Source: Chloroflexota bacterium (lineage in GTDB: Bacteria; Chloroflexota; Anaerolineae; Anaerolineales; Anaerolineaceae). Taken from it: DNA of 64,000 nucleotides. The stretch spans positions 1 through 64,000 of the forward strand of contig JAAZNC010000104.1 in assembly GCA_012798455.1 (NCBI GenBank). Reading direction: 5' to 3'. The position numbers were made by a program, and so were the translations under genes. A model generated the notes under the pieces. The model worked only from the letters and a program-made list of their open reading frames with translations, did no database searches and was not told the origin of the DNA. This document shows positions 1-64,000 of this stretch, piece after piece. Each line of letters opens with the position of its first letter. Positions within the stretch are counted from its first letter, which is position 1.

Positions 1-1266
1 ATACAGCAGATTGACGATCCCCAGGTTGAGGGCAGCCCCTAACAAGAGCCAGCCATTTTCATGCTTCCAGCGGGGCACCACGAAGATCACCAGCACGATC
101 ACCAGCAGTGCGGCAAGAATGAGGCGTGGCAAGCGTTCCTGCTGAAGACGTCCGGCACGCAGCGCATCCATGAGGGCAGCCGTATCCGCCACGGAAGTGA
201 TCAATGGCTGAACGCTGCTATCAAAACCTAAAGAGGTTTGATAGGAATGCAACAGGTTGTTTTGCTGGGCGAGCAGGGCTTGATCGAAATCAGCAGCCGA
301 CTGCCCGGCGGGAAGCCGGAGCATGTCGGTCAGGACACGCCCCTGATTGCTGGCAGGAAGGCTGGTACCCAGCAAGGCTGCCACGGAAGGGGCAATATCC
401 GTCATGTCAATGTCAGCATAATGCCCCGGGATGACCCCGGCGCCCAACATGACGAATGGTTCCACCAGGGTAACCGCTTCATGCCCGCCGTGCCCACCCT
501 GGTCAATCTGACCATGATCGGAAAAGATCAACAGGGTATCTTGCTGCAAGTCCAGTACCCCAGCGATGTCAGTCAGCATAGCATCCACGCGCGCAGCAGC
601 GGCATTCCAATTGGGATGCTGTGGACCACCCTGATAGTGCCCGGCATAATCCACCTGATCAAGATGGACCAACACCAGTTGATAAGCAGGGTCTTCCAGC
701 CAGGGCATGACCGCTTCCATCACGTCCTGATCGGCACTATTATCCTCATGCGGGGTATAGAAACCTGCGTCAATCCCGGAATTTGCCAGCATATCTTCAA
801 ACCAGAAATAACCGGAAACGGCGGTCTGCAAGCCAGCGCGCTGGGCAGCGGCAAAGATATCATCCTGAGTGAAGGTGCGCACATTCTCCTCGTCGGGGGG
901 ATTGGCTGGCTGGCTGTCGTTGATATCCGGCCAGGCGCCGGTCAGGATGGTGGTCCAACCGGGTGCAGAATAGGAGGGGGTACGGCTGTGCATGGTCGCC
1001 CAGGCAGCGGATTGGCGCAACCGGGTCAGGAAGGGCATGACCTGAGGATCGAGGGAGGTATCTTCGCGCAGAGCGTCCACCAGCACCAACACCACCCGCC
1101 GGGTGAGCGGGCTGCCGGCTGCCTGCCCCGCAACCGGCGGGTCTTGCGCCAGCGGAGAACGATAATCGAAGAGCGAATCTATGAGGGCATCCGCCCAGAA
1201 ATAAGTAACGAGAGCAATGAGAACAAGGGAAATGATACCGATCCGGAGTGAGCGCTTTTTTTTCAT
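1..1266 (-). CDS. Alkaline phosphatase/type I phosphodiesterase family protein (partial, runs off left edge)
   Basis: Manual minus-strand translation from 1266 (not in ORF track because no stop is in the window): MKKKRSLRIGIISLVLIALVTYFWADALIDS...RRVVLVLVDALREDTS...LIFSDHGQIDQGGHGGHE...; metal-site motifs VDALR and SDHGQ, with C-terminal TM segments. Confidence 0.85.
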   Translation of the reverse strand, partial: MKKKRSLRIGIISLVLIALVTYFWADALIDSLFDYRSPLAQDPPVAGQAAGSPLTRRVVLVLVDALREDTSLDPQVMPFLTRLRQSAAWATMHSRTPSYSAPGWTTILTGAWPDINDSQPANPPDEENVRTFTQDDIFAAAQRAGLQTAVSGYFWFEDMLANSGIDAGFYTPHEDNSADQDVMEAVMPWLEDPAYQLVLVHLDQVDYAGHYQGGPQHPNWNAAAARVDAMLTDIAGVLDLQQDTLLIFSDHGQIDQGGHGGHEAVTLVEPFVMLGAGVIPGHYADIDMTDIAPSVAALLGTSLPASNQGRVLTDMLRLPAGQSAADFDQALLAQQNNLLHSYQTSLGFDSSVQPLITSVADTAALMDALRAGRLQQERLPRLILAALLVIVLVIFVVPRWKHENGWLLLGAALNLGIVNLLY

Positions 1267-1424
1267 CCATTTTTCCTTTTAATATTAATAAAAGAATTAT
1301 CTATCACGGTCGTGATCAATGCCCTCACATCTTCTTGAACCTAGCCATTATATTACCAAAGAGAAACAGGCTTATGAGAATAGTGGATATTTTTTATCTT
1401 GTTTATGATTTTTCGGTAAATCTT

Positions 1425-2102
1425 TCAAGGTAAGTTCATTTTTGCCTGAAGCCATACTTCATCGAACATGCTTGTAGTCAACCTGCCGGTCTGGGTATTC
1501 TGACGGCTGGGATGATAGGATGCCAACAGCCAGGGTAGCTTAGGAAATTCATAAAATGCACCATGCACGAATCTTGGCTTTTTATCGAATTCATAGCCAT
1601 AAAAACTTTGATAGATCTGCAGCAGGTTCTCAAAGGCGATGCTGCCCAATGCCATAAAACCCTGCAAATTATATAATAACTGGATCTCCGCTATCAAATA
1701 GGGGCGGCAGTTCAACAGTTCCTGTCTGGCAGGTCTATTTTGGGGAGGAGCGCAGCGCCCCACAGCCGTGATGTAGACATCATGCAGCTGCAAGCCATCT
1801 TCCCGATGAGCAGAGGTAGACTGGTTGCAGAAGCCGGCACGATAGAGGGCAGGATAGAGGAAATCACCGGAAGCATCCCCGGTGAACATACGCCCGGTGC
1901 GATTCGAGCCATGCGCACCCGGCGCCAAGCCTACCACCATAAGACGAGCATGTTCATCGCCAAAACCAGGCACCGGTTTGCCCCAATAATCCCAATCGCG
2001 AAAGGCAGCCCGTTTCTCACGCGCCACCTGCTCGCGCCATGCCACCAGACGCGGGCACTTACGGCAGGCGAGCACTTCTTGCTGGTGTGTTTTCCAATCC
2101 AT
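1425..2102 (-). CDS. Uracil-DNA glycosylase, family 4/5-like (UdgB type)
   Basis: CRKCPRLVAWREQVA...WGKPVPGFGDEHARLMVVGLAPGAHGSNRTGRMFTGD; start set at MDWKTHQQ because the longer ORF overlaps queA. Confidence 0.9.
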   Translation of the reverse strand: MDWKTHQQEVLACRKCPRLVAWREQVAREKRAAFRDWDYWGKPVPGFGDEHARLMVVGLAPGAHGSNRTGRMFTGDASGDFLYPALYRAGFCNQSTSAHREDGLQLHDVYITAVGRCAPPQNRPARQELLNCRPYLIAEIQLLYNLQGFMALGSIAFENLLQIYQSFYGYEFDKKPRFVHGAFYEFPKLPWLLASYHPSRQNTQTGRLTTSMFDEVWLQAKMNLP

Positions 2103-2118
2103 AGCCTTTCCTCTAGTT

Positions 2119-3138
2119 TCAATGGATGAACATGGCATCACCGAAGGAATAGAAGCGGTAATGCTGCTGTTTGGCAACCTCGTAGGCATGGCGGATATGA
2201 TGCCAACCCGCAAAGGCGCTCACCAGCATGATGAGGGTGGATTTTGGGAGATGAAAATTGGTGATCATGGCATCTACCACGCGAAACGGATAACCGGGCA
2301 GGATGAACAGATCGGTCATACCTTCGTAGGCGCGGATGAGTTCATTTTGCGGCACATTGCACGCGGCAGATTCGAGGGTGCGTACGGTGGTGGTGCCCAC
2401 CGCGATGACCCTGCCGCCATGTTGTTTGGTGCGACGGATATGTTCGGCGGTGGCAGCGCTGACCAGGCACCACTCGCGATGAATGGCATGCTCTTCCACG
2501 TTCTCCTCATTCACCGGCGCAAAAGTATCAAGCCCCACATGCAGCAGCACTTCATCAAAAGCAACGCCTTTTTCTTTCAAGGAATCGATCAATGGCTGCG
2601 TAAAATGCAACCCGGCAGTGGGTGCAGCGGCAGAGCCGACATCCTGACTGTAGATGGTCTGGTAACGTTCAGGATCGCGCAGTTTTTCATGGATATAGGG
2701 TGGCAGCGGGGTATTGCCGATACGGGGCAGAAAACCCTCCACCGCTTCGGTGAAGCGGATGGTGCGGCTGGCACCGTCCTGTTCCGCCAGTATCTGCACC
2801 TGCGGACCGCCATCAATGGTGAGGCACATACCGGCTTTGAGGCGTTTGCCACCCAACATTGCCAGCCAGGTGTCATCCACATTCTTGCGCAGCAAGAGTA
2901 TCTCGACCTTGCCACCGGTGGGTTTATGAGCATAAATGCGGGCAGGAATGACCCTGGTTTTGTTGACCACCAGCAGGTCACCAGCATTCAAATAAGCGCC
3001 AATATCATGGAAAACAGCATGAGTAAGGCTGCCATCCGCGCGCGAAAGCACCAGCAATTTGGATGAGTCGCGCGGTTCCAGCGGCGTCTGGGCAATATAC
3101 TCCACAGGCAGTTCGTAATCAAAGTCGATGGTCTTCAC
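2119..3138 (-). CDS. queA: S-adenosylmethionine:tRNA ribosyltransferase-isomerase
   Basis: [31 protein letters not shown]...GLDTFAPV...[18 protein letters not shown]. Confidence 0.97.
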
Positions 3139-4169
3139 GATTCGATCAAACTCGGTTGGGATGGTCTATTGGGATAAGCGTATCCGAGATGGCTATACGC
3201 CAGACTGGTTGCCATGCGTCCCTGCGAGGTGCGGCTCAGAAAACCGATCTGCAGCAAGTAAGGTTCCACGACATCCATGATGGTATCCGGTTCTTCGCTG
3301 ATGGAAGCAGCGATGGTGCTCAAGCCCACCGGACCGCCATCATATTTCTTGATGATGGTATCCAGCACCATACGATCGATCTCATCCAACCCGAGGTGGT
3401 CAATGCTCAAGAGGCTCATGGCTTCTCTGGCAGCCGAACGGGTGATGGTACCCTCGGCACGCACCTGGGCATAATCACGCACCCGCCGCAGCAAGCGCAA
3501 CGCCACACGGGGGGTGCCGCGCGAACGGCGGGCGATCTCTTCCACCCCGGCTTCTTCGGCGTCGATCTGCAGGCGCCGGGCAGCATTGAGCACAATACGC
3601 TGGAGGGCATGCTCATCATAATAATCCAGGCGGTAAACCGCTCCAAAACGCGCCCGCAAGGGAGAACTGACCAACGCCAGGCGGGTGGTGGCTCCGATGA
3701 CGGTGAAGCGCGGCAACTTCAAACGGATGGAACGGGCAGAGGGACCTTTGCCAATGATGATATCAAGTGCAAAATCTTCCATGGCAGGATAGAGTACCTC
3801 TTCCACGGCTTTGCCCAGGCGGTGGATCTCATCAATGAACAGCACATCGCCGCCACTCAGATTGGAAAGGATAGCAGCCAGGTCACCGGGGCGTTCGATG
3901 GCAGGTCCGGAAGACACTTTGATGCTGACCTGCATCTCGTTGGCGAGCACATGGGCGAGGGTAGTCTTGCCCAATCCGGGTGGTCCATAAAAGAGCACGT
4001 GGTCGAGCGCGTCATTACGCTGTTGGGCAGCCTGGATCAAAATATGCAGGTTTTCGGTGATCTGGCTCTGACCGACAATATCCTTGAGATACTTGGGGCG
4101 GAGGGCATTATCGAGCTGTTCGCCTTCTTCGGGTTTGGGATCCATGATCCGAGGGGCTTCGTTATTCAT
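3135..4169 (-). CDS. ruvB: Holliday junction DNA helicase RuvB
   Basis: [12 protein letters not shown]...[24 protein letters not shown]...[18 protein letters not shown]; 4-bp overlap with queA. Confidence 0.98.
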
Positions 4170-4252
4170 AAAAATGATTATACCTTTGGATAGTAGCCAC
4201 TTTCTGTTATTATATAGGTTTGTATGAAATAATTCTAATGGAGATGCAGTCT

Positions 4253-4879
4253 ATGGAAAATGTTTTTGTATCACAGCACCCCCTGATCAAGCACAAACTG
4301 GCGAAGCTACGTGACAGGGATACAGAGCCCAAGAAGTTTCGCGAGCTGATCCGCGAGATCGCCGGGCTGCTGACTTACGAAGCCACCCTGGACCTGGAAC
4401 TGTCTCCCTTTGAAGTAACCACTCCTCTGGAAAAGATGAGTGGTTCTATTTTAAAGGAAAAGATCGGTCTGGTCCCCATCCTGCGCGCTGGGCTGGGCAT
4501 GGTGGAAGGGGTATGGGAGCTGATGCCATCTTCTGAAGTATGGCACATCGGCATCTACCGCGATGAAAAGACCCTCAAACCGGTGGAATATTACAACAAG
4601 CTACCGATCGAGCCGCGCGTTTCCGTGTGCCTGATCTTGGATCCCATGCTGGCGACGGGTGGTTCTGCCACTGCCACCATCGAGGTGCTCAAACGCTGGG
4701 GAGTAAGACGCATCAAGTTCGTAGGGATCATCGGCGCACCGGAAGGTATCAAGGCAGTGCACGATGCGCACCCAGATGTGCCGGTGTTCCTGGCAGATGT
4801 AGACCGCCAGTTGAACGAGCACGGCTATATCCTACCCGGTTTAGGAGATGCGGGCGACCGTCAATTTGGCACCGGATAA
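4253..4879 (+). CDS. upp: Uracil phosphoribosyltransferase
   Basis: [32 protein letters not shown]...[18 protein letters not shown]; start at MENVFV chosen. Confidence 0.96.
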
Positions 4880-4903
4880 AAAAAACGGCAAATGCCGTTT
4901 TTT
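4880..4903 (+). terminator. Rho-independent terminator, potentially bidirectional
   Basis: AAAAAACGGCA-AA-TGCCGTTTTTT directly after the upp stop and between convergent genes. Confidence 0.85.
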
Positions 4904-4923
4904 ATTTTCTGTATACTATCTGA

Positions 4924-5691
4924 TCACGTGAGGGTATCTTGTGCGGACTGGCAGATCTTGATGAAATCATCTGCTTTAAGGCTGGCACCACCCACCAGGG
5001 CACCATCGATATTGGGCATGCTGAAGAATTCTGCTGCATTGCTGCCTTTGACCGAACCGCCATATAGAATACGGATCTGACCGGCAACGGCACTGCTCAA
5101 GTTTTCTGCCAGACTGCCGCGCACGATGTTACCAATGATCTCTTCGGCTTGTTCGGCACTGGCAGCTTTGCCGGTGCCGATAGCCCAGATAGGCTCATAT
5201 GCCACTACCAGTTTCACAGCATCTGCCGGATCAAGGTCTTTGAGCCCTTCCAATACTTCGCGTTGGACAATCTCAGCGGTCTTACCGGCTTCATTCTCCT
5301 CCAGGGTCTCTCCTACGCACACAATGGGGGTCAGCCCATGAGCAAAGGCAGCTTTGACCTTCTTATTGACAGTTTCATCAGTTTCAGCAAAAAATGCACG
5401 GCGTTCAGAATGCCCCAGAATCACATAATCGCAAAACTCTCTGACCATAGCAGGGGCTATCTCACCGGTGAAGGCACCGGATTCTTCCCAATGCATATTT
5501 TGTGCACCCAACCCGATAGCGGTGCCGGCGGTCATTTGCGACAAGACCATCAGCGCAGGGAAAGGCGGGCATAAAACACGGTCGATCTTGTTAACAGCCT
5601 GCAAACCGGGTAAGAGATCAGCCACCAGCAGGGAGGCTTGTTCCACGGTTTTATTCATCTTCCAATTTCCAGCCACAAAAGGTTTTCTCAT
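4924..5691 (-). CDS. tpiA: Triosephosphate isomerase
   Basis: MRKPFVAGNWKMNKT...YVILGHSERR...VVAYEPIWAIGTGKAA...ILYGGSVKGSNA. Confidence 0.97.
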   Translation of the reverse strand: MRKPFVAGNWKMNKTVEQASLLVADLLPGLQAVNKIDRVLCPPFPALMVLSQMTAGTAIGLGAQNMHWEESGAFTGEIAPAMVREFCDYVILGHSERRAFFAETDETVNKKVKAAFAHGLTPIVCVGETLEENEAGKTAEIVQREVLEGLKDLDPADAVKLVVAYEPIWAIGTGKAASAEQAEEIIGNIVRGSLAENLSSAVAGQIRILYGGSVKGSNAAEFFSMPNIDGALVGGASLKADDFIKICQSAQDTLT

Positions 5692-5836
5692 CGATAACTC
5701 CAATTGGTGAATTAATTGCATTTATTATAATCTGTTCCAACCGGATGGTTATTGTCAGTGAGAAAATATCAACTGACACCAGCGCGGTATGAATGATTTG
5801 ACCCCTGTTCGCATTCCAGTTATGATAAGAAATAGA

Positions 5837-6183
5837 CCGGGTTGGTCGGGTGATAGCAGTGGAGTTCGCTCCATTGAGGAAAGTCCGCACTCCACAGGGC
5901 ACAAAACCGGGGAAATCCCGGGACGGGGTAACCTGTCGGCAGGGCCACAGAAACATACCGCCCGTCAGGGTAAGGGTGAAAAGGTGGTGTAAGAGACCAC
6001 CGGCTGTTGCAGCAATGCAGCAGTCAGGCAACCCCTTTTGGGAGCAAGGTCAAGCAGGCGCTGAAATCCTCGGAACTGCCCCTTCCCTCACTGCAATGTG
6101 AGAGCGCCGGGTAGACCGCGCAGATAGATTATCGCCCCGGTGATACGTTCACCGGACAGAATGCGGCTTATAGACCAGCCCGG
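5837..6183 (+). ncRNA. rnpB: RNase P RNA, bacterial type A
   Basis: Hallmark GAGGAAAGUCCGCACUCC (5876 on); P1 stem CCGGGUUGGUC (5837-5847) pairs with GACCAGCCCGG (6173-6183); distal part ends CGGCUUAUAGACCAGCCCGG. Confidence 0.95.
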
Positions 6184-6215
6184 CAACAATCCAACTCACC
6201 TGGAGGTTTGCAACC

Positions 6216-6590
6216 ATGTCAGTTATCAAACATTTCAAAAAAGATGCAGTCAAATTCGAATGGGAAAACGTGAATCCGCAGATGCTGGACGTGGAGGGCA
6301 TTGCAGGGGTGACCAAGAACATTCTGATCGGGCATGACGATAAAGCACCCAACGCCATCATGCGTTTCTTCTGGTTGGAACCCGGCGGGCACAGCATGCT
6401 CGAACGGCATCCTCAGGAACATGAAGTGATCGTTCTCAAAGGAAAAGGAACCGTTCAAATCGGGGAAGAGATCACAGAAGTCCAACCCTTCGACGTGGTG
6501 TTTGTTTCCCCCAACGAACTGCACCAGTTCAAGAACCCATTCGATGAACCATTCGGATTCATCTGTGTCATTCCCATGCTCGAAAAATAG
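6216..6590 (+). CDS. Cupin domain protein
   Basis: FFWLEPGGHSMLERHPQEHEVIVLKGKGTVQIGEE...VSPNELHQFKNP cupin motifs. Confidence 0.85.
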   Translation: MSVIKHFKKDAVKFEWENVNPQMLDVEGIAGVTKNILIGHDDKAPNAIMRFFWLEPGGHSMLERHPQEHEVIVLKGKGTVQIGEEITEVQPFDVVFVSPNELHQFKNPFDEPFGFICVIPMLEK

Positions 6591-6616
6591 GTGCGCAAAA
6601 CAACATCAAGGAGTAA

Positions 6617-8297
<1,681 letters not shown>

Positions 8298-8298
8298 C

Positions 8299-8577
8299 AT
8301 GTCCAGCGTTCTCAATATCGCCATGTGGGTGATCACAGGATTTTTTCTTGGTACACTTTATAGTGTATCCATCCAGGCTGAGATCGACCTGGCAACCAAT
8401 CAAGGAATGCAACGCAACGCACTGTTTTCGATCGGACGCATCGTGCTGACAAGTGTTATTCTTGTTTACGGTTTTTCACGGAAAATGGAATGTGGTTTTG
8501 CCGGGCTGGGTGCCTTCTTGCTGGCAAAATACATAGCATTGTTCCTGATATTAAAAAGAAATCAAAAAGGAGAATAA
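8299..8577 (+). CDS. Small membrane protein, AtpR-like N-ATPase subunit
   Basis: 92 aa with three hydrophobic helices (MWVITGFFLGTLYSVS...NALFSIGRIVLTSVILVYGF...), located between atpC and atpB as in atpDCQRBEFAG operons; assignment mainly positional. Confidence 0.65.
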   Translation: MSSVLNIAMWVITGFFLGTLYSVSIQAEIDLATNQGMQRNALFSIGRIVLTSVILVYGFSRKMECGFAGLGAFLLAKYIALFLILKRNQKGE

Positions 8578-8579
8578 TC

Positions 8580-9215
8580 GTGGAGACCCTTATCCCTTAC
8601 CCCATCCTTGAGATCGCCGGATTCGCCATCACGAACACCGTGATCAACACCTGGATCGGGATGGGACTGCTGGTAGCGGGACTGTTGATCATCAAAGCCA
8701 CCAGCCCAGGAACACTGGACCAATTATATGAAATGTTGGAGGATCTCATTGGCGGGCTGGTTGACACGGACATGCTCAACCTCTATATGCCATTTTTGGG
8801 AACACTGATCATCTTCATTTTCATCGGCAACAATCTCAGTTTCCTGCCCGGACTGGGTTCTCCAAGCCAGGACATCAACACTCCCATCACGCTGGCACTG
8901 CTGGTTTTCGCTGCGGTGCATTACTTTGGCATCCGTGAAAAAGGGTTATTCCGTTATGCCAAAGACAGCGCCACACCCCTGGTCACCTTTCCCTTTGAGA
9001 TCATCGGGCAGATCAGCCGCACTGTTTCGCTTTCCATCCGTTTATTTGGAAACGTTATCAGCACCGAACTGGTGGTGGTGATCATCTCGCAACTGGTGCC
9101 GATCGGCGCCCCGATCGTCATGATCGCGTTAAGCCTTTTGACCGGCACACTACAAGCCTACATATTTACCGCGCTGGCAGGTTCATATATATCCAGCGCC
9201 ATTCGCACCGAATGA
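8580..9215 (+). CDS. atpB: ATP synthase a subunit (GTG start)
   Basis: [21 protein letters not shown]...[21 protein letters not shown] with the conserved Arg motif RLFGN. Confidence 0.92.
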
Positions 9216-9240
9216 CTGGAAAAAGAAAGGAGCAAATTTG

Positions 9241-9513
9241 ATGTCATCTTTAAGCCCGGAGGCACTGGTAACCGTTGTAACGATCATTGTCAGTGGTGTC
9301 AGTATCACGCTGGGAACCATGGTTCCTGCACTGGTAGAAGGGAAAGCCGTACAAAAAGCGCTGGATGCCATGGCACGCCAGCCCGAAATGGCAAACCAGA
9401 TCCGAACGACCTTGCTGATCTCCATGGCACTGCTGGAATCAACCGCCATTTACGTTCTGCTGGTAGTTCTGGTACTGCTGTTCGCCAACCCACTGCTAAC
9501 CAGATTTTTTTAA
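9241..9513 (+). CDS. atpE: ATP synthase c subunit, predicted Na+-binding type
   Basis: [52 protein letters not shown] loop and ES-T-x-x-Y Na+ motif. Confidence 0.94.
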
Positions 9514-9524
9514 AAGGATAGAGC

Positions 9525-10313
9525 ATGTTCAAGATCGATCTAACCACCATCCTGTTTCAGGTTATCAATTTCCTGGTACTGGCTGGGCTGTTGTATTTGC
9601 TGTTCTTCAAGAACGCCATAAAGAGAGGGAAAGAAAAGCGGGAGAAAAACCTGCGAGAATCACAGGAACTTGAGAAGAATGTGCTTGCATCAGAGCAATT
9701 AAAGCACGAGCTGGAAGCGGAATACCAGAAAATTGATGAAAAAGCCAGAACGATCATTGAACAGGAGCATGAGAAATTCAAGGTAGAAGCCAAGACCATC
9801 ATCGTCAAAGCGCAGCATGAAGCGGACAAGTTGTTACAACAAGCCCGACAAGAAGCCCACGCACTACAACAAAAATCCTTTGCCGAATTTCATGAAGCCA
9901 TCATCGATACGGTGATCGAGAGCAGCCGCATCCTGCTGGAACAAACCGCTCCAGACGAGATCCACCATGCACTGGTCAACCAGATGAATCAGCGCATCTG
10001 GGAAATGGGCAAGAAAGAAGTGCAAACCATTGAAACCATCCGTAAATCGCTCAAAGACCGCGAGCCGCTGGTAAAGCTGATCACCGCCAAACCCCTGACC
10101 GTAGAAGAACAGGGCACACTGGTGCGTACTTTCAGTGCGCTGGCTGACCGGAATATTCGCCTGGATGTGGAAGTGGATCCTTCCCTCACAGCAGGTTTAC
10201 AGGTGAGAATGGGGGATCTATTGTTCGATAATTCTTACCAGGCTAAATTATTGGTACTGCGCGAGCAAGTCAAAAAAGAATTTGACAAACTAACGGCAGA
10301 AGACAATGCGTGA
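9525..10313 (+). CDS. atpF: ATP synthase b subunit with delta-like C-terminus
   Basis: N-terminal TM plus long charged helix (FLVLAGLLYLLFFKNAIKRGKEKREKNL...); C-terminal VDPSLTAGLQVRMGDLLFDNSYQAKLLVLRE resembles the delta subunit. Confidence 0.88.
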   Translation: MFKIDLTTILFQVINFLVLAGLLYLLFFKNAIKRGKEKREKNLRESQELEKNVLASEQLKHELEAEYQKIDEKARTIIEQEHEKFKVEAKTIIVKAQHEADKLLQQARQEAHALQQKSFAEFHEAIIDTVIESSRILLEQTAPDEIHHALVNQMNQRIWEMGKKEVQTIETIRKSLKDREPLVKLITAKPLTVEEQGTLVRTFSALADRNIRLDVEVDPSLTAGLQVRMGDLLFDNSYQAKLLVLREQVKKEFDKLTAEDNA

Positions 10314-11994
10314 TCTACAAACCTCTCTTAAAATCCTGACCCGCTCATTTGAGAACCTGTTCTCGGGCGAGGAGAAGAAAACTGCTACCGCCGCTCACAG
10401 AAGAAGAAAGTCAGTCTTTCGCTCTGCAGGTTGGATCGAAAGCAGGTCTCACAACATCAGGTCTTCCAAAAGCAACCATCCGGAGATCGAGAAACTACTC
10501 ACAACCATCCAGCAGGGGTTCAGGAAATCACCTCAAGACAATGTGATCATCCAATCGGTGGGCACCGTGCAACATATTGGCAATGGTGTAGCGCATATCT
10601 CTGGTTTGCCATATACAGGGATCGATGAACTGGTGATCTTCGAAAATGGTGTGGAGGGACTGACACTGAACCTGGGGATGGACAGGATCGATGTCATTCT
10701 GCTGGGAGTGGATGAAGGCATCCACGGTGGTGATCTGGTTTTGAGCATGGATAAGCGGCTGACTTTTCCGGTCGGTTCCGGTGCGCTGGGCAGGATCCTC
10801 GATCCCCTTGGCAAAGCGCTGGATGAGAAAGCGGATTTCGAAGCCGTGCAGCATTTGCCCATCGAAAGACGCGCACCCGGCATCATCGAACGGGCTACCA
10901 TCGACACTCCCCTGTATACCGGCACCAAAAAAATCGATGCACTGATCCCGATCGGGCGTGGTCAGCGCGAGCTGATCGCCGGGGATCGCCAAACGGGCAA
11001 AACCACACTAGCGATTGACACCATTTTGAACCAAAAAGATCAAGATGTGATCTGCATCTATGTTGCTATCGGTCAGAAGAAATCTTCCCTGCTGCCCACC
11101 CTGCGATTGCTAGGGCAGAGAGGTGCCATGAAATATACTACCGTCATCAGCGCCAGCCCCGATGACCCGCCTGCTCTGCGTTATATTGCGCCCTTTGCAG
11201 GCTGCACGCTGGCAGAATACTTCGCCGGGTTAGGCAAAGATGTGTTGATCATCTACGATGATTTGAGCAAACATGCGGATGCTTACCGTGAGATCAGCTT
11301 GCTGTTGAAACGTCCGCCAGGGCGGGAAGCTTATCCAGGGGACATTTTCTATCTACATTCCCGGTTGCTGGAGCGCTCGGGGAAATGGAATGAAGATGTT
11401 GGAGGAGGCTCCATCACCGCCATGCCGATCGTGAACCTACAGCAGGGAAATGTTGCCAGCTACATCCCTACCAACCTTATATCGATCTGTGACGGGCAGA
11501 TCATTCTGGACAGCGACTTGTTTAACCGGTCCGTCTTCCCGGCGATCAACATCGACCTTTCCGTATCCCGGGTGGGTGGGGCAGCACAGATCCCGGCGAT
11601 CCGGGAGATCGCCAGCCAGTTGAAACTGGAGATTGCGCAGTTCGGAGAAATTGAGAAATTCGCCCAATTTGGAAGTGAGATCGACGAGGAGACACGTGCC
11701 CGCATCGAGCGCGGCAAGATCATCCAAGCGGCTTTCTCCCAAAACGCACACCAGCCTTATTCCAGCAGTGAGGAATTCCTATTTCTGTACGCATTGGCAT
11801 CAGGAATCTTGTTCGAGATCCCGGATGGGCAGATCACCGATTTTGAAAACAGGTTATTCATCAAGCTGCATGCTTCCCCGCCCGATTTTGTCAATTATCT
11901 ATCCAAGGATTCTATCCTATGCGACGAAAATAGAATAGAATTGGACGAGTTTATCCGTTCGGTGATATCAGTAGACCAGTTGGAAGGAAAGTAA
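10306..11994 (+). CDS. atpA: ATP synthase alpha subunit (N-terminally extended ORF)
   Basis: IPIGRGQRELIAGDRQTGKTTLAIDTILNQKDQDVICIYVAIGQK...VSRVGGAAQIPAIREIASQLKLE. Confidence 0.95.
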   Translation: MRDLQTSLKILTRSFENLFSGEEKKTATAAHRRRKSVFRSAGWIESRSHNIRSSKSNHPEIEKLLTTIQQGFRKSPQDNVIIQSVGTVQHIGNGVAHISGLPYTGIDELVIFENGVEGLTLNLGMDRIDVILLGVDEGIHGGDLVLSMDKRLTFPVGSGALGRILDPLGKALDEKADFEAVQHLPIERRAPGIIERATIDTPLYTGTKKIDALIPIGRGQRELIAGDRQTGKTTLAIDTILNQKDQDVICIYVAIGQKKSSLLPTLRLLGQRGAMKYTTVISASPDDPPALRYIAPFAGCTLAEYFAGLGKDVLIIYDDLSKHADAYREISLLLKRPPGREAYPGDIFYLHSRLLERSGKWNEDVGGGSITAMPIVNLQQGNVASYIPTNLISICDGQIILDSDLFNRSVFPAINIDLSVSRVGGAAQIPAIREIASQLKLEIAQFGEIEKFAQFGSEIDEETRARIERGKIIQAAFSQNAHQPYSSSEEFLFLYALASGILFEIPDGQITDFENRLFIKLHASPPDFVNYLSKDSILCDENRIELDEFIRSVISVDQLEGK

Positions 11995-11995
11995 C

Positions 11996-12316
11996 ATGAA
12001 AAAAATGATCATGGCGGTCATTCCAAGAGATGAAGCGGAGCAGGTTTTGGATGCGCTCATCAATGCCGGTCATACCGCCACTTTTTCCGAGACCAAAGGC
12101 GGCATGCTGCGACAGTCGCAATATACGCTATTCATCGCAGTAGATGCAGAGCAAGAGGACAATGTTTGTTCCATCATTAAAACAAACTGCACCACCAATG
12201 TAGCTGTGGATGATGAACTGGAGAACGAGCTAACCTCCCTGTCAAATGAAGGTGCAGCAAAAGTTGGGGGAGCGATAGTATTCATCTGGGATATCCAAAA
12301 AATAGAAGTCTATTAA
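11996..12316 (+). CDS. PII-like cyclic-di-AMP receptor family protein (DarA/PstA-like)
   Basis: MKKMIMAVIPRDEAEQVLDALINAGHTATFSETKGGMLRQSQYTLFIAV...VGGAIVFIWDI, matching the remembered TGGFLR...TLLIGV and VGGATVFVL pattern; SD lies inside the atpA 3' end. Confidence 0.75.
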   Translation: MKKMIMAVIPRDEAEQVLDALINAGHTATFSETKGGMLRQSQYTLFIAVDAEQEDNVCSIIKTNCTTNVAVDDELENELTSLSNEGAAKVGGAIVFIWDIQKIEVY

Positions 12317-12367
12317 TTCCAAAGGTGTGTCATATTCACTGGTGACTGACAAATTTTAATTGAGTAC

Positions 12368-12396
12368 TTGACATTGCCCGGTATTTTTCTTATAAT
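12368..12396 (+). promoter_or_regulatory. Consensus sigma70-type promoter of the lacI-family gene
   Basis: TTGACA (12368-12373), 17 bp, TATAAT (12391-12396). Confidence 0.85.
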
Positions 12397-12400
12397 ATAG

Positions 12401-12414
12401 CTAAATCGATTTAG
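12401..12414. promoter_or_regulatory. Predicted LacI-family operator
   Basis: Perfect palindrome CTAAATCGATTTAG with central CG, immediately downstream of the -10 box. Confidence 0.75.
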
Positions 12415-12428
12415 CAAATCGTGTTAGC

Positions 12429-13460
12429 ATGAATAAAAGAATAACCGCAAAAGACGTAGCCGAAGCAGCCGGGGTTTCACGCACTACCGTTTCCTTTGTA
12501 CTCAATAATGTAGATGGAATGCGAATCAGTGAAGAAACCCGTCAAAAGGTATTGGATGCTGCCGAAGCCCTCAATTACCATCCGGACGCCACCGCCCGCA
12601 GCATGGTTAAAGGGAAAACCTTTATCCTGGGTTTTGTGGTGCGACAAGAAGCAGACAAAGCGTATGCTGACCTGTTGCTGCCGGAGGTGATGCGCGGGAT
12701 CAGCGAAGTAGCCGGCGAACACGGTTATCATCTGCTGTTCAAGCCAGTTCCCCCTGAAGATGAGAAGAACAGCCTGACCACCCTCTTCCTGGAAAGGCAG
12801 GTGGATGGGCTGATCGTATCTGGACCTTTGGCAAACGATCAGGAGATCGTGGATCTGTTCAATGCGAATGCCCCCATCATCCTGCAAGGGCGCATCGATT
12901 ATCCCAATATCCCTTCGGTGGATATCAATAACCGCAAGGCTGCCGAGAAAGCCATGAACCATTTGATCCGACTGGGGCACAAGCGCATTGCCATCATCAC
13001 CAATGCCTCTCTGAGGTATTCCAGCAGCAAAGATCGTCTCAGCGGGTATCGGCGGGCATTAGAGGGAGCGGGAATTCCTTTCGATGAAAGACTGATTTTT
13101 TACGGCGATCGCACTCCTGATTCAGGGTTCCATGCCATGAAAGAGATATTGGCGTTAAACGACCGTCCCACGGCTGTTTTCATCGCATCAGACACCGTTG
13201 CACTGGGAAGTTTGAATGCGCTTTATCAGGATTATATCCGTGTGCCTGAAGACATGGCCATCATGGGATTTGACGACATCCCCCTTTCACGGCACCTAGC
13301 CCCACCGCTTTCCACCATCAATATTCCTGCCCATGGTTTGGGTTGGAATGCGGCGAATCTATTAATCAAATGGCTCGACCAGGGCGAGGTTCCTGACGAC
13401 GATTGCATTCTAGACACAGAAATCATCATCCGTGAATCATGCGGTTCACGAAAACAATAA
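12429..13460 (+). CDS. LacI family transcriptional regulator
   Basis: MNKRITAKDVAEAAGVSRTTVSFVLNNVDGMRISEETRQKVLDAAEALNYHPDATARSM. Confidence 0.96.
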   Translation: MNKRITAKDVAEAAGVSRTTVSFVLNNVDGMRISEETRQKVLDAAEALNYHPDATARSMVKGKTFILGFVVRQEADKAYADLLLPEVMRGISEVAGEHGYHLLFKPVPPEDEKNSLTTLFLERQVDGLIVSGPLANDQEIVDLFNANAPIILQGRIDYPNIPSVDINNRKAAEKAMNHLIRLGHKRIAIITNASLRYSSSKDRLSGYRRALEGAGIPFDERLIFYGDRTPDSGFHAMKEILALNDRPTAVFIASDTVALGSLNALYQDYIRVPEDMAIMGFDDIPLSRHLAPPLSTINIPAHGLGWNAANLLIKWLDQGEVPDDDCILDTEIIIRESCGSRKQ

Positions 13461-13482
13461 GAAAACAATTAATCCTACTTAG

Positions 13483-13493
13483 AAGGAGGTGAT
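13483..13493 (+). promoter_or_regulatory. Perfect extended Shine-Dalgarno element 54 nt upstream of the SBP start codon
   Basis: AAGGAGGTGAT; the start-proximal RBS (TGAGGAGAAA) is separate, just before 13548. Confidence 0.6.
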
Positions 13494-13547
13494 TGGACAT
13501 ACTTTTCATTTCGTCTCGTAGTATCTAAATATTTTGAGGAGAAAATA

Positions 13548-14867
13548 ATGAAAAAAAGATTTTGGTTACTGATTTCGCTATTTACCGTCTTCGCGATGGT
13601 AATGGCAGCCTGCCAACCGGCTGCGGCAGAAGAACCAGCCGTAATGGAAGAAGCCCTCGCTGAAGAAGAAGTTGTGGTTGAAGATCCCTGCATGGGTGCA
13701 CAGCCCGGTGATGAAATCACCCTTCTGTATCAGTGGTCCGGCGTAGAAGAAGAGAAATTGAACCAGATCCTGGCTCCCTTTGTGGAACAGTGCGGTGTAG
13801 TTTTGAAACCAGAATCCACCCGCGACCAGGCTCTGCTCGACACCAAGGTACAGGCTGGAACTCCCCCGGATGTAGCGTTCTGGAATGTCGCACAACTGGA
13901 ACAATACAAAGATGTTCTGTTTTCAATGGACACTCTAGGAGCGCATGGGGAAAATTATGCTGACTTCTTCAAAAGCCCCGGAACCATCGATGGGGTGTGG
14001 CTCGGTCTTCCTGTAAAAGCTGACATCAAGACCATCATCTGGTACAGCCCAGCAGTTTTTGCAGCCAAAGGCTACACCGTTCCCACCACCTGGGATGAAT
14101 TGGATGCCCTGGTGGAAAGTATGGTCGCCAATGGCGATGTGCCGTGGAGTATGGGCATGGAATCGGGTGATGCAACCGGTTGGACTGGTTCTGACTTCAT
14201 TCAGGACATCCTGCTGGTTCAGCAAGGTCCCGACTATGTAATGGGTTTGATCTCCGGCGATATCGCTTACGATGACGCCGGTGTGAAACAAGCCTACGAA
14301 ACCTACGGAAAATGGGCAGCGGATGCAATCTACACCGTTGGTGGCGCCGAAGGAACCCTTTCTACCGGCTTCAATGACGCGATCTTGAAAGTCTTCTCCG
14401 ATCCGCCAGAGGCAATGATGGTAAAGCAATCCGGTTTCGCCGGTGGCACTGTTGCCGCTCAATATCCCGATCTGGAATACGGTGCTGATTATGATTTCTT
14501 TGCAGTTCCAGGTGCGCAGGGTTTGCAGGGTGGTGCTGATTGGTTGATGGTTTTCAATGACACCCCAGCGGTACGTGCTCTGATCGCTTACCTATCTTCA
14601 CTGGAAGGTGGCGCAAATTGGGCAAAAGCCAGCTTTGATCTTTCACCCAACAAAGGTGCAGACGGCAACTATGTGGATGCCTCATTAATCAAAAAGGGCG
14701 CAGCCCTGGCTAACACCAGCGGTTTCACTCCCGACCTTGGCGATACCATCCCCGGCGGCTTTGGCAGCGCCGAATGGGCAGCCATTGTCAGCTATGTCAA
14801 CGGCGGCGATCTGGATGCCGCATTGGCGTCTGTTGCTGCAGCTCAAGCTGAAGCATTAGGCAAATAA
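13548..14867 (+). CDS. Sugar ABC transporter substrate-binding lipoprotein
   Basis: Lipobox FAMVMAACQP; family 1 SBP pattern (NQILAPFVEQCGVVLKPES...VPTTWDELDALVESM). Confidence 0.92.
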   Translation: MKKRFWLLISLFTVFAMVMAACQPAAAEEPAVMEEALAEEEVVVEDPCMGAQPGDEITLLYQWSGVEEEKLNQILAPFVEQCGVVLKPESTRDQALLDTKVQAGTPPDVAFWNVAQLEQYKDVLFSMDTLGAHGENYADFFKSPGTIDGVWLGLPVKADIKTIIWYSPAVFAAKGYTVPTTWDELDALVESMVANGDVPWSMGMESGDATGWTGSDFIQDILLVQQGPDYVMGLISGDIAYDDAGVKQAYETYGKWAADAIYTVGGAEGTLSTGFNDAILKVFSDPPEAMMVKQSGFAGGTVAAQYPDLEYGADYDFFAVPGAQGLQGGADWLMVFNDTPAVRALIAYLSSLEGGANWAKASFDLSPNKGADGNYVDASLIKKGAALANTSGFTPDLGDTIPGGFGSAEWAAIVSYVNGGDLDAALASVAAAQAEALGK

Positions 14868-14874
14868 ATATCGC

Positions 14875-14905
14875 GATCGGGTGTCTGTGAACCAGGCACC
14901 CGATC
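14875..14905 (+). terminator. Intercistronic hairpin between SBP and permease genes (attenuator/processing element)
   Basis: GATCGGGTG ... CACCCGATC inverted repeat after the SBP stop. Confidence 0.65.
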
Positions 14906-14961
14906 TATTTAAGCAATTATTCCTTTTTTATACTATAGTTAGTTTTTAAGGAGGTGAAGGC

Positions 14962-15891
14962 ATGAAGAAACAGAAGTCAACTACCGGCATCATGCGGCAG
15001 AGACCATTCACGCCATGGATATATCTGCTACCCGCTTTGCTCATCATGGCTACTTTTATTATTTATCCGGGTGCCAATACATTCTACCTAAGCGTACGGA
15101 ACAACGATAATAGCGGATGGGCAGGCACCCGCTGCATCGCCGGGCAACCTTGCTGGGGGGTTTTCGAGAACTATCGCTATGCTCTGACCAACACCATCAT
15201 GCAGACCGCTTTTTTGAACAACCTGAAATGGATCATCTTGATGGTCAGTGGTACTGTGATCATCGGTTTATTGATCGCAGTGCTGGCGGATAAGGTCAAG
15301 TATGAAGCGCTTGCCAAATCGATCATTTTTCTACCCATGGCAATCTCATTCGTAGGGGCAGGCGTGATATGGAAATTCATGTACAACTATGGTTCCAGCC
15401 AGGTACAGATCGGGCTACTGAACGCCATTGTCACTGCATTGGGAGGAAAGCCAGTCTCATGGTTGACCGAACCGGGCATCAACACCATTGCGCTGATTAT
15501 CGTAGGGGTATGGATGTGGACCGGTTTTTGTATGACCATCCTGGCTGCTGCACTGAAAGGGGTATCCACCGAGATCCTGGAAGCAGCCCGCGTGGATGGT
15601 GCCACTGAATGGCAGGTATTCTGGAAGATCATCGTCCCACAGATCATGCCCACCATCACCGTTGTGATCACTACCATGATCATCAATGTGCTCAAGATCT
15701 TTGATATCGTCTATGTGATGACCGGCGGAAACTACGGCACAGAGGTGATTGCCAACCGTATGTACACCGAGATGTACAAGAATTACGACCCCGGCAGAGC
15801 ATCAGCTATCGCTGTCATTCTGATCTTGGTAATCATCCCGGTGATGATCTTCAATATTCACCGCTTCCAGAAACAGGAGGAGATCCGATGA
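14962..15891 (+). CDS. Sugar ABC transporter permease (MalF/UgpA type)
   Basis: Binding-protein-dependent permease motif EILEAARVDGATEWQVFWKIIVPQIMPTI; SD AAGGAGGTGA upstream. Confidence 0.95.
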   Translation: MKKQKSTTGIMRQRPFTPWIYLLPALLIMATFIIYPGANTFYLSVRNNDNSGWAGTRCIAGQPCWGVFENYRYALTNTIMQTAFLNNLKWIILMVSGTVIIGLLIAVLADKVKYEALAKSIIFLPMAISFVGAGVIWKFMYNYGSSQVQIGLLNAIVTALGGKPVSWLTEPGINTIALIIVGVWMWTGFCMTILAAALKGVSTEILEAARVDGATEWQVFWKIIVPQIMPTITVVITTMIINVLKIFDIVYVMTGGNYGTEVIANRMYTEMYKNYDPGRASAIAVILILVIIPVMIFNIHRFQKQEEIR

Positions 15892-17072
15892 AAAAGACCG
15901 CTATTTTCCATCGCTTAAGGAACATCCCTGTGCATGTGGTTCTGATCGGGATGTGCCTTATGTGGATGATCCCCACTCTGGGATTACTGGTCACCTCTTT
16001 CCGCCCTCTCCAAGATATCAACTCCTCCGGCTGGTGGACCATCTTTACCAAACCCAAGGGATATGATGAGTACCAGACATATTGTGGCAGCTGTCATGGA
16101 GATGACGGGGCAGCCATCCCGGAAGCTGATCTCACCGATCCTGATCTTGTGCAGCAATACCGACGTTCGATCACCCTCACACCATTGCTTGAGCAGGATA
16201 TCAACGGGCAACCTCACCTGGGAGACATGAGCCTACCGAATGAGGATCAGACGGCTACCATCGCGACCTATATGCGCCGACTATCTGGTATTGATACCAA
16301 CACCAAATTCACACTAGACAACTATATCGATGCCATTACCGGCTACCGCGGCAACAACACCTATCGCAGCGATTGCGCCAGTGGGACACAATCGCTGGAC
16401 CTGTATTGCGACATCCGCGATCTTGCCAACCCACGTGGGATGGGACGTGCATTCTTGAACAGTCTGTTGGTTGCCATTCCCTGCACGGTTTTTCCGATCC
16501 TGATCGCATCTTTTGCAGCTTATGCTTTCTCGTGGATGGATTTTAAAGGTCGCCAGTGGCTATTTGCATTATTGGTGGGATTACAAGTAGTTCCACTGCA
16601 GATGACCCTCATCCCAATTTCGCGGTTGTATGCCGGACTAGGACTGAACGGTACTTTCCTGGGAATATGGTTATTCCATACCGGTTTTGGGTTGCCCTAT
16701 GCTATTTATCTGATGCGCAATTTCTTGGGCAGTCTTCCCAAGGAGGTCTTTGAATCGGCATATATCGATGGCGCTTCCCACTGGACAGCCTTTACCAAAC
16801 TGGCAATGCCACTTTCCGTCCCAGCACTGGCTTCCCTGGCAATCTTCCAATTCCTATGGATCTGGAATGATCTGTTGGTGGCACTGGTTTTCTTGGGTGG
16901 TCAACACCCCGTGCTCACCTATCAAATCGGGAACATGGTAACATCGCTCGGTGCCGGATGGCATCTGCTCACCGCTGCGGCTTTCATTTCGATGATCTTG
17001 CCGATGATCATTTTCTTCACCCTGCAGAAATATTTCGTGCGCGGTTTATTGGCTGGTTCGGTCAAGGGCTAG
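15888..17072 (+). CDS. Sugar ABC transporter permease (MalG type) with inserted c-type cytochrome domain
   Basis: EAA loop VFESAYIDGASHWTAFTKLAMPLSVPALASLAIFQFLWIWND; between TM1 and FTLDNYIDAITG lies YDEYQTYCGSCHGDDGAAIPEADLTDPDL...GDMSLPNEDQTATIATYMRRLSG. Confidence 0.93.
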   Translation: MKKTAIFHRLRNIPVHVVLIGMCLMWMIPTLGLLVTSFRPLQDINSSGWWTIFTKPKGYDEYQTYCGSCHGDDGAAIPEADLTDPDLVQQYRRSITLTPLLEQDINGQPHLGDMSLPNEDQTATIATYMRRLSGIDTNTKFTLDNYIDAITGYRGNNTYRSDCASGTQSLDLYCDIRDLANPRGMGRAFLNSLLVAIPCTVFPILIASFAAYAFSWMDFKGRQWLFALLVGLQVVPLQMTLIPISRLYAGLGLNGTFLGIWLFHTGFGLPYAIYLMRNFLGSLPKEVFESAYIDGASHWTAFTKLAMPLSVPALASLAIFQFLWIWNDLLVALVFLGGQHPVLTYQIGNMVTSLGAGWHLLTAAAFISMILPMIIFFTLQKYFVRGLLAGSVKG

Positions 17073-17088
17073 AAGAAATAAGGATAGC

Positions 17089-18855
17089 ATGATTTCGTTT
17101 TTTGATCTATTGAAAAATAGGATCGATGTTAAAAGTGTGCCTTTCAGCCGACCAGGATCGCGTCTGGCGCTCTCCCAGTATTTCGATCACAGCAGTCTTT
17201 ACCTGCATGCGACTGAAAGGCTCATCCATTTTTTTCCCGGCATTGAATCGTATGTCAAACGGATGCCATTTCTGGAAGAACTAACTTTCATCGATGCGAA
17301 CCAACAACCACTTGATTTTGAAATCATCAGCTACCCGCATGTGCTTGAATTCGATACCAGGTTAGGTACATTCCGCTTTTTATATCAAGGCGAACATACC
17401 ATCTGTATTCAACTCCCTCACAACCATAAAACCGGCATCCAATGCAGAGTAAATGCCCTGGAATGGAGCGCCAGCCAAGATGGAGGAGTGATCACGTCTT
17501 ATCGTTTTCTTCAATACAGCACCAATGGAACAGTTCTTGTGAACCAGCTCGCCAAGGAAGCGGTATATTCTTCTTTCACTTTTTTGGTCGAAAGCGGATC
17601 TGAAAGTTCCATCTTATTTTCGATCGCAGAGGACATCCAAACCCCTCTCAAACACCTCCCCTGGAAAGCGGCACTGGAGCAAGCTCGCCTAGGATGGCAG
17701 CCATGGCTCGAAAATATCCCGGAAGTGGCGGAGGAATACCAGCCCACTTACACCTACGCCTGGTGGGTGTTGCTGAACAACATGTTCAGTCCCAAGGGCA
17801 ATTTGAAATACAATGTGCTCGCTCCCTCCAAGAAGAACTATATCGGCATCTGGCTGTGGGATAACGCGCTGCATGCGCTTGCACTACGCCACATCGACCC
17901 GCAACTGGCTCGCGACCAGATCCGCGCTTTCTTGGCGCACCAGCAGCCCGATGGCATGCTGCCGGACGCCATCTTTGACGATGGCATCGTGACCGAAATC
18001 GATCACCCGGTGCGGGCAAAGGTAACCAAACCGCCTATTTTGGCATGGGCAGCTTTGAAGATCCATGCCATTGACCCGGATATTGACTTTTTGGACGAGA
18101 TCTATGCAGCGTTGGGAAAGTGGAATCGCTGGTGGTTCCAGGAAAATGACCCCGATCATGACGGGTATATCCAGTATAATCATCCTTTCTCTTCCGGGCT
18201 GGATGACAACCCCACCTGGGATTTTGGGTTGCCAGTGGAAACACCGGATATCAATACGTACCTTTATATTCAAATGCAAGCCCTGATGGAAATGGCTACG
18301 AATCTGGGGAAAAATGAGGATGCCCAATTATGGAAAACGCGTGCTCAGATTCTGCTGGATGCCATGCTACATTTTTCCTGGGACGAAGAAAAAGGATTGT
18401 TCCAAGCGCTCTACCAAGAAAAGCCATTGAACGTCTTGACCCCTCTGAATCTCTATCCTCTATGGACAGGAGCATTACCAGCAGATATGGTTGAAAAGCT
18501 GGTAGCTCATCTGAATGACCCTGCCGAATTTGGGGGAGATGTGATAATCCCATCGGTAGCACGTTGCGACCCCACATTCGATGCTGACTGTATGTGGCGC
18601 GGACCGGTGTGGGCAAACATCAACTACTTTTTCATCGAAGCACTGCAAAAAAATGAAAAAAAAGCGCTGGCTGTCAAACTGCGTGATAAGACCCTGGCTC
18701 TCATCATGCAAAACGCAGGCATTTATGAATACTATAATGCCAACACGGGAAAACCAGGCAGCAGAGCTGCACCTGCCTTTGGTTGGAGCGCGGCTATCTT
18801 CATCGACCTGGCGATCCAAGCCAGTCAGGAAAAAATTTGTAAAAATAATATGTAA
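17089..18855 (+). CDS. Glycoside hydrolase, GH63-like (alpha/alpha)6-barrel
   Basis: GIWLWDNALHALALRHIDPQLARDQIRAFLAHQQPDGMLPDAI...CMWRGPVWANINYFFIEAL; family-level call by eye. Confidence 0.75.
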   Translation: MISFFDLLKNRIDVKSVPFSRPGSRLALSQYFDHSSLYLHATERLIHFFPGIESYVKRMPFLEELTFIDANQQPLDFEIISYPHVLEFDTRLGTFRFLYQGEHTICIQLPHNHKTGIQCRVNALEWSASQDGGVITSYRFLQYSTNGTVLVNQLAKEAVYSSFTFLVESGSESSILFSIAEDIQTPLKHLPWKAALEQARLGWQPWLENIPEVAEEYQPTYTYAWWVLLNNMFSPKGNLKYNVLAPSKKNYIGIWLWDNALHALALRHIDPQLARDQIRAFLAHQQPDGMLPDAIFDDGIVTEIDHPVRAKVTKPPILAWAALKIHAIDPDIDFLDEIYAALGKWNRWWFQENDPDHDGYIQYNHPFSSGLDDNPTWDFGLPVETPDINTYLYIQMQALMEMATNLGKNEDAQLWKTRAQILLDAMLHFSWDEEKGLFQALYQEKPLNVLTPLNLYPLWTGALPADMVEKLVAHLNDPAEFGGDVIIPSVARCDPTFDADCMWRGPVWANINYFFIEALQKNEKKALAVKLRDKTLALIMQNAGIYEYYNANTGKPGSRAAPAFGWSAAIFIDLAIQASQEKICKNNM

Positions 18856-18864
18856 GGAAAGATA

Positions 18865-20484
18865 ATGCGAGAAAAAAGAACACCCTGGTATAAGAATGCA
18901 GTTTTTTATGAAGTTTCCGCTCGCGCTTACTTTGATTCCAACGGAGACGGCATCGGTGATATCAAGGGTGTGACCATGAAATTGGACTATATCAAACAGC
19001 TTGGGGTAGACTGCATCTGGCTGCTGCCAATTTTCCCTTCTCCCCTGGTTGATGACGGATATGATATATCCGATTACTACAACATCCATCCAGACCTGGG
19101 CAGCATTGCAGATTTCAAAGAATTGATCGAGGAAACACACAAACACGGAATGCGCATCATCGCCGACCTGGTTGTCAACCATACTTCTGACCAGTGTGAA
19201 TGGTTCAAGCAAGCCGAAGGCGATAAGAATTCCCCTTACCGTGACTATTATGTATGGAGTGACAGCAACCAGCGCTATACGGATGCGCGTATCATTTTCG
19301 TCGATACCGAAACCTCTAATTGGTCGTGGAGCGAAAAAGCCCAGAAATATTACTGGCACCGTTTCTATGCCTGCCAGCCTGATCTCAATTACGATAATCC
19401 GGCTGTGCGCGAAGAGATGAAGAATATCATGCGATTCTGGTTAGACATGGGCATCGATGGATTTCGCGCAGATGCCGTGCCCTATTTGATCGAACGAGAA
19501 GGCACCAATTGTGAAAATCTGCCCGAAACGCACGCTTATCTGAAAGAAATGCGCAGACTGATCGACGAAGAATATCCAGATTGTATTCTGCTAGCAGAAG
19601 CCAACCAATGGCCGCAGGATCTGCGCCCGTATTTTGCCAATGGGGATGAGTTCCACATGGCTTTTCAGTTCCCGCTAATGCCACGCATCTTCAAAGCGCT
19701 GGCAAAAAGCGATTGCTCCCCCATCATCGAGATCCTTAAAATGACTCCCGAGATTCCGGATTCCTGCCAATGGTGCACCTTCCTGCGCAACCATGATGAA
19801 TTGACCCTCGAAATGGTCACCGAAGAAGATCGCCAATTTCTATGGGATTTCTATGCACCGGTGAAGCGCATGCGCCAGAATCTGGGTATTCGCCGCCGCC
19901 TGGCACCGCTGCTGGACGGGGACGCACGCAAGATCGCACTTTTAAATGCCGTCCTTTTTGCATTGCCAGGAACGCCCATCATCTACTACGGGGATGAGAT
20001 CGGGATGGGAGATAATATCTATCTTGAAGATCGTGACGGGGTGCGCACCCCCATGCAATGGACAAACGGAAAGAACGCTGGTTTTTCCAATACCGATGAA
20101 GATAACCTTTACCTACCAATCATCAAGAGTGATCAATTCTCCTACACCAAGATCAATGTGGCAGCTCAGCTGGAAGATCCCCATTCGCTGTTCCACCAGA
20201 TCCGTCATTTATTGGAGATCCGTAAGAAAAACCCGGTCTGGGCGGAGGGATCTTACGAGATCATTTATAACAGTGATTACCCCGCCCTGCTGACCATCAA
20301 GCGTACGGATGGCACAAACACAAGTGTAACCTTCCACAATCTGTCTGATAAAATCATCCCGATCGATCTTTCTGATGTGGGGGTGGCGGGACGCAAGCTG
20401 GTCGATCTGGTGCGAGGTACAGATCTAGAAAAATCGAAACTAGCGCTAGCCCCCTATGCTTATTTGTGGTTAATTGAACAATAA
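18865..20484 (+). CDS. treS: GH13 enzyme, trehalose synthase (TreS)-like
   Basis: WYKNAVFYEVSARAYFDSNGDGIGDIKG...GIDGFRADAVPYLIEREGTNCENLPETH...FLRNHDELTLEMV...GTPIIYYGDEIGMGDNIYLEDRDGVRTPMQW. Confidence 0.88.
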   Translation: MREKRTPWYKNAVFYEVSARAYFDSNGDGIGDIKGVTMKLDYIKQLGVDCIWLLPIFPSPLVDDGYDISDYYNIHPDLGSIADFKELIEETHKHGMRIIADLVVNHTSDQCEWFKQAEGDKNSPYRDYYVWSDSNQRYTDARIIFVDTETSNWSWSEKAQKYYWHRFYACQPDLNYDNPAVREEMKNIMRFWLDMGIDGFRADAVPYLIEREGTNCENLPETHAYLKEMRRLIDEEYPDCILLAEANQWPQDLRPYFANGDEFHMAFQFPLMPRIFKALAKSDCSPIIEILKMTPEIPDSCQWCTFLRNHDELTLEMVTEEDRQFLWDFYAPVKRMRQNLGIRRRLAPLLDGDARKIALLNAVLFALPGTPIIYYGDEIGMGDNIYLEDRDGVRTPMQWTNGKNAGFSNTDEDNLYLPIIKSDQFSYTKINVAAQLEDPHSLFHQIRHLLEIRKKNPVWAEGSYEIIYNSDYPALLTIKRTDGTNTSVTFHNLSDKIIPIDLSDVGVAGRKLVDLVRGTDLEKSKLALAPYAYLWLIEQ

Positions 20485-20494
20485 TCTATAATCA

Positions 20495-20513
20495 TATCGG
20501 TTATATACCGATA
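20495..20513. repeat. Short inverted repeat just upstream of atpG
   Basis: TATCGGT-TATAT-ACCGATA, perfect 7-bp arms. Confidence 0.7.
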
Positions 20514-20525
20514 CCTCTATAAAAA

Positions 20526-21386
20526 ATGATCGAAGAAACCAAAAAACGTTTAGAGAATATCCAGGCGATCGAGCCTTATCTGAATGCTATGCGCAATACT
20601 TCACTGGGAAGTTGGAAGACAGCGTTGAACCGCATTCAAACCATCCACCGGTATCGCAGTGAACTGCTGGAAATACTAGATATTTTAAATAATGGGAGCG
20701 AAAAACCTCTGGCACATGATCTGGCAGCCGCACAAAACTGGATCGTCATTGGCAGTCAAAAAGGACTGGTCAGCAATTTCAATCGCCGCTTATTGGAGCT
20801 ACTGGAAAAAGAGATCAACGATCTGGCAAACTTACCTCAAGCTGTCAGACCTACGATCATATTGATCAGCAACCGCCCATCCTACTTTTATTCTTTCTTC
20901 TCCAAACACGCGCTACGCCTCCATATCGTACCCTTTGACTATACCCTAATCCATCCCCACGCAGCACAACTGGCAAAGAGAATAGGACCCTTTGTATCCG
21001 GCGGATCGGCGTTTTTCTATTTCTACAACCAGTATACCAAAAGTCAGAATTCCATCCCGGTCAAACAAACGCCATACCATACTATACTTTCCTCCAAAAC
21101 AGAAAAAGAAACAGAAAGTGCCATCTGGCCTCCTTATTTATTAGACAGCGATACAGCTCTGCTACGAGAGAAGATCCGTGGCATGCTGGAATCCCTTGAA
21201 TTCCAAGAAATCCTCACCAATTCCATCGCCAGCGAAAATGCCTTCCGTTATCGCGTCTTAGAGGAAGCCAAAAACAACACCGATCGCCTACTTAATGAAT
21301 TGAGCATTGAACTGGCAATGGCTAGAAAAAAAGAGATCACCAAAGAGATCCAAGAACTAGCAGTAGCAGCCGGGTTGGTTCAGTGA
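20526..21386 (+). CDS. atpG: ATP synthase gamma subunit (N-ATPase type), displaced from the operon
   Basis: N-term MIEETKKRLENIQAIEPYLNAMRNTSLGSWKTALNRIQTIHRY; C-term RLLNELSIELAMARKKEITKEIQELAVAAGLVQ; middle GSQKGLVSNFNRRLLE resembles the gamma subunit SDRGLCGGFN region. Confidence 0.85.
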   Translation: MIEETKKRLENIQAIEPYLNAMRNTSLGSWKTALNRIQTIHRYRSELLEILDILNNGSEKPLAHDLAAAQNWIVIGSQKGLVSNFNRRLLELLEKEINDLANLPQAVRPTIILISNRPSYFYSFFSKHALRLHIVPFDYTLIHPHAAQLAKRIGPFVSGGSAFFYFYNQYTKSQNSIPVKQTPYHTILSSKTEKETESAIWPPYLLDSDTALLREKIRGMLESLEFQEILTNSIASENAFRYRVLEEAKNNTDRLLNELSIELAMARKKEITKEIQELAVAAGLVQ

Positions 21387-22750
21387 GTTGCCATCTCACC
21401 GATCGCATCCAAAACCCGCACCAGATGTTTGGCACTTCTCAGATAATCATGCAAACGAATATTTTCATTGGGGGAATGGGCTGCGGAACCAGGATAGCCA
21501 ATCCCTAAGGACACGATCGGTACATGCAGGGCTTCTTGCACGATGAAATTAGGTCCAGAACCACCTGTAATAGGTACAATCTGCATAGGAACACCATACA
21601 CGTCCCGGGCACTTTCTACCACCAATTTAACAAAAGGATCAGAAGCATCCGTTTTGGATGGTGCCCCACCACCCAAATAGGTGATCTTGATGTCGTCAAA
21701 GCCATGGGCATCCAGGTGGCGGCGTAGTAATCTCAGTACTTTTTCCGGTTTTTGGTTGGGAATCAATCTGAAATCGATCTTGGCGGATGCTTTCGCCGGC
21801 AGCACCGTCTTTGATCCTTTCCCCTGATAACCGGAGGTCAACCCACAGATCGTGCAGGATGCTTTATGTGCTTCTGCAAAATTCAGATCCATCCCACCCT
21901 GCATATCTCCGAGGAATTTTTTAACACCATATCGAGTGCGGTATTCCTCTGCTGTATTTGGCAGTTCTTTGAGGTATAACAGATCTTCATCAGAAGGTGG
22001 GATCACATCATCATAAAAGCCTTTGATCAGTACCTCTTCTTCTTCATTTTTCAAAGAAGCCAGTGCCCACACCAATCTCCAGGCAGCGTTGGGGAATATG
22101 GTTCCTCCTACGCCGGAGTGCACATCCATGGAAGCCGTTTCAACCTCCAACTCCACATAGCAGATACCGCGCAATCCGAGATATTGAACAGGCGCATCCT
22201 GAAAATCGACACTGCCAAACTCCCAGATACAGGCATCGGCTGCCAACTCTTGCTGGTGGGAATTAACAAAGGCTTCCAGATTGGTGCTACTGACCTCTTC
22301 TTCGCCCTCGATCAGGAATTTGACGGTGCAGGGCAATTCACCTTGATCTGCCAGAATAGCGTCAATGGCAAGCAGGCGATTGGCAATATCCCCTTTGTTG
22401 TCGCTTACTCCACGACCGAACAATTTACCATCGCGCAGGGTCGGTTCGAAAGGTGGTGTGTCCCATAATTCCAATGGTTCCGCCGGTTGGACATCATAAT
22501 GATCATAGAAAAGCAGCGTCTGCGCACTTTTCCCCTGGCGAACTGCACTGATGATGGGCGCGCCATCCGTTTGGTGAATGGTCACCTGAAAACCGCGTTT
22601 TTCCAAAGCATCTGCCACCAGCCTGGCGCATTCAGGTTGCCCCTGTTTTTTGGCAGAAACACTGGGTTGAGCAACAAATGTCTTCAATTCTTCAATACTG
22701 CGATGGAGGTTTTGCTCGAGGTATTGATCTGGTTTATTCATATCAGTCAT
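21380..22750 (-). CDS. M20 family dipeptidase/metallopeptidase
   Basis: LLFYDHYDVQPAEPLELWDTPPFEPTLRDGKLFGRGVSDNKGDI...FLIEGEEEVSS; 7-bp convergent overlap with atpG. Confidence 0.94.
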   Translation of the reverse strand: MTDMNKPDQYLEQNLHRSIEELKTFVAQPSVSAKKQGQPECARLVADALEKRGFQVTIHQTDGAPIISAVRQGKSAQTLLFYDHYDVQPAEPLELWDTPPFEPTLRDGKLFGRGVSDNKGDIANRLLAIDAILADQGELPCTVKFLIEGEEEVSSTNLEAFVNSHQQELAADACIWEFGSVDFQDAPVQYLGLRGICYVELEVETASMDVHSGVGGTIFPNAAWRLVWALASLKNEEEEVLIKGFYDDVIPPSDEDLLYLKELPNTAEEYRTRYGVKKFLGDMQGGMDLNFAEAHKASCTICGLTSGYQGKGSKTVLPAKASAKIDFRLIPNQKPEKVLRLLRRHLDAHGFDDIKITYLGGGAPSKTDASDPFVKLVVESARDVYGVPMQIVPITGGSGPNFIVQEALHVPIVSLGIGYPGSAAHSPNENIRLHDYLRSAKHLVRVLDAIGEMATH

Positions 22751-22767
22751 GATGTACAGCTTCCTTT

Positions 22768-23310
22768 CTATGGGGTTAAGATATGTGAGAGCGTAAAACT
22801 AGAATAAGAGAAGATCAGCATTTTCAAGATCTTCCCGATACTGCAGAACAACAAGAACTGCCATAATGGAATACGCAGCACTCCGGCGGCGATGCCTGCC
22901 AGGTCAAAGAACGGATTGGGAATAAATGCCAGTAGCAGGATGATCCAACCGCCATACCTCTGCATGGCATTCATGATCTTTTCATACCATTCCTTATCTT
23001 CCACGACGAATTTACCCGCAATCCCTGCCAGGTAACCCGAGAGTTCTCCCACGGCGGCGCCCAAGCCGGCAGTGATCGCCACCCACAAGGGATCAAACAC
23101 CGCGCCCATAGCGGAGGTGATCAAGACCCCGGGCAGCGGGAAGATGATGGTCGAATTGGAAAGTAATGAAATGAGAAAGATGCCCGGATAGCCAAAATGC
23201 TCAAAACGCTGGAGCACAGCCCGGTTGATAAATAAAAAATATGAAAATACAAACAGTCCAAGAAGGATCAGCACGCTACCCCAAAGCTGGCGTGGATTCT
23301 TCTTCTGCAT
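22768..23310 (-). CDS. VTT/SNARE-associated (DedA-like) membrane protein
   Basis: LPGVLITSAMGAVFDPLWVAITAGLGAAVGELSGYLAG...FIPNPFFDLAGIAAGVLRIPLWQFL. Confidence 0.85.
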   Translation of the reverse strand: MQKKNPRQLWGSVLILLGLFVFSYFLFINRAVLQRFEHFGYPGIFLISLLSNSTIIFPLPGVLITSAMGAVFDPLWVAITAGLGAAVGELSGYLAGIAGKFVVEDKEWYEKIMNAMQRYGGWIILLLAFIPNPFFDLAGIAAGVLRIPLWQFLLFCSIGKILKMLIFSYSSFTLSHILTP

Positions 23311-23315
23311 GAATG

Positions 23316-23951
23316 CTAGCCTTGCTTGATGAGGAGGGATTCGATGCGTGCCACCACCATATCCATGGCAACCTGGTTCAAGCCCCCTTCGGGTATGATG
23401 ACATCAGCATAACGTTTGGATGGATCGACAAATTCAAGATGCATAGGGCGCACCGTCCCCAGATATTGTTGAATGACCATATCCATGGTCCTGCCGCGTT
23501 CGGCAATATCCCGTTCCAGACGGCGAATGAAGCGTATATCGGGATCGGTATCCACAAATAATTTCATATCGAACAGTTCCCGCAATTTTCGTTCTGCAAA
23601 GATGAGGATGCCCTCTACAATGATGACGCGCTGAGGCTCTACCCGCATGGTTTGCTGGGTGCGGGAGTGGGTGGAAAAATCATAGATCGGGATATCAACT
23701 GGCTTCCCTTTTTTAAGGGTTTTGACATGTTCGATCATCAGTTCGGTCTCGAGGGAATTGGGATGGTCGAAGTTCACTTCTGCTTTTTGCGCCGGGGGTA
23801 AATCAGTCAGATCACGATAATAGGCATCATGTGGTAAATAGGCAATACGATCTCTGCCAACCGCATCAAGGATCACATTCGCCACTGTGGTCTTACCCGA
23901 ACCGGTACCCCCAGCTACACCAATAATAATGGGCTGATAATCTATGTGCAT
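23316..23951 (-). CDS. udk: Uridine kinase
   Basis: IIGVAGGTGSGKTTVANVI...NFDHPNSLETELMIEHVKTLKKGKPVDIPIYDFSTHSR. Confidence 0.96.
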   Translation of the reverse strand: MHIDYQPIIIGVAGGTGSGKTTVANVILDAVGRDRIAYLPHDAYYRDLTDLPPAQKAEVNFDHPNSLETELMIEHVKTLKKGKPVDIPIYDFSTHSRTQQTMRVEPQRVIIVEGILIFAERKLRELFDMKLFVDTDPDIRFIRRLERDIAERGRTMDMVIQQYLGTVRPMHLEFVDPSKRYADVIIPEGGLNQVAMDMVVARIESLLIKQG

Positions 23952-24001
23952 GCTCCGATTATACTTTACTCCCTCTCTATCCGGTATATAATTCAGAATT
24001 A

Positions 24002-24259
24002 ATGGATAAAAAACATAAAATTGCCATCAAATTTTTCTCCCATCTCAAGGATAAAGCCGGTGTGAGCACGATTGCAATGGAAATTGCTCCACAGACCACC
24101 ATCGCTGATCTCAAGCAACAGGTCGTTGATCTCTACCCGGCGTTAGAGACCCATCTCAGGAACATACTGATCCTGATCGACAACAGGATTGCGATTGATG
24201 AAGATATCATCCCGGATGATTGCACGGTTTCTTTCATGACCCCCATCGGCGGGGGGTGA
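24002..24259 (+). CDS. MoaD/ThiS family ubiquitin-like sulfur carrier
   Basis: IKFFSHLKDKAGVSTIAMEIAPQTTIADLKQQVVDLYP...DCTVSFMTPIGGG, C-terminal GG. Confidence 0.88.
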   Translation: MDKKHKIAIKFFSHLKDKAGVSTIAMEIAPQTTIADLKQQVVDLYPALETHLRNILILIDNRIAIDEDIIPDDCTVSFMTPIGGG

Positions 24260-24261
24260 TT

Positions 24262-24377
24262 GGAATGTTCACTTTCAAAAAATCAACAAAGTCAAAGTTA
24301 TCGTATGTAAAATATCTCTTTTTAAAGTGAAAGCATTCCCAATAGTGAGGAAACCATTTTCAAACCATTTACATACG
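24262..24377. repeat. Two interleaved inverted repeats (pseudoknot-like order A-B-A'-B')
   Basis: A 24262-24281 GGAATGTTCACTTTCAAAAA with A' 24319-24339 TTTTTAAAGTGAAAGCATTCC (6+7+5 bp with bulges); B 24302-24311 CGTATGTAAA with B' 24368-24377 TTTACATACG (perfect). Confidence 0.6.
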
Positions 24378-24474
24378 CTGTGCTCCATCAAAATGATATT
24401 GGAGAAGAAATCTTTATGCCTTCAGTTTGCCACACTCTGTTTTAATAATATTTTCTCTTTTTATAATCTGATTT

Positions 24475-25023
24475 TTATCTTGACTGGAATAGGTGGTATT
24501 GGCAGGTAGTATCTGGCGGATATTCTTTCACCTCGGCTACTCCTTCTTCGACCAGGATGGCATTCACGAATCCATTTTCGCTGAAGACGTAGCGCAGTAA
24601 GCGCTCGTATTTATCGCGGTCCGAAACATCGCGAATGAGCAACACATACTGTCCTTCCACCAAGGACCGGTTTAAATCTGCAGCTACAACGGCTGCTGCA
24701 CGCTCTTCACTATAATATTCAGGTGCATTCACTCCGATATAGCGTACTTGTTCTTTCTGACCATCCATTTCTACCTCGATAGAATCGCCATCGATCACCC
24801 TGGTAACATAAGCGATGTGGTAATCACTCAAATCCTGCACACACGACGGCAGGGGAACATCCAGCAAGCCCTGTGCCTCTGCCGGAATTTCAGCGATATG
24901 GTATTCCAAACTCGAGGAATCTACAGTCAGTTCATCCAGAGTAATAGGCACGAGATCACAAGCGGTAAGCGCGAACGTCAAAAAAAGAATCAGGAAGCCG
25001 ATGTGCTTCTTTCTTTTAGGCAT
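24475..25023 (-). CDS. Thermonuclease (SNase)-family lipoprotein
   Basis: Lipobox FALTACDL; VTRVIDGDSIEVEMDGQKEQVRYIGVNAPE...DRYERLLRYVF-like SNase motifs (DKYERLLRYVF). Confidence 0.9.
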   Translation of the reverse strand: MPKRKKHIGFLILFLTFALTACDLVPITLDELTVDSSSLEYHIAEIPAEAQGLLDVPLPSCVQDLSDYHIAYVTRVIDGDSIEVEMDGQKEQVRYIGVNAPEYYSEERAAAVVAADLNRSLVEGQYVLLIRDVSDRDKYERLLRYVFSENGFVNAILVEEGVAEVKEYPPDTTCQYHLFQSR

Positions 25024-25114
25024 ACTGAGTTTTCTTCTTTCCAATGTGATCCATTTGATTTCCATCAGCCAACCAGCCTATTGGAATGCCCCTCTTCGTC
25101 ATTTATAATACAAA

Positions 25115-25187
25115 AGCCACCGAAGGGAATCGAACCCTTGACCCGTCGCTTACGAAGCGACTGCTCTGCCGGCTGAGCTACGGTGGC
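25115..25187 (-). tRNA. tRNA-Thr (anticodon CGT)
   Basis: GCCACCG...CGGTGGC acceptor stem; anticodon arm GTCGC-TTCGTAA-GCGAC; T arm GGGTTCGATTCCC; CCA not encoded. Confidence 0.95.
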
Positions 25188-25234
25188 AACCACTGAATTA
25201 TATCAGTGAGATAATTCTTTTTACAAGGATAACC

Positions 25235-26482
25235 ATGAACATTGCACTCATCTCCTACCATACCTGCCCATTGGCTACCCTCGGTGGAAAAGATACCGGA
25301 GGGATGAACGTGTATGTGCGCGACCTGACCCGCTATTTGGGTGAGATGGGAGTCCATGCGGATGTGTTTACACGGTCGCAGGATGAACACGTTCCACACG
25401 TGCTGCACGATCTGGGATGCGGTAACCGCATTGTGCATATCCCTGCCGGACCTGAAACACCGCTCCCCAAGGAAGAACTATTCAACCATATCGATACCTT
25501 CACCAGCAATATCCAGGATTTTGCCAACCAAAAAGAGATCCGTTATGATGTCGTTCACAGCCACTACTGGCTTTCCGGATTAGCAGCTTTAAAACTGCGT
25601 GAAAAATGGGATGTGCCCGTCATACATATGTTCCATACACTCGCGCATCTTAAAAACCAGATCGCCAAAAATCCGGCAGAGATGGAAGGCAAACTACGTA
25701 TTTCATCCGAAAGAAGGATTGTAAAGGACACGGATGCCCTGGTCGCCGCCACACCGACCGAACAGGAACAACTTCTTAAGTATTATGGCGCGGAAGCGAA
25801 AAAGATCACTGTTCTACCGCCCGGAGTCGACCTGAAGCGCTTCTATCCCATCCCACAGGATGAGGCCAAGGCGGTCATCGGCATTCCTTCCAATGAAAAA
25901 GTGATCTTATATGTGGGACGGATCGAACCACTGAAAGGCATCGACAATCTGTTGAAAGCTATTGCCTTTTTACGCAAAGCAGATGTGCTGGCTACCTGCC
26001 CCCATTATGTTGCCATCATCGGTGGGGATCCCGATAAACCAAGGGAGTTTCTGGATCAGGAAATGCGCCACCTGCAGGATCTGAACCAGCGGCTCGGATT
26101 GGATGATATGGTGGTCTTTTTAGGAAAGAAAGATCAAGATTCCCTGCCCTATTATTATTCCGCCTCCGAGGTAGTAGTAATGCCATCTCATTATGAATCA
26201 TTCGGGATGGTCGCCCTAGAAGCGATGGCGTGCGGCACCCCGGTCATCGCCACGCGCGTAGGTGGTTTACAACACCTGGTTCAGAATGAGATCACCGGAC
26301 TAAGTGTTCCGGATGACGATCCCAAAACACTGTCCGAACAATTAATGCGGGCACTGTGCAAAGAAGGCTTGCGTGACGAGCTAAGAACCAATGGGCTGGA
26401 ATTTGCCAAGAATTACAGTTGGAACATCATCACCAACAGGTTGATCACGCTCTACCAGGAACTCGGCTTTCAATCTCGTTGA
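25235..26482 (+). CDS. Glycosyltransferase family 4 (MshA/sucrose-phosphate synthase-like)
   Basis: CPLATLGGKDTGGMNVYVRDLTRYLGEMG...VHSHYWLSGLAAL...PSHYESFGMVALEAMACGTPVIATRVGGL. Confidence 0.92.
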   Translation: MNIALISYHTCPLATLGGKDTGGMNVYVRDLTRYLGEMGVHADVFTRSQDEHVPHVLHDLGCGNRIVHIPAGPETPLPKEELFNHIDTFTSNIQDFANQKEIRYDVVHSHYWLSGLAALKLREKWDVPVIHMFHTLAHLKNQIAKNPAEMEGKLRISSERRIVKDTDALVAATPTEQEQLLKYYGAEAKKITVLPPGVDLKRFYPIPQDEAKAVIGIPSNEKVILYVGRIEPLKGIDNLLKAIAFLRKADVLATCPHYVAIIGGDPDKPREFLDQEMRHLQDLNQRLGLDDMVVFLGKKDQDSLPYYYSASEVVVMPSHYESFGMVALEAMACGTPVIATRVGGLQHLVQNEITGLSVPDDDPKTLSEQLMRALCKEGLRDELRTNGLEFAKNYSWNIITNRLITLYQELGFQSR

Positions 26483-27660
26483 TCGCGGCTGTGATATTCC
26501 CAGCCGCGTTTGATGACCTCTCTTCCAAAGCGAGCTTTCAGGTCATCCATTGCCAGTAATAGTTGATGTTCTTTTTGATAGTCCTCATCCAGGAAAGAAA
26601 GCTGCTGCATCTCGCTGCTGAGCCCAGCAACCGCCACCCCAAGCAATCTTACTTTCTTGTCCTGCTTCCAGATCTCATGCAACAGGGACACACTGGTGTT
26701 CAGGATCACTGTATCGTGATTGGTTGGCTGTGACAAGCTAAATTGACGTGTATGTGTCTCAAAATTTGGCCAGCGAATCTTCAAGCGAATGGTCTTTCCA
26801 CCTAAGCCCTGTTTTCGCAAGCGGAACGCCACTTTTTCGCTCAAATAACGGAGGGTGTTGATGATCTCTTCCTCATCCCGCACGTCTTGATCAAAGGTGA
26901 TCTCATTGCTGACCGACTTGATATCCTCTTCCAACCCTACCGGGCGCTCATCCATACCCAGGGCACGCTGTTTGAGCGTTTGAGCGAAACGCCCAACCTG
27001 TTGTTCCAAAAATTCATCCGATTGCACAGCCAGATCGCCTATGGTCTTGATCCCCATCAGGCTGAACGCCACCGCACTTTTCTTTCCGATACCCCATAAC
27101 TCATCAATCGGAAGATTACTCAGGAATCCTGCCTCTGTACCACCCGGCACTTCCAGGATAGCCTGGGGGCTCTGGTCGCCACGATAGGAAGATTTGGCAA
27201 TATTAGTGGCAATCTTTGCCACCAACATGTTCGAAGCAACTCCAATAGAACACGGCAAACCGACCTCTTGCCGGATACGTTTCTGAAGCAATCGAGCTAT
27301 GGAGCAAGCGGGTTGGGGCATGTCAGTCACATCAATAAAGGCTTCATCGATGGAAATCTGTTTCACCAGCGGAGTGGTATCTTCCAGAATCGCCATAACT
27401 TGCTGCGAATAGTACTGGTACTTGCCGTAATGTCCCTGCACCACTTTCAATCCCGGAACTTTTTGCAGGGCGCTCTTCATCGGCATGGCAGAATGGATGC
27501 CCAACTTTCTGGCAGCATACGAGCAGGAAGTGACCACTCCTCTTCTATCTGCTGAACCACCAGTGGCAAAGGCCATGCCCTGCAGGGATGGATCGAGTAA
27601 TTCTTCAACAGAGCAAAAAAAGGCGTCCAGATCAATATGCAGGATCTTTCGGTATCTCAT
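26470..27660 (-). CDS. dinB: DNA polymerase IV
   Basis: MRYRKILHIDLDAFFCSVEELLDPSL...VVTSCSYAARKLGIHSAMP...ISIDEAFIDVT...CSIGVASNMLVAKIATNIAK. Confidence 0.95.
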   Translation of the reverse strand: MRYRKILHIDLDAFFCSVEELLDPSLQGMAFATGGSADRRGVVTSCSYAARKLGIHSAMPMKSALQKVPGLKVVQGHYGKYQYYSQQVMAILEDTTPLVKQISIDEAFIDVTDMPQPACSIARLLQKRIRQEVGLPCSIGVASNMLVAKIATNIAKSSYRGDQSPQAILEVPGGTEAGFLSNLPIDELWGIGKKSAVAFSLMGIKTIGDLAVQSDEFLEQQVGRFAQTLKQRALGMDERPVGLEEDIKSVSNEITFDQDVRDEEEIINTLRYLSEKVAFRLRKQGLGGKTIRLKIRWPNFETHTRQFSLSQPTNHDTVILNTSVSLLHEIWKQDKKVRLLGVAVAGLSSEMQQLSFLDEDYQKEHQLLLAMDDLKARFGREVIKRGWEYHSRDQRD

Positions 27661-27688
27661 GGGTAGCATATATGTTCTATTATACAAT

Positions 27689-27719
27689 CAAAAAAAAGCA
27701 GCCCGGGGGCTACTTTTTT
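27689..27719 (-). terminator. Rho-independent terminator (its stem contains the PGI/PMI stop codon)
   Basis: On minus strand AAAAAAGTAGCCC-CC-GGGCTGCTTTTTTT. Confidence 0.85.
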
Positions 27720-28765
27720 AGTTGTTGTTTGAGATTGCTCATCACAGTGATGGGCGTTGGATCAACGTCATATGAAAGTGCCAAATAGTATGAGAAATAA
27801 TCTCCGAACAGAATAGCATCCCACATTTCTGCCAGACGAGAACTACCTTTGAATTCTACCGCATCCACAGCCAGCCCCGCCACCATCATCTCCTGTTTGG
27901 TCAAATCTGCACGCAATAAATTGCGCGGATGGGCAAAACTGCCCTTCAAGAAGATCGGCATGGTCCTTTCGATCAGGGCCGGGTCATTTTCAATACCTGC
28001 CAAGGTATTATGATCTGCTTCCGGAAGGAATTCGAATTGCGCCCAAGCTTTTGCTAATTCATTGATCTGCGTCTTCCAACGGCGTGCAACAGGCGCCAGA
28101 TGGTCAAAACCAAATACGGATACCAGTCTGCCGAGGGCTTGCCCCGCCAAGCGTTTGACAGGATTTTTAACAACAGGCACATCTGCCTTATATGTTTGTT
28201 GTTTTTCTTCGATCTCGGCAACGGTTTTTCGTATGAGTTCCTGCTGGCTGGGGATGAGGTCTAGTCTTTCCAACAAAGCCAGCAAGATGCCAAATGAAAA
28301 ACCCACTGCTGCACGTGGCTGCCCTTGATGCTCAAACGTCCATAAGGTTTTACCAGCTGACTGCGCTCGCTTTGCCAACTCACCACCGGTCGCCAATGCC
28401 AGAACAGATAAATTAGCAGCCAAGGCTTCATAAAACACTGAAAGCGTCTCTTCTGTATTGCCAGAATGGGAAGAAGCCACCACAAGGGTCTTATGCTGTT
28501 TTGCCCATTCCGGTAAATTATATTCGCGCAGGCTGATAACCGGTACTGAATTGAATGGTGCAACATAGGTAGAAAGCAGGTCAGCACCAATCGCCGAGCC
28601 TCCCATACCAGCTACCAAAATAAGATCCGGTTTTTGCAGATCATGCAAATCATATTTAAAGCTGGCTTGGAATGCATGGCTAAGCTGCTGTGGCAGCCCG
28701 TCTATCTCAGCCAGCATATTTTCTTTGTCCAGTCGATGAAATTCCGAGAATTGGTCGAGATGCAT
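27710..28765 (-). CDS. Bifunctional phosphoglucose/phosphomannose isomerase
   Basis: VAGMGGSAIGADLLSTYV...VASSHSGNTEETLSVFYEAL...ALATGGELAKRA. Confidence 0.93.
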   Translation of the reverse strand: MHLDQFSEFHRLDKENMLAEIDGLPQQLSHAFQASFKYDLHDLQKPDLILVAGMGGSAIGADLLSTYVAPFNSVPVISLREYNLPEWAKQHKTLVVASSHSGNTEETLSVFYEALAANLSVLALATGGELAKRAQSAGKTLWTFEHQGQPRAAVGFSFGILLALLERLDLIPSQQELIRKTVAEIEEKQQTYKADVPVVKNPVKRLAGQALGRLVSVFGFDHLAPVARRWKTQINELAKAWAQFEFLPEADHNTLAGIENDPALIERTMPIFLKGSFAHPRNLLRADLTKQEMMVAGLAVDAVEFKGSSRLAEMWDAILFGDYFSYYLALSYDVDPTPITVMSNLKQQLKK

Positions 28766-28780
28766 GTTCTTCCTTCTTTC

Positions 28781-28972
28781 CTAAGCGTCTTTCTTTATGA
28801 GATCCTGCATCAGATCCAGGAATTCCTGCCATTCCTCAATAAAAAAATGAAGGGTGACATTATTGAGTTCCAGGTGATAGATATCTTCGCCATCCGGTTC
28901 CTCGGATTTCCACGCCATATAGTTATCCGTCTCTGCGATGGTGACCACATTGGTTTTTTCTGAGTCAGACAT
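28781..28972 (-). CDS. Small acidic hypothetical protein (63 aa)
   Basis: ORF positioned tightly between co-directional genes; MSDSEKTNVVTIAETDNYMAWKSEEPDGEDIYHLELNNVTLHFFIEEW. Confidence 0.65.
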   Translation of the reverse strand: MSDSEKTNVVTIAETDNYMAWKSEEPDGEDIYHLELNNVTLHFFIEEWQEFLDLMQDLIKKDA

Positions 28973-28974
28973 GA

Positions 28975-30216
28975 TTATTTTTTCCTCACAACTTTCTTTA
29001 TTTTTTTACTCATTTTTTCTCCGGCGTTGCTAACCCCCTGCGATGCTTTTTGATAAACCCTGCCGAAGAAACCATTTACATCCCCGGAATAATGCTGTTC
29101 TTCCATATGCTCCCAGGGATCCAGATCAAAAATCTTACGGAAGATATAATGCAGAAATAATTTAACCGTCGCAAGAATGGGAGAAGCGAAGATCATTCCC
29201 ATGACACCGAACAGGTCTAACCCGATCAACGCGGCAATGGTGATCATAGCCGGATGCAACTTCAAGCTGCCAGCCATCACGCGAGGTGTGAAAATATTGT
29301 CATAGATATTATCGATCAACCATCCTGAGACAGCCACCAGGGCAGCATATGGCAGCGGCTGCATACCAAAGACCGTACTACCCTGAAAGACCGCCACCAA
29401 GAAATATATCGACCAGGCTACGGCTACACCGATGTAGGGGATGAAATTAGCCAAGCCTGCCAGCACAGCCAACAGCACAAAGTACCGTACCCGTAAAAAT
29501 CCCAACAACACGATATAAATGCAAATACGTACTAAGAAAACCTTTGCCTGTCCACGAAAGAAAGCATTCCAGATAATATTGGTTTCTTTTCGCAAATGGA
29601 GTGCATCATCTTCATATGCTGGCATCATGCTCAAGAATATACTCTCTTTTTGTTTCTGGCTTTCATTCAACATCAGGTAAGCAATGATGACCGTTAAGAA
29701 GAATTTCCCAATGGCGCCAAATGCGCCGGTTGCTATTCCTCCAATGGAATTTCCGATACCGGACAGCAGTGGTTGGGCGTATTCCAAGACCTTGCCTCCC
29801 ACCACCTCCCAATCGATATATGATAGATCAATCTCCCATGGTCCGATCTTAAACTGAATCGCCGACAAATTTTGGATAAAACTGGAGACATCATTCGTAA
29901 CATTGAGTAGAAAATTCACCAAGCCCTGAATCTGTTCGACAATAGAAACACCACCCCACACCAAGGCTCCAATGATTATCAGCACCATGAATATCACCAA
30001 CAAAGCAGATGCCAGCCCCCAGGAAATCTTAAATTTCTTATGCAAAAACCTGGCGGCCGGTTGCAGGATCCAGGAAATGATAAAAGCGCCTGCCACGATC
30101 GGTATGAGATTAGAAAAACGAATGATGATTGCAACCACAATCACCAGTAGAATAATCACAATGATGCTCTTGGTGGTAGCTGACCAAGGCGGTGAAAGCT
30201 TCTTCCGTTGACTCAT
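28975..30216 (-). CDS. AI-2E family transporter (PerM-like)
   Basis: ANFIPYIGVAVAWSIYFLVAVFQG...ALIGLDLFGVMGMIFASPILATVKL. Confidence 0.92.
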   Translation of the reverse strand: MSQRKKLSPPWSATTKSIIVIILLVIVVAIIIRFSNLIPIVAGAFIISWILQPAARFLHKKFKISWGLASALLVIFMVLIIIGALVWGGVSIVEQIQGLVNFLLNVTNDVSSFIQNLSAIQFKIGPWEIDLSYIDWEVVGGKVLEYAQPLLSGIGNSIGGIATGAFGAIGKFFLTVIIAYLMLNESQKQKESIFLSMMPAYEDDALHLRKETNIIWNAFFRGQAKVFLVRICIYIVLLGFLRVRYFVLLAVLAGLANFIPYIGVAVAWSIYFLVAVFQGSTVFGMQPLPYAALVAVSGWLIDNIYDNIFTPRVMAGSLKLHPAMITIAALIGLDLFGVMGMIFASPILATVKLFLHYIFRKIFDLDPWEHMEEQHYSGDVNGFFGRVYQKASQGVSNAGEKMSKKIKKVVRKK

Positions 30217-30239
30217 GTTAGTATTAATTTTTTTCCCTG

Positions 30240-30872
30240 TTAAGGACAAACTCCGGGTTGGATCTGGTTGAAAAACGCCCCGAAGAAATTACACCATTGA
30301 TCTGTCCATTCAATGATGAGCATGGGCAACACACAAAAGATCAACAGAAATAACAGCACGATGACCAAGACAATAACCCAAGTAGGGGTATTGCGCAACT
30401 TTTCTATTCCTAAAGGTGCATCGCTCTTTGTAGACGGTTTGGATTGCTTATCTGTTTTTTTTGTGCTAGCAGGCTGTCTTCCAGTCACATCAGAAACCTT
30501 CTTGACCTGCTTGGTGCCTTCCTGTTTCTTCTCAACGGAAAGTGGTTCAACAACAGGATTTTCTTCGACAATCTCACTGACAAATTCAAGAACTATCCCT
30601 TTCCCCAATGTGAGCAGGTCCCCATTTTTCAACTCGACCGGTTTGGTAATCTTCTTACCGGATTGGAAAGTTCCATTGGTAGATTTCAAATCTTCCAAAT
30701 AGAGGTTTTTGTTTTTAGTGAAGATACGAGCATGTTTGCGAGAGATTTCCGGATCGCTGATGATCAGGTCATTGATCAACTCGCGTCCAATCGATACTTC
30801 ATCTTTTTCAAGATGGATCACTTTTCCAACTTCAGGACCAGATTTCATGATAAGTTTGTTAATCAGTGTCAT
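30240..30872 (-). CDS. FHA domain protein with C-terminal TM
   Basis: VSIGRELINDLIISDPEISRKHARIFTKNKNLYLEDLKSTNGTFQSGKKI; start uncertain. Confidence 0.93.
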   Translation of the reverse strand: MTLINKLIMKSGPEVGKVIHLEKDEVSIGRELINDLIISDPEISRKHARIFTKNKNLYLEDLKSTNGTFQSGKKITKPVELKNGDLLTLGKGIVLEFVSEIVEENPVVEPLSVEKKQEGTKQVKKVSDVTGRQPASTKKTDKQSKPSTKSDAPLGIEKLRNTPTWVIVLVIVLLFLLIFCVLPMLIIEWTDQWCNFFGAFFNQIQPGVCP

Positions 30873-30940
30873 TTCGTCCTCCTCATTCATCTGCATCTTT
30901 AGTTTATAACGAACCGTCTTACTCGTCAACGGAAGTTGTT

Positions 30941-31122
30941 AAAAAAACAGACCCCACCATGCCGTGTGCCGCGTAGTTTTGAACCTGCTTGCGCAGGTCG
31001 GGCTCCGACTTGCTAGATTCGCCTTGGCTTGCGCCTATCGCGTGACTAACAAAAGATAAGAACCCATTATTTAAGGTGTTGGCTCAAAACGTAAAGTGCC
31101 GCATCACGAACACAGCAGGGTA
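30941..31122 (-). ncRNA. ssrS: Probable 6S RNA
   Basis: Minus strand: TATAAG -10-like box (31128-31133), then CCCTGCTGTGTTCGTGATGCGGC...GAGCCAACACCTTAAATAATGGG...ACTACGCGGCACACGGCATGGTGGGGTCTGTTTTTTT; closing stem, length ~180 nt, T-tract end. Confidence 0.8.
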
Positions 31123-31212
31123 CCGTTCTTATACCATGATTTTTATGGAATGACTAGGTTAGTTCACCGGCTACTACTCGCATAAGTTTGATAGAATGGT
31201 GTGGGAGAAAAT

Positions 31213-31788
31213 ATGAGCCTTCGTGTATTTACTGCCATCGATCTATCACCTCAGGTGGTCGGCGCCATGCAAGCTTTTCAAAGAAAATTCGCCGAACAGA
31301 TACCCCCTATCTTACGATGGACAAAGGCAGAACAACTGCACATCACTTTAAAATTCGTGGGAGCCTTGCAGGAAGACCATCTTGCTCCAATCATGTCGCA
31401 CCTAGAGCGTGCGCTGCAAAACCAACCCTGTTTTCCGCTGGATTTCAGAGAAGCAGGGATCTTTCCCAATTTGCAATCTCCACGCATTCTCTGGATCGGA
31501 TTGCTGCCATCGCACGAATTACAAGCCATATACAGAATCAATGAAAGTATTTTCAAGGAATACGGCTATGCTCCGGAAAAACGTCCTTTTCAAGCACATA
31601 TCACCATCGGGCGCTTCAAAGACAAGTGCGGTTTCAACGACCTACAGATGTTCAGGAATGTGTACTTTACTTTGCAGAAGCATTTTAAAGCCATACAAAA
31701 GGTGGAGCACCTCACATTTTATGAAAGCACCCTGACTCCCCATGGAGCAGCATACAAAATTTGCGATACAATCACGTTTCAAGCCTAG
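31213..31788 (+). CDS. thpR: RNA 2',3'-cyclic phosphodiesterase (2'-5' RNA ligase family)
   Basis: MSLRVFTAIDLSPQV...LHITLKFVGAL...PFQAHITIGRFKD two H-x-T motifs. Confidence 0.92.
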   Translation: MSLRVFTAIDLSPQVVGAMQAFQRKFAEQIPPILRWTKAEQLHITLKFVGALQEDHLAPIMSHLERALQNQPCFPLDFREAGIFPNLQSPRILWIGLLPSHELQAIYRINESIFKEYGYAPEKRPFQAHITIGRFKDKCGFNDLQMFRNVYFTLQKHFKAIQKVEHLTFYESTLTPHGAAYKICDTITFQA

Positions 31789-31834
31789 TGGGTGCGTGTT
31801 AGAATAGAAAAGATATTTTTACAAGAGGTGAAAA

Positions 31835-32188
31835 CTGGGAACACAAAAAACATTAGAAATGGCTCGAGAGATCATCGCATCTCTTGAGGACAAAAAAGCG
31901 GAGGACATTGTTCTAATGGATATTAGCAATGTCTCTCAATTTACAGATTATTTCATCATCTGCAGCGGCACCAGTGATCGCATGCTGCAAAGCTTAGCCA
32001 GAACAGTTGATAATACCGCCAAGTCAAAATATAAATTGGATGCGAAAGTCAATGGCAAGTCAATCGAGGGTTGGATAACCCTCGATTTTGGGGACCTGGT
32101 GGTGCATGTCTTTTCCGCCCAACAAAGAGATTACTATCAGCTAGAAGACCTATGGGCGGAGGGAAAACTGATGCTGCGTCTGAAATAA
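31835..32188 (+). CDS. rsfS: Ribosome silencing factor (possible CTG start at 31835; first ATG at 31859)
   Basis: AEDIVLMDISNVSQFTDYFIICSGTSDRMLQSLA...EGWITLDFGDLVVHVFSAQQRDYYQLEDLW. Confidence 0.93.
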   Translation: MGTQKTLEMAREIIASLEDKKAEDIVLMDISNVSQFTDYFIICSGTSDRMLQSLARTVDNTAKSKYKLDAKVNGKSIEGWITLDFGDLVVHVFSAQQRDYYQLEDLWAEGKLMLRLK

Positions 32189-33574
32189 TCAATCCCTTTT
32201 ATTTTTCGCTGCCAGGTCGGCAGTATCCTGTGCCAATTTACGAATTGACAGTTTTTCTTTGCCTTTGATATAGGTTTCAAGCAGGTCACCAATCGGCTCT
32301 GACCATTTTTCTGGAACGCCATTCATCACACCCAGAATATTCCCAACCAGCCCACCATTGCAATCGACATCCATTCCTGCAATCGCCAGCAAGGAAAGGG
32401 TTTTGGTAAAATCTCCCTGCCCCAACCACAGTGCAAAGACATCCGCTGCAATATTGGGGTAAGCATGGATCCAGTTATAGCATTTCAGATCTTCCTCGAT
32501 GCTTTCCCAGATCGCTACCGTATCTCCGCCATTTTTGATCTTCTGCAGCGCGCTACTCACCACCGCAAAATATTGACTTTTTTGTGGAATGAACTCCATA
32601 CCAAGTTCAAGCAATTGATGAACATCTGTGACCTCAAATGCCAGAGAGGTGAGCACGGCAGCAAAGATCTCCCCATACACACCATTCCCAGCATGCGAAA
32701 CCACACCATCCATGTATGCCAACCGGGCTGCTTCCATCGCCCGGGCAGGAGCCAGCATACCGCATACCATTCCACGCATCTGCGCCCCGATCCATTCAGA
32801 GTAAGGATTGAACCAAGATCCGGAATCTGGGGGAAATATACCCATATTCAGATTACGAAGGGCGACCCATTCCGCCGACCAACCAAAGGGAATTTGTCTC
32901 ACCCATTCCATGGCGATCGCTTCGGAGGTGATCTGCGCTCCCATGGTGCGATAGGCATCCAAAAAAGCAAGCTCATAAACCACATCATCATTGGTGGTTT
33001 CGGGTTGGGTAATATAATTATCGATCACTCCATACACCTGGGCGATGCGTTTTCCGGTGTATCCTTCAATGCAGGTGCCAAATGAACCGCCTGCCAATTG
33101 ACCAATCCAACCCTGATAGATTCGCTCAGGGTAGTTTTCTTGCCATGCAGAGGAAGGGGGATTTTGTACATCCCCCATGGCGCGCCGGATCTCTTCCCAA
33201 GAATCGGGATGCTGAAATTGCTGATAAACATGCTGTGGATCAGGCTGTGCCATCTTCAATGCATGCAGGATTCTGGCGGTGATCACTCGCAGTTCATCCA
33301 TCTTGCCCTGTGCATGCAGCCGCATCCCTTCTTCCAGAAAAGCTTCCGCCGCACTGACATCATAGCCCTTGTTCCCAAGTGCCTGGGTCATTTCTACATA
33401 AGGTATTTCCGGTGCCGCTGAACCAGGTACCTTGGATGACCAGAACATATCCAATAAGGCATCCCCATAGGGAGCTTCAAAACCTGCTTCATACCAGTTA
33501 CTGTCGTGGATGCGACGGTCAAGTGGTACAGCATTCTCACGTAATTCTCGATCGATCTGCCAAGCTTTTTTCAT
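32189..33574 (-). CDS. ADP-ribosylglycohydrolase family protein
   Basis: [12 protein letters not shown]...[23 protein letters not shown]...[17 protein letters not shown]. Confidence 0.87.
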
Positions 33575-34464
33575 GATAGAAATTCCTTTCTTTTGCGGGA
33601 TGAATAAATAAATAACGCGAACAAGGTCGCGATATACGGTACCATAGAAGTAAATTGGGAAGGCAAATACTGCTGCAGCAACAATCCAAAACCATCAGAA
33701 AAACCAAAGATCAGCGAGATCAAAGCGATACCCCAGGGATTGCCATTTACCAGAATAATAGCTGCCAAGGATATCCAGCCCTTTCCGGCAGACATATTTT
33801 CCGAAAAGAGGGTCACATAACCGAGTGATAGGAAAGCCCCTGCCAGCCCGCACAATACTCCACACAGTAGCACTAAAACTGTGCGAATATGATCAGATTG
33901 GACGCCACTGGTATTCAAACAATCTGCGTTATAACCTGCCGCGCGTAGCCTGAGTCCAAAACGTGTTTTAAAAACGAGGAAAGAGGAAGCAATAGTAGCC
34001 AGCAATCCAACATATACCAAGAGATTATGCCCGCTGACGATCTGCCCCAATACCGGAATATCCCTGACAACTGGAATGGAAATATTTGGAATGGATACAA
34101 TAGATGGATCAGCAAACGCACCTTTGACACCGAATATCTGGCGCAACATATACGTGGTAGCTCCCAAAGCAAACAAATTGAGGGCAATACCTGTAATGAA
34201 CTCATCCGTCTTCAATTTCACAGAGAACAGAATGAAGATCAACGCCATCACCAATGCACCCAGAATGGCAAAAACAATGCCCACAATCCAGGATTGATAA
34301 TAATATGAACCGATCACAGCAAAGAAAGCGCTGACCAACATCATGCCTTCCATGGCAATATTGAATATCCCGGCATAGTAGGTCATCGTTCCACCCAGTG
34401 CGGCTAATAATATAGGGGTGGCTCCGGTGATCATTCCATTAAGTAGACCGATCAGGATACTCAT
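33571..34464 (-). CDS. ABC transporter permease (BmpA-linked nucleoside/simple-sugar type)
   Basis: [32 protein letters not shown]...[15 protein letters not shown]; 4-bp overlaps on both sides. Confidence 0.9.
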
Positions 34465-35498
34465 TTCAGTTCCTCCTTGGCTTTTCGCCGAACCGCCAAT
34501 TTATTCATCAAAATTGCAAAGTATCCCCTGCCCGCCACGATCACCAACACAATAACCGATTGGATCACCATGATGAATTCCCGTGGAACAGCAGTGATCA
34601 GTTCCATTCCGATCGCACCGGTTTGCAGAACAGAGAAGAACAATCCATACAATAACGTAGCCACAATACCATTATTGGCAACCATAGCAATCATGATACC
34701 ATCCCAGGCATAATTGGCGCCCAACCCTTTCAAGAAACGATGTGGGCCTGCCATAACCACCAAGCCCCCTGCCAGCCCTGCCAAGGCGCCTGTCAGCAGC
34801 ATCACTTTCATATAGTTCTTTTCGATCTGGCAGCCCCCCAAGCGTGCGAAAATACTGTTTTGTCCCGAGATGCGCCATTCGTAACCAGCAACCGTCTTAC
34901 TCGTTATAAACCACACTACAATGAATGCCAACACCATCACAATAACACTGCTATTAAAATCCCCCCATTCGGGCAACCAGCCACTGACATTGATAGCTGG
35001 GGTCATGGGAGAATAGGCGGTCTTGTCAAAGAAGGGGTAGGAAATTGCCCAATAGGTAAAAAAGTCTGCAATCATATTCAACATCAAAGTAGTGATGAAC
35101 TCATCCATCTTGAACCACAACCGCATCAAGCCAGCCAGCCCCGACCACAAAGCACCACCCAGCATTGCCAGCAAGATCAAAGCCGGAATCATTAAAACAG
35201 GAGGAAGGTCAAGGTAGAGACCACCGATGGTCGCCAGCAAAGCACCCATCAAGAATTGACCGGGTTGCCCCAAATTCACCGGACCGGAAGCAAAGGCAAG
35301 CGATGCTGATAGCCCTGTCAGAATCAACGGTACAGAATTCTGCAACATGGTGGTGAAAGTAAAGAATGACCCCAATGAATAATTGAACAAGGCTGCATAA
35401 GTTTCGAAAGGAGCATATCCCTGCACCACCATAACTATCGCACCCAACATCAGCGCGATAAAAATGCCCAGCAGTCCATTAATGAGGTTGTTTTTCAT
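34461..35498 (-). CDS. ABC transporter permease (BmpA-linked nucleoside/simple-sugar type)
   Basis: [35 protein letters not shown]...[30 protein letters not shown]. Confidence 0.9.
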
Positions 35499-37050
35499 TG
35501 AACTTCCCTTCCAACATGAGATAGCCTATTTCTTCAACCGAAGTTTTTTCTACAGGCAGATCCGCCACCAGTTTACCGCGATGCAGCACCAGGATACGAT
35601 CTGCTATACGAAACAACTCATCGAGGTCAGAAGAGATCAACAAGATCGCCCGTTGCTGACTGCGCATTGCCAGGATCTGTTCATGGACATATTCAATCGA
35701 TCCCACATCCAAACCGCGGGTGGGTTGATCGAGCAATACAAAAGGCGAATTGAGGGATAATTCACGTCCCAGAATGACCTTTTGCTGATTTCCTCCCGAC
35801 AAAGATTGAAAAGCAACATCAGGAGATCCCATACTGACCGAAAAACGATCCCTGATCTCTTGCGCAAATTTGGAGATCTCCTTGAAATCAAGGATGAATC
35901 CATTCCATTTTTGAAAACGGGGCTCAAGTTTATGATGGGTCATCACCAAATTTTCCGCAATGGGAGCCGTTACCGATGAACCCATGGTCTTGCGATCTTG
36001 GGGAACATAAGAGAGCAGTCTTCTCCGCTCAAGGATGTCTGCATGGGTGATATCTTTCTTATTAATTGAATAATATCCCTGTTGGGGTGTGATCAATCCC
36101 ATGATGGAGTTGACCAATTCAAATTGCCCATTTCCTTCCACTCCCGCAATACCCACGATCTCACCCGAAGAGACTTGAAAGCTGATATCCTGCAGGCGAA
36201 CCACCCGATCAGCATCATGATATGCAACATGTTCCGCCTGAAAGACCACCTGCCCATGCTGATTGGGTTGGCGCAATGAAGTGAAAATAACCTCTCTGCC
36301 CACCATCATCTTCGCCAACTCTTCTTTGGTGGTGTGGCTATCGACCGTTCCGATCATCTTCCCTCGCCGCAACACAGTGATACGGTCGCTCAGTGCCAAC
36401 ACTTCATCAAGGTGATGGGAAATGAAGAGAATAGTATGTCCATTATCACTCAAGCGCCGCAATTCATTGAACAATTGAGGGATCTCTTGAGGAGTGAGCA
36501 CCGCAGTTGGTTCGTCCATGATCAGAACTGACACATTGCGATAAAGCAATTTCAATATTTCCACTTTTTGTTGAGCAGCAACAGAGATATCTTTGACCAT
36601 CGCCTGTGGATCGAGATTGAAACCAAATTCATCGATCTTTTTTTGCACTTCGGCAATTGCTCTTTTTTCATCGAGCTTGCCGAATTTATTGACTGGTTCC
36701 AGTCCCAGGATCACATTCTGCCAAACAGAATATTCGGGAATCAAGAGAATTTCCTGGTGCACCATCCCGATCCCATTTGCAATGGCATCTCCAGTGGAGA
36801 TGAAATCAACCGGCTGCTGACGATACAGGATCTGTCCTGCATCCATTGCCTCCATTGCATACAAGATCTTCATGAGGGTAGATTTTCCAGCACCATTTTC
36901 TCCAACGATAGCATGGATCTCGCCCTGTTTGAAATCGACGGTTACATCATTCAAAGCGACCACATCCGGTGGAAACACTTTTACGATATGTTGCATTTCA
37001 ATCAAAGGAGCTGAAATGGGTCTATTCAAGATGCTTCTCCTAATTATCAA
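35479..37050 (-). CDS. ABC transporter ATPase with two nucleotide-binding domains (nucleoside/simple-sugar type)
   Basis: [16 protein letters not shown]...[14 protein letters not shown]...[15 protein letters not shown]...[13 protein letters not shown]. Confidence 0.95.
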
Positions 37051-37097
37051 GAAGCGTGAGAACTAACTTTCGAGGTTGTTTTATTCTCACGCTTCTT
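37049..37097. terminator. Intercistronic hairpin between BMP lipoprotein and ABC-ATPase genes
   Basis: AAGAAGCGTGAGAA (37049-37062) pairs with TTCTCACGCTTCTT (37084-37097). Confidence 0.75.
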
Positions 37098-37120
37098 TTT
37101 ATTTCATTTTAATTTTAATC

Positions 37121-38146
37121 TTACTCAGGTTGGTAGATCTCTACGATCAGATCACCACTGATGATTTGATTGCGTAACTCATCAACCTTATCGATGATGC
37201 TTTGCGGCAAGATCATGACCTCAGCATCAAAGACTACGTCCACTGCACCGGTTGCCAACCCATATTGCAGTACTTGTCCGGGTTGGTAGGTGCCATCTTC
37301 AATAGTGGCAAATACTTCCTGGATAGCCTTCCCTACATCCTTGATATCGCTGGCAACTACTGCACCAGGAACGATATCATTCTGGTTGGTATCAACGCCA
37401 ATGGCATAAAGCCCACGTTCTCCAGCAGCCTGCAACACACCCATACCTGCCGCAGCAGCGATCTGGAAGACAATATCTGCGCCCTGATCATAGAGCTGCA
37501 ATGCAGCTTGTTTGCCTTTGGCAGTATCTTCCCAATCACCAAGATACTTTGTTTCAACAGTGATCTCAGGATCAATGGAATGAGCCCCATTGGTATAGGC
37601 AAAGATGAAAGCGTCAATGACCGGGTCCACATCACCACCCACTGCACCGATGATCTTCTCGGCATTGATATTGGGAATGCTGGTATCTTCAGTGGTCATA
37701 GCAGCCACCACACCAGCAAGATAGGCACTTTCTTCCTCGATAAAGTCAACGGAAGTGATGGTATTTCCATCATTCTGGACGACGGTATCGATGTTGACGA
37801 AGATCTTCTCCGGATATTTATCTGCATATTCTTTCAATTGATCTTCGAAACCATAGGAGATCACAAAGATCACATCCGCATAGTCCACTGCAGCTTGCAG
37901 AGCAGGCTCATATTGCCCGGCATCAAAATTGGTTTCAATAGTACGGGTTTCAACGCCATATTGCTCGGCGATCATATCCATGCCGGCTTGCCCTGAATCA
38001 TAAAAGGCATTATCACCAAGTGCTCCATTGATCAAGTAAACGACTTTCTTCACATCGCTGGTCGCTTTGGCGGATTGGCAACCAGTCAGGGATGCCAACA
38101 GGATCGAAACGATCACGACAACATACAGAAAATTTTTCTTAGACAT
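37121..38146 (-). CDS. BMP family ABC substrate-binding lipoprotein
   Basis: Lipobox LLASLTGCQS; VVYLINGALGDNAFYDSGQAGMDMIAEQYGVETRTIE...VGGDVDPVIDAFIFAY. Confidence 0.92.
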   Translation of the reverse strand: MSKKNFLYVVVIVSILLASLTGCQSAKATSDVKKVVYLINGALGDNAFYDSGQAGMDMIAEQYGVETRTIETNFDAGQYEPALQAAVDYADVIFVISYGFEDQLKEYADKYPEKIFVNIDTVVQNDGNTITSVDFIEEESAYLAGVVAAMTTEDTSIPNINAEKIIGAVGGDVDPVIDAFIFAYTNGAHSIDPEITVETKYLGDWEDTAKGKQAALQLYDQGADIVFQIAAAAGMGVLQAAGERGLYAIGVDTNQNDIVPGAVVASDIKDVGKAIQEVFATIEDGTYQPGQVLQYGLATGAVDVVFDAEVMILPQSIIDKVDELRNQIISGDLIVEIYQPE

Positions 38147-38205
38147 CTTTCTCCTCTTTTTTTGTTTTTACGGGTTATTTTCGACTAATCTATAGATATA
38201 GACGC

Positions 38206-38216
38206 ATCACCTCCTT
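38206..38216 (-). promoter_or_regulatory. Perfect extended Shine-Dalgarno element 59 nt upstream of the BMP lipoprotein start codon
   Basis: AAGGAGGTGAT on minus strand; a separate RBS (AGAGGAGAAAG) precedes the start at 38146. Confidence 0.6.
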
Positions 38217-38474
38217 CAGGCGAATGAACGATGAATAGGTTCGCAAGAATTACAGCCATTCAAGCAAACTTGTATATTATCCAGAAGGAAAGTTCTGAAA
38301 TCATTGATCACTGCAACGTTAAGCTAGATAGGATACATTTTCTTTTATGTTTTACCGGCTGACTCCACCTTGATCAAACAGAATCCATAAACCAGGAGGC
38401 ACTCAAAACCATCTACCTCATTTGCTTAATTATTTTACCTTCATTTTTTCGATATTTGTCACAAAGAAGAAAGA

Positions 38475-38525
38475 AACAGATCCCTGCGAACTATTTCGAC
38501 GCACTTTCTTGCGGGATCTGTTTTT
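38475..38525 (-). terminator. Terminator-like hairpin downstream of bcp-like gene (A/T tracts both sides)
   Basis: AACAGATCCC ... GGGATCTGTT with flanking A-rich and T-rich tracts. Confidence 0.6.
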
Positions 38526-38618
38526 CTTATTTTCAATTTTTGGAGATATGATCCAATGCTATGCTTCGTCTATCCATTTGTCAACCAATCCAGATAAATT
38601 TTCACATTTGTTCCTTTT

Positions 38619-39080
38619 TTAGAGTTTCTTGATCTCCTGCAACACTTCTTGGCTGTGATCGGCAGGTTTCACTCCCTCAAAAACTCTGACGATATTGCCA
38701 TCTTGATCGATCAAATAAGTGGTACGTAAAATGCCCATATACTTCTTCCCCATCATGTGTTTCTCAGCCCAGACACCATATTGCTCACACACCTTGTGAT
38801 CAGTGTCAGCCAGTAAGGTGAAAGGAAGGGCATATTTTTCTTTAAACTTCTTATGTGATTTAACCGAGTCAGTGCTGATACCCACAATAGTGACCTGCGC
38901 GTCAGAGTATGCACTGTAGTCATCACGGAAATTGCAGGCTTCGGTGGTACAACCGGGGGTATTATCTTTGGGGTAAAAATATAGAACCACAGGGCTTCCC
39001 TTATAATCTGCCAAACGACGGGGGTTCCCATTTTCATCCAGCAGTTCAAAATCAGGTGCTTTTGTTTTTTCTGCCAACAT
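38619..39080 (-). CDS. bcp: Thioredoxin-dependent peroxiredoxin (Bcp/AhpC-TSA)
   Basis: VVLYFYPKDNTPGCTTEACNFRDDYSAYSDAQVTIVGISTDSVKSHKKFKEKYALPFTLLAD. Confidence 0.95.
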   Translation of the reverse strand: MLAEKTKAPDFELLDENGNPRRLADYKGSPVVLYFYPKDNTPGCTTEACNFRDDYSAYSDAQVTIVGISTDSVKSHKKFKEKYALPFTLLADTDHKVCEQYGVWAEKHMMGKKYMGILRTTYLIDQDGNIVRVFEGVKPADHSQEVLQEIKKL

Positions 39081-39145
39081 GGTTATTCTCCTTTATCCTA
39101 TTATAGAGAAAGTAATCCTGTTAATGGATTAATGAATTATAAAAA

Positions 39146-40048
39146 TCACAGAAAAAGCATGGATGATATCAACAATGCCACATTTAAAAGCACTAACGAA
39201 GTCGACAAGAATCTGATAGATGTCCAATTCCCCTTTTCGCCAGCCAGAACCTGATTGACCAACCAAATCAAATAAACGCCGACCGGAATGCTGAAATACC
39301 AGCGCAACACAAAACGCCAGGGCAACCGATCTACACCTAACAACAACACCAATATATATGAAAAAACGATCAAATACACAACAACACGCAGCGTCACCAC
39401 ACTACCAAAACGCATAGCAGCGGTGGTTCGATATTTTTCAATGTCAGAAGGAAGAGTGCGATTACTTTTCAAATATAAGTGTGCCAGGATAATAAAGAAA
39501 AGGGGGAGACATAAATAAACAAGGGTAAGCGGGATCCTACTTCCTGCCATGATCGAATACCCGAAGCCAGGGATGAGAAATCCGACCAGAAATGCATGCA
39601 ACAATTCACCATACCCAGAATAGATAAAGCGGAAAGGCTTGATGGTATAGAAAAAGATGAGCAATAAAATAGTGCCCGCCAGGATAAGGGCAATTTTTTC
39701 TCGGATTTGGAAAACGGTTATAACGGTCCCTACTCCAATTGAAACAGCTGCCAAAATGTAAAAGATCAAGCGATAATCCATGACACCGTAAGTTTCGACC
39801 AAAATCGTTTCAAAAGAATGGTCATCGGTAAAGATAAGATTAAGCAGTTCCATCCCCACCAAAAAAAACAAGATCACCAGCAGTCCCTTGGCTACCAAGA
39901 AAATATCGACCTTATAACCAGCATAATAACAAAAAACAGCGCCAAATAGGAATAGAGCAATGCTCAATGACAGCTCAGTCGTATGGAAATCACTTAAAAA
40001 CAATTTCCAAACAGTGTGAAATTTTTTAGGAGGGTTTTCTTGGTTCAA
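39146..40048 (-). CDS. Divergent UbiA/MenA prenyltransferase-like membrane protein
   Basis: Multiple TM; SGYGELLHAFLVGFLIPGFGY and SDIEKYRTTAAMRFG resemble UbiA motifs; canonical first Asp-rich motif degraded (LLNLIFTDDHSFET). Confidence 0.55.
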   Translation of the reverse strand: MNQENPPKKFHTVWKLFLSDFHTTELSLSIALFLFGAVFCYYAGYKVDIFLVAKGLLVILFFLVGMELLNLIFTDDHSFETILVETYGVMDYRLIFYILAAVSIGVGTVITVFQIREKIALILAGTILLLIFFYTIKPFRFIYSGYGELLHAFLVGFLIPGFGYSIMAGSRIPLTLVYLCLPLFFIILAHLYLKSNRTLPSDIEKYRTTAAMRFGSVVTLRVVVYLIVFSYILVLLLGVDRLPWRFVLRWYFSIPVGVYLIWLVNQVLAGEKGNWTSIRFLSTSLVLLNVALLISSMLFL

Positions 40049-40086
40049 ATCAGCTTCCTCAAAATTATTTGGGTTAAAATGTTAAC

Positions 40087-41256
40087 ATGCAACGCATTCC
40101 TCAGAAAATCCATAAAAGTAAAACTATCTCGCCATTGTTTTCTTTCTTGCCATTTGCAGTGTTAATAAGCTTACTACAGGGTATTATAAACATTTTTTCT
40201 GACTTGCATTCTCCTATTGCAATTATTGACTTACTGTTCTTTCTATTTTACCTGGTAGCACTGTTGATCAATTTTGGCGATTGCTATCCCAAAGGGGTAT
40301 TCCCAAATTCACTTGACTTCTGGAAACTAGCCAGTTGGCTCCTGCTGGCAAAACCCATCATGTTCGTTCAAATTGAAAACGGCAAGATCATTTCAGATGC
40401 CCCGTTTTCAAAGCAGCGCAAATTACTGACCATCGACCCCGCCAGCGCGGCTGCTGTATTCTACCCCAAGGAAGAATTGAAAATCCTGAAGAGTGGTTTT
40501 TACTGCCTGGATACCCTTACCCTTTTATATGCTGTTTTTGATCTGCGCACCCAATCGGTGCTGTTCCCTCTCGAGATTTCCAATGATAGAGCAACGGAAA
40601 CGTCAGTAGAATCTGCAATGAGTAAAACCAGCAGCGATGATATTTATATGAACGCCACCACTAGCGATGGGTATGTGGTAGGAGCAACTTTTTGGATCAC
40701 TTTCAAATATGATATCGAACTCGGTGATGGTGAGCATCCGTATGGGTTTGACAGCTCGCAATTGATGAAAGCTTTGGGAAAATTTCCTACAAACACACGC
40801 AGTATGAGCGATCCACAGCTTCAAGCGCGCACGCTTATCCAGCTAACCCTTCAATCTTTGTGGCAGAGCATGATCAGCCAAATCGAATTGTTAGACCTGA
40901 TTCCACAAGCCACTATCCAAGTTGCGAGGCTGGATCAAATCGAAAAAGACCTGAGAAAAGCTTTCACAGTGAATAGCTCCTCACAGGATAACGGTGTGAC
41001 AAGCATGGATAACAACAATCCGGAAAACGCAGCCTTAGTAATGCAAAAGCACGGGTTGCGCATTCTGAATCTGAATTTATACTCTTTATGGCTGCCGCCG
41101 GAGACTGATCTGGCAATCCAGCATCATTGGCAACCTCGCAGCCGGCAGGCAGTCGATATGTTACAGTATCTCCACGAACAGAAAACCGGTATCTACCAGG
41201 AACTTGGAGAACTGCATGCATTGTATGATCATTTCCATCCCAGAGGAATCGTTTAA
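40087..41256 (+). CDS. Hypothetical membrane protein with divergent SPFH/band-7-like region
   Basis: N-terminal TMs, then IYMNATTSDGYVVGATFWITFKYDIELGDG... and a helical C-terminus. Confidence 0.55.
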   Translation: MQRIPQKIHKSKTISPLFSFLPFAVLISLLQGIINIFSDLHSPIAIIDLLFFLFYLVALLINFGDCYPKGVFPNSLDFWKLASWLLLAKPIMFVQIENGKIISDAPFSKQRKLLTIDPASAAAVFYPKEELKILKSGFYCLDTLTLLYAVFDLRTQSVLFPLEISNDRATETSVESAMSKTSSDDIYMNATTSDGYVVGATFWITFKYDIELGDGEHPYGFDSSQLMKALGKFPTNTRSMSDPQLQARTLIQLTLQSLWQSMISQIELLDLIPQATIQVARLDQIEKDLRKAFTVNSSSQDNGVTSMDNNNPENAALVMQKHGLRILNLNLYSLWLPPETDLAIQHHWQPRSRQAVDMLQYLHEQKTGIYQELGELHALYDHFHPRGIV

Positions 41257-42660
41257 ATGAAAGTAACTATTCCCTCTGTGATCAATCACAGCAGTTACCA
41301 AGCTTATAAAAATCAGCAGGTAAAAAAATGGGCGGTAGTGATCGCACTGTTTGTGCTATGCATGATATTGTGCTATTCATTTATTTTTGAAGAGACGTTA
41401 CAAAATAACCGAATGCAATTCAATGATCTCTCATTGGGCACCCGCATCGAACTGCTGAACCAACTCTTCAATCCATGGGGGTTGCTCTTCAGCAGCGGAT
41501 TACTGATCTGGCTTTTTGCCGCCACCCATAATGCGGTTCGCAAATCCATCGCTTTTCCTCAATCTCGGCTGGAGGTGATCAAAGTAAATGATGCGGGGCA
41601 ATTCCAGGCTATGTTTGGACCGGCTTTCATCAACATCGGGTTGACAAATATCATCATACTCAAGAATTATGGCGGATACATCCATGTTTTACTGCCCTTA
41701 TATCCATCGGAGAATGAACTGTACTTCATTAATAATACAGAGAAGATCGACCACACCATCTCGCTGCGAACCCATACTATTCAATTGGATATGGTTTGCC
41801 GCACCAAAGAGGGCATTCCAGTAGCCTATCGTTCAGTCAGCGTCTCATACCGCTTCATGGCAAACATTCCCAGCCGGAACCAGCAATCCAATTCCCGTTC
41901 TATGAAGAACGATCTGGAAAAAGTGAGATGGAATTTATTGCGACGCGGTCAGCTTAACAGTTCTCAAATTGCCCACATTTGTACAGAATTGGTAATACAG
42001 CAGGTCACCCGCAAATACTTATTGGATGAACTGGATAAAAAAATCCAATCGCGAACAATCGAGATCCAACCTTCTGCTATTGATCTTTATCTACAAAACT
42101 ACCGCGCATTTAAACTAAAAACGATACGCAAACACTGGCATATCCTGCGATTTTTGAGAACAGCAGATAAGATCACACGCCAGAAAATGCGTCATGCAGT
42201 CTTAAAACGCCCGCAGCGCAAACAGATCCATACAGTGGTCAAAAGCGATCAGCTCTATTCTCACATGACATTGATCACACATGACAAAGCTACGATTTCA
42301 TCCACCTCAATAAACCAAAAAATCGAACAATCACTGCGGCGAGAATTACAAAAATACAATCTTGAGTTGATCAAAGTGGTCATTCCAGCCGCACTCCCCA
42401 GTGAAAAACTGGTCAGTCAGAAAATCGAACAATCCCTGCAAAAGAGCAATGATCTGTTCCAAACAAAAAAGGGATTACAAGCCTACCAACAAATTCAACA
42501 CTCTAAAATGACGTTCAGTAATACAATACAGGCATCTGCCGGGACCACATTTACACCAAGCCTCCAGATGCGTTTTCAGGAAGAATTGTTGATTGAAAAA
42601 GCACGTGAAGCTGGCATTCCCGATATTGATTCCGGAAATGAAACCAGGAGTACATCATAG
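41257..42660 (+). CDS. Hypothetical membrane protein with divergent SPFH/band-7-like region (pairs with upstream gene)
   Basis: Two N-terminal TMs, then IDHTISLRTHTIQLDMVCRTKEGIPVAYRSVSVSYRFMANI...; starts directly after the upstream stop. Confidence 0.55.
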   Translation: MKVTIPSVINHSSYQAYKNQQVKKWAVVIALFVLCMILCYSFIFEETLQNNRMQFNDLSLGTRIELLNQLFNPWGLLFSSGLLIWLFAATHNAVRKSIAFPQSRLEVIKVNDAGQFQAMFGPAFINIGLTNIIILKNYGGYIHVLLPLYPSENELYFINNTEKIDHTISLRTHTIQLDMVCRTKEGIPVAYRSVSVSYRFMANIPSRNQQSNSRSMKNDLEKVRWNLLRRGQLNSSQIAHICTELVIQQVTRKYLLDELDKKIQSRTIEIQPSAIDLYLQNYRAFKLKTIRKHWHILRFLRTADKITRQKMRHAVLKRPQRKQIHTVVKSDQLYSHMTLITHDKATISSTSINQKIEQSLRRELQKYNLELIKVVIPAALPSEKLVSQKIEQSLQKSNDLFQTKKGLQAYQQIQHSKMTFSNTIQASAGTTFTPSLQMRFQEELLIEKAREAGIPDIDSGNETRSTS

Positions 42661-42704
42661 CTTTCTCGTTTCAATAAAAATCAAATCAAGAAAGGTATCT
42701 CATC

Positions 42705-43607
42705 ATGCAAATCCCGATAAAAATCAATCCAATTGTCCAACAACATCTCACAAAAAACGACATTGTAGCTTTAGAATCCACCGTGATCACCCATGGCTTA
42801 CCCTTTCCACAAAATGAGGAAATCGCATATGCTTTGGAAGATGAGGTAAGAAATAATGGTTGTCAACCGGCGACTGTGGGTATGTTGGATGGAGAACTGA
42901 TAATTGGGTTAGACCACCAACAGGTCCACCAACTTGCCACTGCAGAAAAAGTACGCAAGGTCAGCCAGCGCGATTATGGAATCAGTATGGCGGCCGGTCT
43001 GCATGGGGGTACGACTGTAGCCGGAACTATCATTGCTTCTCACCGAGCAGGGATCAAGGTTTTTGCCACCGGTGGGATCGGTGGAGTACACCGCGGATCT
43101 GTTTTTGATGTATCAGCAGATCTACAGGTGCTCTCTCAGTATCCGATGGTCGTGATATGTGCAGGTGCCAAATCCATCCTCGACCTGCCTGCCACTGTTG
43201 AAAAACTGGAAACACTGGGAATACCTGTGTTGGGTTACCAGACCGATGAATTCCCGGCATTCTACTCCACTTCCAGCGGGTTAAGTGTTGATTGGAAAGT
43301 AGATTGTGCCGAAGAGGTGGTAGATATCGCCAAGCATCAATGGGGTTTGGGAATTCAATCAGCCATACTGGTAGTGGTACCTCCCCCTGCGGAAACTGCC
43401 CTGCCATTCGAAGAAGTAGAAAACTATATTCAAGAAGCAGTAAGGGAAGCACAACGCCAGCACATTCATGGTGCCATGCTCACCCCCTTCTTATTGGCAA
43501 AGATGAACGAACTAACAAGCGGTAAGAGTTTGAATACTAATCTAGATCTTCTTAAAAATAACGCTCGCGTAGCAGCCTTGATCGCATCTGCATTCGCAGC
43601 AAAATAG
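42705..43607 (+). CDS. psuG: Pseudouridine-5'-phosphate glycosidase
   Basis: ALESTVITHGLPFPQNEEIAYALE...QPATVGMLDGELIIGL...GGTTVAGTIIASHRAGIKVFATGGIGGVHRG. Confidence 0.96.
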   Translation: MQIPIKINPIVQQHLTKNDIVALESTVITHGLPFPQNEEIAYALEDEVRNNGCQPATVGMLDGELIIGLDHQQVHQLATAEKVRKVSQRDYGISMAAGLHGGTTVAGTIIASHRAGIKVFATGGIGGVHRGSVFDVSADLQVLSQYPMVVICAGAKSILDLPATVEKLETLGIPVLGYQTDEFPAFYSTSSGLSVDWKVDCAEEVVDIAKHQWGLGIQSAILVVVPPPAETALPFEEVENYIQEAVREAQRQHIHGAMLTPFLLAKMNELTSGKSLNTNLDLLKNNARVAALIASAFAAK

Positions 43608-43610
43608 GAA

Positions 43611-44381
43611 TCATTCGCCAGACCGGTCAAGTAAGTCGTTCCCGGCTACACGAAAAGTGCCGGTCTGCTTCCACGTTTCTCCCACAAAGATCTGGACATA
43701 ATAGTTACCAGGCCGCCATTTATCTTCTGCCTGCTGGCATTCGGTGTATCCATACCCGCCGGAAGCACCATTCCAGGGCAATGTTTCCATACAGATCAGA
43801 TCACCTTCATAGAACCACAAGGCAGTCCATTGAGCTCCCACCTTCATTCCGTCATATGAAAAACTACCGTAAACAGTGTCTATTGGCGCACTGAATACCT
43901 CACCCGGTTCGATCGGCTGGAGATTGTCATCCAGATTCTTGGCGAAAAGCAACGAGCTAAAAATCGCATCTGGATTGGGAGTGACATCCGAGGTGAATTC
44001 ACTGCTGATAATAATCGAAAGCACCGGGGTCGCCGTATACAATGGTACAGGGGTTGCCGAGGGTACAATGGTAGGCGTGGAAGTCAGGGTAATAGTGGGT
44101 GTAAGCGTTATCGTAGGGGTAAGCGTTGGTGTAGGAGAAGGTACATATACCCGATAAATAAGAGGCTCGGCAAACAAATTAAAAAGAATGGCAATGCTAA
44201 GAATGATAAATCCCAAGAAGATGATGCTGAAGGCATTGCGCCATTTTTCTCTTTTCTTTGCGAAAAATGGCATGCTACGGGCTTCTTTGTAATGAGTAAA
44301 ACCTCGTACAAAGGTTAAAATTGCCATTGCAACCAGAACAAGCACCACAGCGATCACGCCCGCCTGGATATCAAGCTGCAT
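43611..44381 (-). CDS. Membrane-anchored hypothetical protein with Thr/Pro linker and extracytoplasmic domain
   Basis: Two TMs, linker PSPTPTLTPTITLTPTITLTSTPTIVPSATPVP, then a beta-rich domain. Confidence 0.7.
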   Translation of the reverse strand: MQLDIQAGVIAVVLVLVAMAILTFVRGFTHYKEARSMPFFAKKREKWRNAFSIIFLGFIILSIAILFNLFAEPLIYRVYVPSPTPTLTPTITLTPTITLTSTPTIVPSATPVPLYTATPVLSIIISSEFTSDVTPNPDAIFSSLLFAKNLDDNLQPIEPGEVFSAPIDTVYGSFSYDGMKVGAQWTALWFYEGDLICMETLPWNGASGGYGYTECQQAEDKWRPGNYYVQIFVGETWKQTGTFRVAGNDLLDRSGE

Positions 44382-45478
44382 TAATCCCGATCCATTTCCA
44401 CAGCCATCGTTCTTCTACGATGGCTGCGACGCCAATTGGAAATTCGTGGTAGTATCTGCTGGTATAGAAAATATAACCCTTTGCGCGGGACGTAATCCCA
44501 TGCTCCAATGGTGCGCTGAACGGTCCCTCCAAGACCTTGTTTGAAACGAAAGACACCCCAAAGCCGGTCCGTTTCGATAAATTCATCGGGAGCTCCCCAC
44601 AGGTCGTAGCTGTCGCAACCCTTGCTTTTCGCCAGACACATCGCTTGCCACTGCAATAAGTAGTTGGGCATTTTTTCTTTGTGTTTATCCGTTGACATAC
44701 CATAGAAATACCAGGCACGGTTTCCCACATAGAAAAGGAAAAGACCTGCCACCGCTTCTCCATTCACTTCTGCGATCAATCCACGCGCCATATCATGCTC
44801 ATAGAAAAGATTCCAGACATCCAGATAATATGGTTTGTCGCGGATGATGAAACCGTCACGCAGGGAAGTTTCTAGATACATTTCATACATGAAAGAAAAA
44901 TCTTGCGGCTGCGCCGTGCGCACAGACACACCTCTCTTCTGCGCCAGGCGGATATTGTAGCGTGTCTTCTGTTTCATAGCAGCCAGCATCTCATCTTCAC
45001 TTTTATCCAGATCAATGATAACCGTATTGCGAAACTGGATCTGATCACCGGAAAATATCCAATGGTTTTTCTGTAAGAGATTGCAGAAAGCCAGCCCCTG
45101 ATGGTACGAGCTTTCTTCCTCTTCTCCCTGAATTCCGGTATGGGTGACTATCTCAGCATCCATTTTCAGAAATACCGCACCGTGCTGGTCAGCGTAATGC
45201 TGAAGACCGACCAGTACTTTTGCAGTGACAGTTTCATCCAGTGTTGTAAAAAGAGGGCCACGCGGAACATAGCAAATATTGACTTTCAACAGACCCCTCA
45301 AAAAAGTTGCCGTACGCGTGAGGATCATGGCAGACGCTTGAATAGTTTCACCATCTTTCCAGATCATGAAATCTTTTTTCCAGCCGTATTTTTCTTTGAT
45401 CTCACCCCATTCCCATGTTTGCAGAAAATGAGGTTGGGGACAGTTCAATACGATCCTGGTCCAGTCGCTACGATCCAC
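44381..45478 (-). CDS. FemAB/MurM-like peptidyltransferase family protein
   Basis: HFLQTWEWGEIKEKYGWKK...MKQKTRYNIRLAQKRGV...AWYFYGMSTDKHKEKMPNYLLQWQAMCLAKSKGCDSYDLWGAP. Confidence 0.9.
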   Translation of the reverse strand: MDRSDWTRIVLNCPQPHFLQTWEWGEIKEKYGWKKDFMIWKDGETIQASAMILTRTATFLRGLLKVNICYVPRGPLFTTLDETVTAKVLVGLQHYADQHGAVFLKMDAEIVTHTGIQGEEEESSYHQGLAFCNLLQKNHWIFSGDQIQFRNTVIIDLDKSEDEMLAAMKQKTRYNIRLAQKRGVSVRTAQPQDFSFMYEMYLETSLRDGFIIRDKPYYLDVWNLFYEHDMARGLIAEVNGEAVAGLFLFYVGNRAWYFYGMSTDKHKEKMPNYLLQWQAMCLAKSKGCDSYDLWGAPDEFIETDRLWGVFRFKQGLGGTVQRTIGAWDYVPRKGLYFLYQQILPRISNWRRSHRRRTMAVEMDRD

Positions 45479-45481
45479 GTG

Positions 45482-45988
45482 CTAGTTTTTCTCCTTTTCA
45501 TTGATCCAATCTTGAATTATGCGAGTATGGCTGGAACCAGCCAGTGGTAGTTGGTAAATCTCTTCTCTCTGATAAAAACCGACGCTCATAGATTCGTCAC
45601 TACCACACAGTTCACCACCACTGCGTACAGCATTGTAAACGATCAATATTCCATTGCCACGCGGGTCATCTTGGTACATACTGACGGCCCGCAACCCAGT
45701 GATGGTCACTTCCAAACCAGTTTCTTCACAGGTCTCGCGCACAGCACCACACATGGGGTCTTCATCCACTTCCAAATACCCAGCCGGAAGATACCAAAAA
45801 CCTTTCCAAGGTTCAATCCTTCGTTGCACCAGCAACAAGGCATTGTTTTCTTCCAGCAACACGCCGGCAGATACTTTGAGTTGCGGGTAATAGATCCATC
45901 CACAACGCGGACAAGCTTGACGGACACGTTTTTCCAATATAATCTCGCGGAGTTCCTCTCCACAAAGCAAACAATGAACTTTCATCAT
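45482..45988 (-). CDS. NUDIX hydrolase with N-terminal zinc ribbon
   Basis: CLLCGEEL...CPRCGWIYYP; NUDIX box PAGYLEVDEDPMCGAVRETCEETGLEV. Confidence 0.93.
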   Translation of the reverse strand: MMKVHCLLCGEELREIILEKRVRQACPRCGWIYYPQLKVSAGVLLEENNALLLVQRRIEPWKGFWYLPAGYLEVDEDPMCGAVRETCEETGLEVTITGLRAVSMYQDDPRGNGILIVYNAVRSGGELCGSDESMSVGFYQREEIYQLPLAGSSHTRIIQDWINEKEKN

Positions 45989-46971
45989 GAATTATTCTTG
46001 CGTGTATAAATCAAATATGCCAGATAGATGGGGTAATTATATACTCTATCCCATGCACCCATCGAACGCATGATCTCTCCACCAAAACCACGTTTGAAGC
46101 GATACACACCCCACAGCCCATCACTGCGACTGGTAAAATCGCGCTCTAAAACATCCTCCGGCACATCGGGGATACCCCACAGATCATACTCTTCACAATT
46201 TTGTTGTTTAGCCCAGTGCATGGCAGCCCACTGCACCAGATAGGTAGGCATGCGGTTGCGCTCAACCTCATTCGAAGCGCCGTAAAAATACCAGGCGCGT
46301 TTCCCTTTTCGGAATGCCATCACCCCCGCCAGCGGTTCATTCTGATAATAAGCGATAAACAAGGCACATGCATCCTCTTTGGAGAAAAGATCATAGGCAC
46401 GCCGGTAGTAAGTATCGGCATGAATACCAAATTCATCCCGTTCGCCGGTGGCGTGCATCAATTCATTGAAAATATCCACACGATCATCCCGGCGGATGTG
46501 AACCTCTTTCTTCTCCGCCAGACGAATGTTGTAGCGTGTTTTTTGTTTCATGCGTCGCAGCCATTCTTCTTCCTCTCCGAGCAATGAGATAACCACCGTT
46601 TGGCACGGCTGTACGCAATGCGGGCTTTTTTTGAAACCAGCCAGTTTCGAAATGATTGCAAACCGATCTTTTTCCCAGCTATCTGGTTCCACTTTCAAGA
46701 AAGCCACATGATGCTGTTTGCAAAAACCATCCAAGTAATTCCACAATTCCTGCCAGTTCTCTCCGACCGGACCTTTGGGAATATACGCCAGGTTGAAACC
46801 AAAGATGACCTTCTTCAGCAGCACCAGAGCACCAGTGTCATTCCCAACGACATAATGTGGGGTCCAACCATTTTCCTCTTTCAAAGCTCCCCATTGGGCA
46901 GTCTGCAAGAGATGCGATTCAGGAAACTGCAGCAAAAATTGCTGCCATTCGGCGGGGCTGACCAACTTCAT
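45985..46971 (-). CDS. FemAB/MurM-like peptidyltransferase family protein (second copy)
   Basis: HLLQTAQWGALKEENGWTPHYV...MKQKTRYNIRLAEKKEV...AWYFYGASNEVERNRMPTYLVQWAAMHWAKQQNCEEYDLWGIPD. Confidence 0.9.
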   Translation of the reverse strand: MKLVSPAEWQQFLLQFPESHLLQTAQWGALKEENGWTPHYVVGNDTGALVLLKKVIFGFNLAYIPKGPVGENWQELWNYLDGFCKQHHVAFLKVEPDSWEKDRFAIISKLAGFKKSPHCVQPCQTVVISLLGEEEEWLRRMKQKTRYNIRLAEKKEVHIRRDDRVDIFNELMHATGERDEFGIHADTYYRRAYDLFSKEDACALFIAYYQNEPLAGVMAFRKGKRAWYFYGASNEVERNRMPTYLVQWAAMHWAKQQNCEEYDLWGIPDVPEDVLERDFTSRSDGLWGVYRFKRGFGGEIMRSMGAWDRVYNYPIYLAYLIYTRKNNS

Positions 46972-48872
46972 GATTCGATCGCCGTAATATTGATGGATTG
47001 CGAGCTACGCACGGAAGCACCAGGAATAATCTGATCCAACATGGTCAATATCTCATCTTGTTTGCCATCCTGTGCCAACTTTAATAATTTATTGACCGCA
47101 TCCTGCAGCGATTTCCCGGTCAATTGATCTTGCCCTTCTTCATAGAAAACATCTGGATGAGCGGTCTTGCCAAATTTTCTGCCGTCATTCCACAGGTCTT
47201 CACGCAATTTCTCCCCTTCACGCACACCTGTGAATGCGATCTCGATATCTCGTTCCGGTTCAAGCCCGGAAAGGCGAATCAAATCTTCCGCCAGGTCTAC
47301 AATGCGTACCTGTTCACCCATGTTAAGGATAAATGTCTCCGCACCTTTGCCCATGCCGGCAGTTTGTAGCACCAGGTGGACCGCTTCAGGGATGGTCATG
47401 AAATAACGTTGCATATCGGGATGGGTCACAGTCACCGGACCGCCTTTGGCGATCTGGCGCTTGAAAAGCGGCACCACACTACCGCGGCTGCCCAGCACAT
47501 TTCCAAAGCGCACCACGGAATAGGGTTTACCGGAACGTTGTGCGGCATCAATGGTCATCATTTCTGCCACGCGCTTGGTAGCACCCATCACATTCACCGG
47601 GCGGATAGCTTTATCGGTCGAGATCAAAACAAAACGTTCTACATGATGATCAAGAGACACATCCAGTAAATTTTTCGTCCCGCCAATATTATTAAGCACG
47701 CACTCATCGACATTGGTTTCCATGAGGGGTACATGTTTATGGGCAGCTGCATGAAAAATCACATTGGGCTGTTTTTCTGTAAAAATACGATCCAGACGAT
47801 CATGATCACGCACATCTGCGATAACCGTTTGGACTTCCAGAGACGGAAATTGTTCGTTAATCTCCAGATATGCCTCGAAAATAGCATTTTCCCCATGTCC
47901 CAACATGATCAGCTGTTTGGGTTGCCAGCGAGCGATCTGGCGACATAATTCACTACCGATGGATCCTCCCGCACCGGTGACCAACACGACCTTATCATTC
48001 AGCACTTTACCAACCTGATCATCATTAGTATGAGCAGGTTGGCGGCGCAGCAGATCGGTGATATCGACATCTCGAAGTCTGGAAATACTCACCATGCCAC
48101 CGATCAATTCATACAAACCTGGCATGGTGCGGAAAGCAATATTATGTTTGCGGCATAGGTTGGATACTTCACGGATGATCTTACCGGGCGCACTCGGAAT
48201 AGCGATGATCACCTCATCCACACGTCTGAAAGAAAGCATCTTGGGTAAGTTCTTCACCTCACCTAAAACCGGCACGCCATGGATAGTTTTACCCTTCTTT
48301 TCTATATTGTCATCTAAAAATCCAACCGGATGCATATTCAGCTGCGGGTTGCGCTGTAATTCTTTTACGACCATAGCACCCGCATCTCCTGCCCCGATCA
48401 CCAGTACCCGTTTGGTGGCTTCTGCATTCTTGGAAAGTGCATTTTCCATCCGTCCTTCTGAAAATACGCGAAAAGACAGGCGCTGCCCTCCCACCAGCAG
48501 GATGGAGATCACCCAATCGATGATCAAGACCGAGCGAGGGAACGCGTAGAACGCCCATCCATACAATATGAAGAGCATCGGGATAGCTAAGATGAGCGAG
48601 GCGGTGGTAACCGCCAAAACAATCAGTTTGATCTCGGGAATGCTGGCGTATACCCACATGCGACGATAAAGTCCAAAGAAATAATAAACAAGCGGTTTAA
48701 TTACCAAGGCTAATCCCAACATCCACAACAACGAGTAGAGATAATTCTGAAAGACTGCAAATAATTCCAAACGTAAGATATAGGATGCCAGAACAGAAAC
48801 AGGGATGAGAATGAGATCCGTGATCAAAACATGCCGGTTGCGCAGTTTCAGCTTGAACTTCACGCTATACAC
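46968..48872 (-). CDS. Nucleoside-diphosphate-sugar epimerase/dehydratase (CapD/WbpM/FlaA1 type)
   Basis: N-terminal TMs; VLVIGAGDAGAMVVKELQ; VLVTGAGGSIGSELCRQIARW...FHAAAHKHVPLMETN. Confidence 0.94.
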   Translation of the reverse strand: MYSVKFKLKLRNRHVLITDLILIPVSVLASYILRLELFAVFQNYLYSLLWMLGLALVIKPLVYYFFGLYRRMWVYASIPEIKLIVLAVTTASLILAIPMLFILYGWAFYAFPRSVLIIDWVISILLVGGQRLSFRVFSEGRMENALSKNAEATKRVLVIGAGDAGAMVVKELQRNPQLNMHPVGFLDDNIEKKGKTIHGVPVLGEVKNLPKMLSFRRVDEVIIAIPSAPGKIIREVSNLCRKHNIAFRTMPGLYELIGGMVSISRLRDVDITDLLRRQPAHTNDDQVGKVLNDKVVLVTGAGGSIGSELCRQIARWQPKQLIMLGHGENAIFEAYLEINEQFPSLEVQTVIADVRDHDRLDRIFTEKQPNVIFHAAAHKHVPLMETNVDECVLNNIGGTKNLLDVSLDHHVERFVLISTDKAIRPVNVMGATKRVAEMMTIDAAQRSGKPYSVVRFGNVLGSRGSVVPLFKRQIAKGGPVTVTHPDMQRYFMTIPEAVHLVLQTAGMGKGAETFILNMGEQVRIVDLAEDLIRLSGLEPERDIEIAFTGVREGEKLREDLWNDGRKFGKTAHPDVFYEEGQDQLTGKSLQDAVNKLLKLAQDGKQDEILTMLDQIIPGASVRSSQSINITAIES

Positions 48873-50289
48873 CCCGCAATCCGACTACCTGCCCCATGGT
48901 TCTCAGAATAATCGTAATATCCAACCAGATATTGCGATGCTTGATATAAAATAGGTCATATTCCAATTTGATGGCTGATTCTTCCACATTGGAAGCATAC
49001 TGATAATTGATCTGTGCCCAACCAGTCATACCCGGTTTGACGAACAACCGTGCCCTATAAAAAGGGATCTCCTGTTCAAGCTGGTGCACAAATTCCGGGC
49101 GTTCTGCTCTGGGACCAACCATAGAGATATCCCCTTTCAAGACATTGATGAACTGTGGTAGCTCATCCAGATGGCTCTTGCGCAGGAACCGTCCCGTTTT
49201 GGTCACACGCTCATCATTTTCAACAGCCAAACGGGGTTTGCCATCTTCCTCCGCATTCTGGTGCATGGTACGAAACTTCAAAAGAGTAAAGGGTCTTCCG
49301 CTGATACCGACCCTTTCTTGCCGGTATAAAATAGGTTTCCCGCCATCCAAAAGGATGATAAAAGCCAGAATAGGAGTAAGTATCACCAAAAGGAACAAAC
49401 CAATGATAGCAACGAAAATGTCAAGGATGCGCTTCAATGTTTCGTAGCTGGAAGTAGAACGAGCATGATCGACAAATGAACGCAAGATCCAGTCATCTTC
49501 CAGCAAAAAAATCGGCACCCTACCGATCAACTCCTCGTAGAGGATTGGCATAGTGATAACTTCAATTCCATTTTCTTTGGCTTGCAGAATGGCTGCGAAC
49601 GTTTCTGCTTGCATTTCACCAGAGATCGAGAAAATCAGATCAGTGACATGTTGTTCTTGGATGACCTTTAACAAACTACGATTATTACCCAATACCGGCA
49701 GACCTTCAATATTCCTCCCCTTTTTCTGTTCATCATCATCAATAAAACCAACCAAGAAAAAAGGAGAAGGCCAGATATTCTTGATGACCTTCGCCATCGT
49801 ACAGCCAGATCGCCCCGCCCCAATGATCAATACCCGCCGTAAAAAAGTGGGGGTAGTGAAAACACTGATATAGATAAAACGCCATATTAAGGTAAACAAT
49901 GCGACTGATCCGATGAAAACCGCAACACCTCTGCGCGGAAGAGTATTCGGTTCGGCAACGAAAAAGACAAACAAATAGAGAATGGTAGCAACTGCAGTGG
50001 AAATCAAGATACCCTGGATGGTATCCCGTCGATTACCGGCTTTGCGCACGTTATACAGATCAAGCATGAGAATGATCCACATAATTGGTAGCAGGTAAAA
50101 CCAATTGGGGGGTCTCTCACGGATAAATTGTAAAGAAAAACTGATCCACTGATCTTTTTGTGCCCAGAAGTACAACGCGATCACCAACGCGATTGCACTG
50201 CAAATAGCATCACCCAACACCAAAATGAACTGGCGTTCATGGGCATTCAACAACCAGCGTCGATTTCTTGTCTTTTGTAATTCAGCCAT
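48865..50289 (-). CDS. Polyprenyl-phosphate sugar-1-phosphate transferase (exopolysaccharide initiation)
   Basis: LYRQERVGISGRPFTLLKFRTMHQNAEEDGKP...RKSHLDELPQFINVLKGDISMVGPRAERPEFV. Confidence 0.95.
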   Translation of the reverse strand: MAELQKTRNRRWLLNAHERQFILVLGDAICSAIALVIALYFWAQKDQWISFSLQFIRERPPNWFYLLPIMWIILMLDLYNVRKAGNRRDTIQGILISTAVATILYLFVFFVAEPNTLPRRGVAVFIGSVALFTLIWRFIYISVFTTPTFLRRVLIIGAGRSGCTMAKVIKNIWPSPFFLVGFIDDDEQKKGRNIEGLPVLGNNRSLLKVIQEQHVTDLIFSISGEMQAETFAAILQAKENGIEVITMPILYEELIGRVPIFLLEDDWILRSFVDHARSTSSYETLKRILDIFVAIIGLFLLVILTPILAFIILLDGGKPILYRQERVGISGRPFTLLKFRTMHQNAEEDGKPRLAVENDERVTKTGRFLRKSHLDELPQFINVLKGDISMVGPRAERPEFVHQLEQEIPFYRARLFVKPGMTGWAQINYQYASNVEESAIKLEYDLFYIKHRNIWLDITIILRTMGQVVGLRGV

Positions 50290-50311
50290 TTCGAATATAT
50301 ATTGTACTCAA

Positions 50312-51319
50312 TTATTTCTTTAAAATGGCACTAAAGAGAAAACCCGCTCCCCATGAAAAATGCATACACATCATTGCCACGGGCAGGTATAAAATGTGTG
50401 CCAGATCCTTTTGCTTAACAGCTTCTTTGATCCCGGCTCCCAACAAGGCCAATAGATAAAGCGCCAATACACCCAGATATAAATGCAGCGCTCCTTTGCT
50501 AAAAAAAGAAAAAATAATCCCAAACAGGTTACCAATCACAAATAGCGGAGGCAGCGCCTGACGCCAGCGCAAGGTGTGCGGATAACGTTTCAACATCTGA
50601 AATTTCCAATATCCGTAGCGCCAGTATTGTTTTGCCAACTCACGTAAATTTTTACGGGCGAAATAGACACAGCGAATGGTGGGATCGAACCAGATCTTGC
50701 CGCCCTGTTTTTGAATGCGGGCATTGAATTCATAATCTTCGTTGCTCAAAAGGGTCTCATCAAATGCACCGACTGCAAAGAACAGGTCACGCCGGAAAGA
50801 ACCAAAAGGCACCGTATCGACTTCTCCACTTTTATTGGAATAACGGTAGCGGGCATCTCCCACCGCCAGACGATTAGCGGCAGCCGCAGCAATGGCACGT
50901 GCCATGGGTGTTTGATTACCCGGTTTGATCTCCCATACCCCTCCGACGTTCGCACCTTTCCCCTGTTCCAGATCCTGCAAGCAAGTAGCCACATAATCAG
51001 GATAAGGCACGGAATGGGCATCCATTCTCACCAGATATTCTCCACTGGTGGCATTGGCTGCTACGTTTACAGCAGCAGGAATAGTGCGTTTGGGATTATC
51101 CACTACTTTAATCGCGAGCTGTGGATAGGTTTTCTGGAATTCGGCGATCTTTTGCCGAGTCGCATCTTGAGAATGCGCATCGGCAATCACCACTTCCATT
51201 TTTTCAACTGGAAAATTTTGCTTCAATATGGCATGCAATAAGAGCTGGATCGTACCTTCTTCGTTATAACACGGTACGATGATAGAAACTTTATATTTAA
51301 ATGAACTCATGGACATCAA
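50312..51319 (-). CDS. Glycosyltransferase family 2 (ExoA-like)
   Basis: VSIIVPCYNEEGTIQLLLHAILKQ...GEYLVRMDAHSVPYPDYVATCLQ. Confidence 0.93.
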   Translation of the reverse strand: MMSMSSFKYKVSIIVPCYNEEGTIQLLLHAILKQNFPVEKMEVVIADAHSQDATRQKIAEFQKTYPQLAIKVVDNPKRTIPAAVNVAANATSGEYLVRMDAHSVPYPDYVATCLQDLEQGKGANVGGVWEIKPGNQTPMARAIAAAAANRLAVGDARYRYSNKSGEVDTVPFGSFRRDLFFAVGAFDETLLSNEDYEFNARIQKQGGKIWFDPTIRCVYFARKNLRELAKQYWRYGYWKFQMLKRYPHTLRWRQALPPLFVIGNLFGIIFSFFSKGALHLYLGVLALYLLALLGAGIKEAVKQKDLAHILYLPVAMMCMHFSWGAGFLFSAILKK

Positions 51320-52725
51320 CTCTTGTTTCTGTGGATTGGAAGCTTCACTACAAACACACTTCCCTGCCCGGCATTATCTTCAACCCAAATATTTCCATAA
51401 TGGGATTGGATAATTTCTCTGGCTATAGATAATCCTAAACCAAAACCCTTCTTTTTTCCATACTTTCTTGAGGTTTCACTTTGATAAAAACGGTCAAAGA
51501 TCTTCTCGCGATCAACTTCGGGAATACCCAAACCGGTATCGGCAATTTTGATCATGATGTTTTTCGCCACCATCTCTGCTGAAATATGCACCTGCCCATT
51601 TTCTGGGGTAAATTTCAAAGCATTATCGATCAGGTTAGAAAAAACTTGTGCCAGCCGGTCACCATCGCCCATGATGACAACATCCGGAACATGATCCATT
51701 TGCATTTGAATTGACTGTTTCTCCGCTTGAATGGAGAATTTGTCCAGCATGTTTACAAGTAGGGCTTGAATGTGTACTTCACTGTGTTGGATGTTCGCCG
51801 TCCCCGCTTCCAGACGTGCCAGCGTCAGAAGATCCATCACCAGTCTATGCAAGCGGTTGGTTTCGATCAAAATGACATTGGCGGCTTTATCGATAGCTGG
51901 TTTTGATTCTACTGTTCCATCCAGGATAGCCTGCGCATATCCCTGAATAGAGGTCAGCGGGGTTTTCAATTCATGGGAGACATTCGCCACGAACTCGCGC
52001 TGTGATTGCGCACCCGCCGTGATCTTTGTGCTCATCAGATTGAACGTGCCAGCCAATTGTTGTACTTCCTTGGGTCCTTCCAGCGGGATCTCGATTAAGT
52101 CACCTTCAGCCAGTGCTTCGGCAGATTTGGTGATATGTTTAAGAGGCAAGGCGATCCAGTTACTGATCAACAAGCTGATGAAAAAGGCAAAAACCAGCAC
52201 GATGGCACCTGCTTGTAAAAGCGGGCTCATGAACTCATCTTTCACGATCGCACTGAACTGAAATACCGGTTTGATGATGGCTGTTAGAATGTAATAGTTG
52301 TCTCCGATCGAGCGAACCGTGTAGAACCAGTCTTTATTGCGCTCGCCACCTCCAAAAAGATCCACATCCGTCCCATCTTGCGCGTTGAAGTCAATCTGTT
52401 TGGCTATCAACTGCAGGGCAGCTTCGGAACCTGTGATATTCGCAACTAAAAATTGTCCATCATGGTTAAAGAGGGCAGCATTAGCATCGATATCTCTGGA
52501 TTCGTTTTGAAAAGCCAGGATGAAACGTTCGGTAGGCAGATCCACAATGGAATCCAGCCTTCTAACCAGCAGTTCAGATGACACATCAATCTGGTTGATC
52601 ACCTGCCGGTACAGAAGCGGGCTTTGCCGTAAGGCATAGATCAATCCGATCGCGCATACCGCCAGCACCATGATAACGATCAAAAAGTAGGTCAACCACA
52701 AACGAGAACGCAATGAAGTGAACAT
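51316..52725 (-). CDS. Sensor histidine kinase (HAMP, HisKA, HATPase)
   Basis: FVANVSHELKTPLTSIQGYAQAILDG...VFSNLIDNALKFTPENG...GLGLSIAREIIQSHYG. Confidence 0.96.
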   Translation of the reverse strand: MFTSLRSRLWLTYFLIVIMVLAVCAIGLIYALRQSPLLYRQVINQIDVSSELLVRRLDSIVDLPTERFILAFQNESRDIDANAALFNHDGQFLVANITGSEAALQLIAKQIDFNAQDGTDVDLFGGGERNKDWFYTVRSIGDNYYILTAIIKPVFQFSAIVKDEFMSPLLQAGAIVLVFAFFISLLISNWIALPLKHITKSAEALAEGDLIEIPLEGPKEVQQLAGTFNLMSTKITAGAQSQREFVANVSHELKTPLTSIQGYAQAILDGTVESKPAIDKAANVILIETNRLHRLVMDLLTLARLEAGTANIQHSEVHIQALLVNMLDKFSIQAEKQSIQMQMDHVPDVVIMGDGDRLAQVFSNLIDNALKFTPENGQVHISAEMVAKNIMIKIADTGLGIPEVDREKIFDRFYQSETSRKYGKKKGFGLGLSIAREIIQSHYGNIWVEDNAGQGSVFVVKLPIHRNKS

Positions 52726-53405
52726 CAGGCAGTAAGTTTATACCCGATACCGGTGACCGTTTCAATCTTCACACCAGTACCTTCCAAGCGTCGCCGGATC
52801 TGTGCGATATGCACATCTACCGTACGGGTTTGTCCATAGAAATCAAAACCCCAGGCAATACTCAATAATTGCTCACGTGTGAAAACCCAACCCGGTTTCT
52901 GAGCCAGCACCTTCAGTACTTCGAATTCTTGTGTGCGCAACTCGATGATGCGATCCTTCCAGCGAACTTCTCGACGATCCAGATCGATCAACAGCCCACC
53001 AACCTGCAGCACACCCTGTTTATCTATGTCATGACGATCCTGGCGACGTAACACTGCTTTGACCCGTGCCACCAATTCTCGTGGGTTGAAGGGTTTGGTC
53101 ATATAATCGTCCGCCCCCAATTCAAGTCCCAGGATCTTATCAATATCATCATCACGTGCTGTCAGCATCAAAACAGGAACTTCGTTGTTTTCGTTACGAA
53201 TGGTACGGCAAACAGCAAAACCATCCATGCCGGGCAGCATGATATCCAGAATGATCAGAGCGGGATGCATGGTACGAGTATTCTTCACCGCCTCATTGCC
53301 ATCTCCAACACACTGTACAGTATAGCCTTCCTGTTCAAGATACATGCGGGCGATGTCTTGAATATTCTCTTCATCATCCACCACCAGTACCAGATCACCT
53401 GCCAT
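52725..53405 (-). CDS. OmpR/PhoB family response regulator
   Basis: VLVVDDEENIQDIARMYL...LIILDIMLPGMDGFAVCRTIR...TVDVHIAQIRRRLEG. Confidence 0.96.
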   Translation of the reverse strand: MAGDLVLVVDDEENIQDIARMYLEQEGYTVQCVGDGNEAVKNTRTMHPALIILDIMLPGMDGFAVCRTIRNENNEVPVLMLTARDDDIDKILGLELGADDYMTKPFNPRELVARVKAVLRRQDRHDIDKQGVLQVGGLLIDLDRREVRWKDRIIELRTQEFEVLKVLAQKPGWVFTREQLLSIAWGFDFYGQTRTVDVHIAQIRRRLEGTGVKIETVTGIGYKLTA

Positions 53406-53419
53406 GTTGCACCTCTTGC

Positions 53420-53803
53420 TTATTCTATAAAAGCAACCGCTTCAATTTCAACCAATCCCCCTTTGGGCAAGGCTGCCACTTGTACTGCTGAGCGTGCCGG
53501 TGCATTTTCTTCGAAGAAACGCGCGTAAACCTCATTCATGGCAGCGAAATCGTCCATATTCTTTAAAAATACGGTCGTTTTTAGAACTTGTGAGATATCT
53601 GAGCCTGCGGCTTTCAACACCACACTTAAATTTTCCAGTGCTTTCTCAGTTTGAGCATGAATGCCGCCTTCTACCAGCAAGCCACTTTGAGCATCCAAAC
53701 CTAATTGACCGGCGGTAAAAACCAGGTTCCCGTGGCACACTGCCAGTGAATACGGTCCAACTGCTTTGGGAGCATTATCTGCAGAAGTGATGGTTTCTTT
53801 CAT
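53420..53803 (-). CDS. ridA: RidA family reactive intermediate deaminase
   Basis: [27 protein letters not shown]...[40 protein letters not shown]. Confidence 0.95.
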
Positions 53804-53952
53804 AAGGTATTTCTCCTTCTTAAAATAATTTCTTTTTCATTATATGAGAAAAACGTAAAGTGCATGTAAAATATGGGCTGGTATAATACAAGAAGGATGC
53901 AAATTGGCTATCCTTTTTTTATGGAAATTTTTGCACAAGTATGTGAGGTGTT

Positions 53953-55032
53953 ATGTTATTAGAAAGTCTCGCCGCGATCGAAATGAGATACAAAGAGATC
54001 ACACAGCAGATCGAAGAAGACATGGATGACTACCAGAAAGTAGCCGAGTTATCCAAAGAGCGTGCCGATCTAGATCCCATCATCGAAAAAGGCAAACAGC
54101 TTCGTCAAGCACAAAAGAATTTGGAAGAAGCCCAGATATTGCTGGATAGCAGTGACGACGAAGAAATGCGCAATCTGGCACAAGAAGATATCCAAACTCT
54201 CGAACCACAGATTGAGGTTTTAGAGCTGGAATTGAAAGGGATGTTGGTTCCCAAAGATCCGCGAGACCAGCGCAACGTCATCATGGAGATCCGGGCAGGC
54301 ACCGGTGGTGATGAAGCCGGATTGTTCGCGGCGGACCTTTACCGCATGTATACTCGTTATGCCGATGCTAAGGGTTGGAAGATTGAGATTCTCTCGCAAA
54401 ACGAGACCGGCATCGGGGGTTTTAAAGAGATCATCTTCATGGTGAAAGGCAAAGGGGCATATTCCAAATTGAAATATGAATCAGGCGTACACCGTGTGCA
54501 ACGCATCCCCAGCACCGAATCTTCAGGGCGTATTCACACCTCAACCGTAACAGTGGCAGTGCTCGCGGAAGTAGAAGATGTGGACATTGAAGTTCCTGAT
54601 TCCGATCTGCGCATCGACGTCTATAAATCGGCTGGCGCTGGAGGGCAGAACGTGCAAAAGAACGCCACTGCCATCCGCATCACTCATCTCCCCACCGGAA
54701 TGGTAGTTGCATGCCAGGATGAACGTTCCCAACTGCAAAACCGTCTGCGCGCCATGAGCATCTTACGCGCGCGCCTGTATGAGATCGAAGAGCAAAAACG
54801 CAAAGAAGAACGTGATGCGACCCGCCTTTCTCAGGTAGGCAGTGGCGAGCGTTCTGAAAAGATCCGCACCTACAATTATCCTCAATCCCGCGTGACCGAC
54901 CACCGCGTCAACATCTCTTCACACAACCTGGCAGTGGTCATGGAAGGGAATATCGATATGTTCATCGATGAGCTGACCCTGCGGGATGAAACCGAGCGTC
55001 TATCGCTGGTCGAAGAACAGGGTGAAGAATAA
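53953..55032 (+). CDS. prfA: Peptide chain release factor 1
   Basis: IRAGTGGDEAGLFAADLYRMYTRYA...GVHRVQRIPSTESSGRIHTSTVTVAVLAE...SAGAGGQNVQKNATAIRITHLPTGMVV. Confidence 0.96.
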   Translation: MLLESLAAIEMRYKEITQQIEEDMDDYQKVAELSKERADLDPIIEKGKQLRQAQKNLEEAQILLDSSDDEEMRNLAQEDIQTLEPQIEVLELELKGMLVPKDPRDQRNVIMEIRAGTGGDEAGLFAADLYRMYTRYADAKGWKIEILSQNETGIGGFKEIIFMVKGKGAYSKLKYESGVHRVQRIPSTESSGRIHTSTVTVAVLAEVEDVDIEVPDSDLRIDVYKSAGAGGQNVQKNATAIRITHLPTGMVVACQDERSQLQNRLRAMSILRARLYEIEEQKRKEERDATRLSQVGSGERSEKIRTYNYPQSRVTDHRVNISSHNLAVVMEGNIDMFIDELTLRDETERLSLVEEQGEE

Positions 55033-55876
55033 AATCTCCATTGCAAATTGGCTAGCGCAAGCCAGGATGGCTCTTTCAGCGCATCTCCCCGGGGAAACCA
55101 GTTCTTCTTCGCTATATGCCATCCTCGAAAAACACAGCAGGCATCCCCGTGAATGGCTGATCGCCAATCAGGATGTGGACCTAGATGAAAAAATACTTCC
55201 CTTCTTAGAGCAAGATCTAAGTTCCCTCTTCCGGGGCAAACCGCTGGCATATATCCTTGGTGAATGGGATTTCTACGGTCTGCAGTTTGAAGTAAACAGC
55301 GACGTACTTATCCCCCGCCCTGAAACCGAGCTATTGGTGGAGAATGCTCTGGCATACCTTGCTTCTAAATCAGGGGGGAACCTGGCAGTCGATGTGGGCT
55401 GCGGCAGTGGTTGTATCGCCATTGCGATCACCCGGCATGCTCCGTCTGTGAAATTTCTGGCAGCAGATATCTCCCACCCTGCCCTGCAAGTGACACAACG
55501 AAACATCCGAAAATTTGATCTGGAAGATCGTATCTTCCCGGTGCAAAGCGACCTGCTTTCCGGCATCCCAACAAAATTCGATCTCATCTGTGCCAATCTG
55601 CCTTATATCCCCCATGCCGAGCTACAGGAATTAGCAGTAAGCCAATTCGAACCAGGATTGGCATTGGACGGAGGAAAGGATGGATTGTATTCAATCCGCA
55701 ACCTTTTAATGCTAGCGCCAGCATGCCTCAAGGCAGGTGGATGCATGCTGTTGGAAATGCAGTACGACCAGGGAAAAGCGCTGCAGGAACTGGCAAGTTT
55801 GCATTTTCCGCAAGCACGAGTGATAATTAAGCGCGATCTGGCACAACAAGAACGCCTGATGATCATCCAATTGTGA
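55022..55876 (+). CDS. prmC: Peptide chain release factor N5-glutamine methyltransferase (GTG start)
   Basis: RGKPLAYILGEWDFYGLQFEVNSDVLIPRPETELLVE...VDVGCGSGCIAIAI...ANLPYIP. Confidence 0.95.
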   Translation: MKNKISIANWLAQARMALSAHLPGETSSSSLYAILEKHSRHPREWLIANQDVDLDEKILPFLEQDLSSLFRGKPLAYILGEWDFYGLQFEVNSDVLIPRPETELLVENALAYLASKSGGNLAVDVGCGSGCIAIAITRHAPSVKFLAADISHPALQVTQRNIRKFDLEDRIFPVQSDLLSGIPTKFDLICANLPYIPHAELQELAVSQFEPGLALDGGKDGLYSIRNLLMLAPACLKAGGCMLLEMQYDQGKALQELASLHFPQARVIIKRDLAQQERLMIIQL

Positions 55877-55891
55877 AGAGGAGCACCTGGT

Positions 55892-56515
55892 ATGTTCACT
55901 GAAATCCTACCCATGGATCATCCCGAAACGATGGGAATTGCTATCGATGAACTGAATAAGGGACATGTTATTGCCATCCCAACCGACACCGTTTATGGGA
56001 TCGCCTGCCTTTTGGATAAGGAAGAAGCCATTCATGAGATCTACCACATCAAGGAACGCGAGGCGACAAAAGCCATCCCACTCCTGATCGGGGAATACGA
56101 ACAGATCATCTGTACATCGGATGGTTTATCTATCAACGCTCAAAAGCTCGCCAAACGCTTCTGGCCGGGTCCTCTGACGCTGATCATCTCCAAGAGAATG
56201 GAATTACCCGAAGTCCTTACACCCTACCCCACCGTGGGTGTGCGCATGCCAAATCACCAATGGTTGCGACAGCTCATCCGCCGCAGCGGCGTGATCGCTG
56301 CCACTTCTGCTAATATATCCGGTGGTGAGAATCCGCGCACCGCCAGAGAGGTACTGAAGCAACTGGATGGACGCATTCCCCTGATCGTGGATGGCGGCAC
56401 CTGTGAAGGCGGTGTTCCATCCACCGTGGTGGATTGTTCAGAAGAAGAGCTCAAGATCTTGAGAGTAGGGGGAATCAATGAAGAGAAGATCCAGAGTGTA
56501 CTATCTCGTTCTTGA
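55892..56515 (+). CDS. L-threonylcarbamoyladenylate synthase (Sua5/YrdC)
   Basis: VIAIPTDTVYGIACLLDKEEAIHEIYHIKEREATKAIPLLIG...KRFWPGPLTLII...SANISGGENPRTA. Confidence 0.94.
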   Translation: MFTEILPMDHPETMGIAIDELNKGHVIAIPTDTVYGIACLLDKEEAIHEIYHIKEREATKAIPLLIGEYEQIICTSDGLSINAQKLAKRFWPGPLTLIISKRMELPEVLTPYPTVGVRMPNHQWLRQLIRRSGVIAATSANISGGENPRTAREVLKQLDGRIPLIVDGGTCEGGVPSTVVDCSEEELKILRVGGINEEKIQSVLSRS

Positions 56516-56568
56516 CAAAATAAAAAGACCTGCAAGAAGCAACCGAAATAACTGAATAGTATTGAGTG

Positions 56569-57036
56569 TCAACCATCTGTAGCAAATTTAAATTTTTCTC
56601 GTCCATTCCAACCCTTGATATATCTGGCAACCAGCTTCAGGATGGAATAATCAGAATTCCGATATCCCTTATCTCCCGGATAGTATCGGATCCAGTCATC
56701 TTGCCAAATCATCTTTTTCTTTTCGGGATCCGTCACAATTTCGATCTTCCCATTCAGCATTACCCCCTGCCAATCACTCTCGATGATGAAGTACACACAG
56801 CTTTTGCTATTATGCATGATGTGTTCCATTTTCTCGGAAGAAGTGTTGGTAGTCATACAGACTTCATAAGGGGGAAAAGGCAATCCATTCTGCAAAGAGG
56901 GATATTGTTCCCGATTGTATAAATTCAACATGGCACGGGTTTCCGGTTCACCCTGCTCATTGATAGTGGTTAGATAAGCAAATTTTGATCTTTCAACAAT
57001 TTCTCTGCAAAATGGATTCAAAACGGATCTATCCAT
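56569..57036 (-). CDS. Pyridoxamine 5'-phosphate oxidase family (FMN-binding) protein
   Basis: RSKFAYLTTINEQGEPETRAMLNLYN...NSKSCVYFIIESDWQGVMLNGKIEIVTDPEKKKMIWQ. Confidence 0.85.
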   Translation of the reverse strand: MDRSVLNPFCREIVERSKFAYLTTINEQGEPETRAMLNLYNREQYPSLQNGLPFPPYEVCMTTNTSSEKMEHIMHNSKSCVYFIIESDWQGVMLNGKIEIVTDPEKKKMIWQDDWIRYYPGDKGYRNSDYSILKLVARYIKGWNGREKFKFATDG

Positions 57037-57148
57037 GATTCCCTCCTATACCAAAAAATTTCATCATTGATCTGATTGCCTTTCATTCGTAACCAAAGTT
57101 GCGGCATGAGCATAATTATACCTTCGCCTAATTCGCATCATATTTTTA

Positions 57149-57409
57149 TTGGTACTCAATAGCTTGCTGGAGGTCTATCAGCTCGTCATCAATAACCAGA
57201 TGAATCAGATAATCCCGTCAGAGGCACGTGCCACCATCCTTTCCACCCAGAACCAGATAAATAGTCTTATTTATTCGTTTCTTGCCTTGTTGACCGGAAG
57301 TTCAATAGATACCTATGGCATATCGAAACTCAATCTTGTATTTGGCACTTTGTTTCTATTTTCTGCGCTTTTTATTGGAGCGGCGAGAAAAGATATAGAA
57401 ACTAAATGA
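57149..57409 (+). pseudogene. C-terminal remnant of an MFS transporter
   Basis: 86-aa fragment NQMNQIIPSEARATILSTQNQINSLIYSFLALLTGSSIDTYGISKLNLVFGTLFLFSAL corresponds to the last TMs only; no N-terminal part upstream. Confidence 0.7.
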
Positions 57410-57803
57410 TCAAGGGAAATCTTCTCATGAAATTTTACTTGGAATATACAAAAGGAGTTTACAACAGTTTTTCAATGATTCCCTGTCAAGGATTCCCTTT
57501 ACAACACCCCTCATTATCGCTATAATTGCAAACGCGATTTCAAGATAACAGATTCTCCATCTGCTAAAACAAGTCGCTTTTGAGCTCAAATCTTTCAATT
57601 CGAATCAATCTTTTCCGTATGCTGTATGATTTGCTTTTACAAGGGTATACCCTTGCAAGTGATTTCAGGATTACAGATGATAAAGAAGTACCTTTTGCTC
57701 TGCCTGATGATCAGTTAGCATAACATCCAATCCTTTATTCGCCGTGGAGGCTCCACATTAGATGACAAAACTTTAGCAAGAAAGAAAATGGAGGAAAAAC
57801 ACA

Positions 57804-58757
57804 ATGCTCTTTACAATAGAATCAACATTGGTGGCAATCTTGTTTCTTGTGATCGGATTGATCTTGATGATCGTTTCCAGTAAAAAAACAGTCGACTATT
57901 CCGTAGAATTGGCTTCAATACTCAATGTGCCTCCTCTTATCATAGGTGTTGTTTTGATCTCACTGGGCACTGATCTTCCAGAGATCATTAACTCTGTTCT
58001 CTCAAATTACTTTGGACATGCCGATATCAGTATCGGCGATTCAGTGGGTTCAATCTTAACCCAACTAACCCTGGTCTTTGGCATTCTTCCCTTTTTTGGA
58101 GGTGCCATCAAATTCAAAAGAAGAGAACTGGCTGTTATTGGCGGTTGTCTCATTCTGTCTCTTATTTTCTTATTCACTATCTTCGAAAAAGGCACATTTA
58201 CCAGATTGAATGCATTCTTCTTAGTTGCCAGCCTTGGTTTATTCACAATGATCATTACTACCAGCGTGGCAAAAAGTGACTTTGAAAAAACCAACCATTT
58301 GACTTCACATAAAAGAAAAGGAATTCTTGTGCTATTGGTGTTCGTCTTTCTATTAGGAGTCGGGGCTGGGTCAGTATTGATCATCAATTCAGTTATAAAA
58401 CTGGCAGAGGATATTCATATTCCCGAATATTTCATCAGCTTTTTCATTGTTGGCATTGGCACATCGTTACCTGAGTTGTTTGTGGATATCACAGCCATAA
58501 AGAAAAAACAATACAATATCGCAATTGGGGATATTTTGGGAAGCTGTTTAGTCGACGCAACACTTTCCATTGGATTGGGACAACTCCTCTTTCCACAGAA
58601 AGTATCGACTGTTTTGGCAAATCAAACTATTCTCTATACCATAATAGTTGCAGCGATCGTCATCCTAGTATTAGCACTCAGACGGAAACTGGATAAAAAG
58701 ACAGGGATCCTCTTCATAATCCTTTACTTCTTTTCATATTCATTCCTACTTATTTAG
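57804..58757 (+). CDS. Na+/Ca2+ (K+-independent, YrbG-type) cation exchanger
   Basis: Two alpha-repeats: SLGTDLPEIINSVLSNYFGHADISIGDSVGS and GIGTSLPELFVDITAIKKKQYNIAIGDILGS. Confidence 0.92.
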   Translation: MLFTIESTLVAILFLVIGLILMIVSSKKTVDYSVELASILNVPPLIIGVVLISLGTDLPEIINSVLSNYFGHADISIGDSVGSILTQLTLVFGILPFFGGAIKFKRRELAVIGGCLILSLIFLFTIFEKGTFTRLNAFFLVASLGLFTMIITTSVAKSDFEKTNHLTSHKRKGILVLLVFVFLLGVGAGSVLIINSVIKLAEDIHIPEYFISFFIVGIGTSLPELFVDITAIKKKQYNIAIGDILGSCLVDATLSIGLGQLLFPQKVSTVLANQTILYTIIVAAIVILVLALRRKLDKKTGILFIILYFFSYSFLLI

Positions 58758-58835
58758 ATAAGAGGGAAATATAAAATCACCAGGGTTATGTTTCTTTTCT
58801 AAAGTGTAATTTCAAGCGGAGTTCCATCATTCGTG

Positions 58836-58867
58836 ATAAGGCTGTTTTCTTTTGGGATAGCCTTATT
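58836..58867 (+). terminator. Terminator-like hairpin after the cation exchanger
   Basis: ATAAGGCT...AGCCTTAT followed by TT. Confidence 0.6.
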
Positions 58868-59172
58868 TATAATGTCAGCTCAACACCCAAATTCAAGCAG
58901 CAAGTTCTTTTATTTCACTTAAACTTCTTTTTGTAATATTCTTATCAAAAGTTTTCACAAATGAAAATGATTGTCTATCTTCATAAGCACACTTTTCATA
59001 TTTGTCTTATTTTCACGCTGTTACTGTTTTTGCGTATGGATCAACAAGTCTAAAGATATTCAAAGTTATAATGAGTTCAGAATCAATATTAATGATTCTG
59101 CTTACCTATGATAGCTATCAGGATCGAATATTTTCAATAGACATCACAGAGAGGTCATAAAACTTTAAAATC

Positions 59173-59979
59173 ATGCTGAAAGTTGAAAGATTTTCATTCT
59201 TTATAATATTTCTTCTACTGGTAGGTTGCCAACCCACTACACCCTTCCAACATTATTCGGTAAACTATCCTAAAACTGAAAAAGTGACTTTCAATGTTGA
59301 ACTCAATGATCTGGATATTGAAATCTTTTCTACCCAGGATCCTGAAATCAACATCACCTATGACGATTTAATCAGTGATCAAAAAAAGATCATCATAGAT
59401 TATCAAGAAGGTATTTTTACAATATCTTCGCAAGATAAAATTTCCCCGAGAACCATGCAAATCATGCTTCCACCTGGCTGCAACATTACATTGGAAGCTT
59501 TCAATACCAACATTACTTTGAGGGAACTTTCAGGAAATATCAGCGTTCACACCATTGCCGGAGATATCAGCGCCTCAAATTTAACTGGTCAAGTGAGTTT
59601 GAAATCTGCTCGTGGCGATGTGACGTTAAATAATTCCCATGGTGTGCTCTCCGTTCTAGGCGAGCATGGAATAATAACCCTCTACTCCAATCACGGTATG
59701 CTCAACGCCGCTACCATCATGGGAACAATCCACTTTTCGGGGCAAATCTTTACCGGTGATGATATCTTTCTAGAAACCGATCGTGGTCCTGTCATTGCCA
59801 CATTGATGGATGTGGAAGACGTTTTCATTAATGTCTGGACAACCAATGGCACTGTCACCTGTATGGTTGACCAAATTGAAATGACCAGCGTTACATGCAA
59901 GCATTCTCCCTCCTCTCCACAGGGGAAATTCCAGGTAAAAACAGTGTGGGGGACAATTCAAGTTAAAGCGCAAAAATAA
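59173..59979 (+). CDS. DUF4097/adhesin-like beta-helical lipoprotein
   Basis: Lipobox FLLLVGCQP; repeated short beta turns (NISVHTIAGDISASNLTGQVSLKSARGDVTLNNSHGVLSVLGEHGIITLYSNHG). Confidence 0.75.
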   Translation: MLKVERFSFFIIFLLLVGCQPTTPFQHYSVNYPKTEKVTFNVELNDLDIEIFSTQDPEINITYDDLISDQKKIIIDYQEGIFTISSQDKISPRTMQIMLPPGCNITLEAFNTNITLRELSGNISVHTIAGDISASNLTGQVSLKSARGDVTLNNSHGVLSVLGEHGIITLYSNHGMLNAATIMGTIHFSGQIFTGDDIFLETDRGPVIATLMDVEDVFINVWTTNGTVTCMVDQIEMTSVTCKHSPSSPQGKFQVKTVWGTIQVKAQK

Positions 59980-59986
59980 ATCTGCG

Positions 59987-60958
59987 CTACGCCCCAGCAA
60001 TCTGTAGGACTTCTTCCGCAGTGATGCTATCGGTAACCAGATGAGTGAGATATTTCCCGCGCAAAGCTCCCAAGATTGGTTGTACTTTTCCCCGTCCACA
60101 AGCCATCCCGATACGGATAGGGATACGTTCCAGGTTCTTCTTCGAAATAGTAACGGTTTTTTCAGAAAATACAGTCGCTTCCGGTTTACCCTGAATATCA
60201 AAATGAAGACCACACACACTGCCAATCGCTCCGGTTTGCCTGATGCTTTCAAGTTCTTCCACCGTGATATCTCCCGATAGATAGAAACTCGCCAATTCAT
60301 TGCTCAAACTACCTACGCCCACCACTGCATAACGACACTTCCCCATCATCTGGAAAGTTTCGTTGACAATCTTGTTCTTCATTAAATTGTCCACCATTTC
60401 AGCATTTTCTAGGTAGAATGGCGAATTAAGGTAATATGGATGCCCACCCAGAGTATGTGCGGTAGCTCGAACCAATTCCATACCACAATAGGTGAAATCA
60501 CGGGATGCTATAGCACCCACCAATTGCACCACATCCACCGCATAATTACGTAAATCTTTTTGGGTGAGATAGTTCACAAAATTCGCCACCGTTGTCCCCC
60601 ACACCAACCCCAAAACCGCGTTAGGAATCAACATAGACTCCAATAAATTAGCGGCTGCCCATCCTACACGTTCTCGCCGACGTTGGTCAGTTGCAAAGGA
60701 CTGATGAACTATTTTTACATCTTCGATATCGAAAAGTTTTTTAAATTGCTCCATCAGATGAATATCATATGAAAGCGGACGATGCACGGTGATCTCAACA
60801 AATTTCTTTTCCCGCGCTTCGGTGAGCATCCGCGAAACCATGGAACGTGTGACGCCGATCTCCTCGGCAATATCTTCCTGTGTCCATTTCAGGTCATAAT
60901 ACAATTCTGCAACGTATGCTAGAAGGTCATCCCTGTTTGCGTCCAATTTCACCTGCAT
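59987..60958 (-). CDS. SorC/DeoR-type sugar-binding transcriptional regulator
   Basis: YYDLKWTQEDIAEEIGVTRSMVSRMLTEAREKKFVEITVHRP...GLVWGTTVANFVNYL...GMACGRGKVQPILGALRGKYLTHLVTD. Confidence 0.93.
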   Translation of the reverse strand: MQVKLDANRDDLLAYVAELYYDLKWTQEDIAEEIGVTRSMVSRMLTEAREKKFVEITVHRPLSYDIHLMEQFKKLFDIEDVKIVHQSFATDQRRRERVGWAAANLLESMLIPNAVLGLVWGTTVANFVNYLTQKDLRNYAVDVVQLVGAIASRDFTYCGMELVRATAHTLGGHPYYLNSPFYLENAEMVDNLMKNKIVNETFQMMGKCRYAVVGVGSLSNELASFYLSGDITVEELESIRQTGAIGSVCGLHFDIQGKPEATVFSEKTVTISKKNLERIPIRIGMACGRGKVQPILGALRGKYLTHLVTDSITAEEVLQIAGA

Positions 60959-60996
60959 TGATCTTGATCCCGTTTCTCTTAGAAATTGTGAATCAA

Positions 60997-62130
60997 TTAT
61001 ATTCTACATGCAGATGCTACATCGGGCAGGATTTCAGACAATCGTGCAACCTCTTCTTGTGTGGTTTCGCGCCCTAATGAAATGCGGATAGTGGCATCCG
61101 CTTCTTCACGCGATAAGCCAATTGCCAGCAGTACATGAGATGGCATTATTTCTTTAGAATTACAGGCAGAACCCAATGAGAGTGCCACATCCTGCTTGGA
61201 TAGACGAATTTGCATCATTTCTGCCACACAATCCGGGAAAGTTAATGAAAGAACATGCGGGCAAAGGTCAGTGCCTTGCGCACCGTTCACCCTCAATCCC
61301 GCAATACGCTTCCGCAAATTTTCGACCAATTGTTTCCTTAATCCGGAGATCACGTTTCTATCACGTTCTTTATTCATGGAAACCAATTCGCAGGCTTTCC
61401 CGAAACCGATGATAGCCGGTACATTTTCCGTTCCGGGGCGCAAATATTGTTCCTGTGATCCCCCATGAAATATATTGCTGATTGCGATGTCCGTACGTAC
61501 CATCAGCGCACCTGCTCCTTTGGGACCATATATCTTGTGCGCAGAAAGGGATACTAGGTCGATTCCCATTCTTTCACTATCCACATCCAATAACCCAATC
61601 CCCTGGACGGCATCACTATGGAAAGGAATGCCATGCTGGTGAGCGATCTTCCCGATCGCAGCAACGGGTTGAACGGTTCCCAATTCATTATTGACCAACA
61701 TGATCGAGATAAGCCGGGTGTTCGCACGAATGGCTTGCTCCACACTCTCAGGAGAAATCAACCCAGCTTTATTCACTGGTAAATAAGTTACCTCGCAACC
61801 CATTTTCTCCAGAAATTGGGCAGTATGCAGAACAGAATGGTGTTCGATCGAACTGGTGATAAGATGTGCCCCTTCCTGCTGCCATGGTTGCAAGATTCCC
61901 AACAACGCCAGGTTATTGGCTTCTGTCGCTCCACTGGTAAAGATGATCTGATGTGCTTTGGCACCAATCGATGCCGCTACCTGAACTCTGGCATGCTCCA
62001 TGCTCTCTGCGGCAATCCGCCCATATTGGTGCAAGCTAGAAGGGTTGCCATAGTCAATCCGCCAAAAAGGCTGCATAGCTGCTATTACTTCTTCGCTAAC
62101 AGGGGTAGTGGCACAATAATCAAAATACAT
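60997..62130 (-). CDS. Cysteine desulfurase (NifS/IscS)
   Basis: MYFDYCATTPVSEEV...TSGATEANNLALLG...SLSAHKIYGPKGAGALMVR...LGSACNSKEIMPSHVLLAIG. Confidence 0.95.
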   Translation of the reverse strand: MYFDYCATTPVSEEVIAAMQPFWRIDYGNPSSLHQYGRIAAESMEHARVQVAASIGAKAHQIIFTSGATEANNLALLGILQPWQQEGAHLITSSIEHHSVLHTAQFLEKMGCEVTYLPVNKAGLISPESVEQAIRANTRLISIMLVNNELGTVQPVAAIGKIAHQHGIPFHSDAVQGIGLLDVDSERMGIDLVSLSAHKIYGPKGAGALMVRTDIAISNIFHGGSQEQYLRPGTENVPAIIGFGKACELVSMNKERDRNVISGLRKQLVENLRKRIAGLRVNGAQGTDLCPHVLSLTFPDCVAEMMQIRLSKQDVALSLGSACNSKEIMPSHVLLAIGLSREEADATIRISLGRETTQEEVARLSEILPDVASACRI

Positions 62131-62132
62131 AA

Positions 62133-62456
62133 TTACCTGGCTGGTACTTGCGAAATTACCTGAACATGTTTTTCGAGTTCGTTGAATATTAATTCCAGTG
62201 TTTCATGATCATCGATATCCTGAATCAATTTTCGAATATTGATGGTCGGGCAATCTACTTCTTCAGCTTTATACGCCGGTAAAAGTTGAAGTAGTAGATC
62301 GGCGGAAGGTGGAAAGCTAAAACATTCCCAAACACTGATAGAGGTAACCCTGCAATCGTAAGAGCGCTGATTGAATAACTCATCCAAGTATTCGGCAATC
62401 ATGATCATCCGATTTCCGCAGGATCCACCCAAAACACATACATGAAATTTCTGCAT
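62133..62456 (-). CDS. PTS IIB (GatB)-like protein, divergent
   Basis: MQKFHVCVLGGSCGNRMIMIAEYLDELFNQRSYDCRVTSISVWE...DCPTINIRKLIQDIDDHETLELIFNELE; IIB-like fold layout by eye, located beside a gatC-type gene. Confidence 0.55.
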   Translation of the reverse strand: MQKFHVCVLGGSCGNRMIMIAEYLDELFNQRSYDCRVTSISVWECFSFPPSADLLLQLLPAYKAEEVDCPTINIRKLIQDIDDHETLELIFNELEKHVQVISQVPAR

Positions 62457-62528
62457 TTTATGATCTACTCGTAGTTCATTTCAAAGGTTCTATCTTATCC
62501 TTGATTATATCCATACGCGATCCCCCCG

Positions 62529-62570
62529 CAAGTTGGGAGAAAAGGAACCTGCTGTTCTTCTCCCAACTTG
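62529..62570 (-). repeat. Long intercistronic hairpin downstream of the PTS IIC gene
   Basis: CAAGTTGGGAGAA (62529-62541) with TTCTCCCAACTTG (62558-62570), plus inner GAAC/GTTC stem. Confidence 0.85.
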
Positions 62571-62625
62571 ACCTCCTATAAAATACTATTCATCGCCGCT
62601 ATGCGATGATCGAACTACCAGTAAA

Positions 62626-63900
62626 CTATGCACCCAGACCCAGCAAGCGCATCACATTCTGGATAAGAAAACCAAGCGGATCGCCGCCCATATCAAATGA
62701 ACCTAACAAAGTCCCACTGGCAATCTGTTCAGTAAATTGACCCATCATGCTGTATGCCTGGGTTTGAACAGGAGCCACGGCACTAGCGATATACAGAACG
62801 GGGATCATATAGACCGCCATGATGAGAACGGTTTTAACCACGTTGCCCTTGGTGTAAGGAACTACCGAACCGACCCAGAATGGAACGACTGCCAACGAAG
62901 CGATGGGAAGCAATTTATTTCCGGGCAATACGGCTGCCAGTAAAACTGCAACAACATATAAAATGACCGTAGATGCCATGACAGAAGGATGACCCAGGGT
63001 CACTGCGCAATCAACGGCAACATAGATCTCACGATCACCAAACTTCTCGCGCATGAAACCGATCACACCCTGTGCAATCGGGATCAGCCCCTCAGAGATG
63101 ATCGAAACCATACGGGGCAACACCACCATCATGGTAGCAACCTGCATAGCCAAACCCAGAATCTTTTGCACATTATAGCCGGCTGCAATACCAATAACGA
63201 TACCAAGGACCGCTCCCATAATAACAGGTTCACCAAAAAGTCCAAACTTTTTACGAATGCCTTCCGGTGATGCATCCCAATCTTTATAACCGGGAATTTT
63301 ATCCAGGACTTTGGTGATCAACTTGGCGAATACACCAGCTTGAACGGTGGTGCCGCACGGGACACTGATGCCGGGCATTCCATGAAATTCCTGAATATCT
63401 TTGGCGGTCCAGTCACCCAAGAAACCACCGATGGTCAGGTACGCCACACCGGCTACAACACCCCACCAGATATTTCCGGTGAGCGCCCACACAAAACCAG
63501 CCAATGCGGAGCCATGCCAGTATGACCAGATATCTACCCATAAGGTCTTGGTGATTTTTAAAGAGATTAAGATACCGTTCACAACCAGGGTGATCAACAA
63601 CACCCCTGCCACACCAGGCCAACCCCAGGCAATACCTGCATCTGCCCAGTTTACATCGACCAGGGTCAGGCTCAGACCTAAACGGGTTGCCATTGCTCCA
63701 ACAGCGGGTTCTAATGCAGCAACGATCAAATCCACGATCAGGAAGAGACCAGCCAGACCAACACCGGTCATAACCGCACCACGAATTGTCTTTTTAGCTT
63801 CTACCTTAAAAGCAAAGCCAAGGATCATCAACACGATCGGTACAATGACCGTTGATCCAAGTCCCAAAAACCATACAACTGCAGTTTTGATGAATTCCAT
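62626..63900 (-). CDS. PTS galactitol-type IIC component
   Basis: GLGSTVIVPIVLMILGFAFKVEAKKTIRGAVMTGVGLAGL...QEFHGMPGISVPCGTTVQAGVFAKLI. Confidence 0.93.
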   Translation of the reverse strand: MEFIKTAVVWFLGLGSTVIVPIVLMILGFAFKVEAKKTIRGAVMTGVGLAGLFLIVDLIVAALEPAVGAMATRLGLSLTLVDVNWADAGIAWGWPGVAGVLLITLVVNGILISLKITKTLWVDIWSYWHGSALAGFVWALTGNIWWGVVAGVAYLTIGGFLGDWTAKDIQEFHGMPGISVPCGTTVQAGVFAKLITKVLDKIPGYKDWDASPEGIRKKFGLFGEPVIMGAVLGIVIGIAAGYNVQKILGLAMQVATMMVVLPRMVSIISEGLIPIAQGVIGFMREKFGDREIYVAVDCAVTLGHPSVMASTVILYVVAVLLAAVLPGNKLLPIASLAVVPFWVGSVVPYTKGNVVKTVLIMAVYMIPVLYIASAVAPVQTQAYSMMGQFTEQIASGTLLGSFDMGGDPLGFLIQNVMRLLGLGA

Positions 63901-63947
63901 TGCATTCTCCTTGAATTTTTATGAGTTTTTATTACCGTGCGTTCTTA

Positions 63948-64000
63948 TTAATCCAGTTCGGCTACATATTCCATGATCTTATCTAATAAAGCTTCTTTTT
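63948..64000 (-). CDS. Probable PTS IIB component C-terminus (partial, runs off right edge)
   Basis: Minus-strand translation ...KEALLDKIMEYVAELD* immediately upstream of gatC-like; product inferred from position. Confidence 0.55.
   Translation of the reverse strand, partial: KEALLDKIMEYVAELD

Follow-up and report, generated by a model that had tools for sequence, protein, structure and literature searches.

Among described sugar ABC importers, MalG of E. coli (MalFGK2) and SugB of mycobacteria (LpqY-SugABC) share the permease core, the EAA loop and the topology of the permease described here, but their TM1-TM2 loop is short and carries no cytochrome domain. A further relative is the Sinorhizobium meliloti protein which, from its operon layout, we take to be AglG of the aglEFGAK alpha-glucoside importer. 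It is 44% identical overall to our permease; both proteins have GWW after TM1 and a large insert in the TM1-TM2 loop, and both belong to an operon that encodes a binding protein, two permeases and a GH13 enzyme. The S. meliloti insert, however, contains no CxxCH and has no similarity to cytochromes, unlike that of our permease. The latter shares its CxxCH, its helices, including the C-terminal one, and its fold with CcoP (cbb3 subunit III) and other PF13442 monoheme cytochromes. It differs from CcoP in two respects: CcoP is part of a respiratory enzyme whereas our domain is fused into a transporter, and the distal Met of CcoP (GQMP) is replaced by a His (GQPH). We know of no ABC importer with a cytochrome c domain, and we found no earlier description of a cytochrome-permease fusion in the open-access literature.

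The permease and its operon

The window, that is, the whole stretch of 64,000 nucleotides that was analysed, comes from the class Anaerolineae (phylum Chloroflexota), a group of mostly oxygen-avoiding bacteria. A sequence-only reading of this DNA had described a continuous frame for a MalG-type sugar permease with an EAA loop, into which a c-type cytochrome domain was embedded at positions 16053 to 16289. As indicated by our analysis, the frame at positions 15888 to 17072 of the forward strand is indeed open, encodes 394 amino acids and gives the translation first stated, and the embedded stretch corresponds to residues 56 to 134. The nature of the permease was also borne out. Pfam recognised both BPD_transp_1 and Cytochrome_CBB3 in this frame, the former at residues 204 to 386 (positions 16497 to 17045, forward strand; E = 1.5e-15), a core that includes the EAA loop. 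The closest NCBIfam and PDB entries were MalG, UgpE, GlcU and SugB, and the AF2 model of the whole permease matched the SugB and MalG structures. By its core, its MalG-like fold and its operon, this AglG/MalG-type protein belongs to the MalFG/AglFG permease family.

The genes of the operon all lie on the forward strand. A LacI-family regulator (positions 12429 to 13460; NCBIfam, synteny) is followed by a sugar substrate-binding lipoprotein (13548 to 14867), assigned by weak NCBIfam sugar-binding matches and by synteny in nearly all loci, and by a MalF-type partner permease (14962 to 15891; Pfam). Downstream of the cytochrome-bearing permease are an MGH1-like (GH63-related) glycoside hydrolase (17089 to 18855; Pfam PF22422, 6.3e-76; synteny) and a TreS-family GH13 enzyme, annotated as maltose alpha-D-glucosyltransferase / trehalose synthase (18865 to 20484; TIGR02456, 811 bits for a cut-off of 678; synteny). 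The regulator, the binding protein, MalF, the cytochrome-MalG protein and the conserved TreS-family enzyme recur in most loci; the MGH1-like hydrolase is a variable member, present in many of the fused ones. Both the binding protein and the MalF-type partner of an importer are encoded in the operon, and the 394-aa permease most likely serves as second transmembrane subunit in an ABC importer of the AglFG/MalFG type that handles alpha-glucosides (trehalose/maltose-like). Judging from the TreS-family and MGH1-like neighbours of the permease, the substrate may be trehalose, maltose or another alpha-glucoside. No ABC ATPase signature LSGG[QM][RQ] was found in the 64,000-nt window, and the importer probably borrows an ATPase encoded elsewhere in the genome.

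The sugar operon sits between ATP synthase genes (window positions 6620 to 12316 and 20526 to 21386). Upstream are the genes for an alpha/beta-family ATPase, subunit a, a fused b/OSCP protein, alpha and a cyclic-di-AMP receptor, and downstream is the gene for gamma; the fusion of b to delta (OSCP) is a single frame (9525 to 10313). This arrangement of ATP synthase and sugar operon is repeated in two genus members (L043 and L100). In Pelolinea submarina (L044), nothing but the receptor gene stands between alpha and gamma, and the sugar operon comes after them.

The cytochrome c domain of the TM1-TM2 loop

TM1 of the permease was located by hydropathy at residues 17 to 35 (positions 15936 to 15992, forward strand), and the tail that precedes it has four K/R and no acidic residue, as for a cytoplasmic N-terminus. 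The loop after TM1 is extracytoplasmic in MalG and SugB, and both the hydropathy and the positive-inside charge pattern of our permease agree with the same placement of its TM1-TM2 loop. The extracytoplasmic location of the cytochrome domain, which had been expected from the sequence, is thus supported by homology and by the charge pattern, and nothing placing it in the cytoplasm was seen.

The second part of the same loop contains two cysteines, C163 and C174 (positions 16374 to 16409, forward strand), that are present in 62/62 homologues and likely form a disulfide. The MalF partner also has an invariant pair, C58/C64 (62/62), in its first extracytoplasmic loop. Both pairs are found in relatives devoid of the cytochrome, meaning that they are not tied to it. 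Sister AglG-type permeases carry at the same position of the loop a different insert, some 90 residues long (L020, L022-L024, L027-L030; L130:4423-5562), for which no Pfam match was obtained in the two that were scanned. The occurrence of unrelated inserts at one site points to the TM1-TM2 loop as a swapping place for extracytoplasmic modules.

The cytochrome domain itself encompasses residues 57 to 133 (positions 16056 to 16286, forward strand). Within the permease, Cytochrome_CBB3 (PF13442) was matched at residues 57 to 129 with an E-value of 7.2e-5; the domain alone gave 7.4e-6 and 26.6 bits, just under the Pfam cut-off of 27, and same-genus orthologues passed this cut-off (31.8, 29.1 and 28.6 bits). 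A profile made from the 62 homologous domains reached the CcoP subunit of a cbb3 oxidase in the PDB at 6.7e-8. Since the matches of the whole-permease AF2 model are permeases and are silent on the domain, the latter was modelled separately, with a mean pLDDT of 90.5 (about 95 in the core). The top 50 PDB matches of this model in Foldseek were all c-type cytochromes or heme-c-bearing complexes; the best probability was 0.99, with modest E-values (0.02 and up) that, in our view, reflect how small the domain is and that its model lacks heme. Taken together, the Pfam match, the fold model, the structural search and the profile indicate that the embedded cytochrome noticed in the sequence is genuine: motif and modelled fold identify it as a class-I cytochrome c predicted to bind heme.

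The heme c attachment motif C66-G-S-C69-H70 (positions 16083 to 16097, forward strand) was kept throughout, as C66, C69, H70 and the following G71 were invariant in 62/62 aligned homologues. Covalent attachment of heme c to the permease domain is considered very probable. The sequence-only reading had also put forward Met114 as an axial ligand, a proposal that we had to reject because a Met occupies this position in only 2/62 homologues. The distal axial Met of class-I cytochromes c was not found in the permease domain; position 111 is a Met in 35 and a Leu in 24 of the 62 homologues. Instead, a His was present at position 110 (positions 16215 to 16217, forward strand) in 60/62, the remaining two carrying a His at 108. 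The GQPH sequence that contains His110 aligns onto GQMP of CcoP, the bearer of its distal Met, from which we infer that a His stands in the place of this ligand. Bis-His ligation occurs in some c-type cytochromes, so that the absent Met counts against the Met/His subtype only. From this alignment, bis-His ligation with His110 as the distal ligand appears reasonably probable.

Distribution, selection and heme maturation

We looked for the fusion in 61 related genomes and, in 17 of them, found matches that span the full length and include the cytochrome insert (58 to 100% identity). Scanning one genome per species, a set that overlaps in part with these 17, yielded 62 fused loci, every one with CxxCH. 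The full fusion was present in 26 of the 396 genomes sampled in the class, from more than 10 families, and it is encoded by the isolates P. submarina MO-CFX1 (complete chromosome), Thermanaerothrix daxensis and Levilinea saccharolytica. The fusion is conserved across the class Anaerolineae. In a tree of the permease core, from which the insert had been left out, the cytochrome state traced back to the basal node of a clade with 74 rows (support 96), which is most simply explained by a single gain early in the class and a few subsequent losses. Several lineages have dropped the domain and kept the permease, meaning that transport does not need it.

The domain has diverged more than the permease core (mean identities of 67% and 92%, respectively), its surface being variable and its heme-related residues fixed. 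For the closest pair, the values calculated on the domain were 0.084 for dN and 1.81 for dS. These comparisons indicate that purifying selection acts on the domain, and does so equally in the CcmE-lacking clade. A decaying or relaxed domain where Ccm is missing was rejected on the basis of the domain/core dN ratios, which ranged from 2.3 to 4.6 in the CcmE-minus clade and from 1.3 to 25 in the CcmE-plus groups.

The search for ccm/ccs genes, which had been suggested as a check on the heme, gave a divided answer. CcmE was present in 54/64 fused genomes, with CcmF and CcmC-type matches in most; in the window's genus, by contrast, only a CcmF/NrfE-type heme lyase was left. Neither CcmE, nor a CcmC-type match, nor ResB was found in the five genomes of this genus and in a further genome, G020. 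The lyase is kept in 3/5 of the genus genomes and in G020, and in the sequence from G000 its heme-handling motif WGGYWSWDP is intact. This lone lyase gene (L036:7730-9718, on G000:C112) adjoins two esterase-like genes. System II maturation was rejected, since no ResB was found in the 61 genomes. As CcmE and CcmC-type proteins are missing from the window's genus and from G020, formation of the holo-protein there would need an unrecognised route.

A gene for a cytochrome with five CxxCH motifs adjoins that of a ferric-reductase-like NAD(P)H oxidoreductase in the window's genome, G002, P. submarina and G020 (pentaheme cytochrome c and Ferric_reduct/FAD/NAD membrane protein at L125:5372-7850, L126:5389-7885, L127:7045-9504 and L038:8990-11449; the five motifs were counted in L125-L127). 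Together, the two proteins may serve to move electrons across the membrane. Since the lyase and the pentaheme cytochrome have been kept, the window's genus probably does produce c-type cytochromes, with the heme c probably attached by an unrecognised route that dispenses with CcmE and CcmC. The permease contains the only PF13442 (CBB3-type) domain found in each of seven genomes, namely complete P. submarina, G020 and the five genus members, and COX1, subunit I of heme-copper oxidases, is absent from all seven. Family searches in the window's genus and P. submarina brought up no further c-type cytochrome apart from the pentaheme protein.

CcmE was detected in 53/63 insert-bearing and 5/11 insert-less cases (Fisher p = 0.01, uncorrected for kinship). 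That genomes losing the insert also tend to lose CcmE was not upheld, as this association rests on only one to three independent tree pairs.

Proposed role of the domain and alternatives

We propose, with a probability of roughly 0.45, that the domain is a heme module which responds to redox state and sits at the mouth of an importer for alpha-glucosides, where it would tune docking or gating. The heme c would be attached at C66 and C69, with His70 as proximal and probably His110 as distal ligand, and the resulting heme would be of low potential, suited to anaerobes. Held on short linkers, the domain would lie above the mouth of the permease, the docking place of the substrate-binding protein, and its heme could swap electrons with extracytoplasmic carriers such as the pentaheme cytochrome and its NAD(P)H-ferric-reductase-like partner. 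The redox state of the heme would then tune docking or gating, and uptake of a fermentable sugar would thereby track the redox state outside the membrane. Redox gating of transport, as suggested by the position of the domain, is a tentative proposal. Its extension to class-wide redox-gated sugar importers, with heme attached by a reduced, CcmF-only route in the window's genus, is doubtful.

The fold and the heme motif would suit a tethered electron relay, for which the permease only provides an anchor and which leaves sugar transport unregulated. A monoheme partner could be required, given that family searches in the window's genus and P. submarina turned up no c-type cytochrome besides the permease and the pentaheme protein; yet such a relay, which could be a free or lipid-anchored cytochrome, does not explain the constant placement in one alpha-glucoside permease and operon, and multiheme (Paired_CXXCH) proteins also occur in relatives without the fusion. 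We consider this relay rather unlikely. If the cytochrome fold had been retained as a heme-free structural module for docking of the binding protein, with the cysteines forming a disulfide or a metal site, one could understand the absence of CcmE and CcmC-type matches from the window's genus, the unrelated insert found at the same position of related permeases and the fast evolution of the domain surface (67% against 92% for the core). Neither a disulfide nor docking would need the proximal His and G71, however, and these are as invariant as the cysteines. Moreover, a His stands at the usual place of the distal ligand in 62/62 homologues, CcmE accompanies the fusion in 54/64 genomes, and the window's genus itself keeps the CcmF/NrfE lyase and a 5-heme cytochrome, all of which makes a heme-free module distinctly improbable.

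A His-ligated heme could also bind NO, CO, O2 or sulfide and regulate uptake as a sensor. A distal site without Met could permit ligand exchange, and hosts that are largely anaerobes would presumably gain from sensing O2 or NO, but a conserved His on the distal side speaks for six-coordinate heme of the electron-transfer type, and no sensor-type features were found; we regard a sensor as very improbable. As for an assembly chimera or a frameshift artefact, the genome of the window is fragmented (117 contigs), but the same fusion recurs in isolate genomes, including a complete one, and in dozens of assemblies that are independent of one another. An artefact, which the sequence-only reading had already thought unlikely, was rejected on these grounds, its probability being close to nil.

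If the heme is real and the redox-responsive gating that we favour holds true, the domain would constitute a direct physical link between extracytoplasmic electron transfer and substrate uptake in bacteria that are abundant in digesters and sediments. The window's genus raises a second question, namely how a cytochrome with five CxxCH matures without CcmE or CcmC. Because the named isolates P. submarina, T. daxensis and L. saccharolytica carry the fusion, the role of the domain can be tested at once. In L. saccharolytica, one contig (NZ_LGCM01000045.1) encodes the fused permease twice (L084 and L085). The two copies are followed by the same downstream genes and lie near opposite ends of the contig, which may reflect either a genuine duplication or a repeat produced in assembly.
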